Source: Cellulomonas sp. Y8
GTDB lineage: Bacteria; Actinomycetota; Actinomycetes; Actinomycetales; Cellulomonadaceae
Length of the DNA stretch: 64,000 nucleotides
Direction of reading: 5' to 3'
NCBI RefSeq assembly: GCF_008033115.1
Contig: NZ_CP041203.1
Coordinates: 124,001-188,000 of the forward strand
Each line of letters begins with the position of its first letter. The stretch's first letter is position 1. Shown here piece after piece: positions 1 through 64,000 of the stretch. The position numbers were made by a program, and so were the translations under genes. Under the pieces are notes generated by a model. The model was not told the origin of the DNA, searched no databases, and saw nothing but the letters and a program-made list of their open reading frames with translations.

Positions 1-563
1 GCGACGTCGTCGGGGGTCGGCAGCGCCGCGCCGTCCGGGGTCGCGACCGGGCCGATGCCGACCACGTGCGACACCAGCCGGATGCCGGCGGCCTGCTCGA
101 GGAACCGCGCCGCGACGGTACCGAGCGCCACGCGGGCGGCGGTCTCGCGCGCCGAGGCGCGCTCCAGCACCGGACGGGCGTCGTCGAACGCGTACTTCCG
201 CATGCCGACGAGGTCGGCGTGGCCCGGCCGCGGTCGGGTCAGCGGGGCGTTGCGCGCGCGGTTCAGCTTCTCGGGGTCGTCGACCGGGTCGGACGACATC
301 ACGTCGACCCACTTGGGCCACTCGGTGTTGCCGATCTCGATCGCGACCGGACCACCCTGCGACTCGCCCAGGCGCACGCCGCCGAGGATCCGCACCTCGT
401 CCTGCTCGAACTTCATGCGCGCGCCGCGGCCGTAGCCGAGCCGGCGCCGCGCCAGGGCGTCGCGGATGTGGGCCGACTCGACCTGCACACCCGCGGGCAG
501 GCCCTCGAGGACGCCCACCAGGGCGGGGCCGTGCGACTCACCGGACGTCAACCAACGGAGCAT
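1..563 (-). CDS. aroC: Chorismate synthase, N-terminal part (cut by window edge)
   Basis: Last step of the shikimate pathway: converts 5-enolpyruvylshikimate-3-phosphate to chorismate using reduced FMN. The first 187 residues are visible. The product opens [15 protein letters not shown], with the GESHG signature at the N terminus, followed by [12 protein letters not shown] and the family's [11 protein letters not shown] stretch near residue 155. The family is about 400 residues long, so roughly half lies beyond base 1. The ATG at 563 is the only sensible start because the family's N terminus aligns exactly there. It lies downstream of the pilus genes, and aroE is at the far end of that cluster. 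Identification is firm; only the C-terminal half is unseen. Confidence 0.95.
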
Positions 564-640
564 GGACGGGATCTTCCCACGTCGCCGGGACACGACCGCG
601 CCCCGGTCCACGTCGTGGGCCGGGGCGCGGGGTGGTGCGT

Positions 641-1501
641 TCAGCTGGAGGCGCCGGAGCCCGTGAACGGGTTCCGGTCGCCGGACGGGAGCGGCGCGGT
701 CGGGTCCTCGGGGACGGCGGTGGGCGGCCCCGCTCGCGGACGAGAGCACGAACGCCGAGACCGCGACGGCGACCTCCACGTCTCCCTCGACGACAGCCGG
801 ACGTCCGTCGACGGCATCCGCCGGCTCCAGCCGGGTCAGCGTCAGGTCGCCGGCGAAGAAGTAGCGCTGCGTGCCGCGCTGCAGCTGGTCGATGAACGTC
901 CGCACGTTCTCGTACGGGCCCACCACGTCGACCGAGATCGGCAGCGAGTAGAACCCGTCCAGGTCCATGACGTCCTGGACGAACGCGCTCGCGAGCGCGT
1001 CGGCGAGCGGGTCACCGCTCGCCTCCGCGGCCGCCGCCACCTCTCGTCTGCGGCCGCCTGCTCCTCGGCGGTCGCCTCGTCGGGCGACGGGGCGTCGCCC
1101 TCCGACTCGCCGTCGGCGGCAGCGTCGTCGGCGGCCGGGGTCTCGGGCTCCGGGGCGATCCACTCCTGCGCCGCACCGGGCGACGAGGAGACCAGCGTGA
1201 CGCCCGACGCGGTCGCGATGGCGTCGATCTCCCGGAGCATCGCGCTGATGTCCGCGCGCTGCGGCACGCGGGTCTGCGCGCTCGCCAGCGCGGTGCGGTA
1301 CTCGTCGATGTGCGAGAACTGCTCCTTGAGGTCTGCGACCTCACCCGCCAGGTCGTCGTTCGAGGCGACGAGCGCCTCGGTCTGCGCGTCGAGCTCGCCC
1401 GCCTCGTCCAGCTGCGGCTTCACCAGCAGGAACGCGCCGAGGCCCAGCACCACCGCGCACAGCAGCGAGGTGCCGATCACCCAGTTCTTGAAGGAGTTCA
1501 T
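641..1501 (-). pseudogene. pilO: PilO-like pilus assembly protein with two compensating frameshifts
   Basis: PilO partners PilN in the inner alignment complex of type IV pili, linking PilM to the pilus base. The ATG at 1501 overlaps the pilN stop and reads MNSFKNWVIGTSLL, then a membrane helix (about residues 7-28) and a coiled-coil stretch. The frame is then lost. After about base 1045 the expected sequence ([18 protein letters not shown], then the [12 protein letters not shown] core) continues in another frame, and near 730 it returns to the first frame to end in [10 protein letters not shown]. Restoring one C near 1042-1044 and removing one C from the CCCC at 728-731 gives 286 residues, a normal length. 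Unrepaired, frame one stops at 842. Either assembly errors or a real double mutant. Confidence 0.75.
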
Positions 1502-2187
1502 CAGGGCAGCTCCCCCATGAGTCGGAGCGAGAACGCGGACGTGGTCACCTGGACGGTGCCGGTGACGTCGTAGGCGGAGGCGTCGTTGCGCTTCACGACG
1601 GACACCCGCGGGTCGTCGAAGCCGCGGACGCCGTCGAACGCGTCGAGCAGCGCGGCGATGTCGACGGGCGTCGCCGACGTGCCGGTGAAGGTCAGCTGCA
1701 CGACGCCGGGCGTCACGAGCGGGTCGGGCACGCCGGTGGTCGCCGGATCCGCCGCGGTGACCAGGGTCTGCAGCGACATGTCGGGCGGCAGCACCGCGGA
1801 GACGGCGCCGAGGTAGTCCGACCAGAGGATCTCCCCGGACGAGGCGATCACGGTCGCCTTGCCCATCCGCGTGATGTCGTCGAGCACCGGGGTCACCTCG
1901 GCGTACGTCTTCTTCTCCGTCAGGAGCGAGTCGGTGCGCGCCTGCTCGGCGGTCAGGTCGTCCTGGGCGCCGCCCACGATCAACGTGCCCACGAACCAGG
2001 CGACACCCACCAGCACGATCGCGAGGAGCACCGCCAGCCCGAACCACCCCCGGACCTCGCGCAGCCGCTGCACGGCGCGGACGCTGTCCGGCAGCAGGTT
2101 GACCTGCGGCAGACCCCGGCTGATCACGGTGGCCTCCCCCGGCTGCTTGCCGCCGCGCTGCTGCTGCCGCTCCGCCAGTGCCGTCAT
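1501..2187 (-). CDS. pilN: PilN-like type IV pilus assembly protein
   Basis: A 228-residue bitopic membrane protein. A cytoplasmic N terminus carries the PilN hallmark PQVNLLPD (residues 27-34), which in characterised systems docks onto PilM. A single membrane helix follows at about residues 48-70, then a coiled-coil and ferredoxin-like periplasmic-type domain. It overlaps pilM upstream and pilO downstream by four bases each (ATGA), so the three are almost certainly translated together. The order pilM-pilN-pilO matches the standard alignment subcomplex; no PilP or PilQ is seen, as expected for a cell without an outer membrane. Confidence 0.88.
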   Translation of the reverse strand: MTALAERQQQRGGKQPGEATVISRGLPQVNLLPDSVRAVQRLREVRGWFGLAVLLAIVLVGVAWFVGTLIVGGAQDDLTAEQARTDSLLTEKKTYAEVTPVLDDITRMGKATVIASSGEILWSDYLGAVSAVLPPDMSLQTLVTAADPATTGVPDPLVTPGVVQLTFTGTSATPVDIAALLDAFDGVRGFDDPRVSVVKRNDASAYDVTGTVQVTTSAFSLRLMGELP

Positions 2188-3242
2188 GCCGCCACCCCGT
2201 AGGCCAGGCCGGTCGACAGCGCGACCAGCGATCCCATGCCGTCGAGCGAGCCCGCGGCGACCGACTTGCCGACGCGGACGCCCGACAGCGCGTCCCCGAG
2301 GACCGCGGGGAGCCGGCTCGCGCTCGACAGGTACTGCCCGAGCCCGTCCAGGTGGGCACCGCCGCCGGTGAGGACGACGACCTCGATGCCCTGCCCCGGG
2401 TGCGTGCCGGCGTAGTAGACGAAGGTGTTGCGGATCGCCTCGACCAGCGCGCGCGTCACGTCACCCACCGCGCTCTGCACCGCCGGGTCCGCCCCGGGGT
2501 AGCCCAGTCCGGTCGCCCGCTTGGTCTGCTCCGCCTCGGGCTGAGCCACGCCCAGCGCCGACGCGACCGCATCCGTGATGTTCTGGCCGCCCATCGGCAG
2601 GACGCGCACCAGGCGGGGGGTCGTGCCCTGCGCGACGACCACGGTGGTGATCCGTGCGCCGATCTCGACGTAGGCCGCGATGCGACCCGCGAGCTCGCCG
2701 CGGGCCAGGGCCCGGACCAGGGCGAAGGCGTTGTGGTCCACCATCGTCGGACGGAGCCCGGCGGCCTCCACGGCCAGCAGGTTCGCCGTCACCGTGTCCC
2801 GGGGGGCGGCGATGAGCTGCCCGCGGACGACCCGGCCCTGCGGGCCCTCGACCTCCTCCGTCGGGAGGAAGTCCAGGAGCGTGTCGTCCACCGACACCGG
2901 CAGGATCTCCTGGACCTGGTACGGCAGCGAGGCCCGCAGCTGTGCGAGAGGCATCCAGGGCAGCTCCATCTCGCGCACGACCACGCGCTGGTTGCCGACC
3001 CCGATGACGACGTCCTTGCTGCTGAACTTGGACTGGTGCCAGAGCCGCTTCAGCGCGTCGGCCACGACCGTCTGGTCCGTCACCTCGCCGTCGCGCACCG
3101 TGCCGACCGGCAGGGCGACCTGGCCGTAGCGCAGGAGCGTGGGCGGGTTCTTCCCACCAGGCCCTCCGCTCCCGAACTCGAGCTCGGCGGCGCGGACGGC
3201 AGTGCTGCCGATGTCCAGGCCGATCACGCGTGCAGAACCCAC
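2184..3242 (-). CDS. pilM: PilM, actin-like type IV pilus assembly ATPase
   Basis: A 352-residue actin-fold cytoplasmic protein that binds the PilN tail and couples the motor ATPases to the pilus platform. The N-terminal IGLDIGSTAVRAAEL is the phosphate-1 loop of the actin superfamily, and VVLTGGGAHLDGLGQYL near residue 290 is the adenosine loop. The chosen GTG start at 3242 has AAGGA six bases upstream. It opens the pilMNO unit, and a motility-type promoter motif at 3279-3307 lies just before it, so these three genes can be transcribed apart from the prepilin peptidase gene that precedes them. Confidence 0.92.
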   Translation of the reverse strand: MGSARVIGLDIGSTAVRAAELEFGSGGPGGKNPPTLLRYGQVALPVGTVRDGEVTDQTVVADALKRLWHQSKFSSKDVVIGVGNQRVVVREMELPWMPLAQLRASLPYQVQEILPVSVDDTLLDFLPTEEVEGPQGRVVRGQLIAAPRDTVTANLLAVEAAGLRPTMVDHNAFALVRALARGELAGRIAAYVEIGARITTVVVAQGTTPRLVRVLPMGGQNITDAVASALGVAQPEAEQTKRATGLGYPGADPAVQSAVGDVTRALVEAIRNTFVYYAGTHPGQGIEVVVLTGGGAHLDGLGQYLSSASRLPAVLGDALSGVRVGKSVAAGSLDGMGSLVALSTGLAYGVAA

Positions 3243-3278
3243 CTCAGGTCCTTCCGACGGGGGGATGACTCGTGGGAC

Positions 3279-3307
3279 TCATCGGCCGCGACCTGCGCGG
3301 TCTTGAG
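3279..3307 (-). promoter_or_regulatory. FliA/WhiG-type promoter motif before pilM
   Basis: Minus strand reads CTCAAG (3307-3302), 15 bases, then GCCGATGA (3286-3279). The same arrangement precedes pilT, pilB and the pilin gene. The -10 half matches the GCCGAT core of the FliA/WhiG sigma family. A start site a few bases later leaves a leader of about 30 bases before pilM. Assignment rests on recurrence and position, not on experiment. Confidence 0.65.
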
Positions 3308-3350
3308 ACGTCCCACCTGACTGGCGCGCGAGGTCACCCGCACGCCCCGT

Positions 3351-4139
3351 TCACAGGCCCAGGAGGCCCAGGTACCACTGCCCGACCGCGGGGCCGGCGA
3401 CGAGCCCGACCCACGCGCCCGCGATGAGGAAGGGGCCGAACGGGATCGCGGACTTGCGCCCCGCCCGTCGGCGCGCCAGCAGCACGACGGCGAACAGGCC
3501 GCCGAGCAGGAAGCCGGCGAACCAGCCGACGAGGACCGCCGACCAGCCGATCCACCCCAGGTAGAGACCGAGCACGCCGGCGAGCTTCACGTCACCGAGG
3601 CCCATGCCGGCCGGGTAGACCAGGAAGATCACCAGGTACGCGCCGCCGACCGCGAGGCCTCCCAGCACGGCCCGGAGGAACACCTCACCCCCGGCGTCCG
3701 ACCCGGGCCCCCAGCACGCCAGCGCGAGGAGCGCGAGCGCGACCGGGTAGGACGGGAGCACGATCGCGTCCGGCAGCCGGCGGACGTCGAGGTCGATGAG
3801 CGCCAGCGCGACGCTCACCGCCGCCAGGTACCAGAACGCCGGCAGCGACCAGCCGAACCCCTGCCAGACCAGCACTTCGACGAACGCGACGGCGGTCACG
3901 GCCTCGACCGCGGGGTACCGCGCGGAGATCGGCTCGCCGCAGTCCCGGCACCGGGCCCGCAGCAGCAGCCAGGACAGGACCGGCACGTTGTCCCGGGCGC
4001 GGACGGCGTGTCCGCACCGGGGGCACGCGCTCGGCGGGTGCACCACCGACTCGCCCCGAGGGACGCGCCAGACGACGACGTTGAGGAACGACCCCAGCAC
4101 CAGGCCGAGGAGGCCGACCGGCGCCGCGAGCAGGATCAC
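3351..4139 (-). CDS. pilD: Prepilin peptidase (A24 family leader peptidase)
   Basis: Polytopic membrane aspartic protease that cleaves the leader of type IV prepilins after Gly and N-methylates the new N terminus. Its 262 residues include the cytoplasmic zinc-type motif CPRC (39-42) and CRDC (64-67), then several membrane helices. The two catalytic aspartate motifs are visible: DLDVRRLPD in the middle, and GLGDVK in the second half. Its substrates, three prepilin-like proteins, are encoded just upstream. The GTG start at 4139 lies 19 bases after the large anchored protein's stop. Family assignment is secure. Confidence 0.94.
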   Translation of the reverse strand: MILLAAPVGLLGLVLGSFLNVVVWRVPRGESVVHPPSACPRCGHAVRARDNVPVLSWLLLRARCRDCGEPISARYPAVEAVTAVAFVEVLVWQGFGWSLPAFWYLAAVSVALALIDLDVRRLPDAIVLPSYPVALALLALACWGPGSDAGGEVFLRAVLGGLAVGGAYLVIFLVYPAGMGLGDVKLAGVLGLYLGWIGWSAVLVGWFAGFLLGGLFAVVLLARRRAGRKSAIPFGPFLIAGAWVGLVAGPAVGQWYLGLLGL

Positions 4140-4158
4140 GGTCGTCCCTGCCCGGTGG

Positions 4159-5811
4159 TCACGAGTCCCCCGGGTCGAGGTTGTAGCGCGCGGTCTGATC
4201 GAACGCGTACAGCGCGCTGGACGGGCCCTCCATGCCGGGCGGCGTCATGTCCGAGTGCACGATCGTGGTCGCGACCGAGGCCTGCAGCTGACAGGTGTAC
4301 ACCGAGCCGTGCAGGTTGACCGTGTTGGTGAAGCTGGTCTTCCCGTTCGTGTACAGCAGGACGTCGACGTTGGGGTCGAACGTGACCGAGTTCTTCAGGT
4401 CGAGCGTGCCCTTCGCGGACGAGGGCAGCGTGGCCGAGCAGGTCGTGGCGCCCGCCGGGACCGGGACGATGATCCGGAGCTTGGCACCGTTCTTCGTCGA
4501 GGAGACGCGGAACGAGTTGTTCACGGAGAAGCTCTTCACCACGATGGTGAGGTCGTCCTTGAGGTTCAGGACGATGTTCTGGAAGTTGACGTCGCAGGTC
4601 CGCGCGTCGATGACGGTCGGGACTGCGGGCGAGGTCATGGGGCCGTTGATCCCGTAGTTGGCGGCGTCCGCGCTGCACGTGCCCGCGGCGCGCCCCGACG
4701 CCCAGGACGGCGCGTTGTTCGCGGCCGCGCTCTCGTTGATCCAGGTGCTGACGTTCTTGACCGGCCAGCCGGCCTTCTGGACGTCCTCCCACGTGATCGC
4801 GGGCATGACCTCGGCCGGCGGGGCGTCCGGCGCCGCGCTCGGGCTGTTGGCCGTGTAGCCGCCCTGGAACACGGTGCTCATCGTCGCGGCTCCGGTGATC
4901 GCACCGCCCGCGCGCCCGTAGCCCGTGACGATCGGTCCGGTGTTGCTCGCGGAGATGCCGCCTGCCGCGGAGATCATGTTGCCGCCCACCCGCGGCGTCG
5001 CCGTGGTGAGCTGGATCGGGCCCTTGGTGCGGAACGTCCCGCCGATCTTGCACCCGTTGGTCAGGCTGGACGTCCCGGCGCCGGCCGCGGTCACGTCGCC
5101 CGTGACGGAGCCGGCCGAGCTGCACGTGTACGTCCCACCGGCGGCGACGCTGTTGGCGATGCAGCCGTTCGTGATCGACACGTTGCCCGTTGCGCTCACC
5201 GGCCCGATGATCGCGCCGGAGCTGTTGCAGCCGTAGTCGCCGTTCGCGTGCAGGCCGCCGCCCTGGATGTTGAACGTGTTCGTCGCGGTGAACGACGAGC
5301 CGGAGAAGATGCCGTAGCCGAACAGCGAGCCGCCCGACGGCACGTCGGTGACCGCCAGGCGCTGCTTCACGGTGCGCGTCGCCGTGCGCTCGCCGTCCGC
5401 GGTGTTGATCGAGACGTCCGAGGTCGCCGTGACCTCGGCCTCCACGACCGGCATCGAGGTCGGGATCGGGCAGTTGAAGGCCGTGCCGCCCTCGGTGCGG
5501 TAGCGCAGCGTGACCTCGGTGCTCGACGACCCCGCCGGGGTCACCTCGCTGTACGGCAGCGAGCAGGGGAAGGTCGTCTCCGCGCCCTTGGTGTAGAGCG
5601 ACATCTGCGACAGCGTCCGGTCGACGGCGTCCTCCGCCGACGCCTGCGCCTGCACCTGCGCGCGGGCCCGCGCGCTGGTGCCGGTCGCGAACGACACCGT
5701 CGCGACCATGGTGACGCTGACGATGGCGACGACCGCCGCGATGGCGATCACGGTCACCAGGGCGCTGCCGCCGTCGCGCGGGACGGACCGGAGACGTCGG
5801 ATCAGAAGCAT
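4159..5811 (-). CDS. Large membrane-anchored pilus-locus protein with bactofilin-like repeats
   Basis: A 550-residue protein of uncertain function. Residues about 14-42 form one hydrophobic helix after a short basic N terminus, as in PilX-like pilus accessory proteins, but no clear prepilin cleavage site with Glu at +5 is seen. The remainder is Gly, Ser, Thr, Ala and Asn rich with scattered paired cysteines and short near-repeats such as SVTGDVTAAGAG and ISITNGC-like turns, which suggest a beta-solenoid like polymer-forming domains. The ATG at 5811 overlaps the end of the minor prepilin gene by ten bases, and the prepilin peptidase follows. Probably an extracellular part of the pilus or its tip, or a cell-wall anchor; this is inferred from position and composition only. 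Confidence 0.7.
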   Translation of the reverse strand: MLLIRRLRSVPRDGGSALVTVIAIAAVVAIVSVTMVATVSFATGTSARARAQVQAQASAEDAVDRTLSQMSLYTKGAETTFPCSLPYSEVTPAGSSSTEVTLRYRTEGGTAFNCPIPTSMPVVEAEVTATSDVSINTADGERTATRTVKQRLAVTDVPSGGSLFGYGIFSGSSFTATNTFNIQGGGLHANGDYGCNSSGAIIGPVSATGNVSITNGCIANSVAAGGTYTCSSAGSVTGDVTAAGAGTSSLTNGCKIGGTFRTKGPIQLTTATPRVGGNMISAAGGISASNTGPIVTGYGRAGGAITGAATMSTVFQGGYTANSPSAAPDAPPAEVMPAITWEDVQKAGWPVKNVSTWINESAAANNAPSWASGRAAGTCSADAANYGINGPMTSPAVPTVIDARTCDVNFQNIVLNLKDDLTIVVKSFSVNNSFRVSSTKNGAKLRIIVPVPAGATTCSATLPSSAKGTLDLKNSVTFDPNVDVLLYTNGKTSFTNTVNLHGSVYTCQLQASVATTIVHSDMTPPGMEGPSSALYAFDQTARYNLDPGDS

Positions 5812-6446
5812 GTGGTCCCGCCTGTGCTCGTGCCCTGCGGCCGCGGGATGGCGGCCGACGTGATGGTGAGGCTCGACCCGTCCTGGCCGTCGGTGACCTC
5901 GAACCGGATGTGCGCACCGGTGGTGCCCTCGGCCGTGAAGACCGGCAGCCCCGCTCCCCCGCTCGTCGAGGCGTGCACGCCGTCGAGCGCGACCGACCAC
6001 GCGCTGAGGTCGGACGTCGCCGTGAGGCCCGCGGTCGGCGCGCCGGCGCCGGGCGCACCTCGCGTCGTGCGGAGCTCGCCCGAGGCGGTGTCCAGGTACC
6101 AGCCGCGGCACACGAACGACGCGGGGTCGGCGTCGTCGTCGCCGACGCGCGTCTTGACCAGCAGCAGGCGGCCGCCGAAGTCGGACGGCGTGCGCACCGT
6201 CACCGCGTTCCGCAGCGCACCCTGCATGTCGGTGAGCACGATCTGCGAGGCGCTCGAGGCGGTCGCCTGCGCGCGGACGTCGCGCTGCGTGACGAGGGTC
6301 CGGACGATCAGCGTGCCCACGATCGCGAGCACGATGCCCGACAGGACCATGTACGCCAGCAGCTCGGCCAGCGACATGCCCGCGTCGGGGGTGGCGCGCG
6401 CGGCGCGGAGGGCGCGGAGGTCGACGGCGCGGCGGAGTCGGTGCAC
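5802..6446 (-). CDS. Minor prepilin, PulJ/PilW-like
   Basis: A 214-residue prepilin. After a 24-residue basic leader, the class III signal reads G-MSLAELLAYMVLSGIVL: cleavage after Gly, Glu at +5, then a helix of about 20 hydrophobic residues that packs in the pilus core. The C-terminal half is a globular domain with a cysteine near each end. The GTG start at 6446 has GAAGGA about ten bases upstream. It lies five bases after the preceding prepilin gene. Minor pilins of this kind prime pilus assembly or decorate the tip. Exact subtype (PilW, PulJ or other) is uncertain. Confidence 0.85.
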   Translation of the reverse strand: MHRLRRAVDLRALRAARATPDAGMSLAELLAYMVLSGIVLAIVGTLIVRTLVTQRDVRAQATASSASQIVLTDMQGALRNAVTVRTPSDFGGRLLLVKTRVGDDDADPASFVCRGWYLDTASGELRTTRGAPGAGAPTAGLTATSDLSAWSVALDGVHASTSGGAGLPVFTAEGTTGAHIRFEVTDGQDGSSLTITSAAIPRPQGTSTGGTTCF

Positions 6447-6451
6447 GGCGC

Positions 6452-6910
6452 TCAGTCCTTCCCGACCCAGATGCGCGACGTGACCGTCGCGGTGACCGGA
6501 CGCGCGCTCGCGTTGGTGTTCGCCCGGACCGTCACGGTGTACGGGACGAGGCCGTCCACGTCCGGGCAGGTGATCGACGACGCCGCCGTCTCGGTCACCT
6601 CGAAGTCGATGCCGCGCGAGTCGTGCACCGCCCCCTCCGCCGTCGCGGCGGAGCTGGCGAGGTGCGCCTTCAGCTGCGTGCAGGAGGTGGCGGCGGACCG
6701 GGCGCGCTCGAGCTGCTGGTTCGCGATCTGGCTCGCGGTCGCCAGCTGGGCGGCGCGGGCGGCCTGCACGGTCGAGGCGAACAGCAGGGGCAGCGCGGCG
6801 GCCATCACGATCCCGAAGATCGCCATCGCGACGAGGATCTCGATGATGCCGACGCCGGCGTCGGCGGGGCGCCGGTGCGCGCCGTCGGCCTCGGTGTGCT
6901 GCTGCGCCAC
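6452..6910 (-). CDS. Minor prepilin, PilV/PulI-like
   Basis: A 152-residue prepilin. The leader ends in Gly before VGIIEILVAMAIFG, giving a clear prepilin peptidase site with Glu at +5 and a long hydrophobic helix. Two later cysteines (in ATSCTQLK and SITCPDVDG) may form the disulphide loop common in pilins. The GTG start at 6910 is preceded by GAGGAGG at good distance. It heads the run of minor prepilin, anchored protein and peptidase genes, and is separated from the major pilin gene by a strong hairpin. Confidence 0.86.
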   Translation of the reverse strand: MAQQHTEADGAHRRPADAGVGIIEILVAMAIFGIVMAAALPLLFASTVQAARAAQLATASQIANQQLERARSAATSCTQLKAHLASSAATAEGAVHDSRGIDFEVTETAASSITCPDVDGLVPYTVTVRANTNASARPVTATVTSRIWVGKD

Positions 6911-6977
6911 GTGCTGCCCTCCTCGCGGGTGCTGGGGTCCGGCCGGCCCGGTGGCTGCCGGGTGGTGTCGCGCCGAT

Positions 6978-7010
6978 GGGGCGGGGCCGCGTGCTCGCGT
7001 GCCCCGCCCC
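6978..7010 (-). terminator. Hairpin after the major pilin gene
   Basis: GGGGCGGGGC (6978-6987) pairs perfectly with 7001-7010, and an inner CGCG/CGCG stem closes a TGCT loop, with one bulged T. It begins 28 bases after the pilin stop on the minus strand. Pilin mRNA is usually much more abundant than that of the minor genes, so partial termination here is a natural reading. No T-run follows. Confidence 0.6.
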
Positions 7011-7037
7011 GTCGGGTGGTGCGGTGTGGCCCGAAGG

Positions 7038-7472
7038 TCACGGGTTGGTGGTGCCGCCCGTGGTGGTCTTCTCGGTGATGCCGCCGGTCTCGTCGACGAT
7101 GAAGACCTTGCCCGTCGAGGAGGTCGCCTCGATCTCGAACTCGCCGGCCGCGATGGTGACGGACGAGTCGCCGGTGACGCCGGCGGACCAGGCGAACTTC
7201 GCCGTGGCGGAGGTGGTGCCGGGGGTGTCGGTGTTGCCGAAGGTGATGGTGGTGGCGTTCGGCGAGTCGACCAGCGCCGACGCGACCGCGATCTTCGCGT
7301 TGCCCAGGTCCGACTTCGCGGCCGAGTCCTTGGCCTTCGCCTGCTGGTTCAGGTACACCGGCACCGCGATGGCGGCGAGGATGCCGATGATGATGATGAT
7401 GACCACGAGGAGCTCGACGAGCGTGAAGCCCTGCTCCTTGTTCTCCATGGCCTTGCGGTAACGAGCGATCAC
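7038..7472 (-). CDS. Major type IV pilin (prepilin)
   Basis: A 144-residue prepilin and the probable main pilus subunit. The leader VIARYRKAMENKEQG is followed by FTLVELLVVIIIIIGILAA, a textbook cleavage site (Gly, Phe at +1, Glu at +5) and core helix. The mature part is short (about 129 residues), lacks cysteines and ends in Thr/Gly-rich TTTGGTTNP. The GTG at 7472 is chosen over the longer frame start at 7550 because GGGAG lies six bases upstream; an internal ATG at 7448 would leave a seven-residue leader. It lies between pilC and the minor prepilins, with its own motility-type promoter motif and a hairpin on each side, indicating separate high-level expression. Confidence 0.93.
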   Translation of the reverse strand: MIARYRKAMENKEQGFTLVELLVVIIIIIGILAAIAVPVYLNQQAKAKDSAAKSDLGNAKIAVASALVDSPNATTITFGNTDTPGTTSATAKFAWSAGVTGDSSVTIAAGEFEIEATSSTGKVFIVDETGGITEKTTTGGTTNP

Positions 7473-7546
7473 GCTGTGCTCCCGAGTTCGATGTGAAATG
7501 TCCAGATCCACCGGCCCGCGAAGGCCGGGGAAGTCGTGCACCCATT

Positions 7547-7575
7547 GCATCGTCCGGGACCCACCCCGACTTGAG
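7547..7575 (-). promoter_or_regulatory. FliA/WhiG-type promoter motif before the major pilin
   Basis: Minus strand reads CTCAAG (7575-7570), 15 bases, then GACGATGC (7554-7547), one base off the GCCGAT core seen at the other three sites. The leader to the GTG at 7472 would be about 65-70 bases. Spacing is identical in all four copies. Confidence 0.6.
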
Positions 7576-7581
7576 TCGTCA

Positions 7582-7609
7582 GAACGGGTGACGTTTGGTT
7601 CACCCGTTC
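7582..7609. promoter_or_regulatory. 10-bp inverted repeat between pilC and pilin
   Basis: GAACGGGTGA (7582-7591) and its exact complement (7600-7609) flank an 8-base loop. It lies after the pilC stop (7626) and immediately 5' of the -35 element of the pilin promoter motif. It may end pilC transcripts or bind a regulator of the pilin promoter; the sequence does not decide between these. Confidence 0.5.
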
Positions 7610-7625
7610 GGACGCCCCGCCGCGG

Positions 7626-8852
7626 TCACTCGATCAAGTTGAAGACATTGAAGATCGGCAGGTAGAGCGCGACGATCATGCCGCCGACGACCACGCCGAG
7701 GAACGCGATCATGAGGGGCTCGATGAGGCTCGTGAGCTGCTCGGTGGTCGACTCGACCTCCTGGTCGTAGAACTCCGCGACCTTCTCGAGCATCGTCTCC
7801 ATCGCGCCCGAGTCCTCGCCCACGGCGAGCATCTGCACGACCATCGGCGGGAAGACCGGGTGCTGCCCGAGCGGGCCGGACAGCGTCTCACCTCGGCGGA
7901 CGGCTTCCTGGACGTCGGCGACGGCGCGTTCGATCGCCCAGTTGCCGGAGGTCTGCCCGACGATCTCGAGGGCCTGCAGCAGCGGCACGCCGGCGCCCAT
8001 CATGGTCCCGAAGTTCCGGGCGAACCGGGCGACCGCGATCTTCCGCATCAGCTGCCCGAAGACGGGCATCTTGAGCTTGATCGGATCGACCTTCTCGCGG
8101 ATGGCGGGGTCGTTCTTGTGCTTCCGCCACCACCCGATCGCGACCACGATCACGGCGACCAGCGGGACCGTCGCCCACTTCATGACATTCGAGATATACA
8201 CCAGGATCAATGTCGGGACGGGCAGCGTCCCGCCGAGGTCGGCGTACATGTCCCGGAATACCGGGACGATGAAGATGAGCATCGCGGCGACCGCGACGAT
8301 CGCCATGATGAACACCATGACGGGATAGGTCATCGCCGACTTGATCTTGGACCGGAGCTTGACCTCGGCCTCGTAGTTCTCGGCCACCGACACGAGCGAC
8401 TTCTCCAGGAAGCCGCCGACCTCGCCCGCGCGGATGATGTTGATCATCAGCGGCGGGAAGGCGTCCTTGTGCTTGGACAGCGCGGAGGACAGCGACTGCC
8501 CGACCTCGACGTCGCTCCGCACCGAGCCGAGGACCTTCGCGAGCGGCTTGCTCTCGGTCTGGTCGGCGAGGATCGACAGCGTCCGGATCAGGGACAGGCC
8601 GGCCGAGATCATCGTCGCCATCTGGCGCGACATGACGGCGAGGTCCTTGAGCGTGATCTTCTCGCCGAAGCCGGGGATGGTGATCTCGCGCTGCAGGCCG
8701 GTGGTCTGCACCTCGGTGATCGAGGTGGGCGCGAGCCCCATGGTGCGCAGCCGGTTCGCGACCGCGGCCTGGTTGGCCGCCTCGATCCGGCCCTTGACGA
8801 CCTTGCCCTCGCGGTCGCGGACCGCGTACTCGTAGACCTTGGCGTCCGCCAT
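7626..8852 (-). CDS. pilC: PilC/GspF-family pilus platform protein
   Basis: Inner-membrane platform protein that transmits the motion of PilB and PilT to the growing or shrinking pilus. Its 408 residues contain two repeated T2SSF domains, each with a cytoplasmic four-helix bundle followed by membrane helices. Recognisable pieces are MSRQMATMISAGLSL near residue 70, FARNFGTMMGAGVPLLQAL near 275, and the C-terminal LIEPLMIAFLGVVVGGMIVALYLP helix. The start MADAKVYEYAVRD at 8852 overlaps the pilT stop by four bases, so it is coupled to pilT. Length and motif order are standard. Confidence 0.95.
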   Translation of the reverse strand: MADAKVYEYAVRDREGKVVKGRIEAANQAAVANRLRTMGLAPTSITEVQTTGLQREITIPGFGEKITLKDLAVMSRQMATMISAGLSLIRTLSILADQTESKPLAKVLGSVRSDVEVGQSLSSALSKHKDAFPPLMINIIRAGEVGGFLEKSLVSVAENYEAEVKLRSKIKSAMTYPVMVFIMAIVAVAAMLIFIVPVFRDMYADLGGTLPVPTLILVYISNVMKWATVPLVAVIVVAIGWWRKHKNDPAIREKVDPIKLKMPVFGQLMRKIAVARFARNFGTMMGAGVPLLQALEIVGQTSGNWAIERAVADVQEAVRRGETLSGPLGQHPVFPPMVVQMLAVGEDSGAMETMLEKVAEFYDQEVESTTEQLTSLIEPLMIAFLGVVVGGMIVALYLPIFNVFNLIE

Positions 8853-10405
8853 CAGTGGGTGCTCCCGGGCTGCGCGTAGGGGGCCGGCGGCGCGACCGGC
8901 GGGTAGGACGACGACTCGTACAGCGCGTTCTGCGCCGGCGCGCCGCCCTGCGCCATCGGGGCGGCAGCGCCGAAGCGCCCGGTGAGGCGGTTGAAGTCCT
9001 CGGCGTGGTGGCACTTCTCGAGGCCGGTCTCGTACGAGATGCGCCCGGCCTTGACCAGGTCCGCGAGGTGCTGGTCCATCGTGTGCATGCCCTGCTGCGA
9101 GCCCGCCTGCATCGCCGAGTAGATCTGGTGCGTCTTGCCCTCGCGGATGAGGTTCCGGACGGCCGGGGTCGCGACCAGCACCTCGGTCGCCACGGTCCGG
9201 CCGGTGCCGTCGGCGCGCTTGCACAGCGCCTGGCAGACCACGCCCTGGATCGCGCCGGCGAGCTGGGTGCGGACCTGGGCCTGCTGGTGCGACGGGAAGA
9301 CGTCGATGATGCGGTCGATCGTCTGGGCGGCGTCCTGCGTGTGCAGGGTGGCGAAGACGAGGTGGCCGGTCTCGGCCGCGGTCAGCGCGACGGAGATCGT
9401 CTCGAGGTCGCGCATCTCGCCGACGAGGATGATGTCGGGGTCCTGACGCAGCACGTGCTTGAGCGCGTTCGCGAACGAGTGGGTGTCCTCCCCCACCTCG
9501 CGCTGGTTGATGAGCGCCTTCTTGTGCCGGTGCAGGAACTCGATCGGGTCCTCGACCGTCATGATGTGGTCGGGCCGGGTGCGGTTGGCCAGGTCGATGA
9601 TCGACGCGAGCGTCGTCGACTTGCCCGAACCGGTCGGCCCGGTGACCAGCACCAGCCCGCGCGGCAGGCCTGCGAAGTTCGCCACGACCGGCGGCACGCC
9701 GAGCTGCTCGAGCGGCTTGATCTCGTAGGGGATCACGCGGAACGCCGCACCGATCGACTCACGCTGCTGGTACAGGTTCAGGCGGAACCGCGCGAGCCCT
9801 CGCACCGAGTAGGAGAGGTCCAGCTCGAGGTTGGCCTCGAACTTCTCCCGCTGCTTCTGGGTGAGGACCGCGTAGAGCGCGCGGCGCAGCCCCTCGCCCT
9901 CGAGCGCGGGGAAGCCTTCGAGCGGGCGGAGCGAGCCGGAGATGCGGACCGTCGGCGGAGCGCCGATGGTCAGGTGCAGGTCCGAGGCGCCGATCTGGAC
10001 CATCGCGGCGAGCGCCTCGTCGAGGTCGAGGTCGCCCTCTTGCCGCTGCAGTCCCATGCCGGGGCGCGCCGTGCCGGCACGCATCGCCGCTCGGGTGCCG
10101 GCGGGGGCGGCTGCGCGCGCGGGGCCGCCGGGCTGCCCGGGGATCGCCGGCGGAGCGGCGGGCGGCGCTGCCGGGGCGGGGGGCGCAGCAGCTGCGGGGG
10201 GCGCGGCGTAGGTCGCCGCACCTGCCCCGTGCGCCGTGGCCGGGTAGCCCGGCACGGGGGGCGCCGGCGGGGACAGGACGGGGGCCCCGGCCGGCGGCGC
10301 GGCCTGCGTCGGCACGGACGCACCGACCGGCGGCGTGAGCGGCGGGACGTACGGCGGGAGGCCCGTCACGGGCACCGTTCCATCGCCGGGGTAGGGCTCG
10401 GTCAC
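8852..10405 (-). CDS. pilT: PilT retraction ATPase with long Pro/Ala-rich N terminus
   Basis: Hexameric ATPase that powers pilus retraction and twitching. The 517-residue product has a core from about residue 135, starting DLDLDEALAAMVQIGASDLHLTIGAPP as PilT does. It contains the Walker A box GPTGSGKST, the Asp box, the Walker B region DIILVGEMRDLET and the His box TGHLVFATLHT. The GTG at 10405 follows GGAGAGG at good spacing. Ahead of the core lie about 130 residues rich in Pro and Ala that typical PilT lacks; they are probably disordered. A motility-type promoter motif lies at 10460-10488. Confidence 0.94.
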   Translation of the reverse strand: MTEPYPGDGTVPVTGLPPYVPPLTPPVGASVPTQAAPPAGAPVLSPPAPPVPGYPATAHGAGAATYAAPPAAAAPPAPAAPPAAPPAIPGQPGGPARAAAPAGTRAAMRAGTARPGMGLQRQEGDLDLDEALAAMVQIGASDLHLTIGAPPTVRISGSLRPLEGFPALEGEGLRRALYAVLTQKQREKFEANLELDLSYSVRGLARFRLNLYQQRESIGAAFRVIPYEIKPLEQLGVPPVVANFAGLPRGLVLVTGPTGSGKSTTLASIIDLANRTRPDHIMTVEDPIEFLHRHKKALINQREVGEDTHSFANALKHVLRQDPDIILVGEMRDLETISVALTAAETGHLVFATLHTQDAAQTIDRIIDVFPSHQQAQVRTQLAGAIQGVVCQALCKRADGTGRTVATEVLVATPAVRNLIREGKTHQIYSAMQAGSQQGMHTMDQHLADLVKAGRISYETGLEKCHHAEDFNRLTGRFGAAAPMAQGGAPAQNALYESSSYPPVAPPAPYAQPGSTH

Positions 10406-10459
10406 CGTGGCACCTCTCCGATCGTGTCGCGGCGCACGTCGGCGCCGCCCTGCCCGGTC

Positions 10460-10488
10460 CCATCGGCCGGGGCGAGCGGTTTCTTGAG
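10460..10488 (-). promoter_or_regulatory. FliA/WhiG-type promoter motif before pilT
   Basis: Minus strand reads CTCAAG (10488-10483), 15 bases, then GCCGATGG (10467-10460), in the 106-base gap between pilB and pilT. A transcript would start about 50 bases before the pilT GTG. This is the best match to the motility sigma consensus in the window. Confidence 0.68.
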
Positions 10489-10511
10489 CGGTCGCCCCGC
10501 GGACCACCCGG

Positions 10512-12191
10512 TCACGCGACGACCCGCAGGATCTCCTCCACCGACGTCTGCCCCAGCGCGACCTTCTGCCAGCCGTCGTCGCGGAGCGTGATCATGCCCT
10601 GCTGCCGCGCGGTGGCGCCGATCTCGGCGGCCGACGCCCGCGCCACGGCCAGACGCTCGATGTCCTCGGTCACCCGCATGACCTCGTGCAGCGCGACGCG
10701 CCCCCGGTACCCGGTGCGGGAGCACGCCACGCAGCCGACGGGCCGGAACAGCTCGGGCAGCGGCTCCCCCGGCACCCACGGGAACCGCGCCCCGATGAGC
10801 TCGGTCTCGGTCGGGACGTACGGCTCGCAGCACTTGGCGCACAGCCGCCGGGCGAGCCGCTGGGCCACCACCGCGTCGAGCGCGGAGCCGACGAGGAACG
10901 GCTCGATGCCCATCTCGGTGAGGCGGGTGATCGCGGACGGCGCGTCGTTGGTGTGCAGGGTCGAGAGCACGAGGTGGCCGGTGAGGGCCGCCTCGATGGC
11001 GATCTGCGCGGTCTCGTGGTCGCGGATCTCACCGAGCAGGACGACGTCGGGGTCGGACCGCAGGATGGAGCGCAGCGCGCCCGCGAACGTCAGGCCGGCC
11101 TTGGGGTTCACCTGGACCTGGTTGATGCCGGCGAGGCGGTACTCGACCGGGTCCTCGACGGTGATGACGTTGATCTCGGGCTTGGAGACCGCGTTCAGCG
11201 TCGCGTACAGGGTGGTCGACTTGCCGGAACCCGTCGGTCCGGTGACGAGGATCATCCCGTACGGCTTGGTGTACGCGTCCTTGTACGACTCGTAGTTGTG
11301 CTCGAGGAACGCGAGGTCGCGGAGGTCGAGCGAGGCGGTCGAGTTGTCGAGGATCCGCATGACGATCTTCTCGCCCCACACCGTCGGCAGGGTGGCGACG
11401 CGGAGGTCGATCTTGCGGCCGTTGTGGGTGACGGACATGCGGCCGTCCTGGGGCTTGCGGCGCTCCGCGATGTCGATGTCCGACATGATCTTGACGCGCG
11501 AGATGACGCCGCCCTGGATCTGCTTGGGCGAACGCTGCATCTCGTGCAGCACGCCGTCGATCCGGTACCGCACGCGCAGGTCGTGCTCGGTGGGCTCGAT
11601 GTGGATGTCGGACGCCCGGTCGGAGATCGCCTGGGTCACCAGCAGGTTCACGTACCGGACGATCGGGGCGTCGTCCTCGACGGCGTTGCCGATGTTCGAC
11701 AGGTCGACCTGCGCCTGCTGGGACTGGTGCTCCTCCTCGAACGCGGTGGACAGGTCCTCCATCTCGCCGTCGGCGCGGCAGAACCGCTCGATCGCGCGGC
11801 TGAGGTTCTCGTAGGTCGCCACGATCGGCAGGACCGCCATGCCGGACACGGTGCGCACGTCGTCGACGGCGACCACGTTGCCGGGGTCGGCGGTGGCGAG
11901 CACGAGCGCGCCGTCCTGGAAGCCGACGGGGAGCACGGTGTACCGCCGGCACAGGGCGGCGGGCACCATCGAGACCGCGGACCGGTCCACCTGATACTCG
12001 TCGAGGTCGACGAACGCCATCCCGACCTGCCGCGCCAGCGCGGCCACGAGCTGCCCCTCGGTGAGGACCCCGATCTCGACCAGCGTGCGGCCGAGGGACT
12101 GCCCCCGGGCCATCTGCTCGTCCAGCGCGGCCATGAGCTGCGCCTCGCTGACCAGGCCCTCGTCCAGCAGGATCTCGCCGAGCTGCTTCAC
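10512..12191 (-). CDS. pilB: PilB/GspE-family pilus extension ATPase
   Basis: Hexameric ATPase that drives pilus assembly. The 559-residue product begins with an MshEN/GspE N-terminal domain (LGEILLDEGLVSEAQL repeated as LGRTLVEIGVLTEGQL). Such domains bind c-di-GMP in some homologues. The motor core holds Walker A GPTGSGKST, the Asp box, DPDVVLLGEIRDHET and the His-box region TGHLVLSTLHTNDAPS. The tetracysteine zinc motif is present as CAKC and CVAC pairs in the C-terminal third. The GTG start at 12191 has AAAGGG upstream. It is the first gene of the pilus cluster in reading direction and follows aroE. Confidence 0.95.
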   Translation of the reverse strand: MKQLGEILLDEGLVSEAQLMAALDEQMARGQSLGRTLVEIGVLTEGQLVAALARQVGMAFVDLDEYQVDRSAVSMVPAALCRRYTVLPVGFQDGALVLATADPGNVVAVDDVRTVSGMAVLPIVATYENLSRAIERFCRADGEMEDLSTAFEEEHQSQQAQVDLSNIGNAVEDDAPIVRYVNLLVTQAISDRASDIHIEPTEHDLRVRYRIDGVLHEMQRSPKQIQGGVISRVKIMSDIDIAERRKPQDGRMSVTHNGRKIDLRVATLPTVWGEKIVMRILDNSTASLDLRDLAFLEHNYESYKDAYTKPYGMILVTGPTGSGKSTTLYATLNAVSKPEINVITVEDPVEYRLAGINQVQVNPKAGLTFAGALRSILRSDPDVVLLGEIRDHETAQIAIEAALTGHLVLSTLHTNDAPSAITRLTEMGIEPFLVGSALDAVVAQRLARRLCAKCCEPYVPTETELIGARFPWVPGEPLPELFRPVGCVACSRTGYRGRVALHEVMRVTEDIERLAVARASAAEIGATARQQGMITLRDDGWQKVALGQTSVEEILRVVA

Positions 12192-12240
12192 CCCGTTGCC
12201 CTTTCGTCCGGGGCAGGCAGGTGCACCGGCCCCGTAGGAC

Positions 12241-12269
12241 CCATCGGCACGCCGGTGCGGGGAGATGAG
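12241..12269 (-). promoter_or_regulatory. FliA/WhiG-type promoter motif before pilB
   Basis: Minus strand reads CTCATC (12269-12264), 15 bases, then GCCGATGG (12248-12241), about 50 bases before the pilB start. The -35 shares the CTCA core with the other three copies. It would start the pilus cluster independently of aroE. Confidence 0.62.
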
Positions 12270-12325
12270 GACCCGAGGGCGTCCGGACCGGGCGGGTACC
12301 GTCCCGGGCCGGGTGAATCAGCCGG

Positions 12326-13264
12326 TCAGGCGGTCGCGCCGGGCACGACCGGCGCGCCCGGAGCCTCCGGGGACCCGGGCACCACGCCCAGCGCCGACCC
12401 GAGCGCCTCGTCCATCGCGGCGAGCGGCCCGGGCCGCCCGGTCATGAGCCGCACCTGCTCGGCGGCCTGGTGCAGCAGCATCCGCTCCCCCGGCACGGCG
12501 ACGCCGCCGGCGGCGAGCCAGGCGGCGTGCAGCGCGGTGGGCCGCGGGTCGTAGGCGACGTCGAGCAGCACGGCGCCCGGCCGCAGCGCGGGTCCCTCGC
12601 GCAGCGCCGCCGCCAGGTCGTCCGCGGCGCGCGGCGGCAGCGTCGAGACGACGAGGTCGGCCCCGGCCAGCGCAGCGGGCGCGCCGTCGAGCGTCCGGAA
12701 CGCCGGCTCGACGCCCATGCGGTGCGCGGCGCGGGCGAGCGCGCCCGTGCGGCCCAGCGACCGCGCGAGCACGACCGGCGTGGTGCAGCCGAGCTCGGCG
12801 AGGGCGGCGAGGGCGGACGCCGCGGTGGCGCCCGCACCGAGGACGACGGCGGTGCGGGCCGGGGCGCTCTCCCCCGGCGACGCCGCGTCCGCCGCGCCCA
12901 GCCCCTCCGACAGCGCCGCGACGATCCCGTGCACGTCGGTGTTGGCGCCGGTGAGCACCGGCCGCCCCGACCCGCCCGCCTGCACCAGCACGGTGTTCAC
13001 CGCTCCGACGACCGCCGCCAGCGGCTCGACGTGGTCGAGCAGCGGCAGCACGGTCTGCTTGAGCGGCATGGTCAGGCTGAGCCCGGCCCAGCCGGCGTCG
13101 AGGTCGCCGACGAACGCCGGCAGCTGCTCCTCGGTCACGTCGACCGCGTCGTAGGCCCAGCCGTCGAGCCCGAGGGCCCGGTAGGCGGCCCGGTGCAGGA
13201 CCGGGGACAGCGAGTGCGCGATCGGGTGGCCGAGCACCGCGGCGCGGCGCGCGGCACCGGTCAC
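12326..13264 (-). CDS. aroE: Shikimate dehydrogenase
   Basis: NADPH-dependent reduction of 3-dehydroshikimate to shikimate. The 312-residue product opens with GHPIAHSLSPVLHRAAY, the shikimate-binding region, followed by TMPLKQTVLPLLD with the catalytic Lys, GAVNTVLV, and a Rossmann glycine motif VLGAGATAASALAAL. The GTG at 13264 overlaps the mltG stop (GTGA), so translation is coupled; the longer upstream frame is spurious. The C terminus adds some 20 Pro/Gly/Ala-rich residues. The order ruvX-mltG-aroE is typical of actinobacteria. Confidence 0.93.
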   Translation of the reverse strand: MTGAARRAAVLGHPIAHSLSPVLHRAAYRALGLDGWAYDAVDVTEEQLPAFVGDLDAGWAGLSLTMPLKQTVLPLLDHVEPLAAVVGAVNTVLVQAGGSGRPVLTGANTDVHGIVAALSEGLGAADAASPGESAPARTAVVLGAGATAASALAALAELGCTTPVVLARSLGRTGALARAAHRMGVEPAFRTLDGAPAALAGADLVVSTLPPRAADDLAAALREGPALRPGAVLLDVAYDPRPTALHAAWLAAGGVAVPGERMLLHQAAEQVRLMTGRPGPLAAMDEALGSALGVVPGSPEAPGAPVVPGATA

Positions 13265-14418
13265 AGGTTCGCCGCCTCCCACTCGCGCAGCTCCGCGACG
13301 TACGTCTGGTGCTCGTCGTAGGTCTCGGCGAACTTGGTCTCGCCGGTCTCCGGGTTGACGGTGACCCAGAACAGCCACGGGCCGTCCGCCGGGTTGATGA
13401 CGGCGTCGATCGACGCCTCGCCCGGGTTGGCGATCGGCGTGGGCGGCAGCCCGACCGAGGTGTACGAGTTGTAGGGGTTGGACGCGTCGTCGAGCTCCGC
13501 GCGCGTCGGGGAACGCCCGGTCACGCCGATGCCGTAGAGGACGGTCGCGTCGACCTGGAGCTGCATGTCGCGCTCGAGGCGGTTCTCGATCGCGCGGGCG
13601 ATCTTCGGCCGGTCCTCGTCGAGCTTGCCCTCGCGCTCGACGATCGACGCCTTGTTGAGCACCGTCTCCCACTGGTCCTGCGCCACGCCCTTGCTCGTGA
13701 GCAGCGCCGTGGTCCGCGCGACCATCTGGGACAGCACGCTGGCGGCGCTCGACCCGGGCTCGACCTCGTAGGTCATCGGGAACAGCCAGCCCTCGACGTT
13801 GCCGCCCGCCTCGGCGGGCAGCCCGATGGCGGCGGGGTCTGCAGCGGCCGCCTCGAGGTCCTCGACGGTGATGCCGGTGACCTCGTAGACGCGCTGGTAG
13901 ATCTGCTTCGCCGTGTAGCCCTCGGGGATCGTCACGCGGTTCGACACGCGGTTGGCGGGGTCGAGCAGCGCGGCGACGGCGTCGCTGGCCTTCATCTCGA
14001 GCTGCAGGCCGTACGTGCCGGGCTGGATGCCGACCGCGGCGGGGTTGGCGGCGTAGGCGCTCGTGAAGGCGCTCACCGTGGCGACCACGCCCGCGTCGTG
14101 CAGCGTCTGCCCGATGGCGCCGCCGGTGTCACCGGACGCGACGGTCACCTGGACCTCGCCGCTGCCGGGGCCCGGGTAGTCCTGCACGGTCTCGTCGGCG
14201 CTGCCGCCGCCGGAGAACAGGTCGCCGAACACGCTCCACACGACGAAGCCGGCGCCGCCGACGAGGACCAGCGCGAGCAGGAGCACGACGACGCTGCGGC
14301 GCCGCCGGTGCTTCTTCTGCTTCGCGCGCTGCTCCTGCGAGTCGCGGCGCGAGCGGCGCGAGGGCGGGGGTGCCTCGTGGTGCTCCTGCTGCGGAGCACC
14401 GAGGAACAGGTCGCTCAC
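13261..14418 (-). CDS. mltG: Endolytic transglycosylase MltG (YceG-like)
   Basis: Membrane-anchored lytic transglycosylase that cuts nascent peptidoglycan and sets glycan chain length. The 385 residues comprise a basic cytoplasmic tail (KQKKHRRRR), one membrane helix at about 48-70, a LysM-like region, and the YceG domain with the catalytic-Glu motif ASIVEREGK and downstream VDATVLYG and NPYNSY segments. The GTG at 14418 overlaps the ruvX stop. It belongs to the alaS-ruvX-mltG-aroE run. Confidence 0.93.
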   Translation of the reverse strand: MSDLFLGAPQQEHHEAPPPSRRSRRDSQEQRAKQKKHRRRRSVVVLLLALVLVGGAGFVVWSVFGDLFSGGGSADETVQDYPGPGSGEVQVTVASGDTGGAIGQTLHDAGVVATVSAFTSAYAANPAAVGIQPGTYGLQLEMKASDAVAALLDPANRVSNRVTIPEGYTAKQIYQRVYEVTGITVEDLEAAAADPAAIGLPAEAGGNVEGWLFPMTYEVEPGSSAASVLSQMVARTTALLTSKGVAQDQWETVLNKASIVEREGKLDEDRPKIARAIENRLERDMQLQVDATVLYGIGVTGRSPTRAELDDASNPYNSYTSVGLPPTPIANPGEASIDAVINPADGPWLFWVTVNPETGETKFAETYDEHQTYVAELREWEAANL

Positions 14419-15035
14419 TCGGTCGTCCCTTCGGTGTGTCCTGCTCGTCCAGCGTCCTGCTGACCCCCCGGGCGCTCCTCGGCGGGAGGCTCCGGGCGGG
14501 TCGCCGTGACCCGCTCGCCGGGCCGGCGGCCCGAGGAGCGCTCCGCGTCGAGCGCGGTCTGCAGGATCACCACCGCGGCCGCCTGGTCGACGACCGCCCG
14601 GTGACGACGCCCGGACCGGCCGGACGCGTGCAGCGCCTGATGGGCGGACACCGTGCTCATCCGCTCGTCGACCAACCGCACCGGAACCGGTGCGACGGCC
14701 TGCGCCAGCGCACCAGCGTACGCGCGTGCGGCCTGTGCTGCCGAGCCCTCGGTCCCGGAGAGGTGCTTCGGGAGTCCGACGTACACCGCCGCGGCGAACC
14801 GCTCGGCCACCTCGGCGACGATCGTGGCGACGTCCGACGGCAGCGCGCCCGGGGCCGGAGGGCGGGGGTCGCGGGGCAGCGTGTCGACCGGCGTGGCCAC
14901 GAGGCCGTCCGGGTCGCTGGCCGCGAGGCCGACCCGGACGGAGCCGACGTCCACGGCGAGCCGGGCCCCGCGCACGACGGCGTCGGGGTCCGGCGCGCCG
15001 GGCGCGTCGGCCTCGTCCGGGGTGGCGCCGGCCAC
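14415..15035 (-). CDS. ruvX: RuvX/YqgF, putative Holliday junction resolvase
   Basis: RNase H-fold protein of the YqgF family, implicated in Holliday junction resolution or pre-16S rRNA processing. Its 206 residues include the N-terminal RLAVDVGSVRVGLAASDPDG, YVGLPKHLSGTEG and VDERMSTVSAHQAL, which carry the catalytic acidic residues. It is longer than usual (about 150) because of short N- and C-terminal extensions rich in Pro, Glu and Gly. The start is taken as the GTG at 15035, six bases after the alaS stop; a GTG about 18 codons later is also possible. Confidence 0.9.
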   Translation of the reverse strand: MAGATPDEADAPGAPDPDAVVRGARLAVDVGSVRVGLAASDPDGLVATPVDTLPRDPRPPAPGALPSDVATIVAEVAERFAAAVYVGLPKHLSGTEGSAAQAARAYAGALAQAVAPVPVRLVDERMSTVSAHQALHASGRSGRRHRAVVDQAAAVVILQTALDAERSSGRRPGERVTATRPEPPAEERPGGQQDAGRAGHTEGTTE

Positions 15036-15040
15036 CGGGC

Positions 15041-17743
15041 TCAGGCCCCCGCCCCGATCGCCTCGCGGATGCCGGCGAGCGCCTCGGGCAGCCGGGCGGC
15101 GTCGGCTCCACCGCCCTGCGCCAGGTCGTCCTTGCCGCCGCCACCGCCGCCGAGCAGGCCGGATGCCTTCTTGACCAGGGCGCCCGCGCGGACGCCCTTC
15201 TCCCGCGCCGCGGCGTTCGTCGCGACGACGACCACCGGGCGGCCCTTGGCCACGCCGCCGACCGCGACGACGGCCGGCGCGGACTCGCCGAGGCGGGACC
15301 GGACGTCGAGCACCAGGGTGCGCAGGTCGTCCGCGGCGACCTCGCCCGCGTCGTGGGTGACCACGCGGGTGCCGTCGATCTCCGCCGCCGAGGACGCCAG
15401 CGAGCCGGCGATCGCGAGCACCTGCGCCGCGCGCAGCCCTGCGAGCTCCTTCTCGGACTCCTTGAGCCGGGTCATCAGCGAGGACACCCGGTCGGCGAGC
15501 TCGTCGGGGCGCGCCCCGAGCAGGCCGGAGATCTGCCCGACGAGGGCGCGCTCCTTGGCGTGGAAGCCGTACGCGCCGTCGCCGACGAGCGCGTCGACCC
15601 GGCGGACGCCGGAGCCGATCGAGGCCTCGCCGAGCAGGGTGACCAGGCCGAGCTCGCCCGACTGCCGCACGTGCGTGCCGCCGCAGAGCTCGCGCGACCA
15701 GTCGCCGCCGATCGACACGACGCGCACCTGGTCGCCGTACTTCTCGCCGAACAGCGCCATCGCGCCGAGCGCGCGGGCCTCGGCGATCGGCATGACCGCG
15801 TCGGTCACCTCGAGGTTCTCCTGGAGCCGGGTGTTGACCCGCTCCTCGACCTCGGACAGCACGCCCTGCGGCACGGCCTGGCCGGCGCGGAAGTCGAACC
15901 GCACGCGGCTGGGCGCGTTCTCGGAGCCCGCCTGGGTCGCCGACGGGCCGAGGGACTCCTGGATGGCCTTGTGCACCATGTGCGTCGCGGTGTGGGCGCG
16001 GCTGATCGCGATGCGGCGCGCGGTGTCGATCGACGCGACGCCCGGCTCGTCCAGCGTGACGGTGCCCTCGACCAGGCGGCCGCGGTGGACCGGCAGGCCC
16101 TTGACCGGCGCCTGGACGTCGTCGACCTCGATGGTCGCGCCGCCGTCGAGCACGATGGTGCCGTGGTCGGCCAGCTGGCCGCCCATCTCGGCGTAGAACG
16201 GCGTGACGTCGAGGACGACCTCGACCTCGGCCGGCGCAGTGGCCGCGGGCGAGGGCTGCCCGTCGACCAGCAGGCCGACGACGCGCGAGCGGGAGGTGCT
16301 GCGGTCGTAGCCGACGAACTCGACCGGCTTCGCCCCGGACCCGCTCAGCGTCGCGTGCAGGTCCTGGTACGCCGCGGTGTCGGTGCGGCCCGCGCGCTTG
16401 GCCAGCGCGTCCGCCCGGGCGCGGTCGCGCTGCGCCTGCATGAGCGTCCGGAACGCCTTCTCGTCGACGGAGACGCCCTGCTCGGCCGCCATCTCGAGCG
16501 TGAGGTCGATCGGGAAGCCGTAGGTGTCGTGCAGCTGGAACGCCTTCTCGCCCGACAGCAGCGGGGCCGCGCTCGGCGTCCCGGTGCCGGTGGACTTCGC
16601 CTCGGAGACCGCGAGGTCGAGGATCGAGGTGCCCGAGACCAGGGTGCGCAGGAACGCCTCCTCCTCCGCGTACGCGACCTTGGCGATCCGGTCGAAGTCG
16701 CGCGCCAGCTCCGGGTACGACGGCGACATCGCGTCGCGGGACACCGGCAGCAGCGTCGGCAGCGCCGGGGTCTCGACGCCGAGCAGGCGCATCGCGCGGA
16801 CCGCGCGGCGCAGCAGGCGGCGCAGCACGTAGCCACGGCCCTCGTTCGAGGGCACGACGCCGTCGCCCATGAGCATGAGGCCCGAGCGCACGTGGTCGGC
16901 GACGACGCGCATCCGGACGTCGTCCTCGTGGTCCGCGCCGTAGCGGCGGCCGGACAGCTGCTGCGCGGCCTCGATGACCGGGAAGACCTCGTCGATCTCG
17001 TACATGTTGTCGACGCCCTGCAGCAGGAACGCGACGCGCTCCAGGCCCATGCCGGTGTCGATGTTCTTCTGCTTGAGCTCGCCGAGGATCGGGAAGTTCT
17101 CCTTGCCGCCCCCGTCGCCGCGCTCGTACTGCATGAAGACGAGGTTCCAGATCTCGATGTACCGGTCCTCGTCGACGACCGGGCCGCCCTCGGCGCCGTA
17201 CTCCGGGCCGCGGTCGACGTAGATCTCCGAGCACGGGCCCGCGGGGCCGCGCGCGCCGGTCGACCAGTAGTTGTCCTTCATGCCGCGGCGCTGGATGCGC
17301 TCGTCCGGCAGGCCGGCGATCTTCTTCCAGAGCTCGGCCGCCTCGTCGTCGGTCTCGTAGACCGTGACCCAGATCGTCTCCGGGTCGAACCCGTAGCCGC
17401 CCTGGTCCTGCGGAGTGGTGATCAGCTCCCACGCGTGGGTGATCGCCCCCTCCTTGAAGTAGTCGCCGAAGGAGAAGTTGCCGTTCATCTGGAAGAAGGT
17501 GCCGTGCCGCGTGGTCTTGCCGACCTCCTCGATGTCGAGGGTGCGCACGCACTTCTGCACGCTCGTCGCGCGCGGCCACGGGGCCGTCTGCTCGCCGAGC
17601 ATGTACGGGATGAACGGCACCATGCCCGCGATGACGAACAGCGTCGACGGGTCGGGCGAGATCAGCGGGGCGGAGGGCACCACGGCGTGGCCGCGGGCCT
17701 CGAAGAAGTCGAGCCAACGCTGGCGGATCTCGGCGGTGCGCAT
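15041..17743 (-). CDS. alaS: Alanyl-tRNA synthetase
   Basis: Charges tRNA-Ala. The 900-residue product begins [19 protein letters not shown], typical of the class II catalytic domain. The editing domain shows the metal-binding HTATHMVH and CGGTHV motifs. The C-Ala domain ends with a Gly-run GGGGGGK and the [10 protein letters not shown] terminus. Length is normal. The ATG at 17743 is chosen over an in-frame start 14 codons upstream because the family starts there. It leads the alaS-ruvX-mltG-aroE transcript. Confidence 0.97.
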
Positions 17744-17871
17744 GGTGTCCTCGTCTGGGTCGGGTGGCGGGGGTCGCGGGCCCACGCCCGTTCTCGTGGT
17801 TCAGCGTCGCGCGCCGCGGGTGTGTTCCCGCGCGGGCGACGGGGTGCAGCCTAGGGGCCGCGAGGTGCAGG

Positions 17872-18393
17872 TCAGTAGAACGAGTACGGCAGGTCGCCGT
17901 CGCCGTCCGCCGGGTCGTCCGTCGGCTCGTCGGCCCAGCCCTTGCGGGCGCGCGCGGCACGGGCCGCGTCCCGGGCCTCGGGGTCCCGGTGCCAGGCGGG
18001 CGGGACGGCGCCGTGCGCGTCGTGCTCGGCCTCGCGGGCCGCGGCGCGGCGCCCGGCGCGCTCGGCGCGGATCGCGTCCACGTCGACGTCGCCGACGAGG
18101 TCGTGCCGCAGCTGCGCCTCGCGCTCGGCCATGCCGGTGCGGAACTCGCGGCGGGCGTCGGACAGCGACCGGACGGCGCCGGCCGTGCTGGCGCCCGCGC
18201 GGAACGCGGTGCGCGCGGCGCGGGCGGCCGTGGCGGCGGTGGCCCGGGCGGTCCCGGCCGCGCCGGCCGCCGAGCCGTCGGCGTGCGCGGCGTGGCCGGC
18301 GGGGGCTCCCGTCAGGTCGTCCAGCAGGCCGAGCCGCTTGGCGCCGGCGACCGCCGCAGCGGCGCCGACCGCGACCCAGAGCAGCCGGCTCAT
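17872..18393 (-). CDS. Small membrane-associated protein (DUF6167-like)
   Basis: A 173-residue conserved actinobacterial protein of unknown function. It begins with a hydrophobic segment (LLWVAVGAAAAVAGAKRLG) that could be a membrane anchor, followed by an Ala/Arg/Glu-rich, probably helical region containing FRAGASTAGAVRSLSDARREF and a C-terminal acidic tail. The ATG overlaps the stop of the DUF948 protein (ATGA). The pair between rpsD and alaS is a conserved actinobacterial arrangement. No enzymatic motif is seen. Confidence 0.75.
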   Translation of the reverse strand: MSRLLWVAVGAAAAVAGAKRLGLLDDLTGAPAGHAAHADGSAAGAAGTARATAATAARAARTAFRAGASTAGAVRSLSDARREFRTGMAEREAQLRHDLVGDVDVDAIRAERAGRRAAAREAEHDAHGAVPPAWHRDPEARDAARAARARKGWADEPTDDPADGDGDLPYSFY

Positions 18394-18752
18394 CGCCCGG
18401 ACCGCCCGCGGCCCAGGCCGGACAGCGCGCGCCGCACGCCGTAGCTGAAGGCCGCGACCTTGATCATCGGGCCGCCGACGGTCGCCGCGAACAGCGACGT
18501 CAGCGCGGAGGCGTTCTGCGTGATCTGCGCGGCCGAGGTCGTGATCGCGTCCACCCGCTCGAGCTGGGTGTTCGTGGACGACACCGTGGTGGCCGCCTCG
18601 TCCAGGATCGGCACCGTGTGCTCGGTGATCTCCTTGACGGAGGTCCGGGTCTCGTCCAGCACCCGCCCGAGCTTCACCAGCGGCACGGCGAGCGCGCCCA
18701 CCAGCAGCACGAAGGCGATGGCCGCGATGAGCCCCGCGATGTCTCCCAGCAT
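18390..18752 (-). CDS. DUF948 domain protein
   Basis: A 120-residue protein with an N-terminal membrane helix (GLIAAIAFVLLVGALAVPLVKLG) and a helical domain (LDETRTSVKEITEHTVPILDEA) typical of DUF948, a family resembling the helical linkers of chemotaxis receptors. Function is unknown. The ATG at 18752 is chosen because the membrane segment starts directly after it. It is coupled to the downstream DUF6167-like gene. Confidence 0.82.
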   Translation of the reverse strand: MLGDIAGLIAAIAFVLLVGALAVPLVKLGRVLDETRTSVKEITEHTVPILDEAATTVSSTNTQLERVDAITTSAAQITQNASALTSLFAATVGGPMIKVAAFSYGVRRALSGLGRGRSGR

Positions 18753-18856
18753 GGCCAGCCCTTCTGCTCGTGCCGGCACCGCGCCGACGACACCGGAACC
18801 CTACCCGGCGTGCGGTGTCGCGCCGGGCGACCGGCCGCGCGTGCGGGCCGGGAACG

Positions 18857-18906
18857 CCGCGACGCCCCGGCGCCGACCCGTGGGGGCCGGTGCGGGGGCG
18901 TCGCGG
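18857..18906 (-). terminator. Hairpin terminator after rpsD
   Basis: A perfect 12-bp stem (CCGCGACGCCCC at 18857-18868 with 18895-18906) starts 18 bases after the rpsD stop on the minus strand. The 26-base interior is itself GC-rich and can pair partly. It separates rpsD from the DUF948 gene. There is no T-run, as is common in high-GC actinobacteria. Confidence 0.6.
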
Positions 18907-18924
18907 ACCTGCGAGCCGGGTGGC

Positions 18925-19551
18925 TCAGCGGGCGTAGTACTCGACGACCAGCTGGACGTCGCAGGTCACGGGGACCTCGGCGCGCTTCGGGCGGCGCACC
19001 AGCACGGCCGACAGCTTCTCGAGCTGGACGTCCAGGTAGCCCGGGACGGCCGGCAGCACGTCGCGGTGGGCGCCGGCGGCGGCCACCTGGAACGGCACGG
19101 TGGTCTGCGACTTGGGCTTGATCTGCAGGGTCTGGCCCTCCTTCACGCGGAAGGACGGACGGTCCACGATCTTGCCGTCGACCAGGATGTGCCGGTGGGT
19201 CACGACCTGGCGCGCCTGCAGGATGGTGCGGGCGAAGCCGGCGCGGAGCACCAGCGCGTCGAGACGGGTCTCGAGGTCCTCGACCAGGGCCTCACCGGTC
19301 AGGCCCGGGGCCTTGCGGGCGTCCTCGTACGCACGGGCGAGCTGCTTCTCGCGCAGCGCGTACTGGGCGCGCAGCCGCTGCTTCTCGCGCAGACGCACCG
19401 CGTAGTCCGACTCGGTGCGGCGGCGGGCGCGGCCGTGCTCGCCGGGCGGGTAGGGGCGCTTCTCGAAGTGCTTGACGGCCTTCGGGGTGAGCGCGAGGCC
19501 GAGGGCGCGCGAGAGGCGCACCTGGCGACGCGCACGCGTCACGTTGCTCAT
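18925..19551 (-). CDS. rpsD: 30S ribosomal protein S4
   Basis: Primary 16S rRNA-binding protein that nucleates 30S assembly. The 208-residue product starts [18 protein letters not shown] and has the S4 RNA-binding fold ([30 protein letters not shown]) in its C-terminal half. It is the zinc-free form: no N-terminal cysteine knuckle is present. It stands alone, apart from the alpha operon, as in many actinobacteria. A leader of about 160 bases with a long-range inverted repeat precedes it. Confidence 0.97.
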
Positions 19552-19570
19552 GTGGTTCTTCCTGTCGTTT

Positions 19571-19640
19571 CTCGTACGGCACACCCGTGCCCGGCGAACC
19601 CGGGCGGGGCGTGGGGCCGACCTCCGTGCGTCCGTACGAG
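19571..19640 (-). promoter_or_regulatory. Inverted repeat in the rpsD leader, possible autoregulatory fold
   Basis: CCGTACGAG (19632-19640 on plus) and CTCGTACGG (19571-19579) can pair across 52 bases in the rpsD mRNA leader, closing about 20 bases before the start codon. S4 represses its own synthesis in several bacteria by binding a leader structure. Here that role is only an inference from position. Confidence 0.4.
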
Positions 19641-19714
19641 GCGGACGCGGCTAGGACCCCAGGCGGCCGTCCGGCTGACCCACCGGGAGGACCCGGGGTG
19701 CGGACGACCGTGCA

Positions 19715-19720
19715 ACTCTA
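19715..19720 (-). promoter_or_regulatory. Probable rpsD promoter -10
   Basis: Minus strand TAGAGT within GGTAGAGTTGC fits a housekeeping -10 element; a weak TTAGGC lies 18 bases upstream as -35. It would give a leader of about 155 bases containing the inverted repeat. Confidence 0.45.
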
Positions 19721-19766
19721 CCGGGTGCGGGTCGCTGGGCCTAATGCGGTGCGGTCGGGGGCGCCG

Positions 19767-21191
19767 TCAGCGGTCCTGCGGGGGCGGTGCCTGGTCCAGC
19801 ACCGACCGGATCCGGCCCAGCCGCTCGCCCACCTGCCGCTCGTACCCGTTCTCCGTGGGGCTGTAGTACCGCGTGCCGACGAGGTCGTCCGGGAGGTACT
19901 GCTGCGCGGCGATCCCGTGCGGGTGGTCGTGCGCGTACAGGTAGCCCTTCCCGTGCCCCAGCTGCTTGGCGCCGGCGTAGTGCGCGTCCCGGAGGTGCGC
20001 GGGCACCGACCCGAGCCGGCCCGCCTGCACGTCGGCGAGGGCGGCGTTGATCCCGTTGTAGGCGGCGTTCGACTTCGGGGCCGTCGCCAGGTGCACGACG
20101 GCCTCGGCCAGGATGATCCGCGCCTCGGGCATGCCGATGAGCTGCACGGCCTGCGCCGCGGCGACCGCGGTCTGCAGCGCGCTCGGGTCGGCCATGCCCA
20201 CGTCCTCGGACGCCGAGATGACGATCCGGCGCGCGATGAACCGCGGGTCCTCCCCCGCCGCGATCATCCGGGCCAGGTAGTGCAGGGACGCGTCGACGTC
20301 GGAGCCGCGCACCGACTTGATGAACGCGCTGATGACGTCGTAGTGCTGGTCCCCGTCCCGGTCGTACCGGACCGCGGCGACGTCGATCGCGCGCTCGGTG
20401 GTCGCCAGGTCGACGACCGCCGCGGCGTCCGCGTCGTCGCCGAGGTCGACGTCCGGGTCCGCCAGCCGGGTCTCCCGGTCGGCCAGCGCGGCGCCCGCGG
20501 CCGCCTCGAGGATCGTCAGCGCCTTGCGGGCGTCGCCGCCGGACAGCCGGAGCAGGTGGTCCTCGGCGTCGTCGGTGAGCACGACCGCGCCGCCCAGGCC
20601 GCGCTCGTCCTCGACGGCCCGTCGGATCAGCGCCCGGACGTCGTCGGTCTCGAGCGGCTTGAGGGTCAGCAGCAGCGAGCGGGACAGCAGCGGGGAGTTC
20701 ACCGAGAAGCTCGGGTTCTCCGTCGTCGCCGCGACGAGCGTCACCCAGCGGTTCTCCACGCTCGGCAGCAGCGCGTCCTGCTGGGCCTTGGTGAACCGGT
20801 GCACCTCGTCGATGAACAGCACCGTCTCCGAGCCGTCCGACGCCAGCCGGCGCCGGGCGTCGTCGACGACCTGCCGCACGTCCTTCACGCCCGCCGTGAC
20901 GGCCGACAGCTCGACGAACCGGCGGCCGGACGTGGTGGCGACCAGGTAGGCGAGCGTCGTCTTGCCCGTGCCGGGCGGGCCCCAGAGCACGACCGACGAC
21001 GGCGCCGCCCGCCGCGCGGTCGCGTCGCCGGGCTCGACCAGCCGCCGGAGCGGCGAGCCCGGCACCAGCAGGTGCTCCTGCCCGGCGACCTCCGCCAGGC
21101 TGCGCGGGCGCATGCGCACCGCCAGCGGCGCCCCCGCCGACGGGGCGGGCGTGCCCTGCGCCGAGGTGGTCACCGCGTCGAACAGATCCAT
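19767..21191 (-). CDS. rarA: Replication-associated recombination protein A (RarA/MgsA)
   Basis: Clamp-loader-like AAA+ ATPase acting at stalled replication forks. The 474-residue product starts MDLFDAVTT and shows Walker [14 protein letters not shown], Walker [13 protein letters not shown], sensor [16 protein letters not shown] and the C-terminal tetramerisation domain with [18 protein letters not shown]. Its length is normal. A -10-like TAGGCT lies seven bases before the ATG at 21191, so it is probably expressed from leaderless mRNA. The long open frame that continues upstream through several genes is not coding. Confidence 0.95.
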
Positions 21192-21198
21192 GCCCACG

Positions 21199-21204
21199 AG
21201 CCTA
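21199..21204 (-). promoter_or_regulatory. Leaderless-type -10 before rarA
   Basis: TAGGCT on the minus strand ends seven bases before the rarA ATG. There is no Shine-Dalgarno sequence. Confidence 0.5.
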
Positions 21205-21287
21205 CGGGCGCCGTCCCACACGCCGCGCCGTGGGACGGATGGGACCGGTGGTGCGCGAGAGGCGTCCGGCCTGCGATGCTGGCCCGC

Positions 21288-23525
21288 GTGTTCGAGAGCC
21301 TCGGCCGCCTGGTCGCCCGCCACCCCCGCCTCACGGTGCTCGTCTGGGCCGTCGTGGCCGCGGGCTGCTTCGCGGTGGCGCTCGTCGGCGTCGGCGGGCA
21401 GAACCTGTTCGACCGGCTGAGCACCGGCGAGCCCGTGGTCCCCGGCTCCGACAGCGCGCGGGCGAGCGAGCTGCTCGCGGCCTCGAGCACGTCCGGTGCC
21501 TCGCTGAGCCTCGTGGTGCAGGGCGTGGACCCCGCGACCGAGGGGCTGGCGGAGGCGCTGGCGCCGGCGCGCGAGGACGTCGCGGCCGTCGACGGGGTGA
21601 TCTCGGTCATCGACCCGTTCGTGCTGCCCGACGGACCCGCCAACCCGGCGGCGGCGCCGCTGCTCGCGCAGGACGGCGACGGGTTCCTCCTGGTCGCCGA
21701 GCTGGACCCCGAGCTGTCCGACGACGCGGAGTCCGCGGCGCTGCGCGACCTGCAGGAACGGCTCGCCGACGTCCCGGACGCGCTGCACGGGGTCGCCCCG
21801 GACGCGACCGGCCTGGTCGGCGGCACCTCGCTCATCGTGTCGGCGATCACGGACCAGGTGGAGCAGGACCTCACCACCGGCGAGGCCATCGCCCTGCCGG
21901 TCGCGCTGCTCATCATGGTGCTGGTGTTCGGCGGGTTCCTCGCCGCGGCGATGCCGCTGGCCGGCGCCATCGCCTCGATCGCCGGCGGCCTCGGGTCGTT
22001 GGTCGCGCTGTCGTACGTGATGGACGACCTCGAGTCGTCGGTCGTGAACGTCGTCACCGTGCTCGGCCTCGGCCTGTCGATCGACTACGGCCTGCTGATC
22101 GTGTCCCGGTTCCGCGAGGAGCTGGGCAAGACCCTGGGCGACGACGAGGGCCGGTCCGCGCGGCGGCGGCGCGGTGACGGCGCGGTGGTCGGCGCGCTGC
22201 TCACCACCATGTCGACCGCGGGGCGCACCGTCGCGTTCTCCGCCCTCACGGTGGCCATCTCGATCGCGGGCCTGCTGGTGTTCCGCCAGGACATCCTCCG
22301 GGCGTTCGGCGCGGGCTCGGTCGCCGTCATCGTGTTCGCGGTCGCCACCGCGCTGACCCTCGTGCCCGCCCTGCTGGTGCTGGCCGGGCGGCGGCTCGCG
22401 CGGCCCAGCGTGCTGTCCCGGGTGCCCGGCGTGCGCGCCGTGCTCGCCCGGACCGCCGACGTCGAGCACGAGGAGGGCGTGTTCTCCCGGCTCGCCGCGC
22501 GCGTGCAGCGGCGCCCGTGGTGGGTGATGGGCGGCTCGCTCGCGGTGCTGCTCGTCCTCGCGACCCCGCTCCTGCACCTCGAGCTGCGCAACTCGACGAC
22601 CGAGCTGCTCCCCCGGTCCAGCCCGCAGCGCGAGTACGTCCAGGTGCTCGCCGAGCAGTACCCGGCGTCCTCGTCGGCCGCGGTGCCGGTGGTCGCGCAG
22701 ACGTCCGTCGCCGACGCGCAGGCGGCCCTGCCGGAGATCGAGGCCCTCGACGGCGTCGCGTCCGTCGACGCGCCGGTCGCGCGCGGGTCGGTCGTCGTGA
22801 TCGGCGTGCGCCCCGAGTCCACCGACCCCGGCGGTGCCGACGCCCAGGCGGTCGTCCACGAGCTGCGCGACCTCGACCTGCCGTTCGACACGTGGGTCGG
22901 CGGCCAGGCGGCGAACCAGATCGACTTCACCGACGCGCTCGTCGACCGGGCGCCGTGGGCGCTCGGCATCGTCGCCGTCGCGACCCTGGTGCTGCTGTTC
23001 CTCATGACCGGCTCGGTGCTCGTGCCGGTCAAGGCGCTGCTGACCAACGTCGTGTCGCTGTGCGCGTCCCTCGGCGTCCTGGTCTGGGTGTTCCAGGACG
23101 GGCACCTGTCCGGGCTGCTGCAGTTCGACCCGACCGGCGGCATCGAGACCTACGTGCTGGCGCTCGTCATCGCGTTCGCGTTCGGCCTCGCCATGGACTA
23201 CGAGGTGTTCCTGCTCTCCCGGATCAAGGAGCTGCACGACGCCGGCGCGCCCAACGACGTGGCCGTCCGGCTCGGGCTGCAGCGCTCCGGGCGCGTCATC
23301 ACCTCCGCCGCGGCCATCATCATCGCGGTGTTCGCGGGCTTCGTCGCCGGCGAGCTGCTGGTGATCAAGGAGGTCGGCTTCTCGCTGGCGGTGGCCGTGC
23401 TGATCGACGCGACCCTGGTCCGGCTGCTGCTGGTGCCCGCGACGATGACGGTGCTCGGCGACCTGAACTGGTGGGCCCCGGCGCCGCTGCGCCGCCTGCA
23501 CGCCCGCCTGGCGATCACGCACTGA
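21288..23525 (+). CDS. MMPL-family (RND superfamily) transporter
   Basis: A 745-residue integral membrane protein with two MMPL repeats, each a large extracytoplasmic loop followed by a block of membrane helices. Typical pieces are [27 protein letters not shown] in the first half and the matching [20 protein letters not shown] in the second, with the conserved intramembrane DY pairs. Actinobacterial relatives export lipids or small molecules; the substrate here is unknown. The GTG at 21288 ([13 protein letters not shown]) matches the family's usual N terminus and follows GATGCT by seven bases; an ATG at 21276 is the alternative. It is divergent from rarA. Confidence 0.92.
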
Positions 23526-23564
23526 CGGCGGCGGGCGCGCGCCGCGCCCGGTCCGCCGCGCCCG

Positions 23565-23633
23565 CGAGCGAGTAGCCGGCACGTCGAGCGAGCATCCGAC
23601 GACTACTCGCTCGACGTGTCGGTTACCCGCTCG
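23565..23633. repeat. 28-bp imperfect palindrome between convergent genes
   Basis: Arms 23565-23592 and 23606-23633 match in 25 of 28 positions around a 13-base loop. They contain CGAGCGAG and ACGTCGAGCGAG. It lies between the convergent MMPL and GNAT genes and could end both transcripts. Size and regularity also fit a dispersed palindromic element. Confidence 0.6.
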
Positions 23634-23662
23634 GCGATGGCCCGCGCGCGGGGGCGGGGGCG

Positions 23663-24674
23663 TCAGGCGCCGCGGGCGCGCAGGGTCGTCAGGCGGTGCA
23701 CGGTGCGCAGGCCCAGGCGGTGGTAGATCCGCCGGGCGCCGTGGTTGTCGTCCCACATGCCCAGCGACACCCAGTCCGCGCCGTCGGCGAGGAGCGCCCG
23801 CACCCGCGCCGGCCGTCAGCGCCGCCCCGAGCCCCTGGCCGCGCTCCCCCGGCCGGACGCCGAGCCCGTGGAGGTGCGCCGACCCCCGCCCGCCGACCCG
23901 GCCTGCACGGGGTCCGGCGCCGATGACCCCGCCGAGCCGCCCGGAGTCGTCCAGCGCACCCCACCAGCGCTCGCCCGGGCCGGCGGGGTCGGCGTCGGTC
24001 GTCGGGTTGGCGTCCGCGAGGCAGGCGCGGATCGCGGCGGCGTCGGCGCGCGGGTCGAGCTCGCGCACCCGGGACTCGGCGGCGACGGGCGCGGGCGACT
24101 CCTCCGTGACGAGCCACTCCCAGCCGGTGCGGTTCGGGGCGAGGCGGAGCGCGGCCACCTCGGCGGCGTGCAGCAGGCCGAACGCCTCGGTGTCCACCCA
24201 GGCGAACCGGTGCCCCGTGCGGGCGTGGGCGCGCAGCAGCGCCGCGACGGGCTCGGCCGGGCCGACCGCCAGCAGCATCGTCGCCCCGGGGCCGTGACCC
24301 GGCTCGCCCGCGTCCGCGGCGGCGCGCCGCACGAGCAGCATCGCGTCGCCGTCGGCGTGCACCTCGGCGGGGTGCCAGCCGCGGCGCTCGTCCAGCAGGA
24401 ACGGGTCGCGCGCCCAGCGCTCCGGCAGCGCGAGCGGCCCGGCCGCCCCGGCGGACGCGGGCGACCCGGCCGATCCGGCGGGCGCGGGCGACCCGGCCGA
24501 CCCCGTGGACGCCGACGCCCCGGCCCACCCGGCGGACGCCGACGCCCCGGCAGACGCGGGGCCCGAGGACAGCCCCGCCGCCCCCGGCACGGCCGACAGC
24601 CCCGGCGCGGTGCGCGCGCCGGGGCCGTCAGGGTGCTGCGGGGTGCCGTCGGCCGGGTCGCCGACGCGCGTCAC
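23663..24674 (-). pseudogene. GNAT acetyltransferase, frameshifted near its C terminus
   Basis: An N-acetyltransferase-like protein of unknown substrate. The GTG at 24674 overlaps the aspS stop. The first 70 residues are a low-complexity Ala/Gly/Ser/Pro stretch, then come an N-terminal acetyltransferase-like region and the acetyl-CoA site [17 protein letters not shown]. Right after this motif the frame is lost. The rest of the domain ([20 protein letters not shown], ending LRARGA and a stop at 23663) is in another frame. Deleting one base near 23805-23812 gives 336 residues. Either an assembly indel or a recent real mutation; the rest is intact. Confidence 0.72.
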
Positions 24675-26497
24675 CGCTGCGCGGCCGCCGAGGCGTCCGC
24701 GACCGGGGTCTCGGCGGGCGTGCCCTGGGGCGCGAGGTCGGACGCCTTCGGCTTCGCGTCGACGCCCGCCTCCTTGCGCTGCTGCGGGGTGATCGGGGCC
24801 GGGGCGCCGGTCAGCGGGTCGTAGCCGCCGCCCGACTTCGGGAACGCGATGACGTCGCGGATGGACTCCGAGCCGGTCAGCAGCGCCACGACGCGGTCCC
24901 AGCCGAGCGCGATGCCGCCGTGCGGCGGGGCGCCGAACTGGAAGGCGTCGAGCAGCCAGCCGAACTTCTCGCGGGCCTCCTCCTCGCCGATGCCCATGAC
25001 GGCGAAGACGCGCTCCTGGACGTCCCGGCGGTGGATACGGATCGAACCGCCGCCGATCTCGTTGCCGTTGCAGACGATGTCGTAGGCGTAGGCCAGGGCC
25101 TCGCCCGGGGACTCCTCGAAGCGGTCGACCCACTCCGGCGTCGGCGACGTGAAGGCGTGGTGCACGGCGGTCCACGCGCCCTCGCCGACGGCCACGTCGT
25201 CGTCCTCGCCGGTGGGCTTGAACAGCGGCGCGTCGACCACCCACACGAACGACCAGGCCGACTCGTCGATCAGGTCGGCGCGGCGGCCGATCTCCAGGCG
25301 CGCGGCGCCCAGCAGCGCACGCGCCTCGGCGGGCTTGCCGGCGGCGAAGAACACCGCGTCGCCCGGCTGCGCGCCGACGGCGGCCGCGAGGCCCTCGCGC
25401 TCGGCGTCGGTGATGTTCTTGGCGACCGGCCCGCCGAGGGTGCCGTCCCCGCCGACCGTGACGTACGCGAGGCCCTTGGCGCCGCGCTGCTTGGCCCACT
25501 CCTGCCAGGCGTCGAAGCCGCGGCGGGGCGTCGAGGCGCCGCCGGGCTGGACGACCGCACCGACGTAGGGCGCCTGGAACACCCGGAACGGGGTCTCGGT
25601 GAAGTACTCGGTGAGCTCGACCAGCTCCAGGCCGAACCGCAGGTCCGGCTTGTCGGTGCCGTACTTCGCCATCGCGTCGGCGTAGGTCATGCGCGCGATC
25701 GGGGTGGGGATCTCGTGGTCGATGAGGCCCCAGAGCGCGACGAGGATCTGCTCGCCGAGCGCGATGACGTCCTCCTGGTCGACGAACGACATCTCGACGT
25801 CGAGCTGGGTGAACTCCGGCTGCCGGTCGGCGCGGAAGTCCTCGTCCCGGTAGCAGCGGGCGATCTGGTAGTACCGCTCCATGCCGCCGACCATGAGCAG
25901 CTGCTTGAACAGCTGCGGCGACTGCGGCAGGGCGTACCAGGAGCCCGGCGCCAGGCGGGCCGGCACCAGGAAGTCGCGCGCGCCCTCGGGGGTCGAGTGG
26001 GTCAGCGTCGGGGTCTCGACCTCGACGAACTCGTGCGCCTCCAGAACGCGGCGCGCCGCCTGGCTGGCCCGGGACCGCATCCGCAGGGCCTTCGCGGGGG
26101 CGGGCCGGCGCAGGTCGAGGTAGCGGTAGCGCAGGCGCGCCTCCTCGCCCACCGGCTCGTCGAGGGAGGACGACACCTGGAACGGCAGCGGCGCGGACTC
26201 GTTGAGGACGACCACCTCCTCGGCGGTCACCTCGACCTCGCCCGTCGCCAGGTGCGCGTTCTCGTTGCCCTCCGGGCGGCGGCCGACCGTGCCGGTCACC
26301 TGGAGCACGTACTCGGCGCGCAGGCCGTGCGCGACGGCCTCGTCCCGGATGACGACCTGGGCGATGCCCGAGGCGTCCCGGAGGTCCACGAAGGCGACCC
26401 CACCGTGATCGCGCCGGCGATCCACCCACCCGGTCAGGGTGACGGTGGTGCCGATGTGCTCGGCCCGCAGCGAGCCGGCGGTGTGGGTGCGCAGCAC
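24671..26497 (-). CDS. aspS: Aspartyl-tRNA synthetase
   Basis: Charges tRNA-Asp, possibly also tRNA-Asn if the cell lacks asnS. The 608-residue product has the OB-fold anticodon domain ([20 protein letters not shown]), class II motif 1 around FVEVETPTL, motif 2 ([19 protein letters not shown]), the bacterial GAD insertion and motif 3 ([14 protein letters not shown]). The GTG at 26497 follows GAGAGGA and matches the family N terminus ([10 protein letters not shown]). It is coupled to the GNAT gene by GTGA. Confidence 0.97.
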
Positions 26498-26715
26498 GAG
26501 GAGTCCTCTCCGGTGTCGGGGTGCTGCCCGTCCGAGCAGCCCGGCGAGTCTACTGCCGACCGACCCGGCGCCGTCGCGGGGATACTCCCTCGTGGGGCGC
26601 GGCGCCGTCCTCCCGGGCGCTCGTCGCGACCCCGGCCCGCCCGTGGCCGGGCCGCCGGCGGACCGGCTCGTCGCGGCCCTGGTCCGCCGGTGACCGGGCC
26701 GCCGGCGGACCGGCG

Positions 26716-27895
26716 TCAGAACAGCGCGGGCTGCACCGCCCCGAGCAGCGCCCCCGCCAGCGCGCCCTCGGGCGTCTCGGCGCCGCGCCCGCCCGCGGGC
26801 CGCACCCGCCAGGGCGGTGGCGTCGGCGCCCGGCCGCCGGTCCGCGCCGACGACCCCGCGCCCGCACCCCCGCCCGCACGCGCTCCCGCACCGGCGCCGG
26901 CACCCGCGCCGGCCGGGGACCCGGCGCCCTCGAGCGGCGCCGCGGACGGCCCGTGCAGCCCGTACCGGCGGCGCAGCGGCCGCACCCGCTCCGACAGCCA
27001 CCGGCGGTACTCCTCCGGCACGTAGGCGCCGTTCGCGTACAGCCGCCGGTAGTTCGGCACCAGCTCCGGCCGGTGCTCGGCGAGCCACTGCAGCATCAGC
27101 GGCCGCACCGGCCCGCGCAGGTGCAGCGGGATCGTCGTCACCCAGGACGCGCCGGCGTCGGCGAGGTCGCGGAACAGCCCGTCGAGGTGCGCCGTGGAGT
27201 CGGTGAGCCACGGCATGACCGGGGCCACCAGCACCCCGCACTCCAGCCCGGCCTCCCGCACGGCCCGGATCAGCCCGAGCCGGGCGCGCGGCGTCGGCGT
27301 GCCCGGCTCCATCGCCTGCTGCAGCGCCTCGTCGCCGATCGCGAGCGACACGGCCACGCTCACCCCGACCTCCCCCGCGGCCTCGGTCAGCAGCGGGATG
27401 TCCCGGCGCAGCAGGGTGCCCTTGGTGAGCAGCGACATCGGCGTGCCCGAGTGCGCGAGCGCGCCGATGATCCCGGGCATCAGCGCGTACCGCCCCTCGG
27501 CCCGCTGGTACGGGTCGGTGTTGGTCCCCAGCGCGACGTGCTCGTGCGTCCAGGACGGCCGGCGCAGCTCCGCGGTCAGCACGTCGACCACGTTGGTCTT
27601 CACGACGATCTGGGTCTGGAAGTCCTCGTCGGGGCCGAGGCCGAGGTACTCGTGCGTCGGACGGGCGAAGCAGTAGGTGCACGCGTGCAGACAGCCGCGC
27701 ATCGGGTTCACGGTCCACCGGAACGGCATCGCCGACGCCTCGGGCCACCTTGTTGAGGGCCGACTTCGCGTGCACCTCGTGGAAGGTCACGCCCGCGAAC
27801 TCCGGCGTGCGCACCGACCGCTGGTGACCCGCCAGCGCGAGGCCGGGCAGCGCCTGCGCCGCCTCCACCGCGATCCTCTGCCCGTCCCACCGCAT
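26716..27895 (-). pseudogene. Rv2578c-family radical SAM protein, frameshifted
   Basis: Radical S-adenosylmethionine protein related to spore photoproduct lyase (SplB-like); the M. tuberculosis homologue is Rv2578c. The ATG at 27895 begins [18 protein letters not shown] and reads well to HAKSALNKV. The frame then breaks near 27749. The rest ([17 protein letters not shown], then [11 protein letters not shown] with the CxxxCxxC iron-sulphur motif) runs in another frame to the stop at 26716. Removing one G from GTGGCCC restores a 392-residue protein with a Gly/Ala-rich tail. A perfect SOS box lies ten bases before the start. The downstream part could still be made from the internal ATG at 27729. 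Confidence 0.78.
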
Positions 27896-27904
27896 GACAC
27901 CGAT

Positions 27905-27920
27905 TCGAACACGTGTTCGA
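27905..27920. promoter_or_regulatory. SOS box (LexA operator)
   Basis: TCGAACACGTGTTCGA is a perfect 16-bp palindrome matching the actinobacterial/Bacillus LexA consensus TCGAAC-N4-GTTCGA. It starts ten bases before the radical SAM gene, so LexA bound here would block that promoter; tspO diverges 148 bases away. Confidence 0.85.
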
Positions 27921-28067
27921 CATCCGCGCAAGCACCGGGTCCACCGGCCTGGGGACGGGCGGGAGCGGCACGCCGGAACGGGGCCCTGCGATGCCGGACC
28001 GCAGCAGGAAACTCAGCATGCTGGCCTTCCGGTTGCCGACCCGGCGCCGCCGACGCACCGTGGAGGC

Positions 28068-28631
28068 ATGACCTCCGCGAACCCGGCCCAGCCCGCCCCG
28101 AGCCACCCCGCCCGCCGCGACGCAGCCGGCGCGGGCGGCGGCACCGCCGCAGGCGCCGGCCCCGCCACCCGAGGCTGGCCCGTCCTCGTCGGCCTGCTGC
28201 TGCTCAACGCCGTCGTCGCCTTCGGCGGCAGCCTCGCGTCGACGTCCGGCGTCGACGGCTGGTACGCCGACGCCGACAAGCCCGCGTGGACGCCGCCGAA
28301 CTGGGTGTTCGGCCCGGTCTGGACGGTGCTCTACGTGGTGATGGCGGTGGCCGCCTGGCTGATCTGGCGGCGGCACGGCCGCGCGGCCACCACGGCCCTC
28401 GTCCTGTACGGCGTCCAGCTCGCGCTGAACGCCGCGTGGACGCCCGTGTTCTTCGGGGCGGAGCAGCTGGGCCTGGGTCTGGCGATCATCCTCGCCCTCG
28501 AGGTGGCGCTGGTCGCGACGATCGTCGCGTTCCACCGCCTGACCCCGTGGGTCGCCTGGCTGCTCGGTCCGTACCTGACGTGGGTGCTCTACGCCACGAC
28601 GCTGAACGCGGGCCTCGCCGCCCTGGCATGA
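28068..28631 (+). CDS. tspO: TspO/MBR family protein
   Basis: A five-helix membrane protein of the translocator/peripheral benzodiazepine receptor family, which binds porphyrins and is tied to oxidative or energy stress. The 187-residue product has a disordered Ala/Pro-rich N terminus, then the family pattern DADKPAWTPPNWVFGPVW and LNAAWTPVFFG. The ATG at 28068 has GGAGG very close (one base), which leaves the true start uncertain. It diverges from the SOS-boxed radical SAM gene and converges with hisS, 16 bases apart. Confidence 0.9.
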   Translation: MTSANPAQPAPSHPARRDAAGAGGGTAAGAGPATRGWPVLVGLLLLNAVVAFGGSLASTSGVDGWYADADKPAWTPPNWVFGPVWTVLYVVMAVAAWLIWRRHGRAATTALVLYGVQLALNAAWTPVFFGAEQLGLGLAIILALEVALVATIVAFHRLTPWVAWLLGPYLTWVLYATTLNAGLAALA

Positions 28632-28647
28632 GGCCCGCGCCCGGGGG

Positions 28648-30012
28648 TCAGCCCTCCGCGGGGACCACCCGCGGCCACAGGTCCTCCATGGGCGGCGCCC
28701 AGGCCGCGGCGTCGGCGTCGACCTGCTCGCCCGACCGGATGTCCTTCACCTGGTCCGCGGCGCCGTCCTCGCCCGGGAACCAGACGAACGGGATCCCCCG
28801 TCGGTCGGCGTGCTTGATCTGCTTGCCGAACTTCGCGGCCGTCGGGGCGACCTCGACCGGCACGCCCCGGGCCCGCAGCGCGGTGGCGACCGCGTCCGAC
28901 GCCGGCCGGCTCTCCTCCGACGTCACGGCGACCAGCACCGCCGCCGGCACGCCGCGGGTCGCGCGGACCAGGCCGCCCGACAGCAGCCGGGACACCAACC
29001 GCGACACGCCGATCGACAGCCCGACGCCCGGGTAGGTCTGCTTGCCGTCCGAGGCGAGCGTGTCGTACCGCCCGCCGGAGCAGATCGAGCCGAGCTGCTC
29101 GTGGCCGACCAGCACCGTCTCGTAGACCGACCCGGTGTAGTAGTCCAGCCCGCGGGCGATCTTGAGGTCGGCGACGACGACGCCCGGGGCGCGCACGGCG
29201 GCGGCCTCGATCAGCTGCCGCAGCTCGCCCAGGCCCTGCTCCATGAGCTCCGACACGATCCCGTGCTGCGCGGCCAGCACGCGCACCCGGTCGACGACGC
29301 CGGCGTCGCCGCCGGAGATCGCCGCGAGGTCGAGGCACGCCTGCGCCTGCTCGGGCGTCGCGCCGGTCTCGGCGACCAGCAGCCCGGCGACCTTCTCCGG
29401 GCCGATCTTGTCGAGCTTGTCGATGCTGCGCAGCACGCCCTCGACGTCGTCGAGACCGAGCCCGCGGTAGAAGCCCTCGGCCACCCGGCGGTTGTTGACG
29501 AGGATGCGCACCGGCGGCACGCCGATGTCACGCAGCGCGCCGAGCGCCTCCGCCATGACCAGCGGCAGGTCGACCTCGTAGTGGTACGGGAGGTCGCCCG
29601 CGCCGACGACGTCGATGTCCGCCTGCACGAACTCGCGGAACCGGCCGTCCTGGGGGCGCTCGCCGCGCCACACCTTCTGGATCTGGTAGCGCTGGAACGG
29701 GAACGCGAGGTGCCCGGCGTTCTCCAGCACGTAGCGCGCGAACGGCACCGTGAGGTCGAAGTGCAGGCCGAGCTGCCCGGAGCGGTCCTGCTCGGCGTCG
29801 GCGTCCTCCTGCAGCCGGCGCAGGACGTACACCTCCTTGGAGGTCTCGCCCTTGCGCAGCAGCTGGTCGAGCGGCTCGACCGCCCGGGTCTCGATCCCGG
29901 CGAACCCGTGCAGCTCGAAGGTGCGCCGCAGCGTGTCGAGCACGTGCTGCTCGACCACGCGGCCGTCGGGGAGCCACTCGGGGAAGCCGGAGAGAGGAGT
30001 CGGTCGTGCCAT
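28648..30012 (-). CDS. hisS: Histidyl-tRNA synthetase
   Basis: Charges tRNA-His. The 454-residue class II synthetase starts MARPTPLSGFPEWLPDGR, and has the motif 2 region with FRQYQI-like RYQIQKVWRGERPQDGRFREF, the histidine-specific GLDYYTGSVYE, and a C-terminal anticodon domain. Normal length. It follows the MBL hydrolase gene by five bases, so the two likely share a transcript. Confidence 0.96.
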   Translation of the reverse strand: MARPTPLSGFPEWLPDGRVVEQHVLDTLRRTFELHGFAGIETRAVEPLDQLLRKGETSKEVYVLRRLQEDADAEQDRSGQLGLHFDLTVPFARYVLENAGHLAFPFQRYQIQKVWRGERPQDGRFREFVQADIDVVGAGDLPYHYEVDLPLVMAEALGALRDIGVPPVRILVNNRRVAEGFYRGLGLDDVEGVLRSIDKLDKIGPEKVAGLLVAETGATPEQAQACLDLAAISGGDAGVVDRVRVLAAQHGIVSELMEQGLGELRQLIEAAAVRAPGVVVADLKIARGLDYYTGSVYETVLVGHEQLGSICSGGRYDTLASDGKQTYPGVGLSIGVSRLVSRLLSGGLVRATRGVPAAVLVAVTSEESRPASDAVATALRARGVPVEVAPTAAKFGKQIKHADRRGIPFVWFPGEDGAADQVKDIRSGEQVDADAAAWAPPMEDLWPRVVPAEG

Positions 30013-30017
30013 GCGGG

Positions 30018-30767
30018 TCAGTTTGCCAGGTACGGGTTGGTGGCCAGCTCCGCGTCCACCCGCGTGGCGGGCCCGTGGCCGGGCAGGACGTGCGTCTCCG
30101 CCGGCAGGGCGCCGACGACGTCGCGCAGGGTGGCCGCCATCGCGACCGGGTCGCCCCCGGGGAGGTCGGTGCGGCCGACCGACCCCGCGAACAGCACGTC
30201 GCCGGTGAACGCGACCCGGTCGTCGCCCGCGGCGAGCAGGTAGAGGGTCGAGCCCTCGGTGTGGCCGGGGGCGTGCCGGGCGACCAGGCTCACCGAACCG
30301 AGGTGGAGCTCGACGTCCGGGGTCCGGCCGGTGCCGCCACCGGAACCGCCGGCGTCGTCACCCGCTCCCCCGAACGGCGCCACCAGCGCCGGGTCGACCC
30401 TGCCGAAGGTCGCCGGGTCCAGCCCCGCCGCCGCGGCCGCCGACCGCAGCGCGCCCGCCACGCCGGGGTCGGCCGCCGCGCCGAGACCCAGCGTGCCGAG
30501 CGGGTCGGCCAGCCGGTACGCGTCCCGGGCGTGCAGCCGGAGCGGCACGCCCGCCTCGGCGGCGAGCACGCCGGCGTCCGCCACGTGGTCCGCGTGCCCG
30601 TGCGTCGCGACGACCCCGGCGACGCGCAGCCCGTGCTCGGCGACCGTGCGCCGCACCGCGTCCGCCACGCCGCCGCCGGGGTCCACGACCACGCAGTCCC
30701 CGTCGTCGGCCGCCACCACGTAGCAGGCCGCGGCGAAGACGGGGGCGGTCAGTCCGAGGATGCGCAC
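30018..30767 (-). CDS. Metallo-beta-lactamase fold hydrolase (glyoxalase II-like)
   Basis: A 249-residue hydrolase with the zinc motif THGHADHV near residue 57, a second His in RHAPGHTEGS, an Asp in FTGDVLFAGSVG and a final His in LPGHGPATR. It is probably a glyoxalase II-type thioesterase or a related enzyme; the substrate is unknown. The M. tuberculosis homologue Rv2581c also sits next to hisS. The GTG at 30767 follows a TAGCGT -10 by six bases, indicating a leaderless start. Confidence 0.88.
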   Translation of the reverse strand: MRILGLTAPVFAAACYVVAADDGDCVVVDPGGGVADAVRRTVAEHGLRVAGVVATHGHADHVADAGVLAAEAGVPLRLHARDAYRLADPLGTLGLGAAADPGVAGALRSAAAAAGLDPATFGRVDPALVAPFGGAGDDAGGSGGGTGRTPDVELHLGSVSLVARHAPGHTEGSTLYLLAAGDDRVAFTGDVLFAGSVGRTDLPGGDPVAMAATLRDVVGALPAETHVLPGHGPATRVDAELATNPYLAN

Positions 30768-30773
30768 CCGGCC

Positions 30774-30779
30774 ACGCTA
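30774..30779 (-). promoter_or_regulatory. Leaderless-type -10 before the MBL hydrolase/hisS unit
   Basis: TAGCGT on the minus strand ends six bases before the GTG at 30767; no ribosome binding site is present. It would drive the hydrolase and hisS. Confidence 0.5.
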
Positions 30780-30857
30780 GCGGCGCCCGCGGGACCCCCG
30801 GCACGCACGCGCGGCGCGCGCGCGGCGCGCGCGTCACCCGCGCGACCACCGGCTGCC

Positions 30858-30863
30858 TAGACT
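30858..30863 (+). promoter_or_regulatory. Probable -10 for the cyclophilin/DUF349 unit
   Basis: TAGACT in CTGCCTAGACTGTCC is a good housekeeping -10 about 70 bases before the cyclophilin start. A short GC hairpin (GCGCGGGC/GCCCGCGC) lies in the leader. No clear -35 is seen. Confidence 0.4.
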
Positions 30864-30934
30864 GTCCGGCGGGCGCGGGCGCTCTGAGTGCCCGCGCTCG
30901 GGGGACCCGCCGACGCCGAGACCGAGGAGAGTGC

Positions 30935-31720
30935 GTGCCGTCCAGCAAGCGCGAGCGCGAGTACGAGCGCCGCCGGTACGAGAAGTGGCAGCAGCGCCAG
31001 GTGCAGAAGCACGCCCGCAAGCGGCGGCAGCAGATCGTCGCCGGCGCGGTCGTCGGCGTGCTCGTGCTCGGCGTGGGCATCACCGCCGCGCTCCTCGCCA
31101 CCGGCGGGGACGACGACACCACCGCGGGCTCCGGCGCCACCGACGCCCCCACGGCCACGCAGACCACCGCCGCCGAGCGCCTCGGCAACGGCGGCGTGCT
31201 GCCCGACGCCGCGCTCGCCGAGGGCCGCGCCTGGACGGGCACGATCACGACCAGCCAGGGCGAGATCGGCGTCGAGCTGGACGGCGCGGCCGCCCCGCAG
31301 GCGGTCGCGAACTTCGTGACGCTGGCGCAGGAGGGCTACTTCGACGGCACCGACTGCCACCGGCTCACCACCAGCGGCATCTACGTGCTGCAGTGCGGCG
31401 ACCCGACCGGTACCGGCACGGGCAGCCCCGGCTACGCGTTCGGCCCGATCGAGAACGCCCCCGCCGACGACGTCTACCCGGCCGGCACCATCGCGATGGC
31501 CCGCCAGGGCGGCAACGGCGAGTCGATGGGCAGCCAGTTCTTCCTCGTGTACGAGGACTCGACCATCCCGGCGGACGCCGCCGGGGGCTACACCGTGTTC
31601 GGCCGCATCACGTCGGGCCTCGACGTCGTGCAGGCAGTCGCTGACGCGGGCGTGAGCGGCGGTGCCTCGGACGGCACCCCGGCCACCCCCGTCACCATCG
31701 AGGGAGTGGAGACCCAGTGA
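30935..31720 (+). CDS. Membrane-anchored peptidyl-prolyl cis-trans isomerase (cyclophilin)
   Basis: A 261-residue protein: charged cytoplasmic N terminus (about 35 residues), one membrane helix (QIVAGAVVGVLVLGVGITAALLA), a Thr/Ala linker, then a cyclophilin domain with AVANFVTLAQEGYFDGTDCHR and GSQFFLVYEDS. It would help fold exported proteins on the outer face. The homologue Rv2582 (ppiB) has the same neighbours in mycobacteria. The GTG at 30935 has GAGGAGA upstream. The stop overlaps the DUF349 gene start by GTGA. Confidence 0.92.
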   Translation: MPSSKREREYERRRYEKWQQRQVQKHARKRRQQIVAGAVVGVLVLGVGITAALLATGGDDDTTAGSGATDAPTATQTTAAERLGNGGVLPDAALAEGRAWTGTITTSQGEIGVELDGAAAPQAVANFVTLAQEGYFDGTDCHRLTTSGIYVLQCGDPTGTGTGSPGYAFGPIENAPADDVYPAGTIAMARQGGNGESMGSQFFLVYEDSTIPADAAGGYTVFGRITSGLDVVQAVADAGVSGGASDGTPATPVTIEGVETQ

Positions 31721-33543
31721 CCGAGACGCCCGACGAGCAGCAGCGCGCCCAGGACAGCGACGAGGCCGCCGTGGCCGCGACGCCCGCGGTCGGCGAGGCC
31801 GAGGTCCCCGCGACCGAGGCCCCCGCGGCCGACGACGCGCAGGTCCCCGCGACCGAGGTCCCCACGGCCGACGACGCCGAGGCCCCCGCGGCCGAGGAGC
31901 ACCCGGCGGAGGACGCCCCCGCGGCGGCCGAGCAGGCCGCTCCCGCCGACGAGGACGCCGGGTCGATCGAGGAGCCGGCCGCTCCCGCCGACGAGGACGG
32001 CGCGCCGGAGGCCGCCGAGGCCGAGGCCGCCGTGGAGCCCGAGGCCGCCGAGACCGAGGCCCCGGAGGCGCAGGACGCCGAGCCTGCGGCCGAGCCGGCC
32101 CCCGCCGCGGCCGCGCCGACCCCCGCGACCGCCCCGCGGCCGAGCGCCCCGAAGCCCAGCGCCATGCGCCCCCGCCCGCGCCCGAGCGCCCCGTCGGCCC
32201 CGGCCGGCGCGGCCGCGTCCGGCGAGGCCCCGGCCGCCCCCGCGACCCCCGTGGTCCCGGTGCCGGTGGCCGACGACTCGGCGGAGGCGGCCGCCGCGGC
32301 CGGCTTCGGCCGGGTCGACGAGGAGGGCACCGTCTACGTCCGCGAGGCCGCGGGCGAGCGCGTCGTGGGCCAGTTCCCCGGCGCGTCGGCCGACGAGGCG
32401 CTGGCGCTGTACGTGCGCCGGTTCCTCGACCTGCAGGCGAAGGTCGCGCTGTTCGAGGCGCGGCTCACCGCGACGGACCTCGCGGTCAAGGAGATCGACC
32501 AGACGCTCACGCGCCTGACCGAGGAGACCGCCGAGCCGGCCGCCGTCGGCGATCTGGACGGTCTGCGCGCCCGCCTGGACGGGCTGCGCGCGGCTGCCGC
32601 CGAGCGTCGCGCGGCGGTCGAGGCCGAGCGGTCCGCCGCCCGCCAGGCCGCGCTGGAGGCCCGCACGCAGATCGTCGAGCGCGCGGAGAAGATCGCCACG
32701 ACCGACCCTGCGCGCATGCAGTGGCGTCCGGCGGGCGAGCAGCTCCGGGCCCTGCTCGAGGAGTGGAAGGAGGCGCAGCGCTCCGGCCCGCGCGTCGACC
32801 GCACCTCCGAGGAGGCGCTCTGGAAGCGGTTCAGCCACGCGCGCACGACGTTCGACCGCGAGCGTCGGCACTACTTCGCCGAGCTGGAGTCCCGGAACGC
32901 CGGGGCGAAGGCCGCGAAGGAGGAGATCGTCCGCGAGGCCGAGCGCCTGTCCTCCAGCACCGAGTGGGGCCCGACCGCCGGCGCGTACCGCGACCTCATG
33001 GCGCGGTGGAAGGCCGCCGGCCGCGCGAGCCGGTCGGACGACGACGCGCTGTGGGCCCGGTTCCGCGCCGCGCAGGACACGTTCTTCCACGCCCGTGACG
33101 AGCTCAACGCCGCCACGGACCGGGAGTACGGCGCGAACCTGGAGGTCAAGGAGGCGCTGCTGGTCGAGGCCGAGGCGATCGACCCGGCGAAGGGGCTCGG
33201 CCAGGCCAAGGCCGCGCTGCGCTCGATCCAGGACCGCTGGGAGGCCGCGGGCAAGGTGCCGCGCGGCGACATCCAGCGCGTCGAGGGCCGGCTGCGCGCC
33301 GTCGAGGCGAAGGTCCGCGACGCCGACCAGGCCGAGTGGCGCCGCACGAACCCCGAGACCCGCGCGCGGGCCGAGGGTGCGCTCGCGCAGCTCGAGAACG
33401 CGATCGCGCAGCTCGAGGCCGACCTGGCGAAGGCCCAGGCCGGGGGCGACGCCCGCAAGGTCGCCGACGCGCAGGCCGCGCTCGACGCCCGCCGGTCCTG
33501 GCTGGAGCAGGTGCAGCGGGCCGCGGACGAGTCCCGGGGCTGA
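31717..33543 (+). CDS. DUF349 domain protein
   Basis: A 608-residue protein. The first 190 residues are a low-complexity, strongly acidic Ala/Pro/Glu/Asp stretch, probably disordered. The remainder holds several DUF349 helical repeats, each with a WK or RW pair (EEWKEAQRS, ARWKAAGRA, DRWEAAGKV) in coiled-coil context. Function is unknown; the family is widespread in actinobacteria next to relA and the cyclophilin gene. The N-terminal composition is unlike its neighbours but the codon pattern is the same. Confidence 0.88.
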   Translation: MTETPDEQQRAQDSDEAAVAATPAVGEAEVPATEAPAADDAQVPATEVPTADDAEAPAAEEHPAEDAPAAAEQAAPADEDAGSIEEPAAPADEDGAPEAAEAEAAVEPEAAETEAPEAQDAEPAAEPAPAAAAPTPATAPRPSAPKPSAMRPRPRPSAPSAPAGAAASGEAPAAPATPVVPVPVADDSAEAAAAAGFGRVDEEGTVYVREAAGERVVGQFPGASADEALALYVRRFLDLQAKVALFEARLTATDLAVKEIDQTLTRLTEETAEPAAVGDLDGLRARLDGLRAAAAERRAAVEAERSAARQAALEARTQIVERAEKIATTDPARMQWRPAGEQLRALLEEWKEAQRSGPRVDRTSEEALWKRFSHARTTFDRERRHYFAELESRNAGAKAAKEEIVREAERLSSSTEWGPTAGAYRDLMARWKAAGRASRSDDDALWARFRAAQDTFFHARDELNAATDREYGANLEVKEALLVEAEAIDPAKGLGQAKAALRSIQDRWEAAGKVPRGDIQRVEGRLRAVEAKVRDADQAEWRRTNPETRARAEGALAQLENAIAQLEADLAKAQAGGDARKVADAQAALDARRSWLEQVQRAADESRG

Positions 33544-33610
33544 CGCCCGTCCACAGCCGGTGCCGGTCGCCCCTCGCCACGCGCGGGGGTCGACCGGCAT
33601 CGTGCTGCGG

Positions 33611-34306
33611 GTGACGTCCCGACCGGCTCCCCCGCCCGACCACGCCCAGCCCGGCCACGCCCCGCCCGGCCACCCCCCGCCCGCACCGCGCACCGCCGCC
33701 CGGCTGCCGTCCACCCCCCTCGTCCGCCCCGGCGACGTCGGTCCGGTCGCCTGGCACCTGCTGCTGCGCGACGGGCAGCTCGTGCCGCTGCGCGAGGACG
33801 TCGCCCTGCCCGCCGACGTGCGCCCGACGCCGGCGCTGCGGGCCGCGGCCCTGGCACCGCTCGTCCCCGCGCGGTGCGCCGTCGCGCGGGCCGCGGCGGT
33901 CTGGGTGCACGTCGGCGGCACCCCGCCCGGGAGGGTCGACGTCGTCGCACCTCCCGGCGCCCGCGTCCCCGACCCGGCTCCGGGCCGGACGGGCGCGACA
34001 GCGAGCCTGCCGGACGCCGACGTCGTGCTGCTCGGCGGCGTGCGCGTGACGACGCCGCGCCGCACGGCCGTCGACCTGCTGAGCCAGGACCCGCCGGGGC
34101 TGGCGCTCCCGCTCGTCGCGCGGCTGGGCGCGGCGGGCGTCGACGCGGCGCGGGTGCGCGCCGACGTCGCGGCGGCGTCCGGGCGGCGCGGGGTGCGGGC
34201 CGCGGCGGCGCTGCTCCCGGCGCTGGAGGACGCCGTCGCCGGCGCCGACCGGACCGCCGGTGCCGCTACGCGTCGACGGCCGGCTGCTCCGCCTTGGCGC
34301 CCGTGA
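33611..34306 (+). CDS. Conserved hypothetical protein, AbiEi/transcription-regulator-like
   Basis: A 231-residue protein of unknown function. After a Pro-rich start come [18 protein letters not shown], then [17 protein letters not shown] and [17 protein letters not shown], a pattern reminiscent of AbiEi-type antitoxins and related winged-helix proteins. No partner toxin gene is present, so a toxin-antitoxin role is doubtful. The start is uncertain (GTG at 33602 or 33611; neither has a good ribosome site). Its end overlaps the convergent relA gene by 41 bases. Confidence 0.6.
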
Positions 34307-36587
34307 TCCGGTAGACGTCGAACACGCCCTCCACCTTGCGCACGGCCGCCAGCACGGACGCGAGGTGCGACGGCTCCGCCATCTCGAACACGAACCGCGA
34401 CATCGCGACGCGGTCCCGCGAGGTCGACACCGACGCCGACAGGATGTTGACGTGGTGGTCGGACAGCACCCGGGTGATGTCGGACAGCAGCCGGCTGCGG
34501 TCCAGCGCCTCGACCTGGATCTGCACGAGGAACAGCGCGGTGCTCCCCTGGCTCCACTCGACGTCGACCATGCGCTCGGGCTGGGCCCGCAGCGCGGTGA
34601 CGTTGATGCAGTCCGACCGGTGCACGCTGACGCCCTGGCCGCGGGTGACGAACCCGATGATGTCGTCGCCCGGCACGGGGGTGCAGCACTTGGCGAGCTT
34701 CACCCAGATGTCGTCCACGCCCTTGACGACCACGCCCGGGTCGCCGGTGCGGACGCGGCGCGCGGTCTGGCCCGGGCGGGCGACCTCGGCGATGTCCTCC
34801 TCGGCGCCCGGCTCGCCGCCCATGGCGTGCACGAGCCGCTGCACGACGGTGGCCGCGGACACCTGGCCCTCGCCGATCGCCGCGTACAGGGCCGAGACGT
34901 CGGCGTACCGCATCTCGTTCGCGAGCGCGACGAGCGACTCGTGGGACAGCAGGCGCTGGATCGGCAGGTTCTGCTTGCGCATCGCCTTGGCGATGGCGTC
35001 CTTGCCGTGCTCGATCGCCTCCTCGCGCCGCTCCTTGGTGAACCACTGACGGATCTTGTTGCGCGCGCGGGGGCTGGTGACGAACCCGAGCCAGTCGCGG
35101 GACGGCCCGGCGGTCTCGGACTTCGAGGTGAACACCTCGATGACGTCGCCGTTCTCCAGCGTCGAGTCGAGCGGGACGAGCCGGCCGTTGACCCGCGCGC
35201 CCATCGTGCGGTGCCCGACCTCGGTGTGCACCGCGTACGCGAAGTCGACCGGGGTGGCGCCCGCGGGCAGTGCCATGACGTCGCCCTTGGGCGTGAAGAC
35301 GTAGACCTCGCCGTCGGCGATCTCGAACCGCAGCGAGTCCAGGAACTCCGAGGGGTCCGCGGTCTCCTTCTGCCAGTCGACGAGCTGGCGCAGCCACGCC
35401 ATGTCGTTGCCGTCGGCGTCGCCCCCGGCGCCCTTGGCGTTCTCCTTGTACTTCCAGTGCGCCGCGACGCCGTACTCCGCGCGCCGGTGCATGTCGTGCG
35501 TGCGGATCTGGATCTCGACCGGCTTGCCGCCCGGGCCGATCACCGTCGTGTGCAGCGACTGGTAGAGGTTGAACTTGGGCATCGCGATGTAGTCCTTGAA
35601 CCGGCCCGGGACCGGGTTCCACCGCGCGTGCAGCGCACCCAGCGCCGCGTAGCAGTCCCGCACCGTGTCGACCAGGACGCGCACGCCCACCAGGTCGTAG
35701 ATGTCGGCGAAGTCGCGACCCCGCACGATCATCTTCTGGTAGATCGAGTAGTAGTGCTTCGGCCGGCCGGTGACCGTCGCCTTGATCTTCGCGCTGCGCA
35801 GGTCGGCGCCGACCTGCTCGCGGACCACGGCGAGGTACTCCTCGCGGGCCGGCGCGCGCTCGGCGACCAGGTGCACGATCTCGTCGTAGACCTTCGGGTA
35901 GAGCGTCGAGAACGACAGGTCCTCGAGCTCCCACTTGATCGTGTTCATGCCGAGGCGGTGCGCCAGCGGCGCGTAGATCTCGAGGGTCTCGCGGGCCTTC
36001 TTCTCGGCCGACGCCGCGGGGACGAACTTCCAGGTGCGCGCGTTGTGCAGCCGGTCGGCGAGCTTGATGACCAGCACCCGGATGTCCTTGGACATCGCGA
36101 CGACCATCTTGCGCACGGTCTCGGCCTGCGCGGCGTCGCCGTAGGTCACCTTGTCGAGCTTGGTGACGCCGTCGACCAGCATCGCGATCTCGGGGCCGTA
36201 CTCCGTGCGGAGCTGGTCCAGCGAGTAGGACGTGTCCTCGACGGTGTCGTGCAGCAGCGCCGCGGCGAGCGTCGGGGGCGTCATCCCGAGCTCGGCGAGG
36301 ATGGTGGCGACGGCCACCGGGTGCGTGATGTACGGGTCGCCGCTCTTGCGCAGCTGGCCGCGGTGCGCGGCCTCCGCCGTGACGTAGGCGCGCTCGATCA
36401 GGCTGAGGTCGGCCCTGGGGTGGTTCGTCCGGACGGCCTGGAGCAGCGGCTCGATCACGGGCGACTGCTGGGGCCCGCGGATCTGCCCGAACCGGGCGAG
36501 GCGCGACCGCACGCGGCTGGTGCCGCCCGTGGTCGCGGGCGCCTCCGGCCGTGCATCGGGTCCTGCCGAGGTCCGTGGCTCCGCCAT
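34266..36587 (-). CDS. relA: Bifunctional (p)ppGpp synthetase/hydrolase (Rel)
   Basis: Makes and degrades (p)ppGpp in the stringent response. The 773-residue product has an N-terminal HD hydrolase domain with the intact [10 protein letters not shown] motif, a synthetase domain with [12 protein letters not shown] (the RxKD form found in bifunctional enzymes), a TGS domain ([14 protein letters not shown]), a Cys-containing region (KCCTPVPGD) and a C-terminal ACT domain. The ATG at 36587 follows GGGAGG by six bases, so the 43-codon upstream extension is rejected. apt lies upstream, separated by a strong terminator. Confidence 0.97.
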
Positions 36588-36716
36588 CCGCGCCTCCCGC
36601 CGTGCCGGGTCGAGCCCGGCTGTCCGCCACCGCGCGGCCGGACGGACCGGACGCGCTGTCGATCCGCACGATTCTACGGCGTCGCCGCCGTGCACCGCGT
36701 CACGGGCGCGCAGCAC

Positions 36717-36753
36717 GACGCCGCCGGCACCGGGGAGCGGTGCCGGCGGCGTC
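36717..36753 (-). terminator. Strong hairpin terminator after apt
   Basis: A perfect 16-bp stem (36717-36732 with 36738-36753) and a 5-base loop lies 11 bases after the apt stop on the minus strand. It separates the secDF-apt transcript from relA, which therefore needs its own promoter in the next 130 bases. Confidence 0.8.
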
Positions 36754-36764
36754 GGAGACGCGGA

Positions 36765-37334
36765 TCAGACCGCGAGCAGCGCGTCCACGTGCCGCCCCGC
36801 GAGCCGCGACCGGCCCGGCAGGAACGTCAGGTCCATGAGGAAGGACAGGCCCACGACCTCGGCCCCGCACTCCTCCAGCAGCTCGACGGTCGCCTGCGCG
36901 GTGCCGCCCGTGGCGAGCACGTCGTCGACCACCAGCACGCGCGAGCCGGCCGGGACCGTGAACGGGTGCAGCTCGACCGAGGCCGCGCCGTACTCGAGCT
37001 CGTAGTCCCGCCGGGCGGTGGGCCCGGGCAGCTTGCCGGCCTTGCGCACCGGCAGGAAGCCGGCGCCCAGCGCCATGGCGACCGGCGCCGCGAGGATGAA
37101 CCCCCGCGCCTCCATGCCGGCGACCAGGTCGACGGGGCCAGGGACGCGGGCGGCCATCTCGCGCACGACGGCGTCGAACGCCGGGCCGTCCGCGAGCAGC
37201 GGGGTGATGTCCTTGAACACCACGCCCGGCGTCGGGTAGTCGGGCACGCTGCGCACGAGCTCCTCGACCCGGTCGACGAGCGCCTGGCCCGTCAGCCCGA
37301 GGTGCTGCCCGCTCACGTCCTGCACGCCGCTCAT
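36765..37334 (-). CDS. apt: Adenine phosphoribosyltransferase
   Basis: Salvages adenine to AMP using PRPP. The 189-residue product has the PRPP-binding motif VLVVDDVLATGGTAQA, the N-terminal VPDYPTPGVVFKDITPLL and the adenine-site region GMEARGFILAAPVA. The ATG overlaps the secF stop (ATGA), so it is coupled to secF. The order secD-secF-apt-relA is a conserved actinobacterial arrangement. Confidence 0.96.
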   Translation of the reverse strand: MSGVQDVSGQHLGLTGQALVDRVEELVRSVPDYPTPGVVFKDITPLLADGPAFDAVVREMAARVPGPVDLVAGMEARGFILAAPVAMALGAGFLPVRKAGKLPGPTARRDYELEYGAASVELHPFTVPAGSRVLVVDDVLATGGTAQATVELLEECGAEVVGLSFLMDLTFLPGRSRLAGRHVDALLAV

Positions 37335-38437
37335 CGCCGGCCCTTCTTCCTGCGCGGCTGCGCCGCGACTCCCTGGTGACCGCCCGGGCGCACCTGTCCG
37401 GTGAACCGCGCGACCGCGACCTCCTCCGAGGACGCGTCCTCGTCCAGCCCGCCCTCGGCGAGCCGCCCGCGGGCGGCCAGCACCTTCGCGGTGTGCTCGC
37501 GGATGGGCTGCTCGCGCAGGCGGAGCACCACCTCGAGCGGCGTCGCCAGGAAGATCGACGAGAACGCGCCGACGATCATGCCGACGAACAGCGCGAGCGC
37601 GATGTCGCGCAGCGTGCCGGCGCCGAGGACGAACGCCCCGATGAACAGGATGCCCGCGACCGGCAGCAGCGCCACGACCGAGGTGTTGATCGAGCGCACC
37701 AGCGTCTGGTTGACGGCGAGGTTCGCGCGCTCCTCGTAGGTGGCGCGGGTCTGGTCGGTGATGCCGACGGTGTTCTCGCGGACCTTGTCGAACACCACGA
37801 CGGTGTCGTAGATCGAGTACCCGAGGATCGTGAGGAAGCCGATCACCGTCGCCGGCGTGACCTCCCAGCCGACCGCGGCGTACACGCCGGCGGTGATGAC
37901 GATGTCGTGGAACAGCGCGACGATCGCGGCGACGGCCATGCGCCAGTTCCGGAAGTACACCGTCATGACGATGCTGACGAGCACGAGGAACACGATCAGC
38001 GAGGTCGCGGCCTTCTTCGACACGTCCGCGCCCCAGGTCGGGCCGATGAACGCGCTCGCCACGTCGTCGTCGGACACGCCGTACGCGTCCTCGAGCGCCG
38101 TGCGGACCTGGGTCACCTGGTCGTTGGTGAGCTCCGAGGTCTGGATCCGCAGCGTGGACGAGCCGACGTTGCTGACGCGCGGCACCTCCTCCGGCGCGAT
38201 CTCGGTGACCGCGTCGATGGCGGGCTGCTGGTCCGTGGTCGACACGTTCGACACGGTGAACTGCGAGCCGCCGCGGAACTCGATGCCCGGGTGCAGGCCC
38301 GGCTTGAAGAGCAGCACGACGGAGAGCAGCACGAGGATCCCGGAGATCAGGAACCAGGTGCGGCGCCGGCCGACGATGTCGTACGAGCGGCGGCCCGTGT
38401 ACAGGTCGTTGCCCCACTGGGCGAAGTTGACGGCCAT
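37331..38437 (-). CDS. secF: Protein-export membrane protein SecF
   Basis: Partner of SecD that uses the proton motive force to complete Sec export. The 368 residues have six membrane helices, the P1-like HPGIEFRGGSQFTV domain and the helix block FHDIVITAGVYAAVGWEVTPATVIGFLTILGYSIYDTVVVFDKVREN. It is coupled by 4-base overlaps to secD and apt. The C-terminal tail is basic (RRKKGRR). Confidence 0.96.
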   Translation of the reverse strand: MAVNFAQWGNDLYTGRRSYDIVGRRRTWFLISGILVLLSVVLLFKPGLHPGIEFRGGSQFTVSNVSTTDQQPAIDAVTEIAPEEVPRVSNVGSSTLRIQTSELTNDQVTQVRTALEDAYGVSDDDVASAFIGPTWGADVSKKAATSLIVFLVLVSIVMTVYFRNWRMAVAAIVALFHDIVITAGVYAAVGWEVTPATVIGFLTILGYSIYDTVVVFDKVRENTVGITDQTRATYEERANLAVNQTLVRSINTSVVALLPVAGILFIGAFVLGAGTLRDIALALFVGMIVGAFSSIFLATPLEVVLRLREQPIREHTAKVLAARGRLAEGGLDEDASSEEVAVARFTGQVRPGGHQGVAAQPRRKKGRR

Positions 38438-40296
38438 CAGGACTCGCTCCCCTCGGTGCGTCGCGCGGCGGGGGTGCTGCCGTCGGGTTCCTCGTCGGTG
38501 TCGGTGGTGCCGGTGGTCCCGGCGTCGGCGGGCGCGTCGGCGCCTGCCTCCGCCTCGGTCTGCGCGGCGCGCGCGGCGGCGCGGCGCTCCGCGATCGTGC
38601 CGCCCGCGCCGACCGGGGCCGCGACCAGCGTCGAGGTCCGGGCGCCGAGGTCGGCGGGCTCCTCCGCGGGGGCGTCGGCGTCCGCCCGGCGGCCCGTCAC
38701 CACGCGGCCGCGGCCGACGTAGCGGGTCGACTCGGGCGCGCCCAGCCGGCGCGGGTCGAGGCCGGACAGCGGGTGGCCGCTGCCGAAGAACCGGGTCTTC
38801 GCGATCAGCTTCATCACCGGGTGGGTGAAGGTGAACACGATGAGCAGGTCGAGCAGCGTGGTCAGGCCGAGGGTGAACGCGAAGCCGCGCACCGAGCCGA
38901 CGGCCAGGAAGTAGAGGACCACGGCGGCCAGGAAGTTCACCGCGTCGGACGCCAGGATCGTGCGGCGCGCGCGCTCCCAGGCCCGGTCCACGGCGGCGAC
39001 CAGGGTCCGGCCCTCGCGCAGCTCGTCGCGGATCCGCTCGAAGTACACGATGAACGAGTCCGCGGTGATGCCGATGGCGACGATCAACCCGGCGACGCCG
39101 GGCAGCGACAGCCGGTAGCCCTGCGTCCAGGACAGCAGCGTGATCACGCCGTACGTGAGCACCGCCGCGATGACCAGGGACGCGACCGTCACCAGGCCGA
39201 GCGCGCGGTACTGGAACAGCGAGTAGATGACGACCAGGATCAGGCCGATGAGGCCGGCGATCAGGCCCTTCTCCAGCTGCTCGGAGCCGAGCGTCGCGGA
39301 GATCTGCTCCTCGCTCTGCACCTCGAAGCTCAGCGGCAGCGCGCCGAACTTGAGCTGGTTGGCGAGGGCCGTCGCGGAGTCCCGGGTGAACGAGCCGGAG
39401 ATCTCCGCCTTGCCGTCCGAGATGATGACGCCCGGGTCGAGCGACGGGGCCGAGATGACCAGGCCGTCGAGCACGATCGCGAACTGGTTCTGCGGCGAGG
39501 ACAGGCCCTGCAGCCGCTCGGTGACGTCCGCGAACTGGCGGGTGCCGGTGCGGTCGAACTCCAGGTTCACGGCCCAGTTGTTGGTGACCGCGCCGGACTG
39601 GCTGACCTGCAGGCCGGAGCTGGCGTTGGCGATGTGCGAGCCCTCGACCTCGACGGGGCCGAGGACGTACTTGACGGTGCCGTCCGGGTCGCAGGTGACC
39701 ATCGCCGCGTCGGCCGCGACCTGCTTGCCGCCCGTGAGGTTCGCGGGGTCGGTGCAGTCGAGGGCGTCGTACTCCGCCTGCACGGCGGGGGTGATGTAGT
39801 ACTCGGCGTCGCTCGCGGAGTCCGGGGCCGCCTTCGTCGGCTGGTCCGAGGGCTCCGTGGCGCCGTCCGTGGGGCTGGCCGACGGGGTCGCCGTGGGCGT
39901 CGCCGCGCCGTAGGTCAGGACCGGCCGGAACTCCATCTGCGCGGAGGTGCGGACGAGGTCCAGCGTCTCCTCGCTCGGGCGGCCCGGGAGGGCCACGACG
40001 ATGTTGGACCCGCCCTGCGAGCTGATCTCCGCCTCGGCCACGCCGGACGAGTCGACGCGCTGGCGGATGACCTCGATCGCCTGGGCGATGGTCTCCGACG
40101 TGACGCGGGACTCGTCCTGGGCGACCGGCGCCAGGATGAGCTGGGTGCCGCCCTCGAGGTCGAGGGCGAGCTTGGGCGTCCAGGTCGCGTCCGACAGCTT
40201 GGTGCCGGCGAAGATCGCGCCGAACACGGCGACCGTGATCACGGCGAGCGTGAGCAGGATGCGCGCCGGGTGGCGGCGGCGTGTGGGTGGGGCCAA
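38437..40296 (-). CDS. secD: Protein translocase subunit SecD
   Basis: Works with SecF and YajC. The 619-residue product has a first membrane helix followed by the SecD signature KLALDLEGGTQLIL, a large P1 domain and the C-terminal helix set with GLIVAIGITADSFIVYFERIRDE. A Thr/Ser/Pro-rich insert (AAPTATPSASPTDGATEPS) lies in the P1 region, as in some actinobacteria. The start is taken as TTG at 40296 because AGAGAAG lies about eight bases upstream and no ATG or GTG fits; this is moderately certain. A Glu/Ala-rich tail of about 80 residues ends the protein. Confidence 0.94.
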   Translation of the reverse strand: MAPPTRRRHPARILLTLAVITVAVFGAIFAGTKLSDATWTPKLALDLEGGTQLILAPVAQDESRVTSETIAQAIEVIRQRVDSSGVAEAEISSQGGSNIVVALPGRPSEETLDLVRTSAQMEFRPVLTYGAATPTATPSASPTDGATEPSDQPTKAAPDSASDAEYYITPAVQAEYDALDCTDPANLTGGKQVAADAAMVTCDPDGTVKYVLGPVEVEGSHIANASSGLQVSQSGAVTNNWAVNLEFDRTGTRQFADVTERLQGLSSPQNQFAIVLDGLVISAPSLDPGVIISDGKAEISGSFTRDSATALANQLKFGALPLSFEVQSEEQISATLGSEQLEKGLIAGLIGLILVVIYSLFQYRALGLVTVASLVIAAVLTYGVITLLSWTQGYRLSLPGVAGLIVAIGITADSFIVYFERIRDELREGRTLVAAVDRAWERARRTILASDAVNFLAAVVLYFLAVGSVRGFAFTLGLTTLLDLLIVFTFTHPVMKLIAKTRFFGSGHPLSGLDPRRLGAPESTRYVGRGRVVTGRRADADAPAEEPADLGARTSTLVAAPVGAGGTIAERRAAARAAQTEAEAGADAPADAGTTGTTDTDEEPDGSTPAARRTEGSES

Positions 40297-40352
40297 CGGA
40301 CCGTCTTCTCTCGTGCGCGCACCGCCCGCGGACGGCGGGCGGTGCGGATGAA

Positions 40353-40391
40353 GGGCGTCCCTCCCCCGCCTGCGGCGGGGGTGGGACGCCC
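40353..40391 (-). terminator. Hairpin between yajC and secD
   Basis: An 18-bp stem with one T-T mismatch (40353-40370 with 40374-40391) and a TGC loop sits just after the yajC stop on the minus strand. As secD is the next gene in the same direction, this may attenuate read-through or protect the yajC message. Confidence 0.55.
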
Positions 40392-40397
40392 GGTCGA

Positions 40398-40820
40398 CTA
40401 CTGCTGGGGCTTCTTGGTGCTGTCGGGGCCCTCGTCGTCCCGCGGCGGCTGCAGCGAGGAGAGGTCGTCCGGGACGTCGATCCGGCCCGGCGGGATGGCG
40501 CCCGGCTCGTCGCGCCACTCGGCGTCGTCGCCGTCGACCTCGTCGGCCTCGTCCTCGTCGGCCACCGGCGGCTCGACCAGGCGCGCGATCGCGGCCTTGA
40601 TCCACACGGACTGCTGGCCGGGCGTCGACTCGAGGGTGACCTCGTCGCCGTCGACCTCGACGACCGTGCCGTACATGCCGGAGCCGGTCATCACCCGCTG
40701 GCCGGGCTGCAGGTTGTCGCGGAAGCTGAGCTGCTCCCGCTGCGCCTTGCGCTGGCGGCTGGACAGCAGCCACATCGCCCCGAGGCCGATGACGAGGATG
40801 ATGAGGAAGGTCGGGTCCAC
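40398..40820 (-). CDS. yajC: Preprotein translocase subunit YajC
   Basis: Small SecDF-associated membrane protein. The 140 residues have one N-terminal membrane helix (FLIILVIGLGAMWLLSSRQRK) and the YajC core NLQPGQRVMTGSGMYGTVVEVDGDEV. An acidic, Pro-rich tail of about 50 residues is longer than usual. The GTG at 40820 is chosen as the helix starts directly after it and AGGAG lies upstream. It follows ruvB and precedes secD. Confidence 0.93.
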   Translation of the reverse strand: MDPTFLIILVIGLGAMWLLSSRQRKAQREQLSFRDNLQPGQRVMTGSGMYGTVVEVDGDEVTLESTPGQQSVWIKAAIARLVEPPVADEDEADEVDGDDAEWRDEPGAIPPGRIDVPDDLSSLQPPRDDEGPDSTKKPQQ

Positions 40821-40952
40821 GAAGAAACAGCTCCTGACTGCGTACGACGTCGGCCGCAGTCTAGGCGCCACGGCTCCGGGCTCCTAACGACCGCGGGCGC
40901 GCGCCGGTTCCCTGTGCGGGACCTGCTCGTGCCGCCGCGGCGCGCGGGGGTC

Positions 40953-42008
40953 TCAGCCGAACAGCGTATCCGCCGGGGTCGGGGCGGACAGCCCCAGGTG
41001 CGCCCACGCCTCGGGCGTCGCGACGCGACCGCGCGGGGTCCGCCCGATCAGCCCCTCGCGCACCAGGAACGGCTCGGCGACGGTCTCGACGGTCTCCGGC
41101 TCCTCGCCCACCGCGACCGCCAGCGTGGTGAGCCCGACCGGGCCGCCGCCGAACCGGGTGCACAGCGCCGTGAGCACGGACCGGTCGAGCCGGTCGAGGC
41201 CGCGGCGGTCCACCTCGTACACCTCGAGCGCCGCGCGGGCCGCGTCGAGCGACAGCGTGCCGTCGCCCCGGACCTGCGCCCAGTCCCGCACCCGGCGCAG
41301 CAGCCGGTTGGCGATGCGCGGGGTGCCGCGGGACCGGGAGGCGATCTCGGCGGCCGCCTCGTGCGCCAGCGGCACGCCCAGCAGGCCCGCGGACCGGACC
41401 AGCACCCGCTCCAGCTCGTCGTCCGCGTAGAAGTCGAGGTGCCCCGTGAACCCGAACCGGTCGCGCAGCGGCGCCGGGAGCAGGCCGGCGCGGGTCGTGG
41501 CGCCGACGACGGTGAACGGCGGCAGCGCCAGCGGGATCGCGCTCGCGCCCGCGCCCTTGCCCACGACGACGTCGACCCGGAAGTCCTCCATCGCGACGTA
41601 GAGCAGCTCCTCGGCGGGCCGAGCGAGGCGGTGGATCTCGTCGATGAACAGCACCTCGTTCTCCTCCAGGGAGGAGAGGATCGCGGCGAGGTCGCCGGCG
41701 TGCTGGATCGCGGGGCCGCTGGTGACGCGCAGCGAGGTGCCGAGCTCGGCCGCGATGATCATGGCGAGCGTCGTCTTGCCGAGCCCGGGCGGGCCGGACA
41801 GCAGGACGTGGTCGGGGGCCCGGCCGCGGCCGAGGGCGGCCTGCAGCACGAGCGACAGCTGCTCGCGCACGACCTTCTGGCCCACGAACTCGTCGAGGTG
41901 CCGCGGCCGCAGCGCCGCCTCGGCGGCACGCTCCAGGTCGTCGGCGCCGGGGCGTACGACCGAGTCCGCCGGGTCGACGTCCACGCCGAGGTCGACCTCG
42001 TCAGCCAC
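40953..42008 (-). CDS. ruvB: Holliday junction branch migration helicase RuvB
   Basis: AAA+ motor of the RuvAB branch migration complex. The 351-residue product has [11 protein letters not shown], Walker [13 protein letters not shown], Walker [10 protein letters not shown], sensor 1 GATTRAGLL and the C-terminal winged helix ([14 protein letters not shown]). The GTG at 42008 overlaps the end of ruvA by eight bases. Confidence 0.97.
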
Positions 42009-42621
42009 GGCCGCCGCCCAGGGTGCGCAGCGCCGCGCGCAGCACGCCCGCGACCTCGGCCTCCCCCACCGGCTCGTCGCTGCCGTCGAGGACGGCGGCG
42101 ACCGCGTCGGCGGCGGCCTTCTGGTTCCAGCCCAGGCCCACGAGCGCGTCGACCACCTGGTCGCGGCGGTCGGCGCGGCCCGCGGGCGCCGCGGAGCCGC
42201 CGGCGAGCGCGACCGGGGCCGGGGCGCCGAGCCGGTCCGCGAGCTCCAGCACGATCCGCTGCGCGCCCTTCTGCCCGATGCCCGGCACCCGCTTGAGCGC
42301 GGCCAGGTCCTCGGTGGCGACCGCGCGGCGCAGCCCGTCCGGGGTGTGCACCGCGAGCATCGCCAGCGCGAGCCGCGGGCCCACGCCGCTGACCTGCTGC
42401 AGCACCTCGAAGACCTCGCGCTCGTCGTCGTCGGCGAACCCGAACAGGGTCAGCGACTCCTCGCGCACCACCAGCGAGGTGTGCAGCGTGGCGGTCGCCC
42501 CGACCCGCAGGCCCGCGAGCGTCGCCGGGGTCGCCTGCACGAGCATGCCGACGCCGCCGACCTCCACGACGGCGGCGTCCAGCCGCACGGCCTGCACGGT
42601 CCCGTGCACCGAGGCGATCAC
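42001..42621 (-). CDS. ruvA: Holliday junction DNA helicase subunit RuvA
   Basis: Binds the four-way junction and loads RuvB. The 206-residue product has the OB-fold N terminus ([12 protein letters not shown]), the helix-hairpin-helix pair ([16 protein letters not shown] and [19 protein letters not shown]) and the C-terminal RuvB-binding domain ([18 protein letters not shown]). A probable SOS box lies 73 bases upstream, inside the ruvC-ruvA gap, allowing DNA-damage induction of ruvAB apart from ruvC. Confidence 0.97.
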
Positions 42622-42639
42622 TCCGGCTCCTCCCAGTCG

Positions 42640-42676
42640 CGGCGGGCGCGGGACCGGCGTGGCCGGGCGCCCGCCG
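42640..42676 (-). terminator. Hairpin in the ruvC-ruvA gap
   Basis: CGGCGGGCGC (42640-42649) pairs perfectly with 42667-42676 across a 17-base loop. It lies between ruvC and ruvA, downstream of the SOS box in reading direction, so it may end ruvC transcripts or sit in the ruvA leader. Confidence 0.4.
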
Positions 42677-42693
42677 TGCAGTCTGCCACGCGT

Positions 42694-42709
42694 GCGAACA
42701 GGTGTACGA
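42694..42709. promoter_or_regulatory. Probable SOS box before ruvAB
   Basis: Minus strand TCGTACACCTGTTCGC matches TCGAAC-N4-GTTCGA at 10 of 12 half-site positions. It lies between ruvC and ruvA. The ruvAB genes belong to the SOS regulon in many bacteria, which supports the call. Confidence 0.65.
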
Positions 42710-42727
42710 ACGACACGCGGCCGCGGG

Positions 42728-43300
42728 TCAGCGGGACGGGACCCGGCGGGCCGCCTGCTCGGCCTGGGCCCAGGCGCGCTGCGCCGCCGTCATCGAGCCC
42801 GGGGCGCGCTGGGGGGCGCCGACCGCGCCGGCCGGGCGCCACAGGTGGCAGATCGCCAGGGCGAGCGCGTCGGCGGCGTCGGCGGGCCGCGGCAGCTCGT
42901 CGAGGGACAGCAGCCGCTGCACCATCGCCTGCACCTGCGGCTTCTCGGCCCGGCCGCTGCCCGTGACGGCGGCCTTGACCTCGGACGGCGTGTGCATCGC
43001 GACCGGGATCTTCCGGCGCGCCGCCGCGAGCATCGCGATGCCGGCGACCTGGGCGGTGCCCATCACGGTGCTGACGTTGTGCTGCGCGAACACCCGCTCG
43101 ACCGCCAGCGCGTCGGGGGCGTGCTCCTCGAGCCACTCGTCGATGGTCGCGGCGATGACGAGCAGCCGCTGGTCGATGTCGGCGGCCGGCGCGCTCTGCG
43201 CGACCCCGACGGCCACCATCCGCACCTTCCGGCCGGGCAGCCCGTCGACCACGCCCAGCCCGCAGCGGGTGAGTCCGGGGTCCACACCGAGTACGCGCAC
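42728..43300 (-). CDS. ruvC: Crossover junction endodeoxyribonuclease RuvC
   Basis: Resolves Holliday junctions by paired nicks. The 190-residue product starts [18 protein letters not shown], where the Asp is catalytic. It continues with the Glu in [12 protein letters not shown], and the C-terminal [12 protein letters not shown] carries the last catalytic acidic residues. The GTG at 43300 follows GGGAGGA; the in-frame start 22 codons upstream lies inside a palindrome and is rejected. Confidence 0.96.
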
Positions 43301-43325
43301 GCCCCCATCCTCCCAGCCGCCCGCG

Positions 43326-43376
43326 GTGGAAGGTTGTGACGGACACGCCCACGGCGTGTCCGTCACAACCTTCCAC
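43326..43376. repeat. Perfect 24-bp inverted repeat between yebC and ruvC
   Basis: Arms 43326-43349 and 43353-43376 are perfect complements with a 3-base loop (CAC). The arm reads GTGGAAGGTTGTGACGG at its outer part. It is much longer than the terminators elsewhere in the window and is less GC-rich than its surroundings. A yebC-specific hairpin already lies closer to that gene, so this may be a dispersed palindromic element. Confidence 0.75.
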
Positions 43377-43428
43377 TGTCGAGGTGCGCGGGCGGACCGG
43401 GCGGACGGGACCCGGCGCCGGACAGCAC

Positions 43429-43463
43429 GACGCCCCGCGCCCGGGGGTCCGGGGCGGGGCGTC
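43429..43463 (-). terminator. Hairpin terminator after yebC
   Basis: GACGCCCCGC (43429-43438) pairs with 43454-43463; after a bulged G, five more pairs close a GGGT loop. It begins 16 bases after the yebC stop on the minus strand. Confidence 0.65.
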
Positions 43464-43478
43464 GCGCGCGTGCGGGGC

Positions 43479-44234
43479 TCAGTCGTCCTCGAGCTCCGCC
43501 ATGACCTCGTCGGAGGCGTCGAAGTTCGCGTAGACGTTCTGCACGTCGTCCGAGTCCTCGAGCGCGTCGATCAGCCGCAGGATCTTGCGGGCGCCCTCGG
43601 CGTCCACCTCGATCTGCGTGGCCGGGTAGAACACGACGTCGGCCGAGTCGTACTCGATGCCGGCCTCCTGCAGCGCGGTGCGCACCTTGACGAGGTCGGT
43701 CGCCTCGGACAGCACCTCGAAGGCCTCGCCGGCGTCGTTGACCTCCTCGGCGCCCGCGTCGAGCACGGTCAGCATGACGTCGTCCTCGGTGGTGCCCTCC
43801 TTGGGGACCATGACGACGCCCTTGCGCGAGAACAGGTACGCCACCGAGCCCGGGTCGGCCATCTGGCCGCCGCTGCGGGTGAACGCGACGCGCACGTCGG
43901 CCGCCGCGCGGTTCCGGTTGTCGGTGAGGCACTCGACCAGGAACGCGACGCCGCCGGGGCCGTAGCCCTCGTAGAGGATCGTCTGGTAGTCCGCGCCGCC
44001 GGCCTCGGCACCCGAGCCGCGCTTGACGGCGCGCTCGATGTTGTCGTTGGGGACCGAGGTCTTCTTGGCCTTCTGGATGGCGTCGAACAGCGTCGGGTTG
44101 CCCGCGGGGTCACCACCGCCGGTGCGCGCGGCGACCTCGATGTTCTTGATCAGCTTCGCGAAGAGCTTGCCGCGCTTCGCGTCGATCACGGCCTTCTTGT
44201 GCTTGGTGGTGGCCCACTTGGAGTGACCCGACAT
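43479..44234 (-). CDS. YebC/PmpR family protein (TACO1-like)
   Basis: A 251-residue protein of the YebC family, reported as a transcriptional regulator or as a translation factor for difficult peptide stretches. It has the family N terminus [32 protein letters not shown] (first residues only are diagnostic), then [12 protein letters not shown] and the acidic C terminus. Length is normal. It lies between pdxT and ruvC, as in mycobacteria (Rv2603c). Confidence 0.95.
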
Positions 44235-44286
44235 CGCTTCCCTCTCGTTTCCCGCGCCGCCCCGGCGCTGCCCGGGCCGGCGGTGC

Positions 44287-44312
44287 GGCGCGCTCCGGCA
44301 GCGGAGCGCGCC
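44287..44312 (-). terminator. Hairpin terminator after pdxT
   Basis: GGCGCGCTCCG (44287-44297) pairs perfectly with 44302-44312 around a GCAG loop, eight bases after the pdxT stop on the minus strand. Confidence 0.7.
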
Positions 44313-44319
44313 CCCGCTC

Positions 44320-44937
44320 TCACAGGGCGTCGCGGACGATCTCGACGAACAGCCGGTGCACCCGCGTGTCCCCCGTCACCTCCGGGTGGAAGGACGTGGC
44401 GAGCAACGAGCCCTGGCGCACCGCGACGATCCTACCGGCGGCGGGCCCCGACTCCACGCGGGCGAGCGCGGTCGCGGCCGGGCCGACCTCGTCGACCCAG
44501 GGCGCGCGGATGAACACGGCGTGCACCGGGTCCGCCGCGCTGTCCGGGACGCCGTCGATGGTCAGGTCGGTCTCGAACGAGTCGACCTGGCGCCCGAACG
44601 CGTTGCGGCGCACGGTGACGTCGAGCCCGCCCAGGGTGCGCTGCCCGTCGATGCCGCCGACGATCCGGTCGGCGAGCAGGATCATCCCGGCGCACGACCC
44701 GTACGCGGGCATGCCCGCCTCGAGCCGCTTGCGCACGGGCACGTCGAGGTCGAACGCGCGCAGCAGCTTGTCGATCGTCGTCGACTCGCCGCCGGGCAGC
44801 ACCAGGCCGTCGACGGCGTCGAGCTCGGACTCGCGGCGCACCGGGACGGCCTCGGCCCCGGTCGCGCGCAGCGCGGCGAGGTGCTCGCGGACGTCGCCCT
44901 GCAGGGCCAGGACACCGATGGTGGGGGTGGCGGTCAC
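44320..44937 (-). CDS. pdxT: PLP synthase glutaminase subunit PdxT
   Basis: Releases ammonia from glutamine for PdxS. The 205-residue class I glutaminase has GGESTT (oxyanion loop), the catalytic Cys in [11 protein letters not shown] and His/Glu in SFHPEVTGD. The GTG at 44937 is preferred over the GTG two codons upstream because AGGA lies seven bases before it. It is separated from pdxS by an aminotransferase and a NUDIX gene. Confidence 0.95.
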
Positions 44938-44946
44938 CCGCACATC

Positions 44947-46161
44947 CTACGAATCGGCGACGCCGGCCAGCGCACCGCCGCCGACGCCCGCGGCGGCCGC
45001 GCCTGCGCGGGACCAGTCGGCCACCGCGTCGGCCAGCCGGGACAGGCCCTCGAGCAGCGCGCCGCGCTCGGCGGCCAGCGACACCCGCACCATGCCCTCG
45101 CCGCCCGGCCCGAACGCCGACCCCGGGGACACCGACACGTGCCGGTCGGCGAGCAGCCGCAGCGCGAACGCCTCGGAGTCCCGCATCGCGGCCGACACGT
45201 CGACCATGAGGTAGAACGCGCCCTGCGGCCGCACCGACGGGATGCCGCGCGCGTCGAGCAGCGCGACCGCGGCGTCGCGCCGCTCCCGGTACGAGTCGAC
45301 CGCCGCGGTCACGTCGTCCTGCGGGCCGGTCAGCGCGGCGAGCGCGGCCCGCTGGCTGACCGACGACGGGCAGGCGACGGTCGCCTCGGCGACCTGGCCC
45401 AGCAGGTCGATGACTCCTGGGTCCCGGGACACGACGTAGCCGAGCCGCCAGCCGGTCATCGCGTACGTCTTGGAGAAGCTGAAGAACGTCAGGACCCGGC
45501 CGTCGGTGTCGAAGGCCGCGGGGCTGGCGTGCGGGCGGTCGAAGGTGATCGCCTCGTAGCACTCGTCCGAGAACACCCACAGGTCCCGCTCGCGGGCCAG
45601 CTCGACGACGCCGGCCAGCAGCTCCGGCGGGTACATCGCGCCGGTGGGGTTGTTCGGCGAGCAGACGACGATCACGCGCGTGGCGGGCGTGATCGACGCG
45701 GCGATGTCCTCGAGGGTCGGCACGAAGCCGTTCGCGGCGTGCGCCGGGTAGGTCGCGACGTCGACCCCGGCGGCCACGGCGGCCATCCGCCAGTTCGGGA
45801 ACTCGGGGTCGGGCAGCAGCACCTGGTCCCCCGGGCCGGCGAGCGCGTTGATCGCCATGGCCAGCCCGTGCATCGCGCCGTGCGTGACGACCACGTCCGA
45901 GGCGGTGACGTCGAGGCCGTTGACCCGGCGCACCTTCTCGGCCAGCGCGGCCCGCAGCTCGGGGGTGCCGGTGCTCGACGTGTACGCCGTGTGCCCCGCG
46001 GCGGCGTCCCGGCCCGCCGCGGCGACGACGTGCGCGGGCGTCGGCACGTCGGGCTCGCCGATCTCCAGGCGGATCGCCTCCGGGTCGCGCATGGCGAGCT
46101 CCATGAGGGTGCGGATGCCGCTGCGGTGCATGCGGGTCACGGGCGAGGTCGAGATGGGCAC
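44947..46161 (-). CDS. Class I/II pyridoxal-phosphate aminotransferase
   Basis: A 404-residue fold-type I aminotransferase, made next to the enzymes that produce its cofactor. Motifs seen are IGEPDVPTPAHV near the start, CSPNNPTGAMYPP (Asn binds the cofactor), DECYEAITF and the Schiff-base Lys in SFSKTYAMTGWRLGY. The substrate is unknown; aspartate or alanine-type aminotransferases are the closest pattern. The C-terminal 20 residues are Ala/Gly-rich. The GTG at 46161 follows a TAGGGT -10 by six bases, so it is probably leaderless. Confidence 0.92.
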   Translation of the reverse strand: MPISTSPVTRMHRSGIRTLMELAMRDPEAIRLEIGEPDVPTPAHVVAAAGRDAAAGHTAYTSSTGTPELRAALAEKVRRVNGLDVTASDVVVTHGAMHGLAMAINALAGPGDQVLLPDPEFPNWRMAAVAAGVDVATYPAHAANGFVPTLEDIAASITPATRVIVVCSPNNPTGAMYPPELLAGVVELARERDLWVFSDECYEAITFDRPHASPAAFDTDGRVLTFFSFSKTYAMTGWRLGYVVSRDPGVIDLLGQVAEATVACPSSVSQRAALAALTGPQDDVTAAVDSYRERRDAAVALLDARGIPSVRPQGAFYLMVDVSAAMRDSEAFALRLLADRHVSVSPGSAFGPGGEGMVRVSLAAERGALLEGLSRLADAVADWSRAGAAAAGVGGGALAGVADS

Positions 46162-46167
46162 CGGCCG

Positions 46168-46173
46168 ACCCTA
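46168..46173 (-). promoter_or_regulatory. Leaderless-type -10 before the aminotransferase
   Basis: TAGGGT on the minus strand ends six bases before the GTG at 46161. No ribosome binding site is visible. Confidence 0.45.
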
Positions 46174-46190
46174 GCCGAGAACCGGGCCCG

Positions 46191-46212
46191 GACGTTACTC
46201 CCCGGTAACGTC
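46191..46212 (-). terminator. Hairpin at the end of the NUDIX gene
   Basis: GACGTTAC (46191-46198) pairs with GTAACGTC (46205-46212) around a 6-base loop, overlapping the NUDIX stop codon. It separates the pdxS-NUDIX message from the aminotransferase promoter. Confidence 0.5.
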
Positions 46213-46831
46213 AGTCGTCGCGCTGCAGACCGAGGTGCCGCACGGACCCGTCCCAGCCCGCCAGGAGCGGCCGGACGAGGTCCGGCAGCCCCTCGGGGAA
46301 CACCTCGCGCGTCTCGGCGGCCAGCTCGTCCAGGTGCCACCAGCGCAGCTCGTCCAGCACGTCGAGCTCCACCTCGGTCCAGCCGTCGCGCGCGATCGTG
46401 GCGGTGTCCACAGCGTCGGCGACCCGCGCCAGGAAGAACTCCTCGTCCTGGCGGCAGTGCTCGGCGTAGAAGTCGAACAGCGCGGACCGGGTCAGCACCG
46501 GGCCCACGAGAGCGGCGTCGTCCAGCAGCAGGCCGGTCTCCTCCCGGACCTCGCGCACCGCCGCCTCGCGCGCGGACTCCCCGGGGTCGATCCCGCCGCC
46601 GACGGTGAACCACCAGGACCGCTCGGGCTGGTCGACGTCGTGCCCACGGACCAGCAGCAGGCGGTCCTCGGCGTCGACCAGCAGCACGCGGGCGGCCCGG
46701 CGGAACCGCAGGCCGTCCTCCCCCAGCACCCAGTCGGCGCCCAACGAGGACTCCACCGGCGCCCCCGACGGCGACGGCCCGCCGGCCCCCGCGGGGGTCG
46801 ACGGGCCGTCGGTCGGCACGGGGTGGGTCAC
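46211..46831 (-). CDS. NUDIX hydrolase
   Basis: A 206-residue pyrophosphohydrolase. The NUDIX box is intact: [18 protein letters not shown] followed by REETGLL, fitting GX5EX7REUXEEXGU. The first 40 residues are Pro/Gly/Ser-rich and probably disordered. The aromatic WWFTVGGG just before the box is common in this subfamily. The GTG start overlaps the pdxS stop (GTGA). The substrate cannot be read from sequence. Confidence 0.92.
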
Positions 46832-47751
46832 CAGCCGCGCTCGGCCAGGCGGTGCGGCACCGGGACGTCGTCCACGTTGATGCCGACCATCGCCTCGCCG
46901 AGGCCGCGGGACACCTTCGCGATGACGTCCGGGTCGTCGTAGAAGGTGGTGGCCTTGACGATCGCCGCGGCGCGCTGCGCCGGGTTGCCCGACTTGAAGA
47001 TGCCGGAGCCGACGAACACGCCCTCGGCGCCGAGCTGGCGCATCATCGCCGCGTCGGCCGGGGTGGCGATGCCGCCCGCGGTGAACAGCACGACCGGCAG
47101 CTTGCCGGCGCGGGCCACCTCGACCACGAGGTCGTACGGCGCCTGCAGCTCCTTGGCGGCGAGGAACAGCTCGTCCTCGGGCAGCGAGGACAGCCGGCGG
47201 ATCTCGTCGCGGATGGTCCGCATGTGGGTGGTCGCGTTCGACACGTCGCCGGTGCCGGCCTCGCCCTTGGAGCGGATCATCGCCGCGCCCTCGGTGATGC
47301 GGCGCAGCGCCTCGCCCAGGTTGGTCGCGCCGCAGACGAACGGCACGGTGAACTGCCACTTGTCGATGTGGTGCGCGTAGTCGGCCGGGGTCAGTACCTC
47401 GGACTCGTCGACGTAGTCCACGCCGAGGCTCTGCAGCACCTGCGCCTCGACGAAGTGGCCGATGCGGGCCTTCGCCATGACCGGGATCGACACGGTGTTG
47501 ACGATGCCGTCGATGAGGTCCGGGTCGCTCATCCGCGCGACGCCGCCCTGGGCGCGGATGTCGGCCGGGACCCGCTCGAGCGCCATGACGGCGACCGCGC
47601 CGGCGTCCTCGGCGATCTTGGCCTGCTCGGCGGTGACCACGTCCATGATCACGCCGCCCTTGAGCATCTCCGCCATGCCGCGCTTCACGCGGGCGGTGCC
47701 CACCGCGGGGACGTCGGTGCCGGTGGTGGGCTGGGTGGTGTCGGTGGTCAC
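46828..47751 (-). CDS. pdxS: Pyridoxal 5'-phosphate synthase subunit PdxS
   Basis: Builds PLP from ribose 5-phosphate, glyceraldehyde 3-phosphate and ammonia. The 307-residue TIM barrel has [34 protein letters not shown] and the catalytic Lys regions ([14 protein letters not shown] and [13 protein letters not shown]). The GTG at 47751 has GAGGA upstream; the longer upstream frame is rejected. It is coupled to the NUDIX gene. Confidence 0.96.
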
Positions 47752-47792
47752 GGAGGTCCTCGCAGTTCGGCTCAGGGGAGTTTCCGGATCCC

Positions 47793-47798
47793 ATCGTA
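47793..47798 (-). promoter_or_regulatory. Possible pdxS promoter -10
   Basis: TACGAT on the minus strand lies about 40 bases before the pdxS start in a 108-base gap. No convincing -35 or regulator site was found. Confidence 0.35.
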
Positions 47799-47859
47799 GT
47801 CGCGCCGCGCGCCGCCCACGGTGTGCGTCCACACCCGGCGCGCGGGTGCGTCCCCCGCC

Positions 47860-48492
47860 TCAGGCCGCGGCCGGCGGCTGCCCGGGCCGGCCTAGCGCGG
47901 CGGGCCACGCGTCGTCCAGCTCGAGCGTCTGCGGCATGGGCGCGCGCCCCGCCAGCCGGAGGGTGCGCACCGCCCAGCCGCGGCGCATCCGCTGCGCCTG
48001 GGCGACGGCCTCGTTGTGGAACCGGCGGGCCAGCTGCACCCGGTACCAGGCGTCCCCGAGCGCGTCGATCAGCTCGCCCGCGCCGGGCTCCTCGCGCAGC
48101 GCCGCGACCTCCTCGGGGTCGTCCAGGGCCTCGCGCAGGGTCGCCGACAGCTCGGACTCGACCAGCCCGCGGTCCGCCGTGGCCGGGTCGACCCGCTCCG
48201 GCCCGCGGAGCTCGGCGGGAAGCCGGGCCATGCCCTGGGTCTGCGGGCTGCCCGCGGCGATCGACGCCCAGGACGCCTCGCCGACGAGCACCGAGCTCAC
48301 CGGGTCGAGCACGCCGGACGCCGCCAGGGTGGACGCGGCCGACGCGCGCCGGAGCAGCTGGGTGTCGACCACCGCGCGCGACGCGGCGACCTTGCGGTGC
48401 AGCCGGTCGATGCGGGACGCGGCCACCCAGGACCACCACAGCACGACCAGCAGCACGCCGACCACCAGCACGGCGGTCTCGGACCAGCTCAT
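47860..48492 (-). CDS. Membrane-anchored LemA-like conserved protein
   Basis: A 210-residue protein with one N-terminal membrane helix (TAVLVVGVLLVVLWWSWV) and a long, probably helical domain containing RIDRLHRKVAASRAVVDTQLLRRA and ARRFHNEAVAQ. The layout resembles LemA proteins, which also have an N-terminal anchor and a helical bundle ending in a FHN-type motif. Function is unknown. The ATG at 48492 is taken because the anchor starts directly after it. It follows pimA by 52 bases. Confidence 0.72.
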   Translation of the reverse strand: MSWSETAVLVVGVLLVVLWWSWVAASRIDRLHRKVAASRAVVDTQLLRRASAASTLAASGVLDPVSSVLVGEASWASIAAGSPQTQGMARLPAELRGPERVDPATADRGLVESELSATLREALDDPEEVAALREEPGAGELIDALGDAWYRVQLARRFHNEAVAQAQRMRRGWAVRTLRLAGRAPMPQTLELDDAWPAALGRPGQPPAAA

Positions 48493-48544
48493 CTCGGGGC
48501 CCCCGCGGGATCGTGAGCGCAGCGAACGATGTCGTGGGGTGTGA

Positions 48545-49772
48545 TCATTCGTCACCCCGCAGGCGCTTCAGCGCCGTCCGGGCACCGCGCCGCGAGGTCG
48601 GGTCCTCGCCGACCGGCGCCGCGCTGCCCTCGACGGCCATCTCGTACACGGTCAGCACCTGGTGCGTCACCGTCGACCAGTCGTACCGCGCCACGGCGGC
48701 CTCGCCCGCCGCCGCGATCCGCGCCCGCTCCCCGCCGTCGGAGAGCAGCCCGACCAGCACGCGCGCGAGGTCGGCGGAGTCGCCGGTCCGGAACAGCGCC
48801 CCGGCCTGCCCGTCGTCGAGCACCCGCCGGAACGCGCCGAGGTCCGACGCCAGCACCGCGGTGCCCGCGCTCATCGCCTCGACCAGCACGATGCCGAACG
48901 ACTCGCCGCCGGTCTGCGGTGCGCAGTACAACGTCCGCCGACGCGAGCAGCCGCGCCTTGTCCTCGTCGCTGATCCCGCCGAGGAACTCCACCGCGTCCG
49001 CGTCGTCGCCGATCAGCTCGCGCACCTCGTCCGGGCCGGTGTCGCCGCGCCCCGCCACGAGGAACCGGGCGCCCGGGAACGCCCGGCGCACCTCCGGCAC
49101 CGCGCCGAGCAGCACGGGCAGCCCCTTGCGCGGCTCGTCCAGCCGGCCCAGGAACACCACCGTGGGCGCCTCGGGGGTGCCGGCCCAGCGCGGGTCGGCG
49201 GGCGTGCCGCGGAACGCGTCGACGAACACGCCGTTCGGGATCACCACGGCGTCGCCGCCCAGGTGCTCGACCAGCGTCCGGCGGGCGTCCTCGGACACCG
49301 CGATCCGGGCGCCGATCTTCTCCAGCGACTGCCGCACCAGCGGGTAGGCGATCTGCAGCGACCGGGACCGCACCAGCGACGAGTGGAACGTCGCCACCAC
49401 GGGGCCGTCGGCGATCCACAGCGCGAGCATGCTCAGCGACGGCGTGGCCGGCTCGTGCAGGTGCAGCACGTCGAACTGCCCCGCCTCGAGCCAGCGGCGC
49501 ACCTTCGCCGCGGTGATCGGGCCGAACGCCAGCCGGGCGACCGAGCCGTTGTACCGGACGGGCACGGCCTTCCCCGCGGAGGTCATGTACTCCGGGATCG
49601 GGGTGTCGTCGTCGGCCGGCGCCAGCACCGACACGCTGTGCCCGCGGCCGATCAGCGCCTCGGCGAGGTCGCGGACGTGGAACTGCACGCCGCCGGGGAC
49701 GTCGAACGAGTAGGGGCAGACGATGCCGACCCGCAGCGGCCGGGAGGGTCCCGGGGCCAGGCCGGCGATCAC
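48545..49772 (-). pseudogene. pimA: PimA phosphatidyl-myo-inositol mannosyltransferase, frameshifted
   Basis: GT4 glycosyltransferase that adds the first mannose to phosphatidylinositol on the cytoplasmic face. The GTG at 49772 begins the frame; RVGIVCPYSFDVPGGVQFHV is the family N terminus, with the GGVQ loop that binds substrate. The frame reads well to DKARLLASADV. Near 48931 one extra base (GACGTTGTAC for an expected GACGTGTAC) shifts it. The rest, including the donor-site ESFGIVLVEAM with the conserved Glu, continues in another frame to 48545. Repair gives a normal 408 residues. As PimA is essential in studied actinobacteria, an assembly error is likely. Confidence 0.85.
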
Positions 49773-50749
49773 CGCGCGGCTCCCCCGGCCTCCGCCGCGA
49801 GCGTCTTCGCGTACCGCCCGGGGTCGAGGTCCGCGACGAACACCTTCTGCAGCATGTGCCAGTCCTGCGGGGCCCGGGCGATGCCGCGGCCGAGGTCGTC
49901 GACCCAGGCCTGGGTCAGCACCGCGACCCGGTCGGCCTTCGGCACGTCGTCGGGCACGGTCAGCAGCCGGCCGAACTCGATCACGACGCCCCACGCGGTC
50001 CCGGCGGCGCGGCGGCGCGCGCCCGTGAGCCGCTCGTAGGTGATCGAGGTGGCGCACAGCGGGGCGCCCGTGGAGACCGCCAGCGCGGCCGGGCCGGCGG
50101 CGACCCGCGCGCGCTCGCCGAACAGGTCGACCTCGACGCCGCGGGCGGTGAGGTCGCGGTCGGCGAGCAGCGGGATCAGGCCCGCCGTGGGCTGCCGGGC
50201 CGCGCGGACCAGCTCACGGAACACCCCGCCGCCGCCCGCACCCCCGCCGTTGGCCAGCGGGATGATCTCGAGCCCGATGCCCTCGCGGAACCGGAGGAAC
50301 TCCTGGAACAGCGCCTCGGGCTTGAGCCGCTCGGCGACGGTGACCGTCCGGCCGAGGTTGCGGGTGGCCCAGGCGCCGGCGAGGTCCCAGTTGCCCAGGT
50401 GCCCGAGCGCCATGACGACCATCCGGCCCTCGTTCATCGTCGCGACGACCTCACCCGGGTCGACCAGGCGCACGCGCGCGTCGATCTGCTCCGGCTTCGC
50501 GCCCACCAGGGCGAACGACTCGCCGTAGTACCGCATGTACGACCGCATGCCGAGCAGGCTCAGCCGACGGACCTCCTCCGGGCGGGCCTGCGGCCGCACC
50601 CGGCCGAGGTTCGCCTCCAGCTGCCGGACGCCCGCGCCGCGGCGCAGCCACGCCACGTCGGCGACCAGGCGGAACGCACCGCGCACGACCGGGTCCGGGA
50701 CCTTGCCCACGACCCGCCACGCGAACGCGAACAGCCGCGCGACGTCCAC
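49769..50749 (-). CDS. Phosphatidylinositol mannoside acyltransferase (PatA-like)
   Basis: Acylates the mannose of PIM1/PIM2 with palmitoyl-CoA. The 326-residue LpxL/HtrB-type acyltransferase has the HX4D motif HLGNWD near residue 120, SYMRYYGESFAL before it and PLLADRDLTARGVEVDLFGE after it. The GTG at 50749 has GAGG upstream; it follows the pgsA stop by eleven bases. The stop overlaps the pimA start. The gene order HIT-pgsA-acyltransferase-pimA equals Rv2613c-Rv2610c. Confidence 0.92.
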   Translation of the reverse strand: MDVARLFAFAWRVVGKVPDPVVRGAFRLVADVAWLRRGAGVRQLEANLGRVRPQARPEEVRRLSLLGMRSYMRYYGESFALVGAKPEQIDARVRLVDPGEVVATMNEGRMVVMALGHLGNWDLAGAWATRNLGRTVTVAERLKPEALFQEFLRFREGIGLEIIPLANGGGAGGGGVFRELVRAARQPTAGLIPLLADRDLTARGVEVDLFGERARVAAGPAALAVSTGAPLCATSITYERLTGARRRAAGTAWGVVIEFGRLLTVPDDVPKADRVAVLTQAWVDDLGRGIARAPQDWHMLQKVFVADLDPGRYAKTLAAEAGGAAR

Positions 50750-50760
50750 CTGCGGGCGCC

Positions 50761-51378
50761 TCACGCCGCCCCCAGCGCCTGGCGCCGGACCGTCAGCACC
50801 CGCTGCACGACCGTCACGAACGACGCCACGGCGAGCAGGCCCAGCACCACGACCAGCACGGGCTCGGGCACGCCGACCCCGACGAGGGCCGTCGCGACCA
50901 GGACCGTCGCGAGCCGGTCGGCGCGCTCGGCGATCCCGACCGCCGCGGTCATGCCGAGCCCCTCGGCGCGGGCCCGGGCGTACGGCACGATCGCGCCGAG
51001 CACCAGGCACGCCAGCGCGAGACCGGAGCCCCAGCCGGCCCAGGCCGAGTCGCTGCCGTGCACGAACCACAGCACGAGGCCGGAGAAGATCGCCGCGTCG
51101 CCGAACCGGTCGAGCGTCGAGTCGAGGAACGCGCCCCACGGCCCGGACCGGCCGGCGCGGCGCGCCATCACCCCGTCCAGGCTGTCGGTCAGCGCGAAGA
51201 ACGCGATGACCAGGCTCGCCGCCAGGAAGTGCCCCGCCGGGAACAGCCACAGGGCCGCCGCGACGACGGCGACGGTGCCGGTGATGGTCACCGCGTCCGG
51301 GGAGACGCCGCGCTTGAGCAGCGCGTCCGCCACCGGGGTGAAGAGCCGCGTCATGGCTCCTCGCAGTCCGTTCAGCAC
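50761..51378 (-). CDS. pgsA: CDP-alcohol phosphatidyltransferase, probable phosphatidylinositol phosphate synthase
   Basis: Membrane enzyme that transfers a phosphatidyl group from CDP-diacylglycerol, here most likely to inositol phosphate. The 205-residue product carries the full signature D-X2-DG-X2-AR-X8-G-X3-D-X3-D as DSLDGVMARRAGRSGPWGAF then LDSTLD. About six membrane helices are predicted. Position before the PIM acyltransferase and pimA supports the inositol assignment over phosphatidylglycerophosphate synthase. Confidence 0.92.
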   Translation of the reverse strand: MLNGLRGAMTRLFTPVADALLKRGVSPDAVTITGTVAVVAAALWLFPAGHFLAASLVIAFFALTDSLDGVMARRAGRSGPWGAFLDSTLDRFGDAAIFSGLVLWFVHGSDSAWAGWGSGLALACLVLGAIVPYARARAEGLGMTAAVGIAERADRLATVLVATALVGVGVPEPVLVVVLGLLAVASFVTVVQRVLTVRRQALGAA

Positions 51379-51385
51379 GGGCCGG

Positions 51386-51991
51386 TCATCCCTTCTGGTC
51401 GCCGGCCGGGCGGTCGTCGCCCGCCGGCCAGGCCGCCGCGAGGCGCGCCCGGGTGTCGTGCAGGAGCTCCGGCAGCGCCCGGGTGCGGCCGACGATCGGC
51501 AGGAAGTTGCTGTCGCCCGACCAGCGCGGCACGACGTGCTGGTGCAGGTGCGCCGCGATCCCCGCGCCGGCGACGGCGCCCTGGTTCATCCCCAGGTTGA
51601 AGCCGTGCGGGCCGCTGACCTCGCGCAGCACGCGCATCGCGGTGCGGGTCAGCTCGGCCACCTCCGCGACCTCGGCGCCCGTCAGGTCCGTGTAGTCGGC
51701 GACGTGCCGGTACGGGACCACCAGGACGTGGCCGCCGTTGTACGGGTACAGGTTGAGCACGACGTAGGCGACCGCGCCGCGCGCCACGACCAGGCCGTCC
51801 TCGTCGGACAGCGACGGGATCCGGCAGAACGGGCAGCCGTCGCCCTCGGCGCCGTCGGCGGGCTTGTTCTCCCCGCCGATGTAGGCCATCCGGTGCGGGG
51901 TCCACAGCCGGCCGAAGCCGTCGGGCACGCCGGGGAGGCCGGCGGCGTCCTCCACCGCCGGCTCCCCCGGGCCGTCGTCGTGCGCCGTCAC
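51386..51991 (-). CDS. HIT domain protein (AP4A phosphorylase-like)
   Basis: A 201-residue histidine-triad hydrolase/phosphorylase with the motif HLHQHVVPR (catalytic His triad) and, near the N terminus, CPFCRIP, which may bind metal. It is homologous to Rv2613c, described as a diadenosine tetraphosphate phosphorylase. The GTG at 51991 lies four bases after the thrS stop. It begins the phospholipid operon, and the reason for this linkage is unknown. Confidence 0.93.
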   Translation of the reverse strand: MTAHDDGPGEPAVEDAAGLPGVPDGFGRLWTPHRMAYIGGENKPADGAEGDGCPFCRIPSLSDEDGLVVARGAVAYVVLNLYPYNGGHVLVVPYRHVADYTDLTGAEVAEVAELTRTAMRVLREVSGPHGFNLGMNQGAVAGAGIAAHLHQHVVPRWSGDSNFLPIVGRTRALPELLHDTRARLAAAWPAGDDRPAGDQKG

Positions 51992-51995
51992 CGCG

Positions 51996-54011
51996 TCAGA
52001 CCTGCGCGTGCTCGCGCACGGCGGTCACGACGCGCTGCACGGCCTCCGCGACCGGGACGCCGTTCTCCTGGCGGCCGTCCCGGTACCGGAACGACACCGC
52101 GCCGGCCTCCGCGTCCTCGCCGCCCGCGATCAGCACGAACGGGATCTTCTGGGTCGAGGCGTTGCGGATCTTCTTGCCGAACCGGTCGCTGGACCGGTCC
52201 AGCTCCGCGCGGATGCCCTGGGCGCGCAGCTGGGCGACGACGTCCTCCAGGTACGGCTCGAACGGCTCGGCGACCGGCACCGCGAGCACCTGGACCGGCG
52301 CGAGCCAGGCCGGGAAGGCGCCCGCGTAGTGCTCGGTCAGCACCGCGAAGAACCGCTCGATCGACCCGAACAGCGCGCGGTGGATCATCACCGGGCGCTG
52401 CCGGGTGCCGTCCGCGGCCGTGTACTCGAGGTCGAACCGCTCCGGCAGGTTGAAGTCGAGCTGGATCGTCGACATCTGCCAGGTGCGGCCGATCGCGTCC
52501 TTGGCCTGGACGGAGATCTTCGGGCCGTAGAACGCGGCGCCGCCCGGGTCCGGGACCAGCTCCAGGCCGGACTCGGTCGCGACCTGGCGCAGCGTCTCGG
52601 TCGCCTCCTCCCACGCCGCGTCCTCGCCGACCGACTTCTCGGGGTTCCGGGTGGACAGCTCCAGGTAGAAGTCGTCCAGGCCGTAGTCCTTGAGCAGGTC
52701 GAGGACGAAGGTGAGCAGGCTGGTGAGCTCGCCCTTCATCTGGTCGCGCGTGCAGTAGATGTGCGCGTCGTCCTGGGTGAAGCCGCGGGCGCGGGTCAGG
52801 CCGTGCACCACGCCGGACTTCTCGTACCGGTACACCGTGCCGAACTCGAACAGCCGCAGCGGCAGCTCGCGGTACGAGCGACCCCGGGAGTCGAAGATCA
52901 GGTTGTGCATCGGGCAGTTCATCGGCTTGAGGTAGTAGTTCTGCCCCGCGCGCTTGATGTTGCCCTCGGCGTCGCGCTCCTCGTCCAGCTGCATGGGCGG
53001 GTACATGCCGTCCGCGTACCAGTCCAGGTGGCCGGAGATCTCGAACAGCTGCTGCTTGGTGATGTGCGGCGAGTTGACGAACGAGTAGCCCGCCTCGACG
53101 TGCTTGCGCCGGCTGTACTCCTCCATCTCCATCCGGATGATGCCGCCCTTGGGGTGGAACACCGCCAGGCCCGAGCCGATCTCGTCCGGGAACGAGAACA
53201 GGTCGAGCTCGGTGCCGAGCCGGCGGTGGTCACGGCGCTCGGCCTCGGCCACGCGCTCCAGGTACGCCTTGAGCTCGTCCTTGGTCGGCCACGCCGTGCC
53301 GTAGATCCGCTGCAGCTGCGGGTTCTTCTCCGACCCGCGCCAGTAGGCGGCCGCGGACCGGGTCAGCTGGAAGCCGTTGCCGAGCACCTTGGTGCTGGGC
53401 ACGTGCGGGCCGCGGCACAGGTCCTGCCACACGACCGTCTCGGACTCCCGGCCCGCGCCGCGCACGTTCTGGTAGTAGGTGAGGCCGCCGGCGCCGACCT
53501 CGACCGACGCGCCCTCGCCCGCCGTGTCCGCCGTCGACTTGAGGCCGATCAGCTCGAGCTTGTACGGCTCGTCCGCGGCCAGCGCGCGCGCCTCGTCGTC
53601 GGTGACCTCGACCCGGCGGAACGTCTGGTTCTCCTTGACGATCCGGGACATGACCTTCTCGAGGGCCTTGAGGTCCTCGGGGGTGAACGGCTCCTCGACG
53701 TCGAAGTCGTAGTAGAAGCCGTCGGTCACCGGTGGTCCGATGCCGAGCTTCGCCTTCGGGTTGACCTCCTGCACCGCCTGCGCGAGCACGTGGGCCGCGG
53801 AGTGGCGCAGCACGGCGAGGCCGTCCGGCGAGTCGACGGTGACGGCCTCGACGACCGCGCCGTCGGGCAGCGGGCGGGACAGGTCCCAGAGGTCCCCGTC
53901 GACCCGCACGACGACCACGTCGCGGCGAGCGGCGAACAGGTCCGTGCCCGTGGTCCCCGCCTCGGCCGTGGTGCTGGTGCCGTCGACGGTGAGGGTGATG
54001 AGCTCGGACAC
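51996..54011 (-). CDS. thrS: Threonyl-tRNA synthetase
   Basis: Charges tRNA-Thr. The 671-residue product has an N-terminal TGS domain, the second editing domain ([18 protein letters not shown] with the HxxxH pair), the class II core with zinc-binding Cys in [13 protein letters not shown], motif 2 around [18 protein letters not shown] and motif 3 [11 protein letters not shown], then the anticodon-binding domain. No T-box structure precedes it. The ATG at 54011 agrees with the family start. Confidence 0.97.
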
Positions 54012-54114
54012 TGCGGGGTCTCCTCCGGTCGGGCCCGCGCCTCGCGCGCGGGGTCCGGGTCGATGCTACCGACCGGTCACCCGGTCGAGGGCCCGCCACG
54101 AGGTCGGGCACGAC

Positions 54115-54148
54115 GAAGGCCCCGGTCCGCGACGGGACCGGGGCCTTC
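54115..54148 (-). terminator. Terminator after tRNA-Val(CAC)
   Basis: A perfect 14-bp stem (54115-54128 with 54135-54148) and a 6-base loop lies seven bases after the tRNA on the minus strand. Its arm GAAGGCCCCGGTCC resembles the terminator after the other tRNA-Val. Confidence 0.75.
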
Positions 54149-54155
54149 GAGCCGG

Positions 54156-54227
54156 TGGGCGATACTGGGTTCGAACCAGTGACCTCTTCGGTGTGAACGA
54201 AGCGCGCTACCACTGCGCCAATCGCCC
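54156..54227 (-). tRNA. tRNA-Val (anticodon CAC)
   Basis: A 72-base cloverleaf. Acceptor GGGCGAT pairs with ATCGCCC, the anticodon loop is TTCACAC between CTTCG and CGAAG, and the T-arm is CTGGTTCGAACCCAG. It reads GUG codons, very common here. The 3' CCA is not encoded (CCG follows). A TAATGT -10 lies 11 bases before it. Confidence 0.96.
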
Positions 54228-54238
54228 GGCAGACGAGA

Positions 54239-54244
54239 ACATTA
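54239..54244 (-). promoter_or_regulatory. tRNA-Val(CAC) promoter -10
   Basis: TAATGT within GGGTAATGTTCTCG on the minus strand; the downstream bases TAATGTTCTCG are identical to those before the tRNA-Gly/Cys/Val cluster. Confidence 0.55.
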
Positions 54245-54445
54245 CCCGACCGGGGGCGCGGAACCGAAATCGGCGCGGCGCCCCGCTCGTGGAGCGCGGG
54301 CCGGCGCCGCGGGGGCCCGCGACGTCGTCCGGGCGGGGCGGCGGGTGAGGCGTCCGGGTGGGTGAAGTTCGGCCCGGGACCTCCGCTCCTGGCGACCCGT
54401 GCGTCATGATGGTCTTCTCGCGAGACGTGTGTGAAGGAGGATGCG

Positions 54446-54874
54446 GTGGCCCAGCGCTCGTACGACGTCGTCGAGACCGTCGCCATGCAGCTCATCAGCT
54501 CCGATGCCAGCGTCCTGCCTGTCACCGCTGAGCTGTCCTACCGCGTGAGCGACCCCTACACGGTCCGCGCCGTGTTCACCTCGCCGCAGTCCACCTCGGT
54601 GTGGCTGCTCGGCCGCGAGCTGCTGCTCCAGGGCATGCTCGCCGACGCCGAGGACCCCGCCGGCTGCGGCGACGTCCAGGTGTGGCGCGACGAGGACCCG
54701 ATGTTCACCCTGATCTCGCTCACGGGCATCGAGGGCAGCGCGCTGCTCGCGTCCCCGTCCGAGCCCCTCGAGCGGTTCCTCACCGCGACCGAGCAGCTGG
54801 TCGCGCTCGGCACCGAGAGCGACCGCATGGAGGGCGAGATCGCCGCCCTCATCGCGGCGCTGCTCACCGCCTGA
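54446..54874 (+). CDS. SsgA-like sporulation/cell division regulator family protein
   Basis: A 142-residue protein of the actinomycete-specific SsgA family, whose members guide septum placement and peptidoglycan remodelling. Recognisable are LPVTAELSYRVSDPYTVRAVF near residue 30, VWLLGRELLLQGM, GCGDVQVW and the C-terminal SEPLERFLTATEQLVALGTE. The start is the GTG at 54446, since GAAGGAGG lies five bases before it; the frame opens five codons earlier inside that ribosome site. It is a monocistronic gene between a tRNA and pabC. In a non-spore-forming relative the role is probably in division. Confidence 0.88.
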   Translation: MAQRSYDVVETVAMQLISSDASVLPVTAELSYRVSDPYTVRAVFTSPQSTSVWLLGRELLLQGMLADAEDPAGCGDVQVWRDEDPMFTLISLTGIEGSALLASPSEPLERFLTATEQLVALGTESDRMEGEIAALIAALLTA

Positions 54875-54898
54875 CCCGTCGCCCCCGGCGACCAGGGC

Positions 54899-55759
54899 CT
54901 ACGGGTCCAGGTCGTCGTCGGCGCGCGCCCGGAACAGCCGCGCCAGCTCGGCGGTGACCGGGCCGACCGGCGTCGGCGCGCCCTCGACCGCCTCGACGCC
55001 GACGACGCCCCGCAGCGACCCCGCCAGCGCGAGGCCCGCCGCCCCGCCCCGCGCGTCCTCGACGACCGACCACGGCAGCTCGTCCTCGCCCGCCTCCCGG
55101 ACCGGCAGGCCCGTCTCGGCCGCCCACGCCAGCGCCAGCGCGCGGGTCACGCCCGGCAGGCAGCCCGACGACAGGGCGGGGGTCAGGAGCTCGCCGCCGC
55201 GCTCGACGAGCGCGTTCGACGTGGCGCCCTCGCACAGAACGCCGCGCGTGTTCGCCAGCAGCGCCTCGTTCCCGCCGGCGCGGGTCGCCACCGCCAGCGC
55301 CAGGACGTCCGCGGCGTAGGAGGTCGACTTGTGCCCGGCCAGCGGGGAGCGCTCGTTGCGCACCCAGGCGGACCGGACGACGTGCGCGGGGCCGCGGGCC
55401 GGCGCGGGGGCGGCGGTGACGACGAGGGTGGGCGGCGCAGGGGCCTCGCCGTCCGGGCCGGGCGCGCCCGGGCTCACCGTGATGCGGAGCCGACCCACCT
55501 CCGGGCCGCTGGCCGCGAGCACCGCCGCGACGGCCTCGCGGACGTCGCTGTCGGGGACCACCGGCAGACCCAGCGCGGCGCCCGACGCGGTGAGGCGCGC
55601 CAGGTGCCGGGTGAGCGCGAACGCGCGGCCCCGGACGACCGCGCACGTCTCGAACAGGCCGAGGCCGGTCGCGTACCCGGGGTCGGTGCCCGCGACGACG
55701 GGCTCGCGCGGGTCGCGCAGCCGGCCGCCGGCCCACAGGACGCTCGCCACGGCGGTCAT
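54899..55759 (-). CDS. pabC: Aminodeoxychorismate lyase / branched-chain aminotransferase family
   Basis: A 286-residue PLP-dependent class IV enzyme. With pabB immediately upstream (4-base overlap), it is probably the lyase forming 4-aminobenzoate and pyruvate for folate. The PLP Lys is in GHKSTSYAADVLAL, and the NEALLANTRGVLCEGATSNAL segment is typical of class IV. A D-amino acid or branched-chain aminotransferase cannot be excluded from motifs alone. It converges with the SsgA-like gene 24 bases away. Confidence 0.88.
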   Translation of the reverse strand: MTAVASVLWAGGRLRDPREPVVAGTDPGYATGLGLFETCAVVRGRAFALTRHLARLTASGAALGLPVVPDSDVREAVAAVLAASGPEVGRLRITVSPGAPGPDGEAPAPPTLVVTAAPAPARGPAHVVRSAWVRNERSPLAGHKSTSYAADVLALAVATRAGGNEALLANTRGVLCEGATSNALVERGGELLTPALSSGCLPGVTRALALAWAAETGLPVREAGEDELPWSVVEDARGGAAGLALAGSLRGVVGVEAVEGAPTPVGPVTAELARLFRARADDDLDP

Positions 55760-56883
55760 CCTGCCACCGGGCCCGCGTCGCCCGAGGCAAGCCCGACGAG
55801 CCGCCGGGCCTTCAGCTCCGTCTCCGCCCACTCCGCGTCGGGGTCGCTCCCCCACGTGATCCCCGCGCCCGTGCCGAACCGCAGCACGCCGTCCCGCCAC
55901 ACGAACGTCCGGATCCCGACGGCGAGCTCGGCGCGCACGCCGCCGTCCTCCGCGACCTCGACCCAGCCCACCGCGCCGCAGTACGGCCCCCGCGGCACCG
56001 GCTCCAGCCGCCGGATCAGGTCGAGCGCCGACGACTTCGGCGCCCCCGACACCGACCCCGGCGGGAACGTCGCGCCCAGCAGCAGCGCCCACAGGTCGGC
56101 GCCGTCGCGCACGTCGGTGCGCAGCCGCCCGCGCACCGTCGACACCAGGTGCACCAGCCCGGGGTGCTCCTCGACGCCGAGCAGCGTCGTCACCTCGACC
56201 GTCCCCGGCTCGCAGACCCGCTGCAGGTCGTTGCGCACCAGGTCGGTGATCATCACGTTCTCGGCCCGGTCCTTGGCGGTGAGCCCGGCGGCGGTGGGCG
56301 CGGTGCCCTTGATCGGCGCGGAGGTGACCCAGCCGTCCTCGACCCGGAGGTAGAGCTCCGGCGACGCCGTGACCACCCAGACCGGCGGCACCGCTCCCCC
56401 GGCCGGCACGTGGACGCCGCCGGCGTAGGGCGCGGGGTTGCCGACGGCGAGGCGTGCGCCGAGGGCGCGGGCGTCGGGCTCGCGACCCCCGTCGGCCGTC
56501 AGCGGGGCCGCCAGCACCCGGCAGAGGTTGGCCTGGTACACGTCGCCCTCGCGCACGGCGTCGCGGACCGCTGCCACGGCGGCGACGTAGGCGCCCTCGT
56601 CGAGCGAGGTCGACCACGCGGCGGGGTCGGGACCGCGCCACGCCCGGGCACCGCGCACCGGCCCGATGGCCGCGTCGTCCTCGGCGGCCCGGAACCGCCA
56701 GGCGGCCACCGGCCCCTCGAAGTCCCCCACGAGCACCCAGTGCCCCGGCGCGCGCAGCCGCGCGGGCTCCCGGGCCACGTCGGTCACGTGCTCGACCGGG
56801 TCGCGGAGCAGCCGCCCGCCGAACCAGGCGACGCCGGGGGCGGGTGTCGGCGGCGCCGCCGGGGCGGCGGGAGGAGTCGGCAC
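55756..56883 (-). CDS. pabB: Aminodeoxychorismate synthase component I
   Basis: Converts chorismate and ammonia to 4-amino-4-deoxychorismate for folate synthesis. The 375-residue chorismate-binding enzyme has VYQANLCRVL, the PIKGTAPTAAG segment, FPPGSVSGAPKSSALDLI and the C-terminal GIRTFVWRDG...GAGITWGSDPDAEW signature. It lacks the N-terminal half of longer anthranilate synthases, and no pabA glutaminase is present nearby. The GTG at 56883 follows a TAGCGT -10 by seven bases (leaderless). Confidence 0.92.
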   Translation of the reverse strand: MPTPPAAPAAPPTPAPGVAWFGGRLLRDPVEHVTDVAREPARLRAPGHWVLVGDFEGPVAAWRFRAAEDDAAIGPVRGARAWRGPDPAAWSTSLDEGAYVAAVAAVRDAVREGDVYQANLCRVLAAPLTADGGREPDARALGARLAVGNPAPYAGGVHVPAGGAVPPVWVVTASPELYLRVEDGWVTSAPIKGTAPTAAGLTAKDRAENVMITDLVRNDLQRVCEPGTVEVTTLLGVEEHPGLVHLVSTVRGRLRTDVRDGADLWALLLGATFPPGSVSGAPKSSALDLIRRLEPVPRGPYCGAVGWVEVAEDGGVRAELAVGIRTFVWRDGVLRFGTGAGITWGSDPDAEWAETELKARRLVGLASGDAGPVAG

Positions 56884-56890
56884 GGAGGCC

Positions 56891-56896
56891 ACGCTA
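56891..56896 (-). promoter_or_regulatory. Leaderless-type -10 before pabB
   Basis: TAGCGT on the minus strand ends seven bases before the GTG at 56883; it would drive pabB-pabC. Confidence 0.5.
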
Positions 56897-57036
56897 GCCA
56901 GCCGCGCCCCCGGTCCGCGGGAGGGCGTGTGGCGCAGGTCGCACGACCCGGTCCCGGCCGCCCGGGGCCCACGACAGCCCTGCTGAGAGGCCCGATCCGC
57001 GTCATCACGCGGGACTTCGGGCCCCTGGTCAGCCAA

Positions 57037-57067
57037 TTGGACTCCCGCCTCGGAAGTCGGCTAATGT
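57037..57067 (+). promoter_or_regulatory. Promoter of the tRNA-Gly/Cys/Val cluster
   Basis: TTGGAC (57037-57042) and TAATGT (57062-57067) with a 19-base spacer; tRNA-Gly begins 45 bases later. The -10 context TAATGTTCTCG recurs before the minus-strand tRNA-Val. Confidence 0.55.
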
Positions 57068-57112
57068 TCTCGACGCACCAGGAACGCCGGTGAGAACCGG
57101 CAGGACAGGCGC

Positions 57113-57184
57113 GCGGACGTGGCTCAGTGGTAGAGCATCACCTTGCCAAGGTGAGGGTCGCGGGTTCGAATCCCGTCGTCCGCT
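57113..57184 (+). tRNA. tRNA-Gly (anticodon GCC)
   Basis: Cloverleaf with acceptor GCGGACG/CGTCCGC, anticodon loop TTGCCAA and T-arm CGGGTTCGAATCCCG. It reads GGC/GGU codons. First of three tRNAs in one transcript. Confidence 0.97.
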
Positions 57185-57237
57185 CGGAGGCAGACACTCC
57201 CGGCCGACCTTTCGGTCGCTGAGGACTGAGGTCTCAG

Positions 57238-57308
57238 GGTGGAGTGGCCGAGAGGCGAGGCAGCGGCCTGCAAAGCCGTATACGTGGGTTCGAATCCCAT
57301 CTCCACCT
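57238..57308 (+). tRNA. tRNA-Cys (anticodon GCA)
   Basis: Cloverleaf of 71 bases with acceptor GGTGGAG/CTCCACC, anticodon loop CTGCAAA between GCGGC and GCCGT, and T-arm GTGGGTTCGAATCCCAT. Discriminator U, as usual for Cys. Confidence 0.96.
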
Positions 57309-57324
57309 CGTAGTAGCAACACCC

Positions 57325-57399
57325 GGGCGATTGGCGCAGCGGTAGCGCGCTTCCCTGACACGGAAGAGGTCACTGGTTCGATCCCAGTATCGCCCACCA
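57325..57399 (+). tRNA. tRNA-Val (anticodon GAC) with encoded CCA
   Basis: Acceptor GGGCGAT/ATCGCCC, anticodon loop CTGACAC between CTTCC and GGAAG; reads GUC/GUU. The 3' CCA (57397-57399) is encoded, unlike in the other tRNA-Val. The body differs from that tRNA at only a handful of positions, mostly in the anticodon arm. Confidence 0.97.
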
Positions 57400-57401
57400 G
57401 C

Positions 57402-57436
57402 ACGAAGGCCCCAGGTCACCGACCTGGGGCCTTCGT
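57402..57436 (+). terminator. Terminator of the tRNA cluster
   Basis: A perfect 16-bp stem (57402-57417 with 57421-57436) with a 3-base loop directly after tRNA-Val(GAC). No T-run follows. Confidence 0.8.
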
Positions 57437-57518
57437 CGTGCTCCGGGCCGTGAGCGTCGCCGACGACTCCCTCGGGGGCGCGGCCCGGCCCGGCTGCAGG
57501 TGTGACGCCGCGGCTCGG

Positions 57519-57524
57519 TACGCT
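57519..57524 (+). promoter_or_regulatory. Leaderless-type -10 before rsbQ
   Basis: TACGCT ends six bases before the GTG at 57531; no ribosome site. It would drive the rsbQ-rsbP unit. Confidence 0.45.
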
Positions 57525-57530
57525 CGCCCC

Positions 57531-58328
57531 GTGAGCGTCATGCAACGGCACCACATCCGGGTCTCGGGCGTGCCCGGCGCGCAGCCGCTCCTGTTCGCGC
57601 ACGGGTTCGGCTGCGACCAGCACATGTGGCGGCTCGTGGCCCCGCGCTTCGAGGACGCGTACCGCGTCATCACCTTCGACCACGTCGGCGCGGGCGGCTC
57701 CGACCCGGGGGCGTACGACCGCGACCGGTACTCCTCGCTGGACGGCTACGCGGACGACGTCCTCGCGATCGTCCACGAGTTCGACCTCACCGAAGTCGTG
57801 CTCGTCGGCCACTCGGTGTCGGCGATGATCGGCGTGCTGGCGGCGGTCGCCGAGCCCGACCGGTTCGCGCGGCTGGTCCTGATCGGGCCGTCGCCGCGCT
57901 ACCTCGACGACGACGGCTACACCGGCGGCTTCTCCGCGGCCGACATCGCCGAGCTGCTCGAGTCGCTCGACAGCAACTACCTCGGCTGGTCGCGGGCGAT
58001 GGCGCCGGCCATCATGGGCAACCCGGACCGTCCCGGGCTCGCGGCCGAGCTGACGGAGAGCTTCTGCCGGGCCGACCCCGACATCGCCCGGCAGTTCGCG
58101 CGCGTGACGTTCCTGTCCGACAACCGGGCCGACCTCGCCAAGGTCACGGTGCCGACCCTCGTGCTCCAGTGCAGCGAGGACGTCATCGCGCCGGTCGTGG
58201 TGGGCGAGTACGTGCGGGACGCGATCCCCGGCGCGGAGCTCGTGCTGCTCGACGCCAGCGGCCACTGCCCGCAGCTCAGCGCGCCCGAGGCGACGACGGC
58301 CGCGATCACCGCGTTCCTCCGCGGCTGA
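57531..58328 (+). CDS. rsbQ: RsbQ-like alpha/beta hydrolase
   Basis: A 265-residue alpha/beta hydrolase closely resembling Bacillus subtilis RsbQ, a positive regulator needed by the phosphatase RsbP to sense energy stress. The pattern FAHGFGCDQHMWRLVAP, the nucleophile elbow GHSVSAMIG, the acid in CSEDVIAP and His in GHCPQLS form the catalytic triad. PSPRYLDDDGYTGGF and CRADPDIARQFAR match the RsbQ family. The GTG at 57531 is taken as a leaderless start; ATG at 57540 is possible. rsbP follows 12 bases later. Confidence 0.88.
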   Translation: MSVMQRHHIRVSGVPGAQPLLFAHGFGCDQHMWRLVAPRFEDAYRVITFDHVGAGGSDPGAYDRDRYSSLDGYADDVLAIVHEFDLTEVVLVGHSVSAMIGVLAAVAEPDRFARLVLIGPSPRYLDDDGYTGGFSAADIAELLESLDSNYLGWSRAMAPAIMGNPDRPGLAAELTESFCRADPDIARQFARVTFLSDNRADLAKVTVPTLVLQCSEDVIAPVVVGEYVRDAIPGAELVLLDASGHCPQLSAPEATTAAITAFLRG

Positions 58329-58340
58329 GAGGAGGGACCC

Positions 58341-59501
58341 GTGGCGGACGCGACCGAGGACCGGCTGCTCTACGAGCACGCCCCGTGCGGCCACCTGTCC
58401 ACCACGCCCGACGGGGAGCTCGTCCGGGTCAACGAGACCTTCCTCGCCTGGACCGGGTACACCCGCGCCGACCTGGGCGGACGCCGGTTCGTCGACCTGC
58501 TCCCCGTCGGCGACCGGATCTTCCACGAGACGCACGTCGCGCCGTCGCTGCGCATGCAGGGCTCCGCGCGCGAGATCGCCCTGGAGATCGTCTGCGCGGA
58601 CGGGCGGCGGATGCCGGTCCTCGTCACCTCGGTGCTCGACCGCGACGAGGCGGGGCGGCCGGTCGGCATCCGGTCCGCGGTGTTCGACGTGACCGAGCGG
58701 CGCCGGTACGAGCACGAGGTGCTCGCGGCCAAGCGGCGCGCCGAGGCCTCCGAGGCGCGCGCCGTCCGGCTCGCGCAGACCCTGCAGCAGACGCTCATCC
58801 CCCCGACGCCGCCGCACATCCCCGGGCTGGACGTCGCGGCGGCGTACCGGCCGGCGGGCGACGGCCGCCACGTCGGCGGCGACTTCTACGACGTCTTCCA
58901 GGTCGCCGCCGACGACTGGGTGGTGGTGCTCGGGGACGTGCAGGGCAAGGGCACCGACGCCGCGGTCGTCACGGCGCTGGCCCGGCACACGGTGCGCGCC
59001 GCGGCGGTCGACCACCCGGCGCCTCACGACGTCCTGCACACCCTCGACTCGGCGCTGCGCCGCGCCGACACCGACCGGTTCTGCACCGCGGTGCTCGTGC
59101 GGCTGCGCCGGGAGGGCGCGCGCTGGCGCGCCACGGTCGCGAGCGGCGGGCACCCGCTGCCGCTCCTCCGCCGGGCCGGCGAGGCGTCGCGACCCGTCGG
59201 GGCGTACGGGCACGTGCTCGGCATCATGCCCGCCCCCGCCTTCGTCGACACCGAGGTGGAGCTGGGCCCGGGCGACGCGCTGGTGCTGTTCACGGACGGC
59301 GTCACCGAGGGGCGTCGAGGACCGCGGCTGTACGGGGCCGAACGCCTCGCCGACGCCGTCGACGCCCACCGCGCGACGGCCGCCGACACCACCGGGGCGG
59401 TGCTGGCGGACGTGCTGGCGTTCCAGGCCGGCGACCCGCGCGACGACATCGCCGTCGTCACCCTGGCGGTCGACGCCGGACCGGTCACCCCGCGGAGGTG
59501 A
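58341..59501 (+). CDS. rsbP: RsbP-like PAS-PP2C phosphatase
   Basis: A 386-residue protein with an N-terminal PAS domain (about residues 5-120), a coiled-coil linker (LAAKRRAEASEARAVRLAQ) and a SpoIIE/PP2C phosphatase domain. Metal-binding motifs are GGDFYDVF, VLGDVQGKGTDAA, FTDGVTEGR and DDIAVVTL. This is the architecture of RsbP, which dephosphorylates an anti-anti-sigma factor during energy stress. No anti-sigma or sigma gene lies in the window. GAGGAGGG lies at good spacing before the GTG at 58341. Confidence 0.9.
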   Translation: MADATEDRLLYEHAPCGHLSTTPDGELVRVNETFLAWTGYTRADLGGRRFVDLLPVGDRIFHETHVAPSLRMQGSAREIALEIVCADGRRMPVLVTSVLDRDEAGRPVGIRSAVFDVTERRRYEHEVLAAKRRAEASEARAVRLAQTLQQTLIPPTPPHIPGLDVAAAYRPAGDGRHVGGDFYDVFQVAADDWVVVLGDVQGKGTDAAVVTALARHTVRAAAVDHPAPHDVLHTLDSALRRADTDRFCTAVLVRLRREGARWRATVASGGHPLPLLRRAGEASRPVGAYGHVLGIMPAPAFVDTEVELGPGDALVLFTDGVTEGRRGPRLYGAERLADAVDAHRATAADTTGAVLADVLAFQAGDPRDDIAVVTLAVDAGPVTPRR

Positions 59502-59580
59502 TGCCACCGCCGGGGGCCGCGGCCACGGTGGAGGGGCCGCCGCAGCACCCGCGCGGCCCGCCCGGACGCTGGAGCCCGCC

Positions 59581-59988
59581 ATGATCATCTTCCTGATCCG
59601 GCTGCTGATCTTCCTCGGCTCGGCGGCCCTCGGGCTGTGGGTGGCCTCGCTCCTCCTCGACGGCTTCCACCTGACGACCAGCGGGTTCCTCGCCGCGGTC
59701 ATCGTGTTCACGGTCGCCCAGGCGGTGCTGTCGCCGTTCATCGCGAAGATGGCGGCCCGCTACGCCGGCGCGTTCCTGGGCGGGATCGGTCTGGTGTCGA
59801 CCTTCGTCGCCCTGCTGGTCGCCTCGACCTTCACCGGCGGGCTGACGATCGACGGCGGGGCGGCGACCTGGATCGCCGCGGTCGTGATCGTCTGGCTCGT
59901 CACGGCGCTGGCGACCTGGTTGCTGCCGCTGCTGTTCCTGCGACGCCGGCTGGAGGAGCGCCGGGCAGGCGGGCCGCGCCCCGCCTGA
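59581..59988 (+). CDS. Phage holin family membrane protein (actinobacterial 4-TM)
   Basis: A 135-residue protein of four membrane helices with short loops and a basic tail (RRRLEERRAGG). It matches the superfamily IV holin-like proteins that are common on actinobacterial chromosomes outside prophages. No lysin or other phage gene lies nearby, so a lytic role is unlikely; the function is unknown. The ATG at 59581 starts directly at the first helix. It lies 79 bases after rsbP. Confidence 0.8.
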   Translation: MIIFLIRLLIFLGSAALGLWVASLLLDGFHLTTSGFLAAVIVFTVAQAVLSPFIAKMAARYAGAFLGGIGLVSTFVALLVASTFTGGLTIDGGAATWIAAVVIVWLVTALATWLLPLLFLRRRLEERRAGGPRPA

Positions 59989-60027
59989 CGAGCCGGGGCG
60001 CGGCGGCGCCGTGTCCCCGGCGCCCCG

Positions 60028-60033
60028 TAGCCT
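60028..60033 (+). promoter_or_regulatory. Leaderless-type -10 before the nuclease-helicase
   Basis: TAGCCT ends six bases before the GTG at 60040; no ribosome site. Confidence 0.5.
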
Positions 60034-60039
60034 CCTGGC

Positions 60040-63000
60040 GTGCAGATCCTCGACGACGGCGCGCTCGCCCTGAGCGCGAGCGACCTCGCCGCCGCGGCCG
60101 CGTGCCCCTACGCCGTGGTCCGCGCCCTCGACGCCGCGCTCGGCCGCGCCCCCGCGGTCGACCGCGCCGTCGACCCCACCGCGGCCCGCGCCGGCCGGCT
60201 GGGCGCCGCGCACGAGCGGCGCCTGCTCGACGCGCACCTGGCGGCGCTCGGCCCCTACGACGCGGGCACCGGGCGCGGGGTGCTGGTGCTCCCCCGGCCC
60301 GAGGACCGCACGGTCGCCGGCCTCGCCGCCGCCCACGACCGCACGCTCGCCCTGCTGCGCCGGGGCGTGGACGTGCTCGGCCAGGCCGCGCTGTTCGACG
60401 GGACGTTCACGGGGTACGCCGACTTCCTGGTGCGCGACCCCGGCCACCCCTCGCCGCGGTACACGGTCGTGGACGCCAAGCTCGCCCGGCACGAGCGACC
60501 CACCGCGCTGCTCCAGGTCGCCGCGTACGCGGACCAGCTCCAGGCGGCCGGGATCCCGCTGACCGAGCACGCGGAGCTCGTGCTCGGCGACGGCCGCGCC
60601 ACCCGGCACCGGCTCCGCGACCTGGTGCCGGTGTACCGGGACCGCCGGGAGCGGCTGCAGCGGCTGCTCGGCGAGCACCGCGCGGGCGACGCGCCCGCCG
60701 CGTGGGGCGACCCGCGGTACCGGGCGTGCGGGCGGTGCGCCGTGTGCGCCCCGGAGCTGGAGGCGCGCCGTGACGTGCTGCTCGTGGCGGGCGTGCGCAC
60801 CTCCCAGGCGGCGCACCTCCGGGACGCCGGCGTGCGGAGCATCGAGGACCTGGCCGCACGGACCGAGCCCGTCGACGGGGTCGGCACCGGCACCCTCGCG
60901 ACGCTGCGCGCGCAGGCGGCGCTGCAGTCGCGGCAGGACCACGGGGACGGGTCGGTCCTGGCCGACGTGTTCGACACGGCACCGATCGCGGCGCTGCCGG
61001 CCCCCGACCCGGGCGACGTGTTCTTCGACTTCGAGGGCGACCCGCTGTACTCCGCCGGGGAGGTCGGTCCCGACGGCCAGCCCGCGACCTGGGGCCTGGA
61101 GTACCTCTTCGGGCTCGTCGAGGTACCCGCCTCCCCCGGCGCAGACGCGCCGTTCCGGGCGTTCTGGGCGCACGACCGGGCGCAGGAGAAGCAGGCGCTC
61201 GTCGACTTCCTCGCCTACGTCCGCGAGCGCCGGGCCGCGCACCCCGGGATGCACGTCTACCACTACGCCCCGTACGAGAAGACCGCCCTGCTCCGGCTGG
61301 CCGCGCGGCACGGCGTCGGCGAGGCGGACGTCGACGACCTGCTGCGCGCGGGGGTGCTCGTCGACCTGTACGCGACGGTGCGCGGGTCGCTGCGCACCGG
61401 GCAGCGCTCGTCGTCGCTGAAGAAGCTCGAGCCGCTGTACATGCCCGCGGCGCGCACGGGCGAGGTCACCACCGCGGGTGACTCGATCGACCAGTACGCC
61501 CGGGCCTGCGCGCTGCGGGACGCGGGCGACGACGCCGGGTGGCGCGCGGCGCTGGCGGCCATCGCCGACTACAACGCGGACGACTGCGGGTCGACGCGCC
61601 TGCTGCGGGACTGGCTGCTCGAGCGCGGTGCCGACGCCGGGGTGCACCCGCGGCCGCACGTCCCGGCGGTCGCGGCACCCGGCGACGGGTCGGCCGACGA
61701 CGGGTCGGCCGACGACGCCCCCGAGCACGACGCCCTCGTCGCGGCCCTCGCGGCCTTCGCCGACGACCCCGCCGAGCGCGCCGGGACGGCCGACCCGCAC
61801 CGCCGCACCCCGGACCAGCAGGCCGTCGCCCTGCTCGGCGCCGCCCTCGGCTACCACTGGCGCGAGCAGAAGCCGTTCTGGTGGGCGCACTTCGACCGGC
61901 TGTCCGCGGACCCCGCCGACTGGACCGACCCGCGCTCGACGTTCGTGGCCGAGCGGGTCGAGGTCGTCACCGACTGGCACACCCCGCCGCGCGCCCGCAC
62001 GCAGCAGCGCGTCCTGCGGCTGACGGGGCGGCTGGAGCCCGGCAGCGAGCTGCGCGCGGGCGCGACGTGCTTCGGCCTGTTCGACGCGCCCGCGCCCGAG
62101 CACGCCCAGGTCCCCCGGCACGCGACCCGCGGGTACGCGCCGGGGTTCACCGTCCTCGACGTGACCTCGGCCGGCGACGGGGCCGCCGCGCGCGACGAGC
62201 TGCTGGTGTCCGAGCGCCTCCACGCGGCGTGGGCGCCGCACGACCGCCCGCCGATGGGCCTCGGCCCGACGCCGCCCCCGCCGACGGGGACGATCACGGC
62301 GGCCCTGCGCGGCCTGGCGGAGCGTGTCGCCGCGGGGCTGCCCGCCGTCCCCCACCAGGCCGCCCTGGACCTCGCGCGCCGGCTCCCGCCGCGCACCCGC
62401 TCGGGCCGGCCGCTGCCCGTGCCCGCGGACGAGCCGGACGGCACCGTGGGCGCGATCACCGCCGCGCTGCGGGACCTCGACGGCTCCTACCTCGCCGTGC
62501 AGGGCCCGCCCGGGACCGGGAAGACGTACACCGGGTCGCACGTGGTCGCCGCGCTGGTCGCCGACGGCTGGCGGGTCGGCGTCGTCGCGCAGTCGCACGC
62601 CGTGGTGGAGAACCTGCTGGCGAAGGTCGTCGAGGCGGGGGTGGACCCGGCGGCGGTCGGCAAGAAGCCCCGCCCGGGCGCCACGGCGGCCCCGGCGTGG
62701 ACGGCCCTGACGGGCTCGACCGCGTTCGGGCGGTTCCTCGCCGCGCAGCGCGGCGGATTCGTCCTCGGCGGCACCCTGTGGGACGTCACGCACCCCGACC
62801 GGCTGCCCGAGGGCGGGTTCGACCTCCTCGTGGTCGACGAGGCGGGCCAGTTCTCGCTCGCGAACACGTTCGCGGCCTCCGCGGGCGCGCGGAACCTGCT
62901 GCTGCTCGGCGACCCGCAGCAGCTGCCGCAGGTGTCGCAGGGCCACCACCCCGAGCCCGTCGACACCTCGGCGCTGGGCTGGCTCACGGACGGGCACGAC

Positions 63001-63663
63001 ACGCTGCCGCCGGAGCTCGGCTACTTCCTCGACGCCACCTGGCGGATGCACCCGGAGCTGTGCGCGCCGGTGTCGGAGCTCGCCTACGACGGGCGGCTGC
63101 ACGCTGTGCCGTCCGCCGCGGCCCGGCACCTCGACGGCGTGCCCGCGGGGGTGCGCACCGTGCTGGTCGACCACGACGGCAACGCCGTGTCGAGCGTCGA
63201 GGAGGCCGAGCGGGTCGTCTCGGAGGTCCGCGGGATGATCGGGCGCGCCTGGACCGAGGACGGGGCCACCCGCCCGCTGGTCCCGGAGGACGTCCTGGTC
63301 GTCGCCGCGTACAACGCCCAGGTGTGGACGCTGACCCGGGCCCTGGCGGCGTCGGGGCTCGACGGCGTGCGGGTGGGGACGGTCGACCGGTTCCAGGGGC
63401 AGGAGGCGCCGGTCGTGCTGGTGTCGCTCGCGGCGTCGACACCCGAGGACGTGCCGCGCGGCATGGAGTTCCTGCTGTCCCGCAACCGGCTCAACGTCGC
63501 GCTGTCCCGGGGGAAGTGGGCCGCCGTGGTCGTGCGGTCCCCGCGGCTCACCGACTACCTGCCCGCCGCGCCGGCGCAGCTCGCCGAGCTGGGGGCGTTC
63601 CTCCGGCTCGGCGGGCACGCCCCGACGCCGACGACGCCGGGGACTCTCACCCCGCCCGGGTGA
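60040..63663 (+). CDS. TM0106-type RecB/Cas4-like nuclease, DEDD exonuclease and SF1 helicase fusion
   Basis: A 1207-residue three-part enzyme. (1) PD-(D/E)XK nuclease: Asp128 in GYADFL, D145-A-K147 in VDAKLA, and Gln in LLQVAAYADQL. Cys22 near the start with Cys230, Cys233 and Cys236 (CGRCAVC) fits the iron-sulphur staple of Cas4 and AddB. (2) RNase H-like DEDD exonuclease: FFDFEGDP near 329, then HYAPYEKTAL and YNADDCGSTRLL near 510. (3) SF1 (Upf1/Dna2-type) helicase: Walker A GPPGTGKT near 822, DEAG near 933, then WRMHPEL and LSRNRLNVALSRGK. All motifs are intact. Probably DNA end processing or repair; the exact role is unknown. Confidence 0.9.
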   Translation: MQILDDGALALSASDLAAAAACPYAVVRALDAALGRAPAVDRAVDPTAARAGRLGAAHERRLLDAHLAALGPYDAGTGRGVLVLPRPEDRTVAGLAAAHDRTLALLRRGVDVLGQAALFDGTFTGYADFLVRDPGHPSPRYTVVDAKLARHERPTALLQVAAYADQLQAAGIPLTEHAELVLGDGRATRHRLRDLVPVYRDRRERLQRLLGEHRAGDAPAAWGDPRYRACGRCAVCAPELEARRDVLLVAGVRTSQAAHLRDAGVRSIEDLAARTEPVDGVGTGTLATLRAQAALQSRQDHGDGSVLADVFDTAPIAALPAPDPGDVFFDFEGDPLYSAGEVGPDGQPATWGLEYLFGLVEVPASPGADAPFRAFWAHDRAQEKQALVDFLAYVRERRAAHPGMHVYHYAPYEKTALLRLAARHGVGEADVDDLLRAGVLVDLYATVRGSLRTGQRSSSLKKLEPLYMPAARTGEVTTAGDSIDQYARACALRDAGDDAGWRAALAAIADYNADDCGSTRLLRDWLLERGADAGVHPRPHVPAVAAPGDGSADDGSADDAPEHDALVAALAAFADDPAERAGTADPHRRTPDQQAVALLGAALGYHWREQKPFWWAHFDRLSADPADWTDPRSTFVAERVEVVTDWHTPPRARTQQRVLRLTGRLEPGSELRAGATCFGLFDAPAPEHAQVPRHATRGYAPGFTVLDVTSAGDGAAARDELLVSERLHAAWAPHDRPPMGLGPTPPPPTGTITAALRGLAERVAAGLPAVPHQAALDLARRLPPRTRSGRPLPVPADEPDGTVGAITAALRDLDGSYLAVQGPPGTGKTYTGSHVVAALVADGWRVGVVAQSHAVVENLLAKVVEAGVDPAAVGKKPRPGATAAPAWTALTGSTAFGRFLAAQRGGFVLGGTLWDVTHPDRLPEGGFDLLVVDEAGQFSLANTFAASAGARNLLLLGDPQQLPQVSQGHHPEPVDTSALGWLTDGHDTLPPELGYFLDATWRMHPELCAPVSELAYDGRLHAVPSAAARHLDGVPAGVRTVLVDHDGNAVSSVEEAERVVSEVRGMIGRAWTEDGATRPLVPEDVLVVAAYNAQVWTLTRALAASGLDGVRVGTVDRFQGQEAPVVLVSLAASTPEDVPRGMEFLLSRNRLNVALSRGKWAAVVVRSPRLTDYLPAAPAQLAELGAFLRLGGHAPTPTTPGTLTPPG

Positions 63664-63698
63664 GCCGGTCGCCGCGCGGCCCGGGGGACAGTGCAGTG

Positions 63699-63715
63699 CG
63701 GGCACGCCGTGCCCG
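63699..63715 (+). terminator. Short hairpin after the nuclease-helicase gene
   Basis: CGGGCAC (63699-63705) pairs with 63709-63715 around a 3-base loop, 36 bases after the stop. The stem is only seven pairs, so the call is tentative. Confidence 0.4.
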
Positions 63716-63761
63716 GACCCGGACCGGCGCGCCGCACGCCGCCGCACGAGGAGGACGAGCG

Positions 63762-64000
63762 ATGACGACGTTCACGGCCTGGAAGTTCGACACCCCCGAG
63801 GGCGCCGAGAGCGCGCGGGGCGCCCTGCGCGACGCCCAGGGCGAGGGGATCGTCACGGTCGTCGACTCGGCGGTCGTGTCCTGGCCCGAGGGCGAGAAGC
63901 GCCCCGAGCTGCACCACCACCACGAGGGCGGGAAGCACGCGGCGGGCTGGGGCGCCCTGTGGGGCCTGCTCGTCGGCGGGCTGTTCTTCGTGCCGCTGCT
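63762..64000 (+). CDS. DUF1269-type membrane protein, partial (cut by window edge)
   Basis: The first 79 residues are visible, starting MTTFTAWKFDTPEGAESARG. The pattern VTVVDSAVVSWPEGEKRPEL followed by a His-rich stretch (HHHHEGGKH) and a hydrophobic glycine segment (WGALWGLLVGGLFFVPLL) matches the DUF1269 family of small membrane-associated proteins of unknown function. GAGGAGGA lies upstream of the ATG at 63762. The gene continues past the right edge. Confidence 0.8.
   Translation, partial: MTTFTAWKFDTPEGAESARGALRDAQGEGIVTVVDSAVVSWPEGEKRPELHHHHEGGKHAAGWGALWGLLVGGLFFVPL

Follow-up and report, generated by a model that had tools for sequence, protein, structure and literature searches.

WhiG is already known to control type IV pili in Rubrobacter, for which Schumacher et al. 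(2021, PMC8325347) describe an RsiG-(c-di-GMP)-WhiG system. The same paper refers to a sporulating actinomycete with motile spores, where pili as well as flagella are controlled by WhiG-like flagellar sigma factors. In morphologically simple actinobacteria, WhiG orthologues occur intermittently and mostly in organisms recorded as motile, their targets being left open in a review (PMC4255298). The pilus locus of Cellulomonas sp. Y8 studied here resembles the Rubrobacter system in that a unicellular actinobacterium has a WhiG sigma factor and, within a single type IV pilus cluster, several (here putative) promoters. It differs in the promoter sequence (search consensus -35 TAAA and -10 GCCGATAA in Rubrobacter, CTCA(AG) and GCCGAT with 17 spacing in Cellulomonas-like genomes), and in that many Cellulomonas-like family genomes add a second, flagellar sigma factor and flagellin. 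Furthermore, the R. radiotolerans promoters sit before mapped starts, whereas the Cellulomonas-like ones are predicted from sequence. With the motile-spore system, this locus shares WhiG-like sigma factors and pili, but not sporulation or spore motility. Streptomyces WhiG, a sporulation sigma factor, falls within the same NCBIfam equivalog as the Cellulomonas-like WhiG, but has sporulation targets instead of the pilus targets predicted here. Sigma-28/FliA regulons share the GCCGAT -10 block and the two-block promoter; unlike them, the flagellar cluster here has its own divergent sigma factor (below the TIGR02479 cut-off) and a spacing of 16. A CTCA...GCCGA promoter form has reportedly been found for FliA in a motile actinomycete.

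The window, that is, the whole 64-kb stretch of Cellulomonas sp. Y8 DNA that was analysed (NZ_CP041203.1), includes the pilus genes listed in Table 1. A preliminary description of this DNA claimed that minus-strand CTCA/-10 elements of identical spacing precede pilB, pilT, the major pilin gene and pilM. All four were found where they had been placed, except that each range had been given one base too long at its low end. Their spacing, taken as the number of bases between CTCA and the -10 block, is 17 in every case (the same as N15 when counted after CTCAAG), and three of the four carry CTCAAG. These four exact CTCA-N17-G(C/A)CGATG matches compare with 0.07 expected, and none of 100 shuffled windows reached four. 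No other exact match to this pattern exists in the whole window, and therefore aroE and alaS do lack it, as had been claimed. Pfam identifies a shikimate dehydrogenase upstream of the pilus cluster, and tRNAs were the sole RNA matches in the window at Rfam gathering thresholds. In the second pilus cluster of the genome, no element was found within one mismatch.

Table 1. Pilus genes, promoter-like elements and further genes discussed. Positions are those of the window unless prefixed C1; the starts of the pilT-like gene (10405) and of pilA were chosen by us.
Feature	Position	Strand	Basis, sequence or location
pilB, extension ATPase with MshEN domain	10512..12191	-	Pfam T2SSE + MshEN
pilT-like ATPase	8852..10405	-	Pfam T2SSE on frame 8852-10507
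Major pilin-like protein (pilA)	7038..7472	-	N_methyl motif, 21.4 bits (cut-off 21.2)
Minor pilin-like protein	6452..6910	-	N_methyl
Prepilin peptidase (pilD)	3351..4139	-	A24_N_bact + Peptidase_A24
pilM	2184..3242	-	PilM_2
Element before pilB	12242..12269	-	CTCATC-N15-GCCGATG
Element before pilT	10461..10488	-	CTCAAG-N15-GCCGATG
Element before major pilin (pilA)	7548..7575	-	CTCAAG-N15-GACGATG
Element before pilM	3280..3307	-	CTCAAG-N15-GCCGATG
WhiG orthologue	C1:504764-505501		~370 kb from pilus cluster
NarL/LuxR-type small regulator	C1:4116913-4117395		outside pilus cluster

The FliA/WhiG-type appearance ascribed to the elements holds: two blocks, a GCCGAT-like -10 and a fixed spacing, as in sigma-28 promoters, are present in the window elements, and two sigma genes of this type are present in the genome. 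The canonical TAAA -35 and GCCGATAA -10 are not found in the pilus elements, in which the -35 block is CTCA(AG) (nearest 4-mer TCAA, one base off TAAA) and the base after GCCGAT is mostly G, not AA. Nor do the window elements belong to the flagellar promoter class of the family, defined by CTCA, 16 spacing and AG rarely following CTCA.

In 80 related pilus loci, CTCA-N17-GCCGAT occurred 118 times on the pilus strand and twice on the opposite one, the spacers between both blocks being of variable sequence. Together with the low number expected in the window, this bias bears out the earlier claim that four equally spaced elements are hard to obtain by chance. Allowing at most one mismatch to CTCA/GCCGAT at 17 spacing, matches were present at the pilB position in 55 of 75 loci (20 misses), at the pilT position in 44 of 76 (32 misses), at the pilA position in 25 of 40 (15 misses) and at the pilM position in 42 of 54 (12 misses), in counts that leave out the second-pilus paralogues L111, L113, L122 and L123 and loci with <200 bases upstream. 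Single one-mismatch matches were seen in the pilus locus of the WhiG-less genome G009 and in the second cluster of G071. Some pilus loci carry the exact form with 16 spacing instead: G136 has it at pilB, G025 and G013 have it at pilA, G030 at two positions, and Demequina in four loci. WhiG may therefore accept both spacings. A separate spacing peak at k=13 (29:1 strand ratio) was set aside as a promoter candidate, and probably marks where the coding region of pilC ends.

The genome-wide scan for CTCA-N17-GCCGA that the preliminary description had proposed returned mostly background (101 matches versus 45 in the reversed control), and this loose motif was abandoned as a genome-wide marker. The rarer CTCAAG-N15-G(C/A)CGAT did concentrate in the pilus cluster, with three of its 4 matches in 4.48 Mb lying there, and it had no match in the control. 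The fourth CTCAAG-N15-GMCGAT site is at C1:3000039, before a 688-aa ORF. From the sites listed for this motif, 40 stretches were hand-picked for reading.

A FliA/WhiG sigma gene was also to be looked for, and the TIGR02479 profile detected two: a WhiG orthologue (271 bits) and a divergent gene in the flagellar cluster (about 166-167 bits), of which only the first passes the cut-off of 189.6. The former also matches the NCBIfam WhiG equivalog NF004935 (358.9, cut-off 343). Its nearest solved structures are 6pfj and 6pfv, both titled RNA polymerase sigma factor, which we take to be Streptomyces WhiG. The pattern E(X)3S(X)2R(X)3Q(X)3D had no match among ORFs of at least 50 aa with GC3 >0.8 in the window and in 14 further loci.

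Of 150 genomes of the family, 66 have both WhiG and pilB, 3 have WhiG alone and 1 has pilB alone; the assemblies of these four discordant genomes comprise 240 to 660 contigs. The flagellar-type sigma gene and flagellin occur together in 67, and alone in 2 and 1, respectively. These counts are raw and ignore kinship, and the distribution of WhiG and pilB in the family nearly follows genus boundaries. CTCAAG-N15-GMCGAT averages 3.61 sites per genome with WhiG and 0.42 per genome without it. In the 14 genomes with WhiG but without flagellin the mean is 3.29; pilus loci were read on one strand in 11 of them (all except G001, G026 and G135), 6 carrying exact CTCA-N17-GCCGAT and 5 one-mismatch forms only. 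Thus, by these raw counts, the promoter-like elements co-occur with the WhiG orthologue independently of flagellin.

Because WhiG tracks pilB, flagellin-less genomes keep the elements and flagellar genes are mostly 16-spaced, we consider it probable that the WhiG orthologue reads the four pilus promoters, that the separate flagellar sigma factor reads the 16-spaced ones, and that WhiG may drive the gene of the latter. The elements would be promoters with -35 CTCA or CTCAAG and -10 G(C/A)CGAT, separated by 17 bases after CTCA, and would give WhiG RNA polymerase four starting points for transcription in the pilus cluster, ahead of pilB, pilT, pilA and pilM. This polymerase would also act on a NarL/LuxR-type regulator elsewhere in the genome and, in Cellulomonas-like genera, might act on the flagellar sigma gene; the divergent sigma factor would serve flagellar and chemotaxis genes. 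From sequence, conservation and co-occurrence we thus infer the transcription starts, the sigma factor that reads them and the cascade.

The assignment of the flagellar promoters is where an alternative keeps some ground. WhiG might read both the 16- and the 17-spaced class wherever it is present, the flagellar sigma factor having a minor or different role; this is possible, if rather doubtful, and as regards the pilus promoters it overlaps with the preferred explanation. In flagellar clusters, CTCA-N16-GCCGA(T/A) was found 44:4 in 420 kb from flagellates with WhiG versus 2:1 in 317 kb from WhiG-less ones, and the genome-wide ratio of CTCA-N16-GCCGATS to its reversed control is largest in flagellates with WhiG (4.2, versus 2.7, 2.1 and 1.7 for the remaining groups). 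Since WhiG-less flagellates nearly lack the 16-spaced GCCGAT form, some of the flagellar promoters might be read by WhiG. Against this, a flagellin promoter with 16 spacing and the GGCGAT form (GAACTYCTCA-N16-GGCGAT) is kept in 3 of 10 WhiG-less flagellates (G018, G003 and G028), which points to the flagellar sigma factor.

The preliminary description had concluded that pili are turned on jointly with flagella or motility. A single motility sigma factor for both promoter sets, be it that of the flagellar cluster or both interchangeably, would account for the CTCA and CGAT common to both classes, for the 16 spacing of some pilus promoters and for the CTCAAG element that many genomes have upstream of their flagellar sigma gene. 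We find it improbable, as the pilus elements follow WhiG more closely than flagellin and are kept in genomes with WhiG in which neither flagellin nor the flagellar-type sigma was detected, and as the classes differ in spacing (17 versus mostly 16) and on the -35 side (CTCAAG in 74 of 124 pilus-locus matches, but in 1 of 56 flagellar ones). The shared switch is therefore not upheld; what may survive is an indirect link. The scarcity of the 16-spaced GCCGAT form in WhiG-less flagellates also speaks for the preliminary description. Because 33 of 46 genomes with WhiG examined (exact CTCAAG in 29, one mismatch there in 4), but 0 of 6 WhiG-less ones, have CTCAAG-N15-NNCGA upstream of the flagellar sigma gene, it is possible that WhiG feeds the flagellar cascade. 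This element is absent from four genera, and nowhere does its -10 end in T; G076 was scored as a miss among the 46 on the sigma copy on C15, rather than on the C18 copy beside flagellin.

Binding sites of a pilus-specific activator would also explain repeats concentrated in the pilus cluster whose promoter role is predicted, but we judge this quite unlikely: the two conserved blocks stand at a fixed distance with a free spacer, they co-occur with WhiG, and GCCGAT resembles the flagellar -10 consensus quoted in PMC8325347. That the elements are an artefact of chance or composition in a GC-rich genome is a negligible prospect, contradicted by the conservation results and the expectation in the window, even if the loose motif is largely background and the reversed control understates the background, since WhiG-less genomes still give 34 CTCAAG-N15-GMCGAT sites versus 5 in the control.

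Beyond the family, 296 genomes of the class less 30 (the genomes with WhiG of one family) gave WhiG and PilB together in 55, WhiG alone in 5, PilB alone in 16 and neither in 190; thus, 16 of 71 genomes with PilB lack WhiG at the threshold used. The genomes with both genes came from 24 families. The pilT-position element was present in 12 of 14 chosen genomes with both genes, one from each of 14 other families, and a similar one in 2 of 6 WhiG-less genomes with PilB that were read. These data suggest that WhiG of simple actinobacteria is more steadily associated with type IV pili than with flagella; they provide a candidate promoter for it there and indicate a way in which two related sigma factors might stay apart in one cell. 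A broader proposal, whose chances we place slightly below even, is that WhiG control of pili through CTCAAG-N15-GCCGAT is class-wide and possibly ancestral in actinomycetes, the Streptomyces spore role being derived after pilus loss, and that the two sigma-28 paralogues of Cellulomonadaceae are split by a one-base difference in promoter spacing and joined one-way by the WhiG-type element upstream of the flagellar sigma gene.

The small regulator, a putative further WhiG target, is present in 49 of the 150 family genomes, all of them with WhiG (20 of the 69 genomes with WhiG lack it). In the 23 of 30 regulator loci that passed the ORF filter, the upstream region carries a perfect CTCAAG-N15-GCCGAT in 20 and a one-mismatch form in 3. 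In a predicted model of pTM 0.45, only a short N-terminal part precedes the HTH. This NarL/LuxR-like regulator is reminiscent of whiI, a WhiG target in Streptomyces.

The minus strand of the window carries, by Pfam matches, a type IV pilus cluster running from pilB through pilM and further, in a 4.48 Mb genome that is close to Cellulomonas: the window PilB shares 98% identity with its counterpart in C. hominis CS1 and 96% with the C. pakistanensis protein. The four identically spaced elements previously described before pilB, pilT, the major pilin gene and pilM were all recovered. CTCA-N17-G(C/A)CGATG matches the window exactly four times, against 0.07 expected, and CTCAAG-N15-G(C/A)CGAT occurs four times genome-wide, three of these being window pilus elements. 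A second PilB is 70% identical to the first, and the second pilus cluster, read over the 15 kb that follow this PilB gene, holds no element within one mismatch. The window PilB has an MshEN domain; as the MshEN of MshE binds c-di-GMP, a second c-di-GMP input through it is possible.

Features in the source genome (window positions, or positions on contig C1)
Feature	Position	Strand
Element before pilB	12242-12269	minus
Element before pilT	10461-10488	minus
Element before pilA	7548-7575	minus
Element before pilM	3280-3307	minus
PilB with MshEN domain	10512-12191	minus
First sigma gene	C1:504764-505501	
Second sigma gene (ORF)	C1:2776321-2777196	
Second PilB (L199)	C1:3803539-3805203	
NarL/LuxR-type regulator (L268)	C1:4116913-4117395	

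Over the 80 top-ranking loci that surround pilB relatives (1.53 Mb), CTCA-Nk-GCCGAT is most frequent at k=17, with 118 occurrences on the pilus strand against 2 on the opposite strand (12 against 2 at k=16; 29 against 1 at k=13). Counted at spacing 17 with at most one mismatch, the element lies upstream of pilB in 55 of 75 loci, of pilT in 44/76, of pilA in 25/40 and of pilM in 42/54. The spacer positions displayed for the placed matches are unconserved except for a T (96%) that precedes the -10 of the pilB element. The -35 is CTCAAG at pilT, pilA and pilM, C or G usually follows CTCA directly at pilB, and the pilA -10 has A as its second base in 32% of matching loci (GACGAT, as in the window). 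Taken together, the window elements are genuine, promoter-like and conserved. In four Demequina pilus loci (L110, L117, L116, L120), CTCA-N16-GCCGAT lies near the pilB start or end.

The FliA/WhiG-type reading of the preliminary description is matched by two sigma genes of that type in the source genome. The first scores above the WhiG equivalog cut-off (358.9 vs 343) and has pyrH and frr nearby (translations read by eye), as does whiG of Streptomyces; the second, flanked by two flagellin-type matches, reaches 166 bits to FliA_WhiG, below its cut-off of 189.6. Among 150 family genomes, WhiG (above the TIGR02479 cut-off) was found in 69, PilB (excluding divergent matches in G009, G015, G100 and G124) in 67 and both in 66, counts which overstate independence because the pattern is almost uniform within genera; the exceptions (G001, G036, G130, G062) are assemblies in 240 to 660 contigs. 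The divergent, flagellar-type sigma occurs in at least 69 genomes (60 at 150-187 bits and 9 at 116-140 bits among the matches listed), flagellin in 68, and the two together in at least 67. Fourteen genomes with WhiG have no flagellin match, and 13 with flagellin have no WhiG.

Pilus loci were read in 11 of those 14 flagellin-less genomes: six (G136, G131, G041, G144, G025, G029) carry exact CTCA-N17-GCCGAT, and five (G148, G046, G004, G022, G089) only one-mismatch forms. The pilus locus of G009, a genome without WhiG, has one match, with one mismatch, and that of G015 none within one mismatch. The second pilus cluster of G071 has one within one mismatch. CTCAAG-N15-GMCGAT totals 249 in the 69 genomes with WhiG against 34 in the 81 without, and its reversed control 5 in either group. 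The pilus elements are most likely read by WhiG.

Across 296 genomes of the class, WhiG (NF004935, E <= 1e-60) was found in 90, PilB (E <= 1e-100) in 71 and both in 55, from 24 families. The main exception is one family (f23, probably Streptomyces), whose 30 genomes with WhiG, of about 6-11 Mb, all lack PilB; leaving these out, 55 genomes have both, 5 WhiG only, 16 PilB only and 190 neither. A scan that tolerated one mismatch to CTCA/GCCGAT and accepted a spacing of 16 or 17 covered 14 genomes, from 14 families, out of the remaining 54 that have both genes, together with 6 of the 16 in which PilB occurs alone. The element lies just downstream of pilB in 12 of the 14 (all at spacing 17) and upstream in 6, against 0 and 1 on the opposite strand; with PilB only, it is downstream in 2/6 and upstream in 1/6.

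Flagellar clusters carry a different spacing. In 12 of them, CTCA-Nk-GCCGA(T/A) is most frequent at k=16 (32 vs 4; 1 vs 1 at k=17), and the k=16 form counts 44:4 in 11 flagellates with WhiG and 2:1 in 10 without. Before flagellin, CTCA-N16 followed by TCCGAT, CCCGAT, GCCGAT or GTCGAA occurs in 10 of the 11, being absent in G096. Among the 10 without WhiG, three (G018, G003, G028) have GAACTYCTCA-N16-GGCGAT, two (G073, G104) show CTCA-N16-GCCGAC, each in front of a single copy of flagellin, and five have no CTCA-N16 form within one mismatch at this place. As 16-spaced elements precede flagellin in some of the genomes without WhiG, this spacing fits the flagellar sigma best; WhiG may have a role in part of the flagellar set. 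CTCAAG makes up 1 of 56 flagellar matches against 74 of 124 pilus-locus matches. Usual TAAA promoters have a 15-base distance; counted from TCA, the flagellar class has the same distance, to which the pilus class adds one base.

CTCAAG-N15-NNCGA(A/C/G) precedes the flagellar sigma gene by 60-80 bases from the match start in genomes with WhiG (of 46 examined, 29 with an exact -35 and 4 with one -35 mismatch) and in 0 of 6 without. Since none of its -10 blocks has T as the last base, and the element is absent from four genera (g13, g18, g20, g25) in the members examined, a cascade in which a WhiG-like element feeds the flagellar sigma gene is suggestive only.

An article whose main text does not name Cellulomonas (PMC8325347) reports that type IV pili of Rubrobacter are under WhiG control, and mentions Actinoplanes as a case where pili and flagella are controlled in a WhiG-like way. 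A literature search, with subscription papers mostly beyond its reach, returned no title that concerns promoters of this type in Cellulomonas. Control of pili by WhiG is a known kind, of which the Cellulomonas elements are most likely a variant.

Among 40 stretches around CTCAAG sites in same-genus genomes, repeated neighbours are a LuxR/NarL-type regulator, an ATPase of the PilT family (five genomes; TIGR01420 in the one scanned) and a DUF3806 protein. The DUF3806-type protein stands behind CTCAAG-N15-GCCGAT in three Cellulomonas relatives (L238, L240, L243; one scanned). In five loci (L206-L208, L212, L234), another conserved gene, which by eye resembles RNase D, comes after that of the regulator. 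Of the 150 family genomes, 49 have the small regulator, and each of these belongs to the 69 with WhiG; a fiftieth match (G068), to the HTH part only, is left out. Its upstream WhiG-like element is perfect in 20 of 23 loci read and has one mismatch in three, including the source genome. The predicted structure comprises three strands and two helices, then a four-helix HTH, its best structural matches being response regulators and GerE-type HTH domains.
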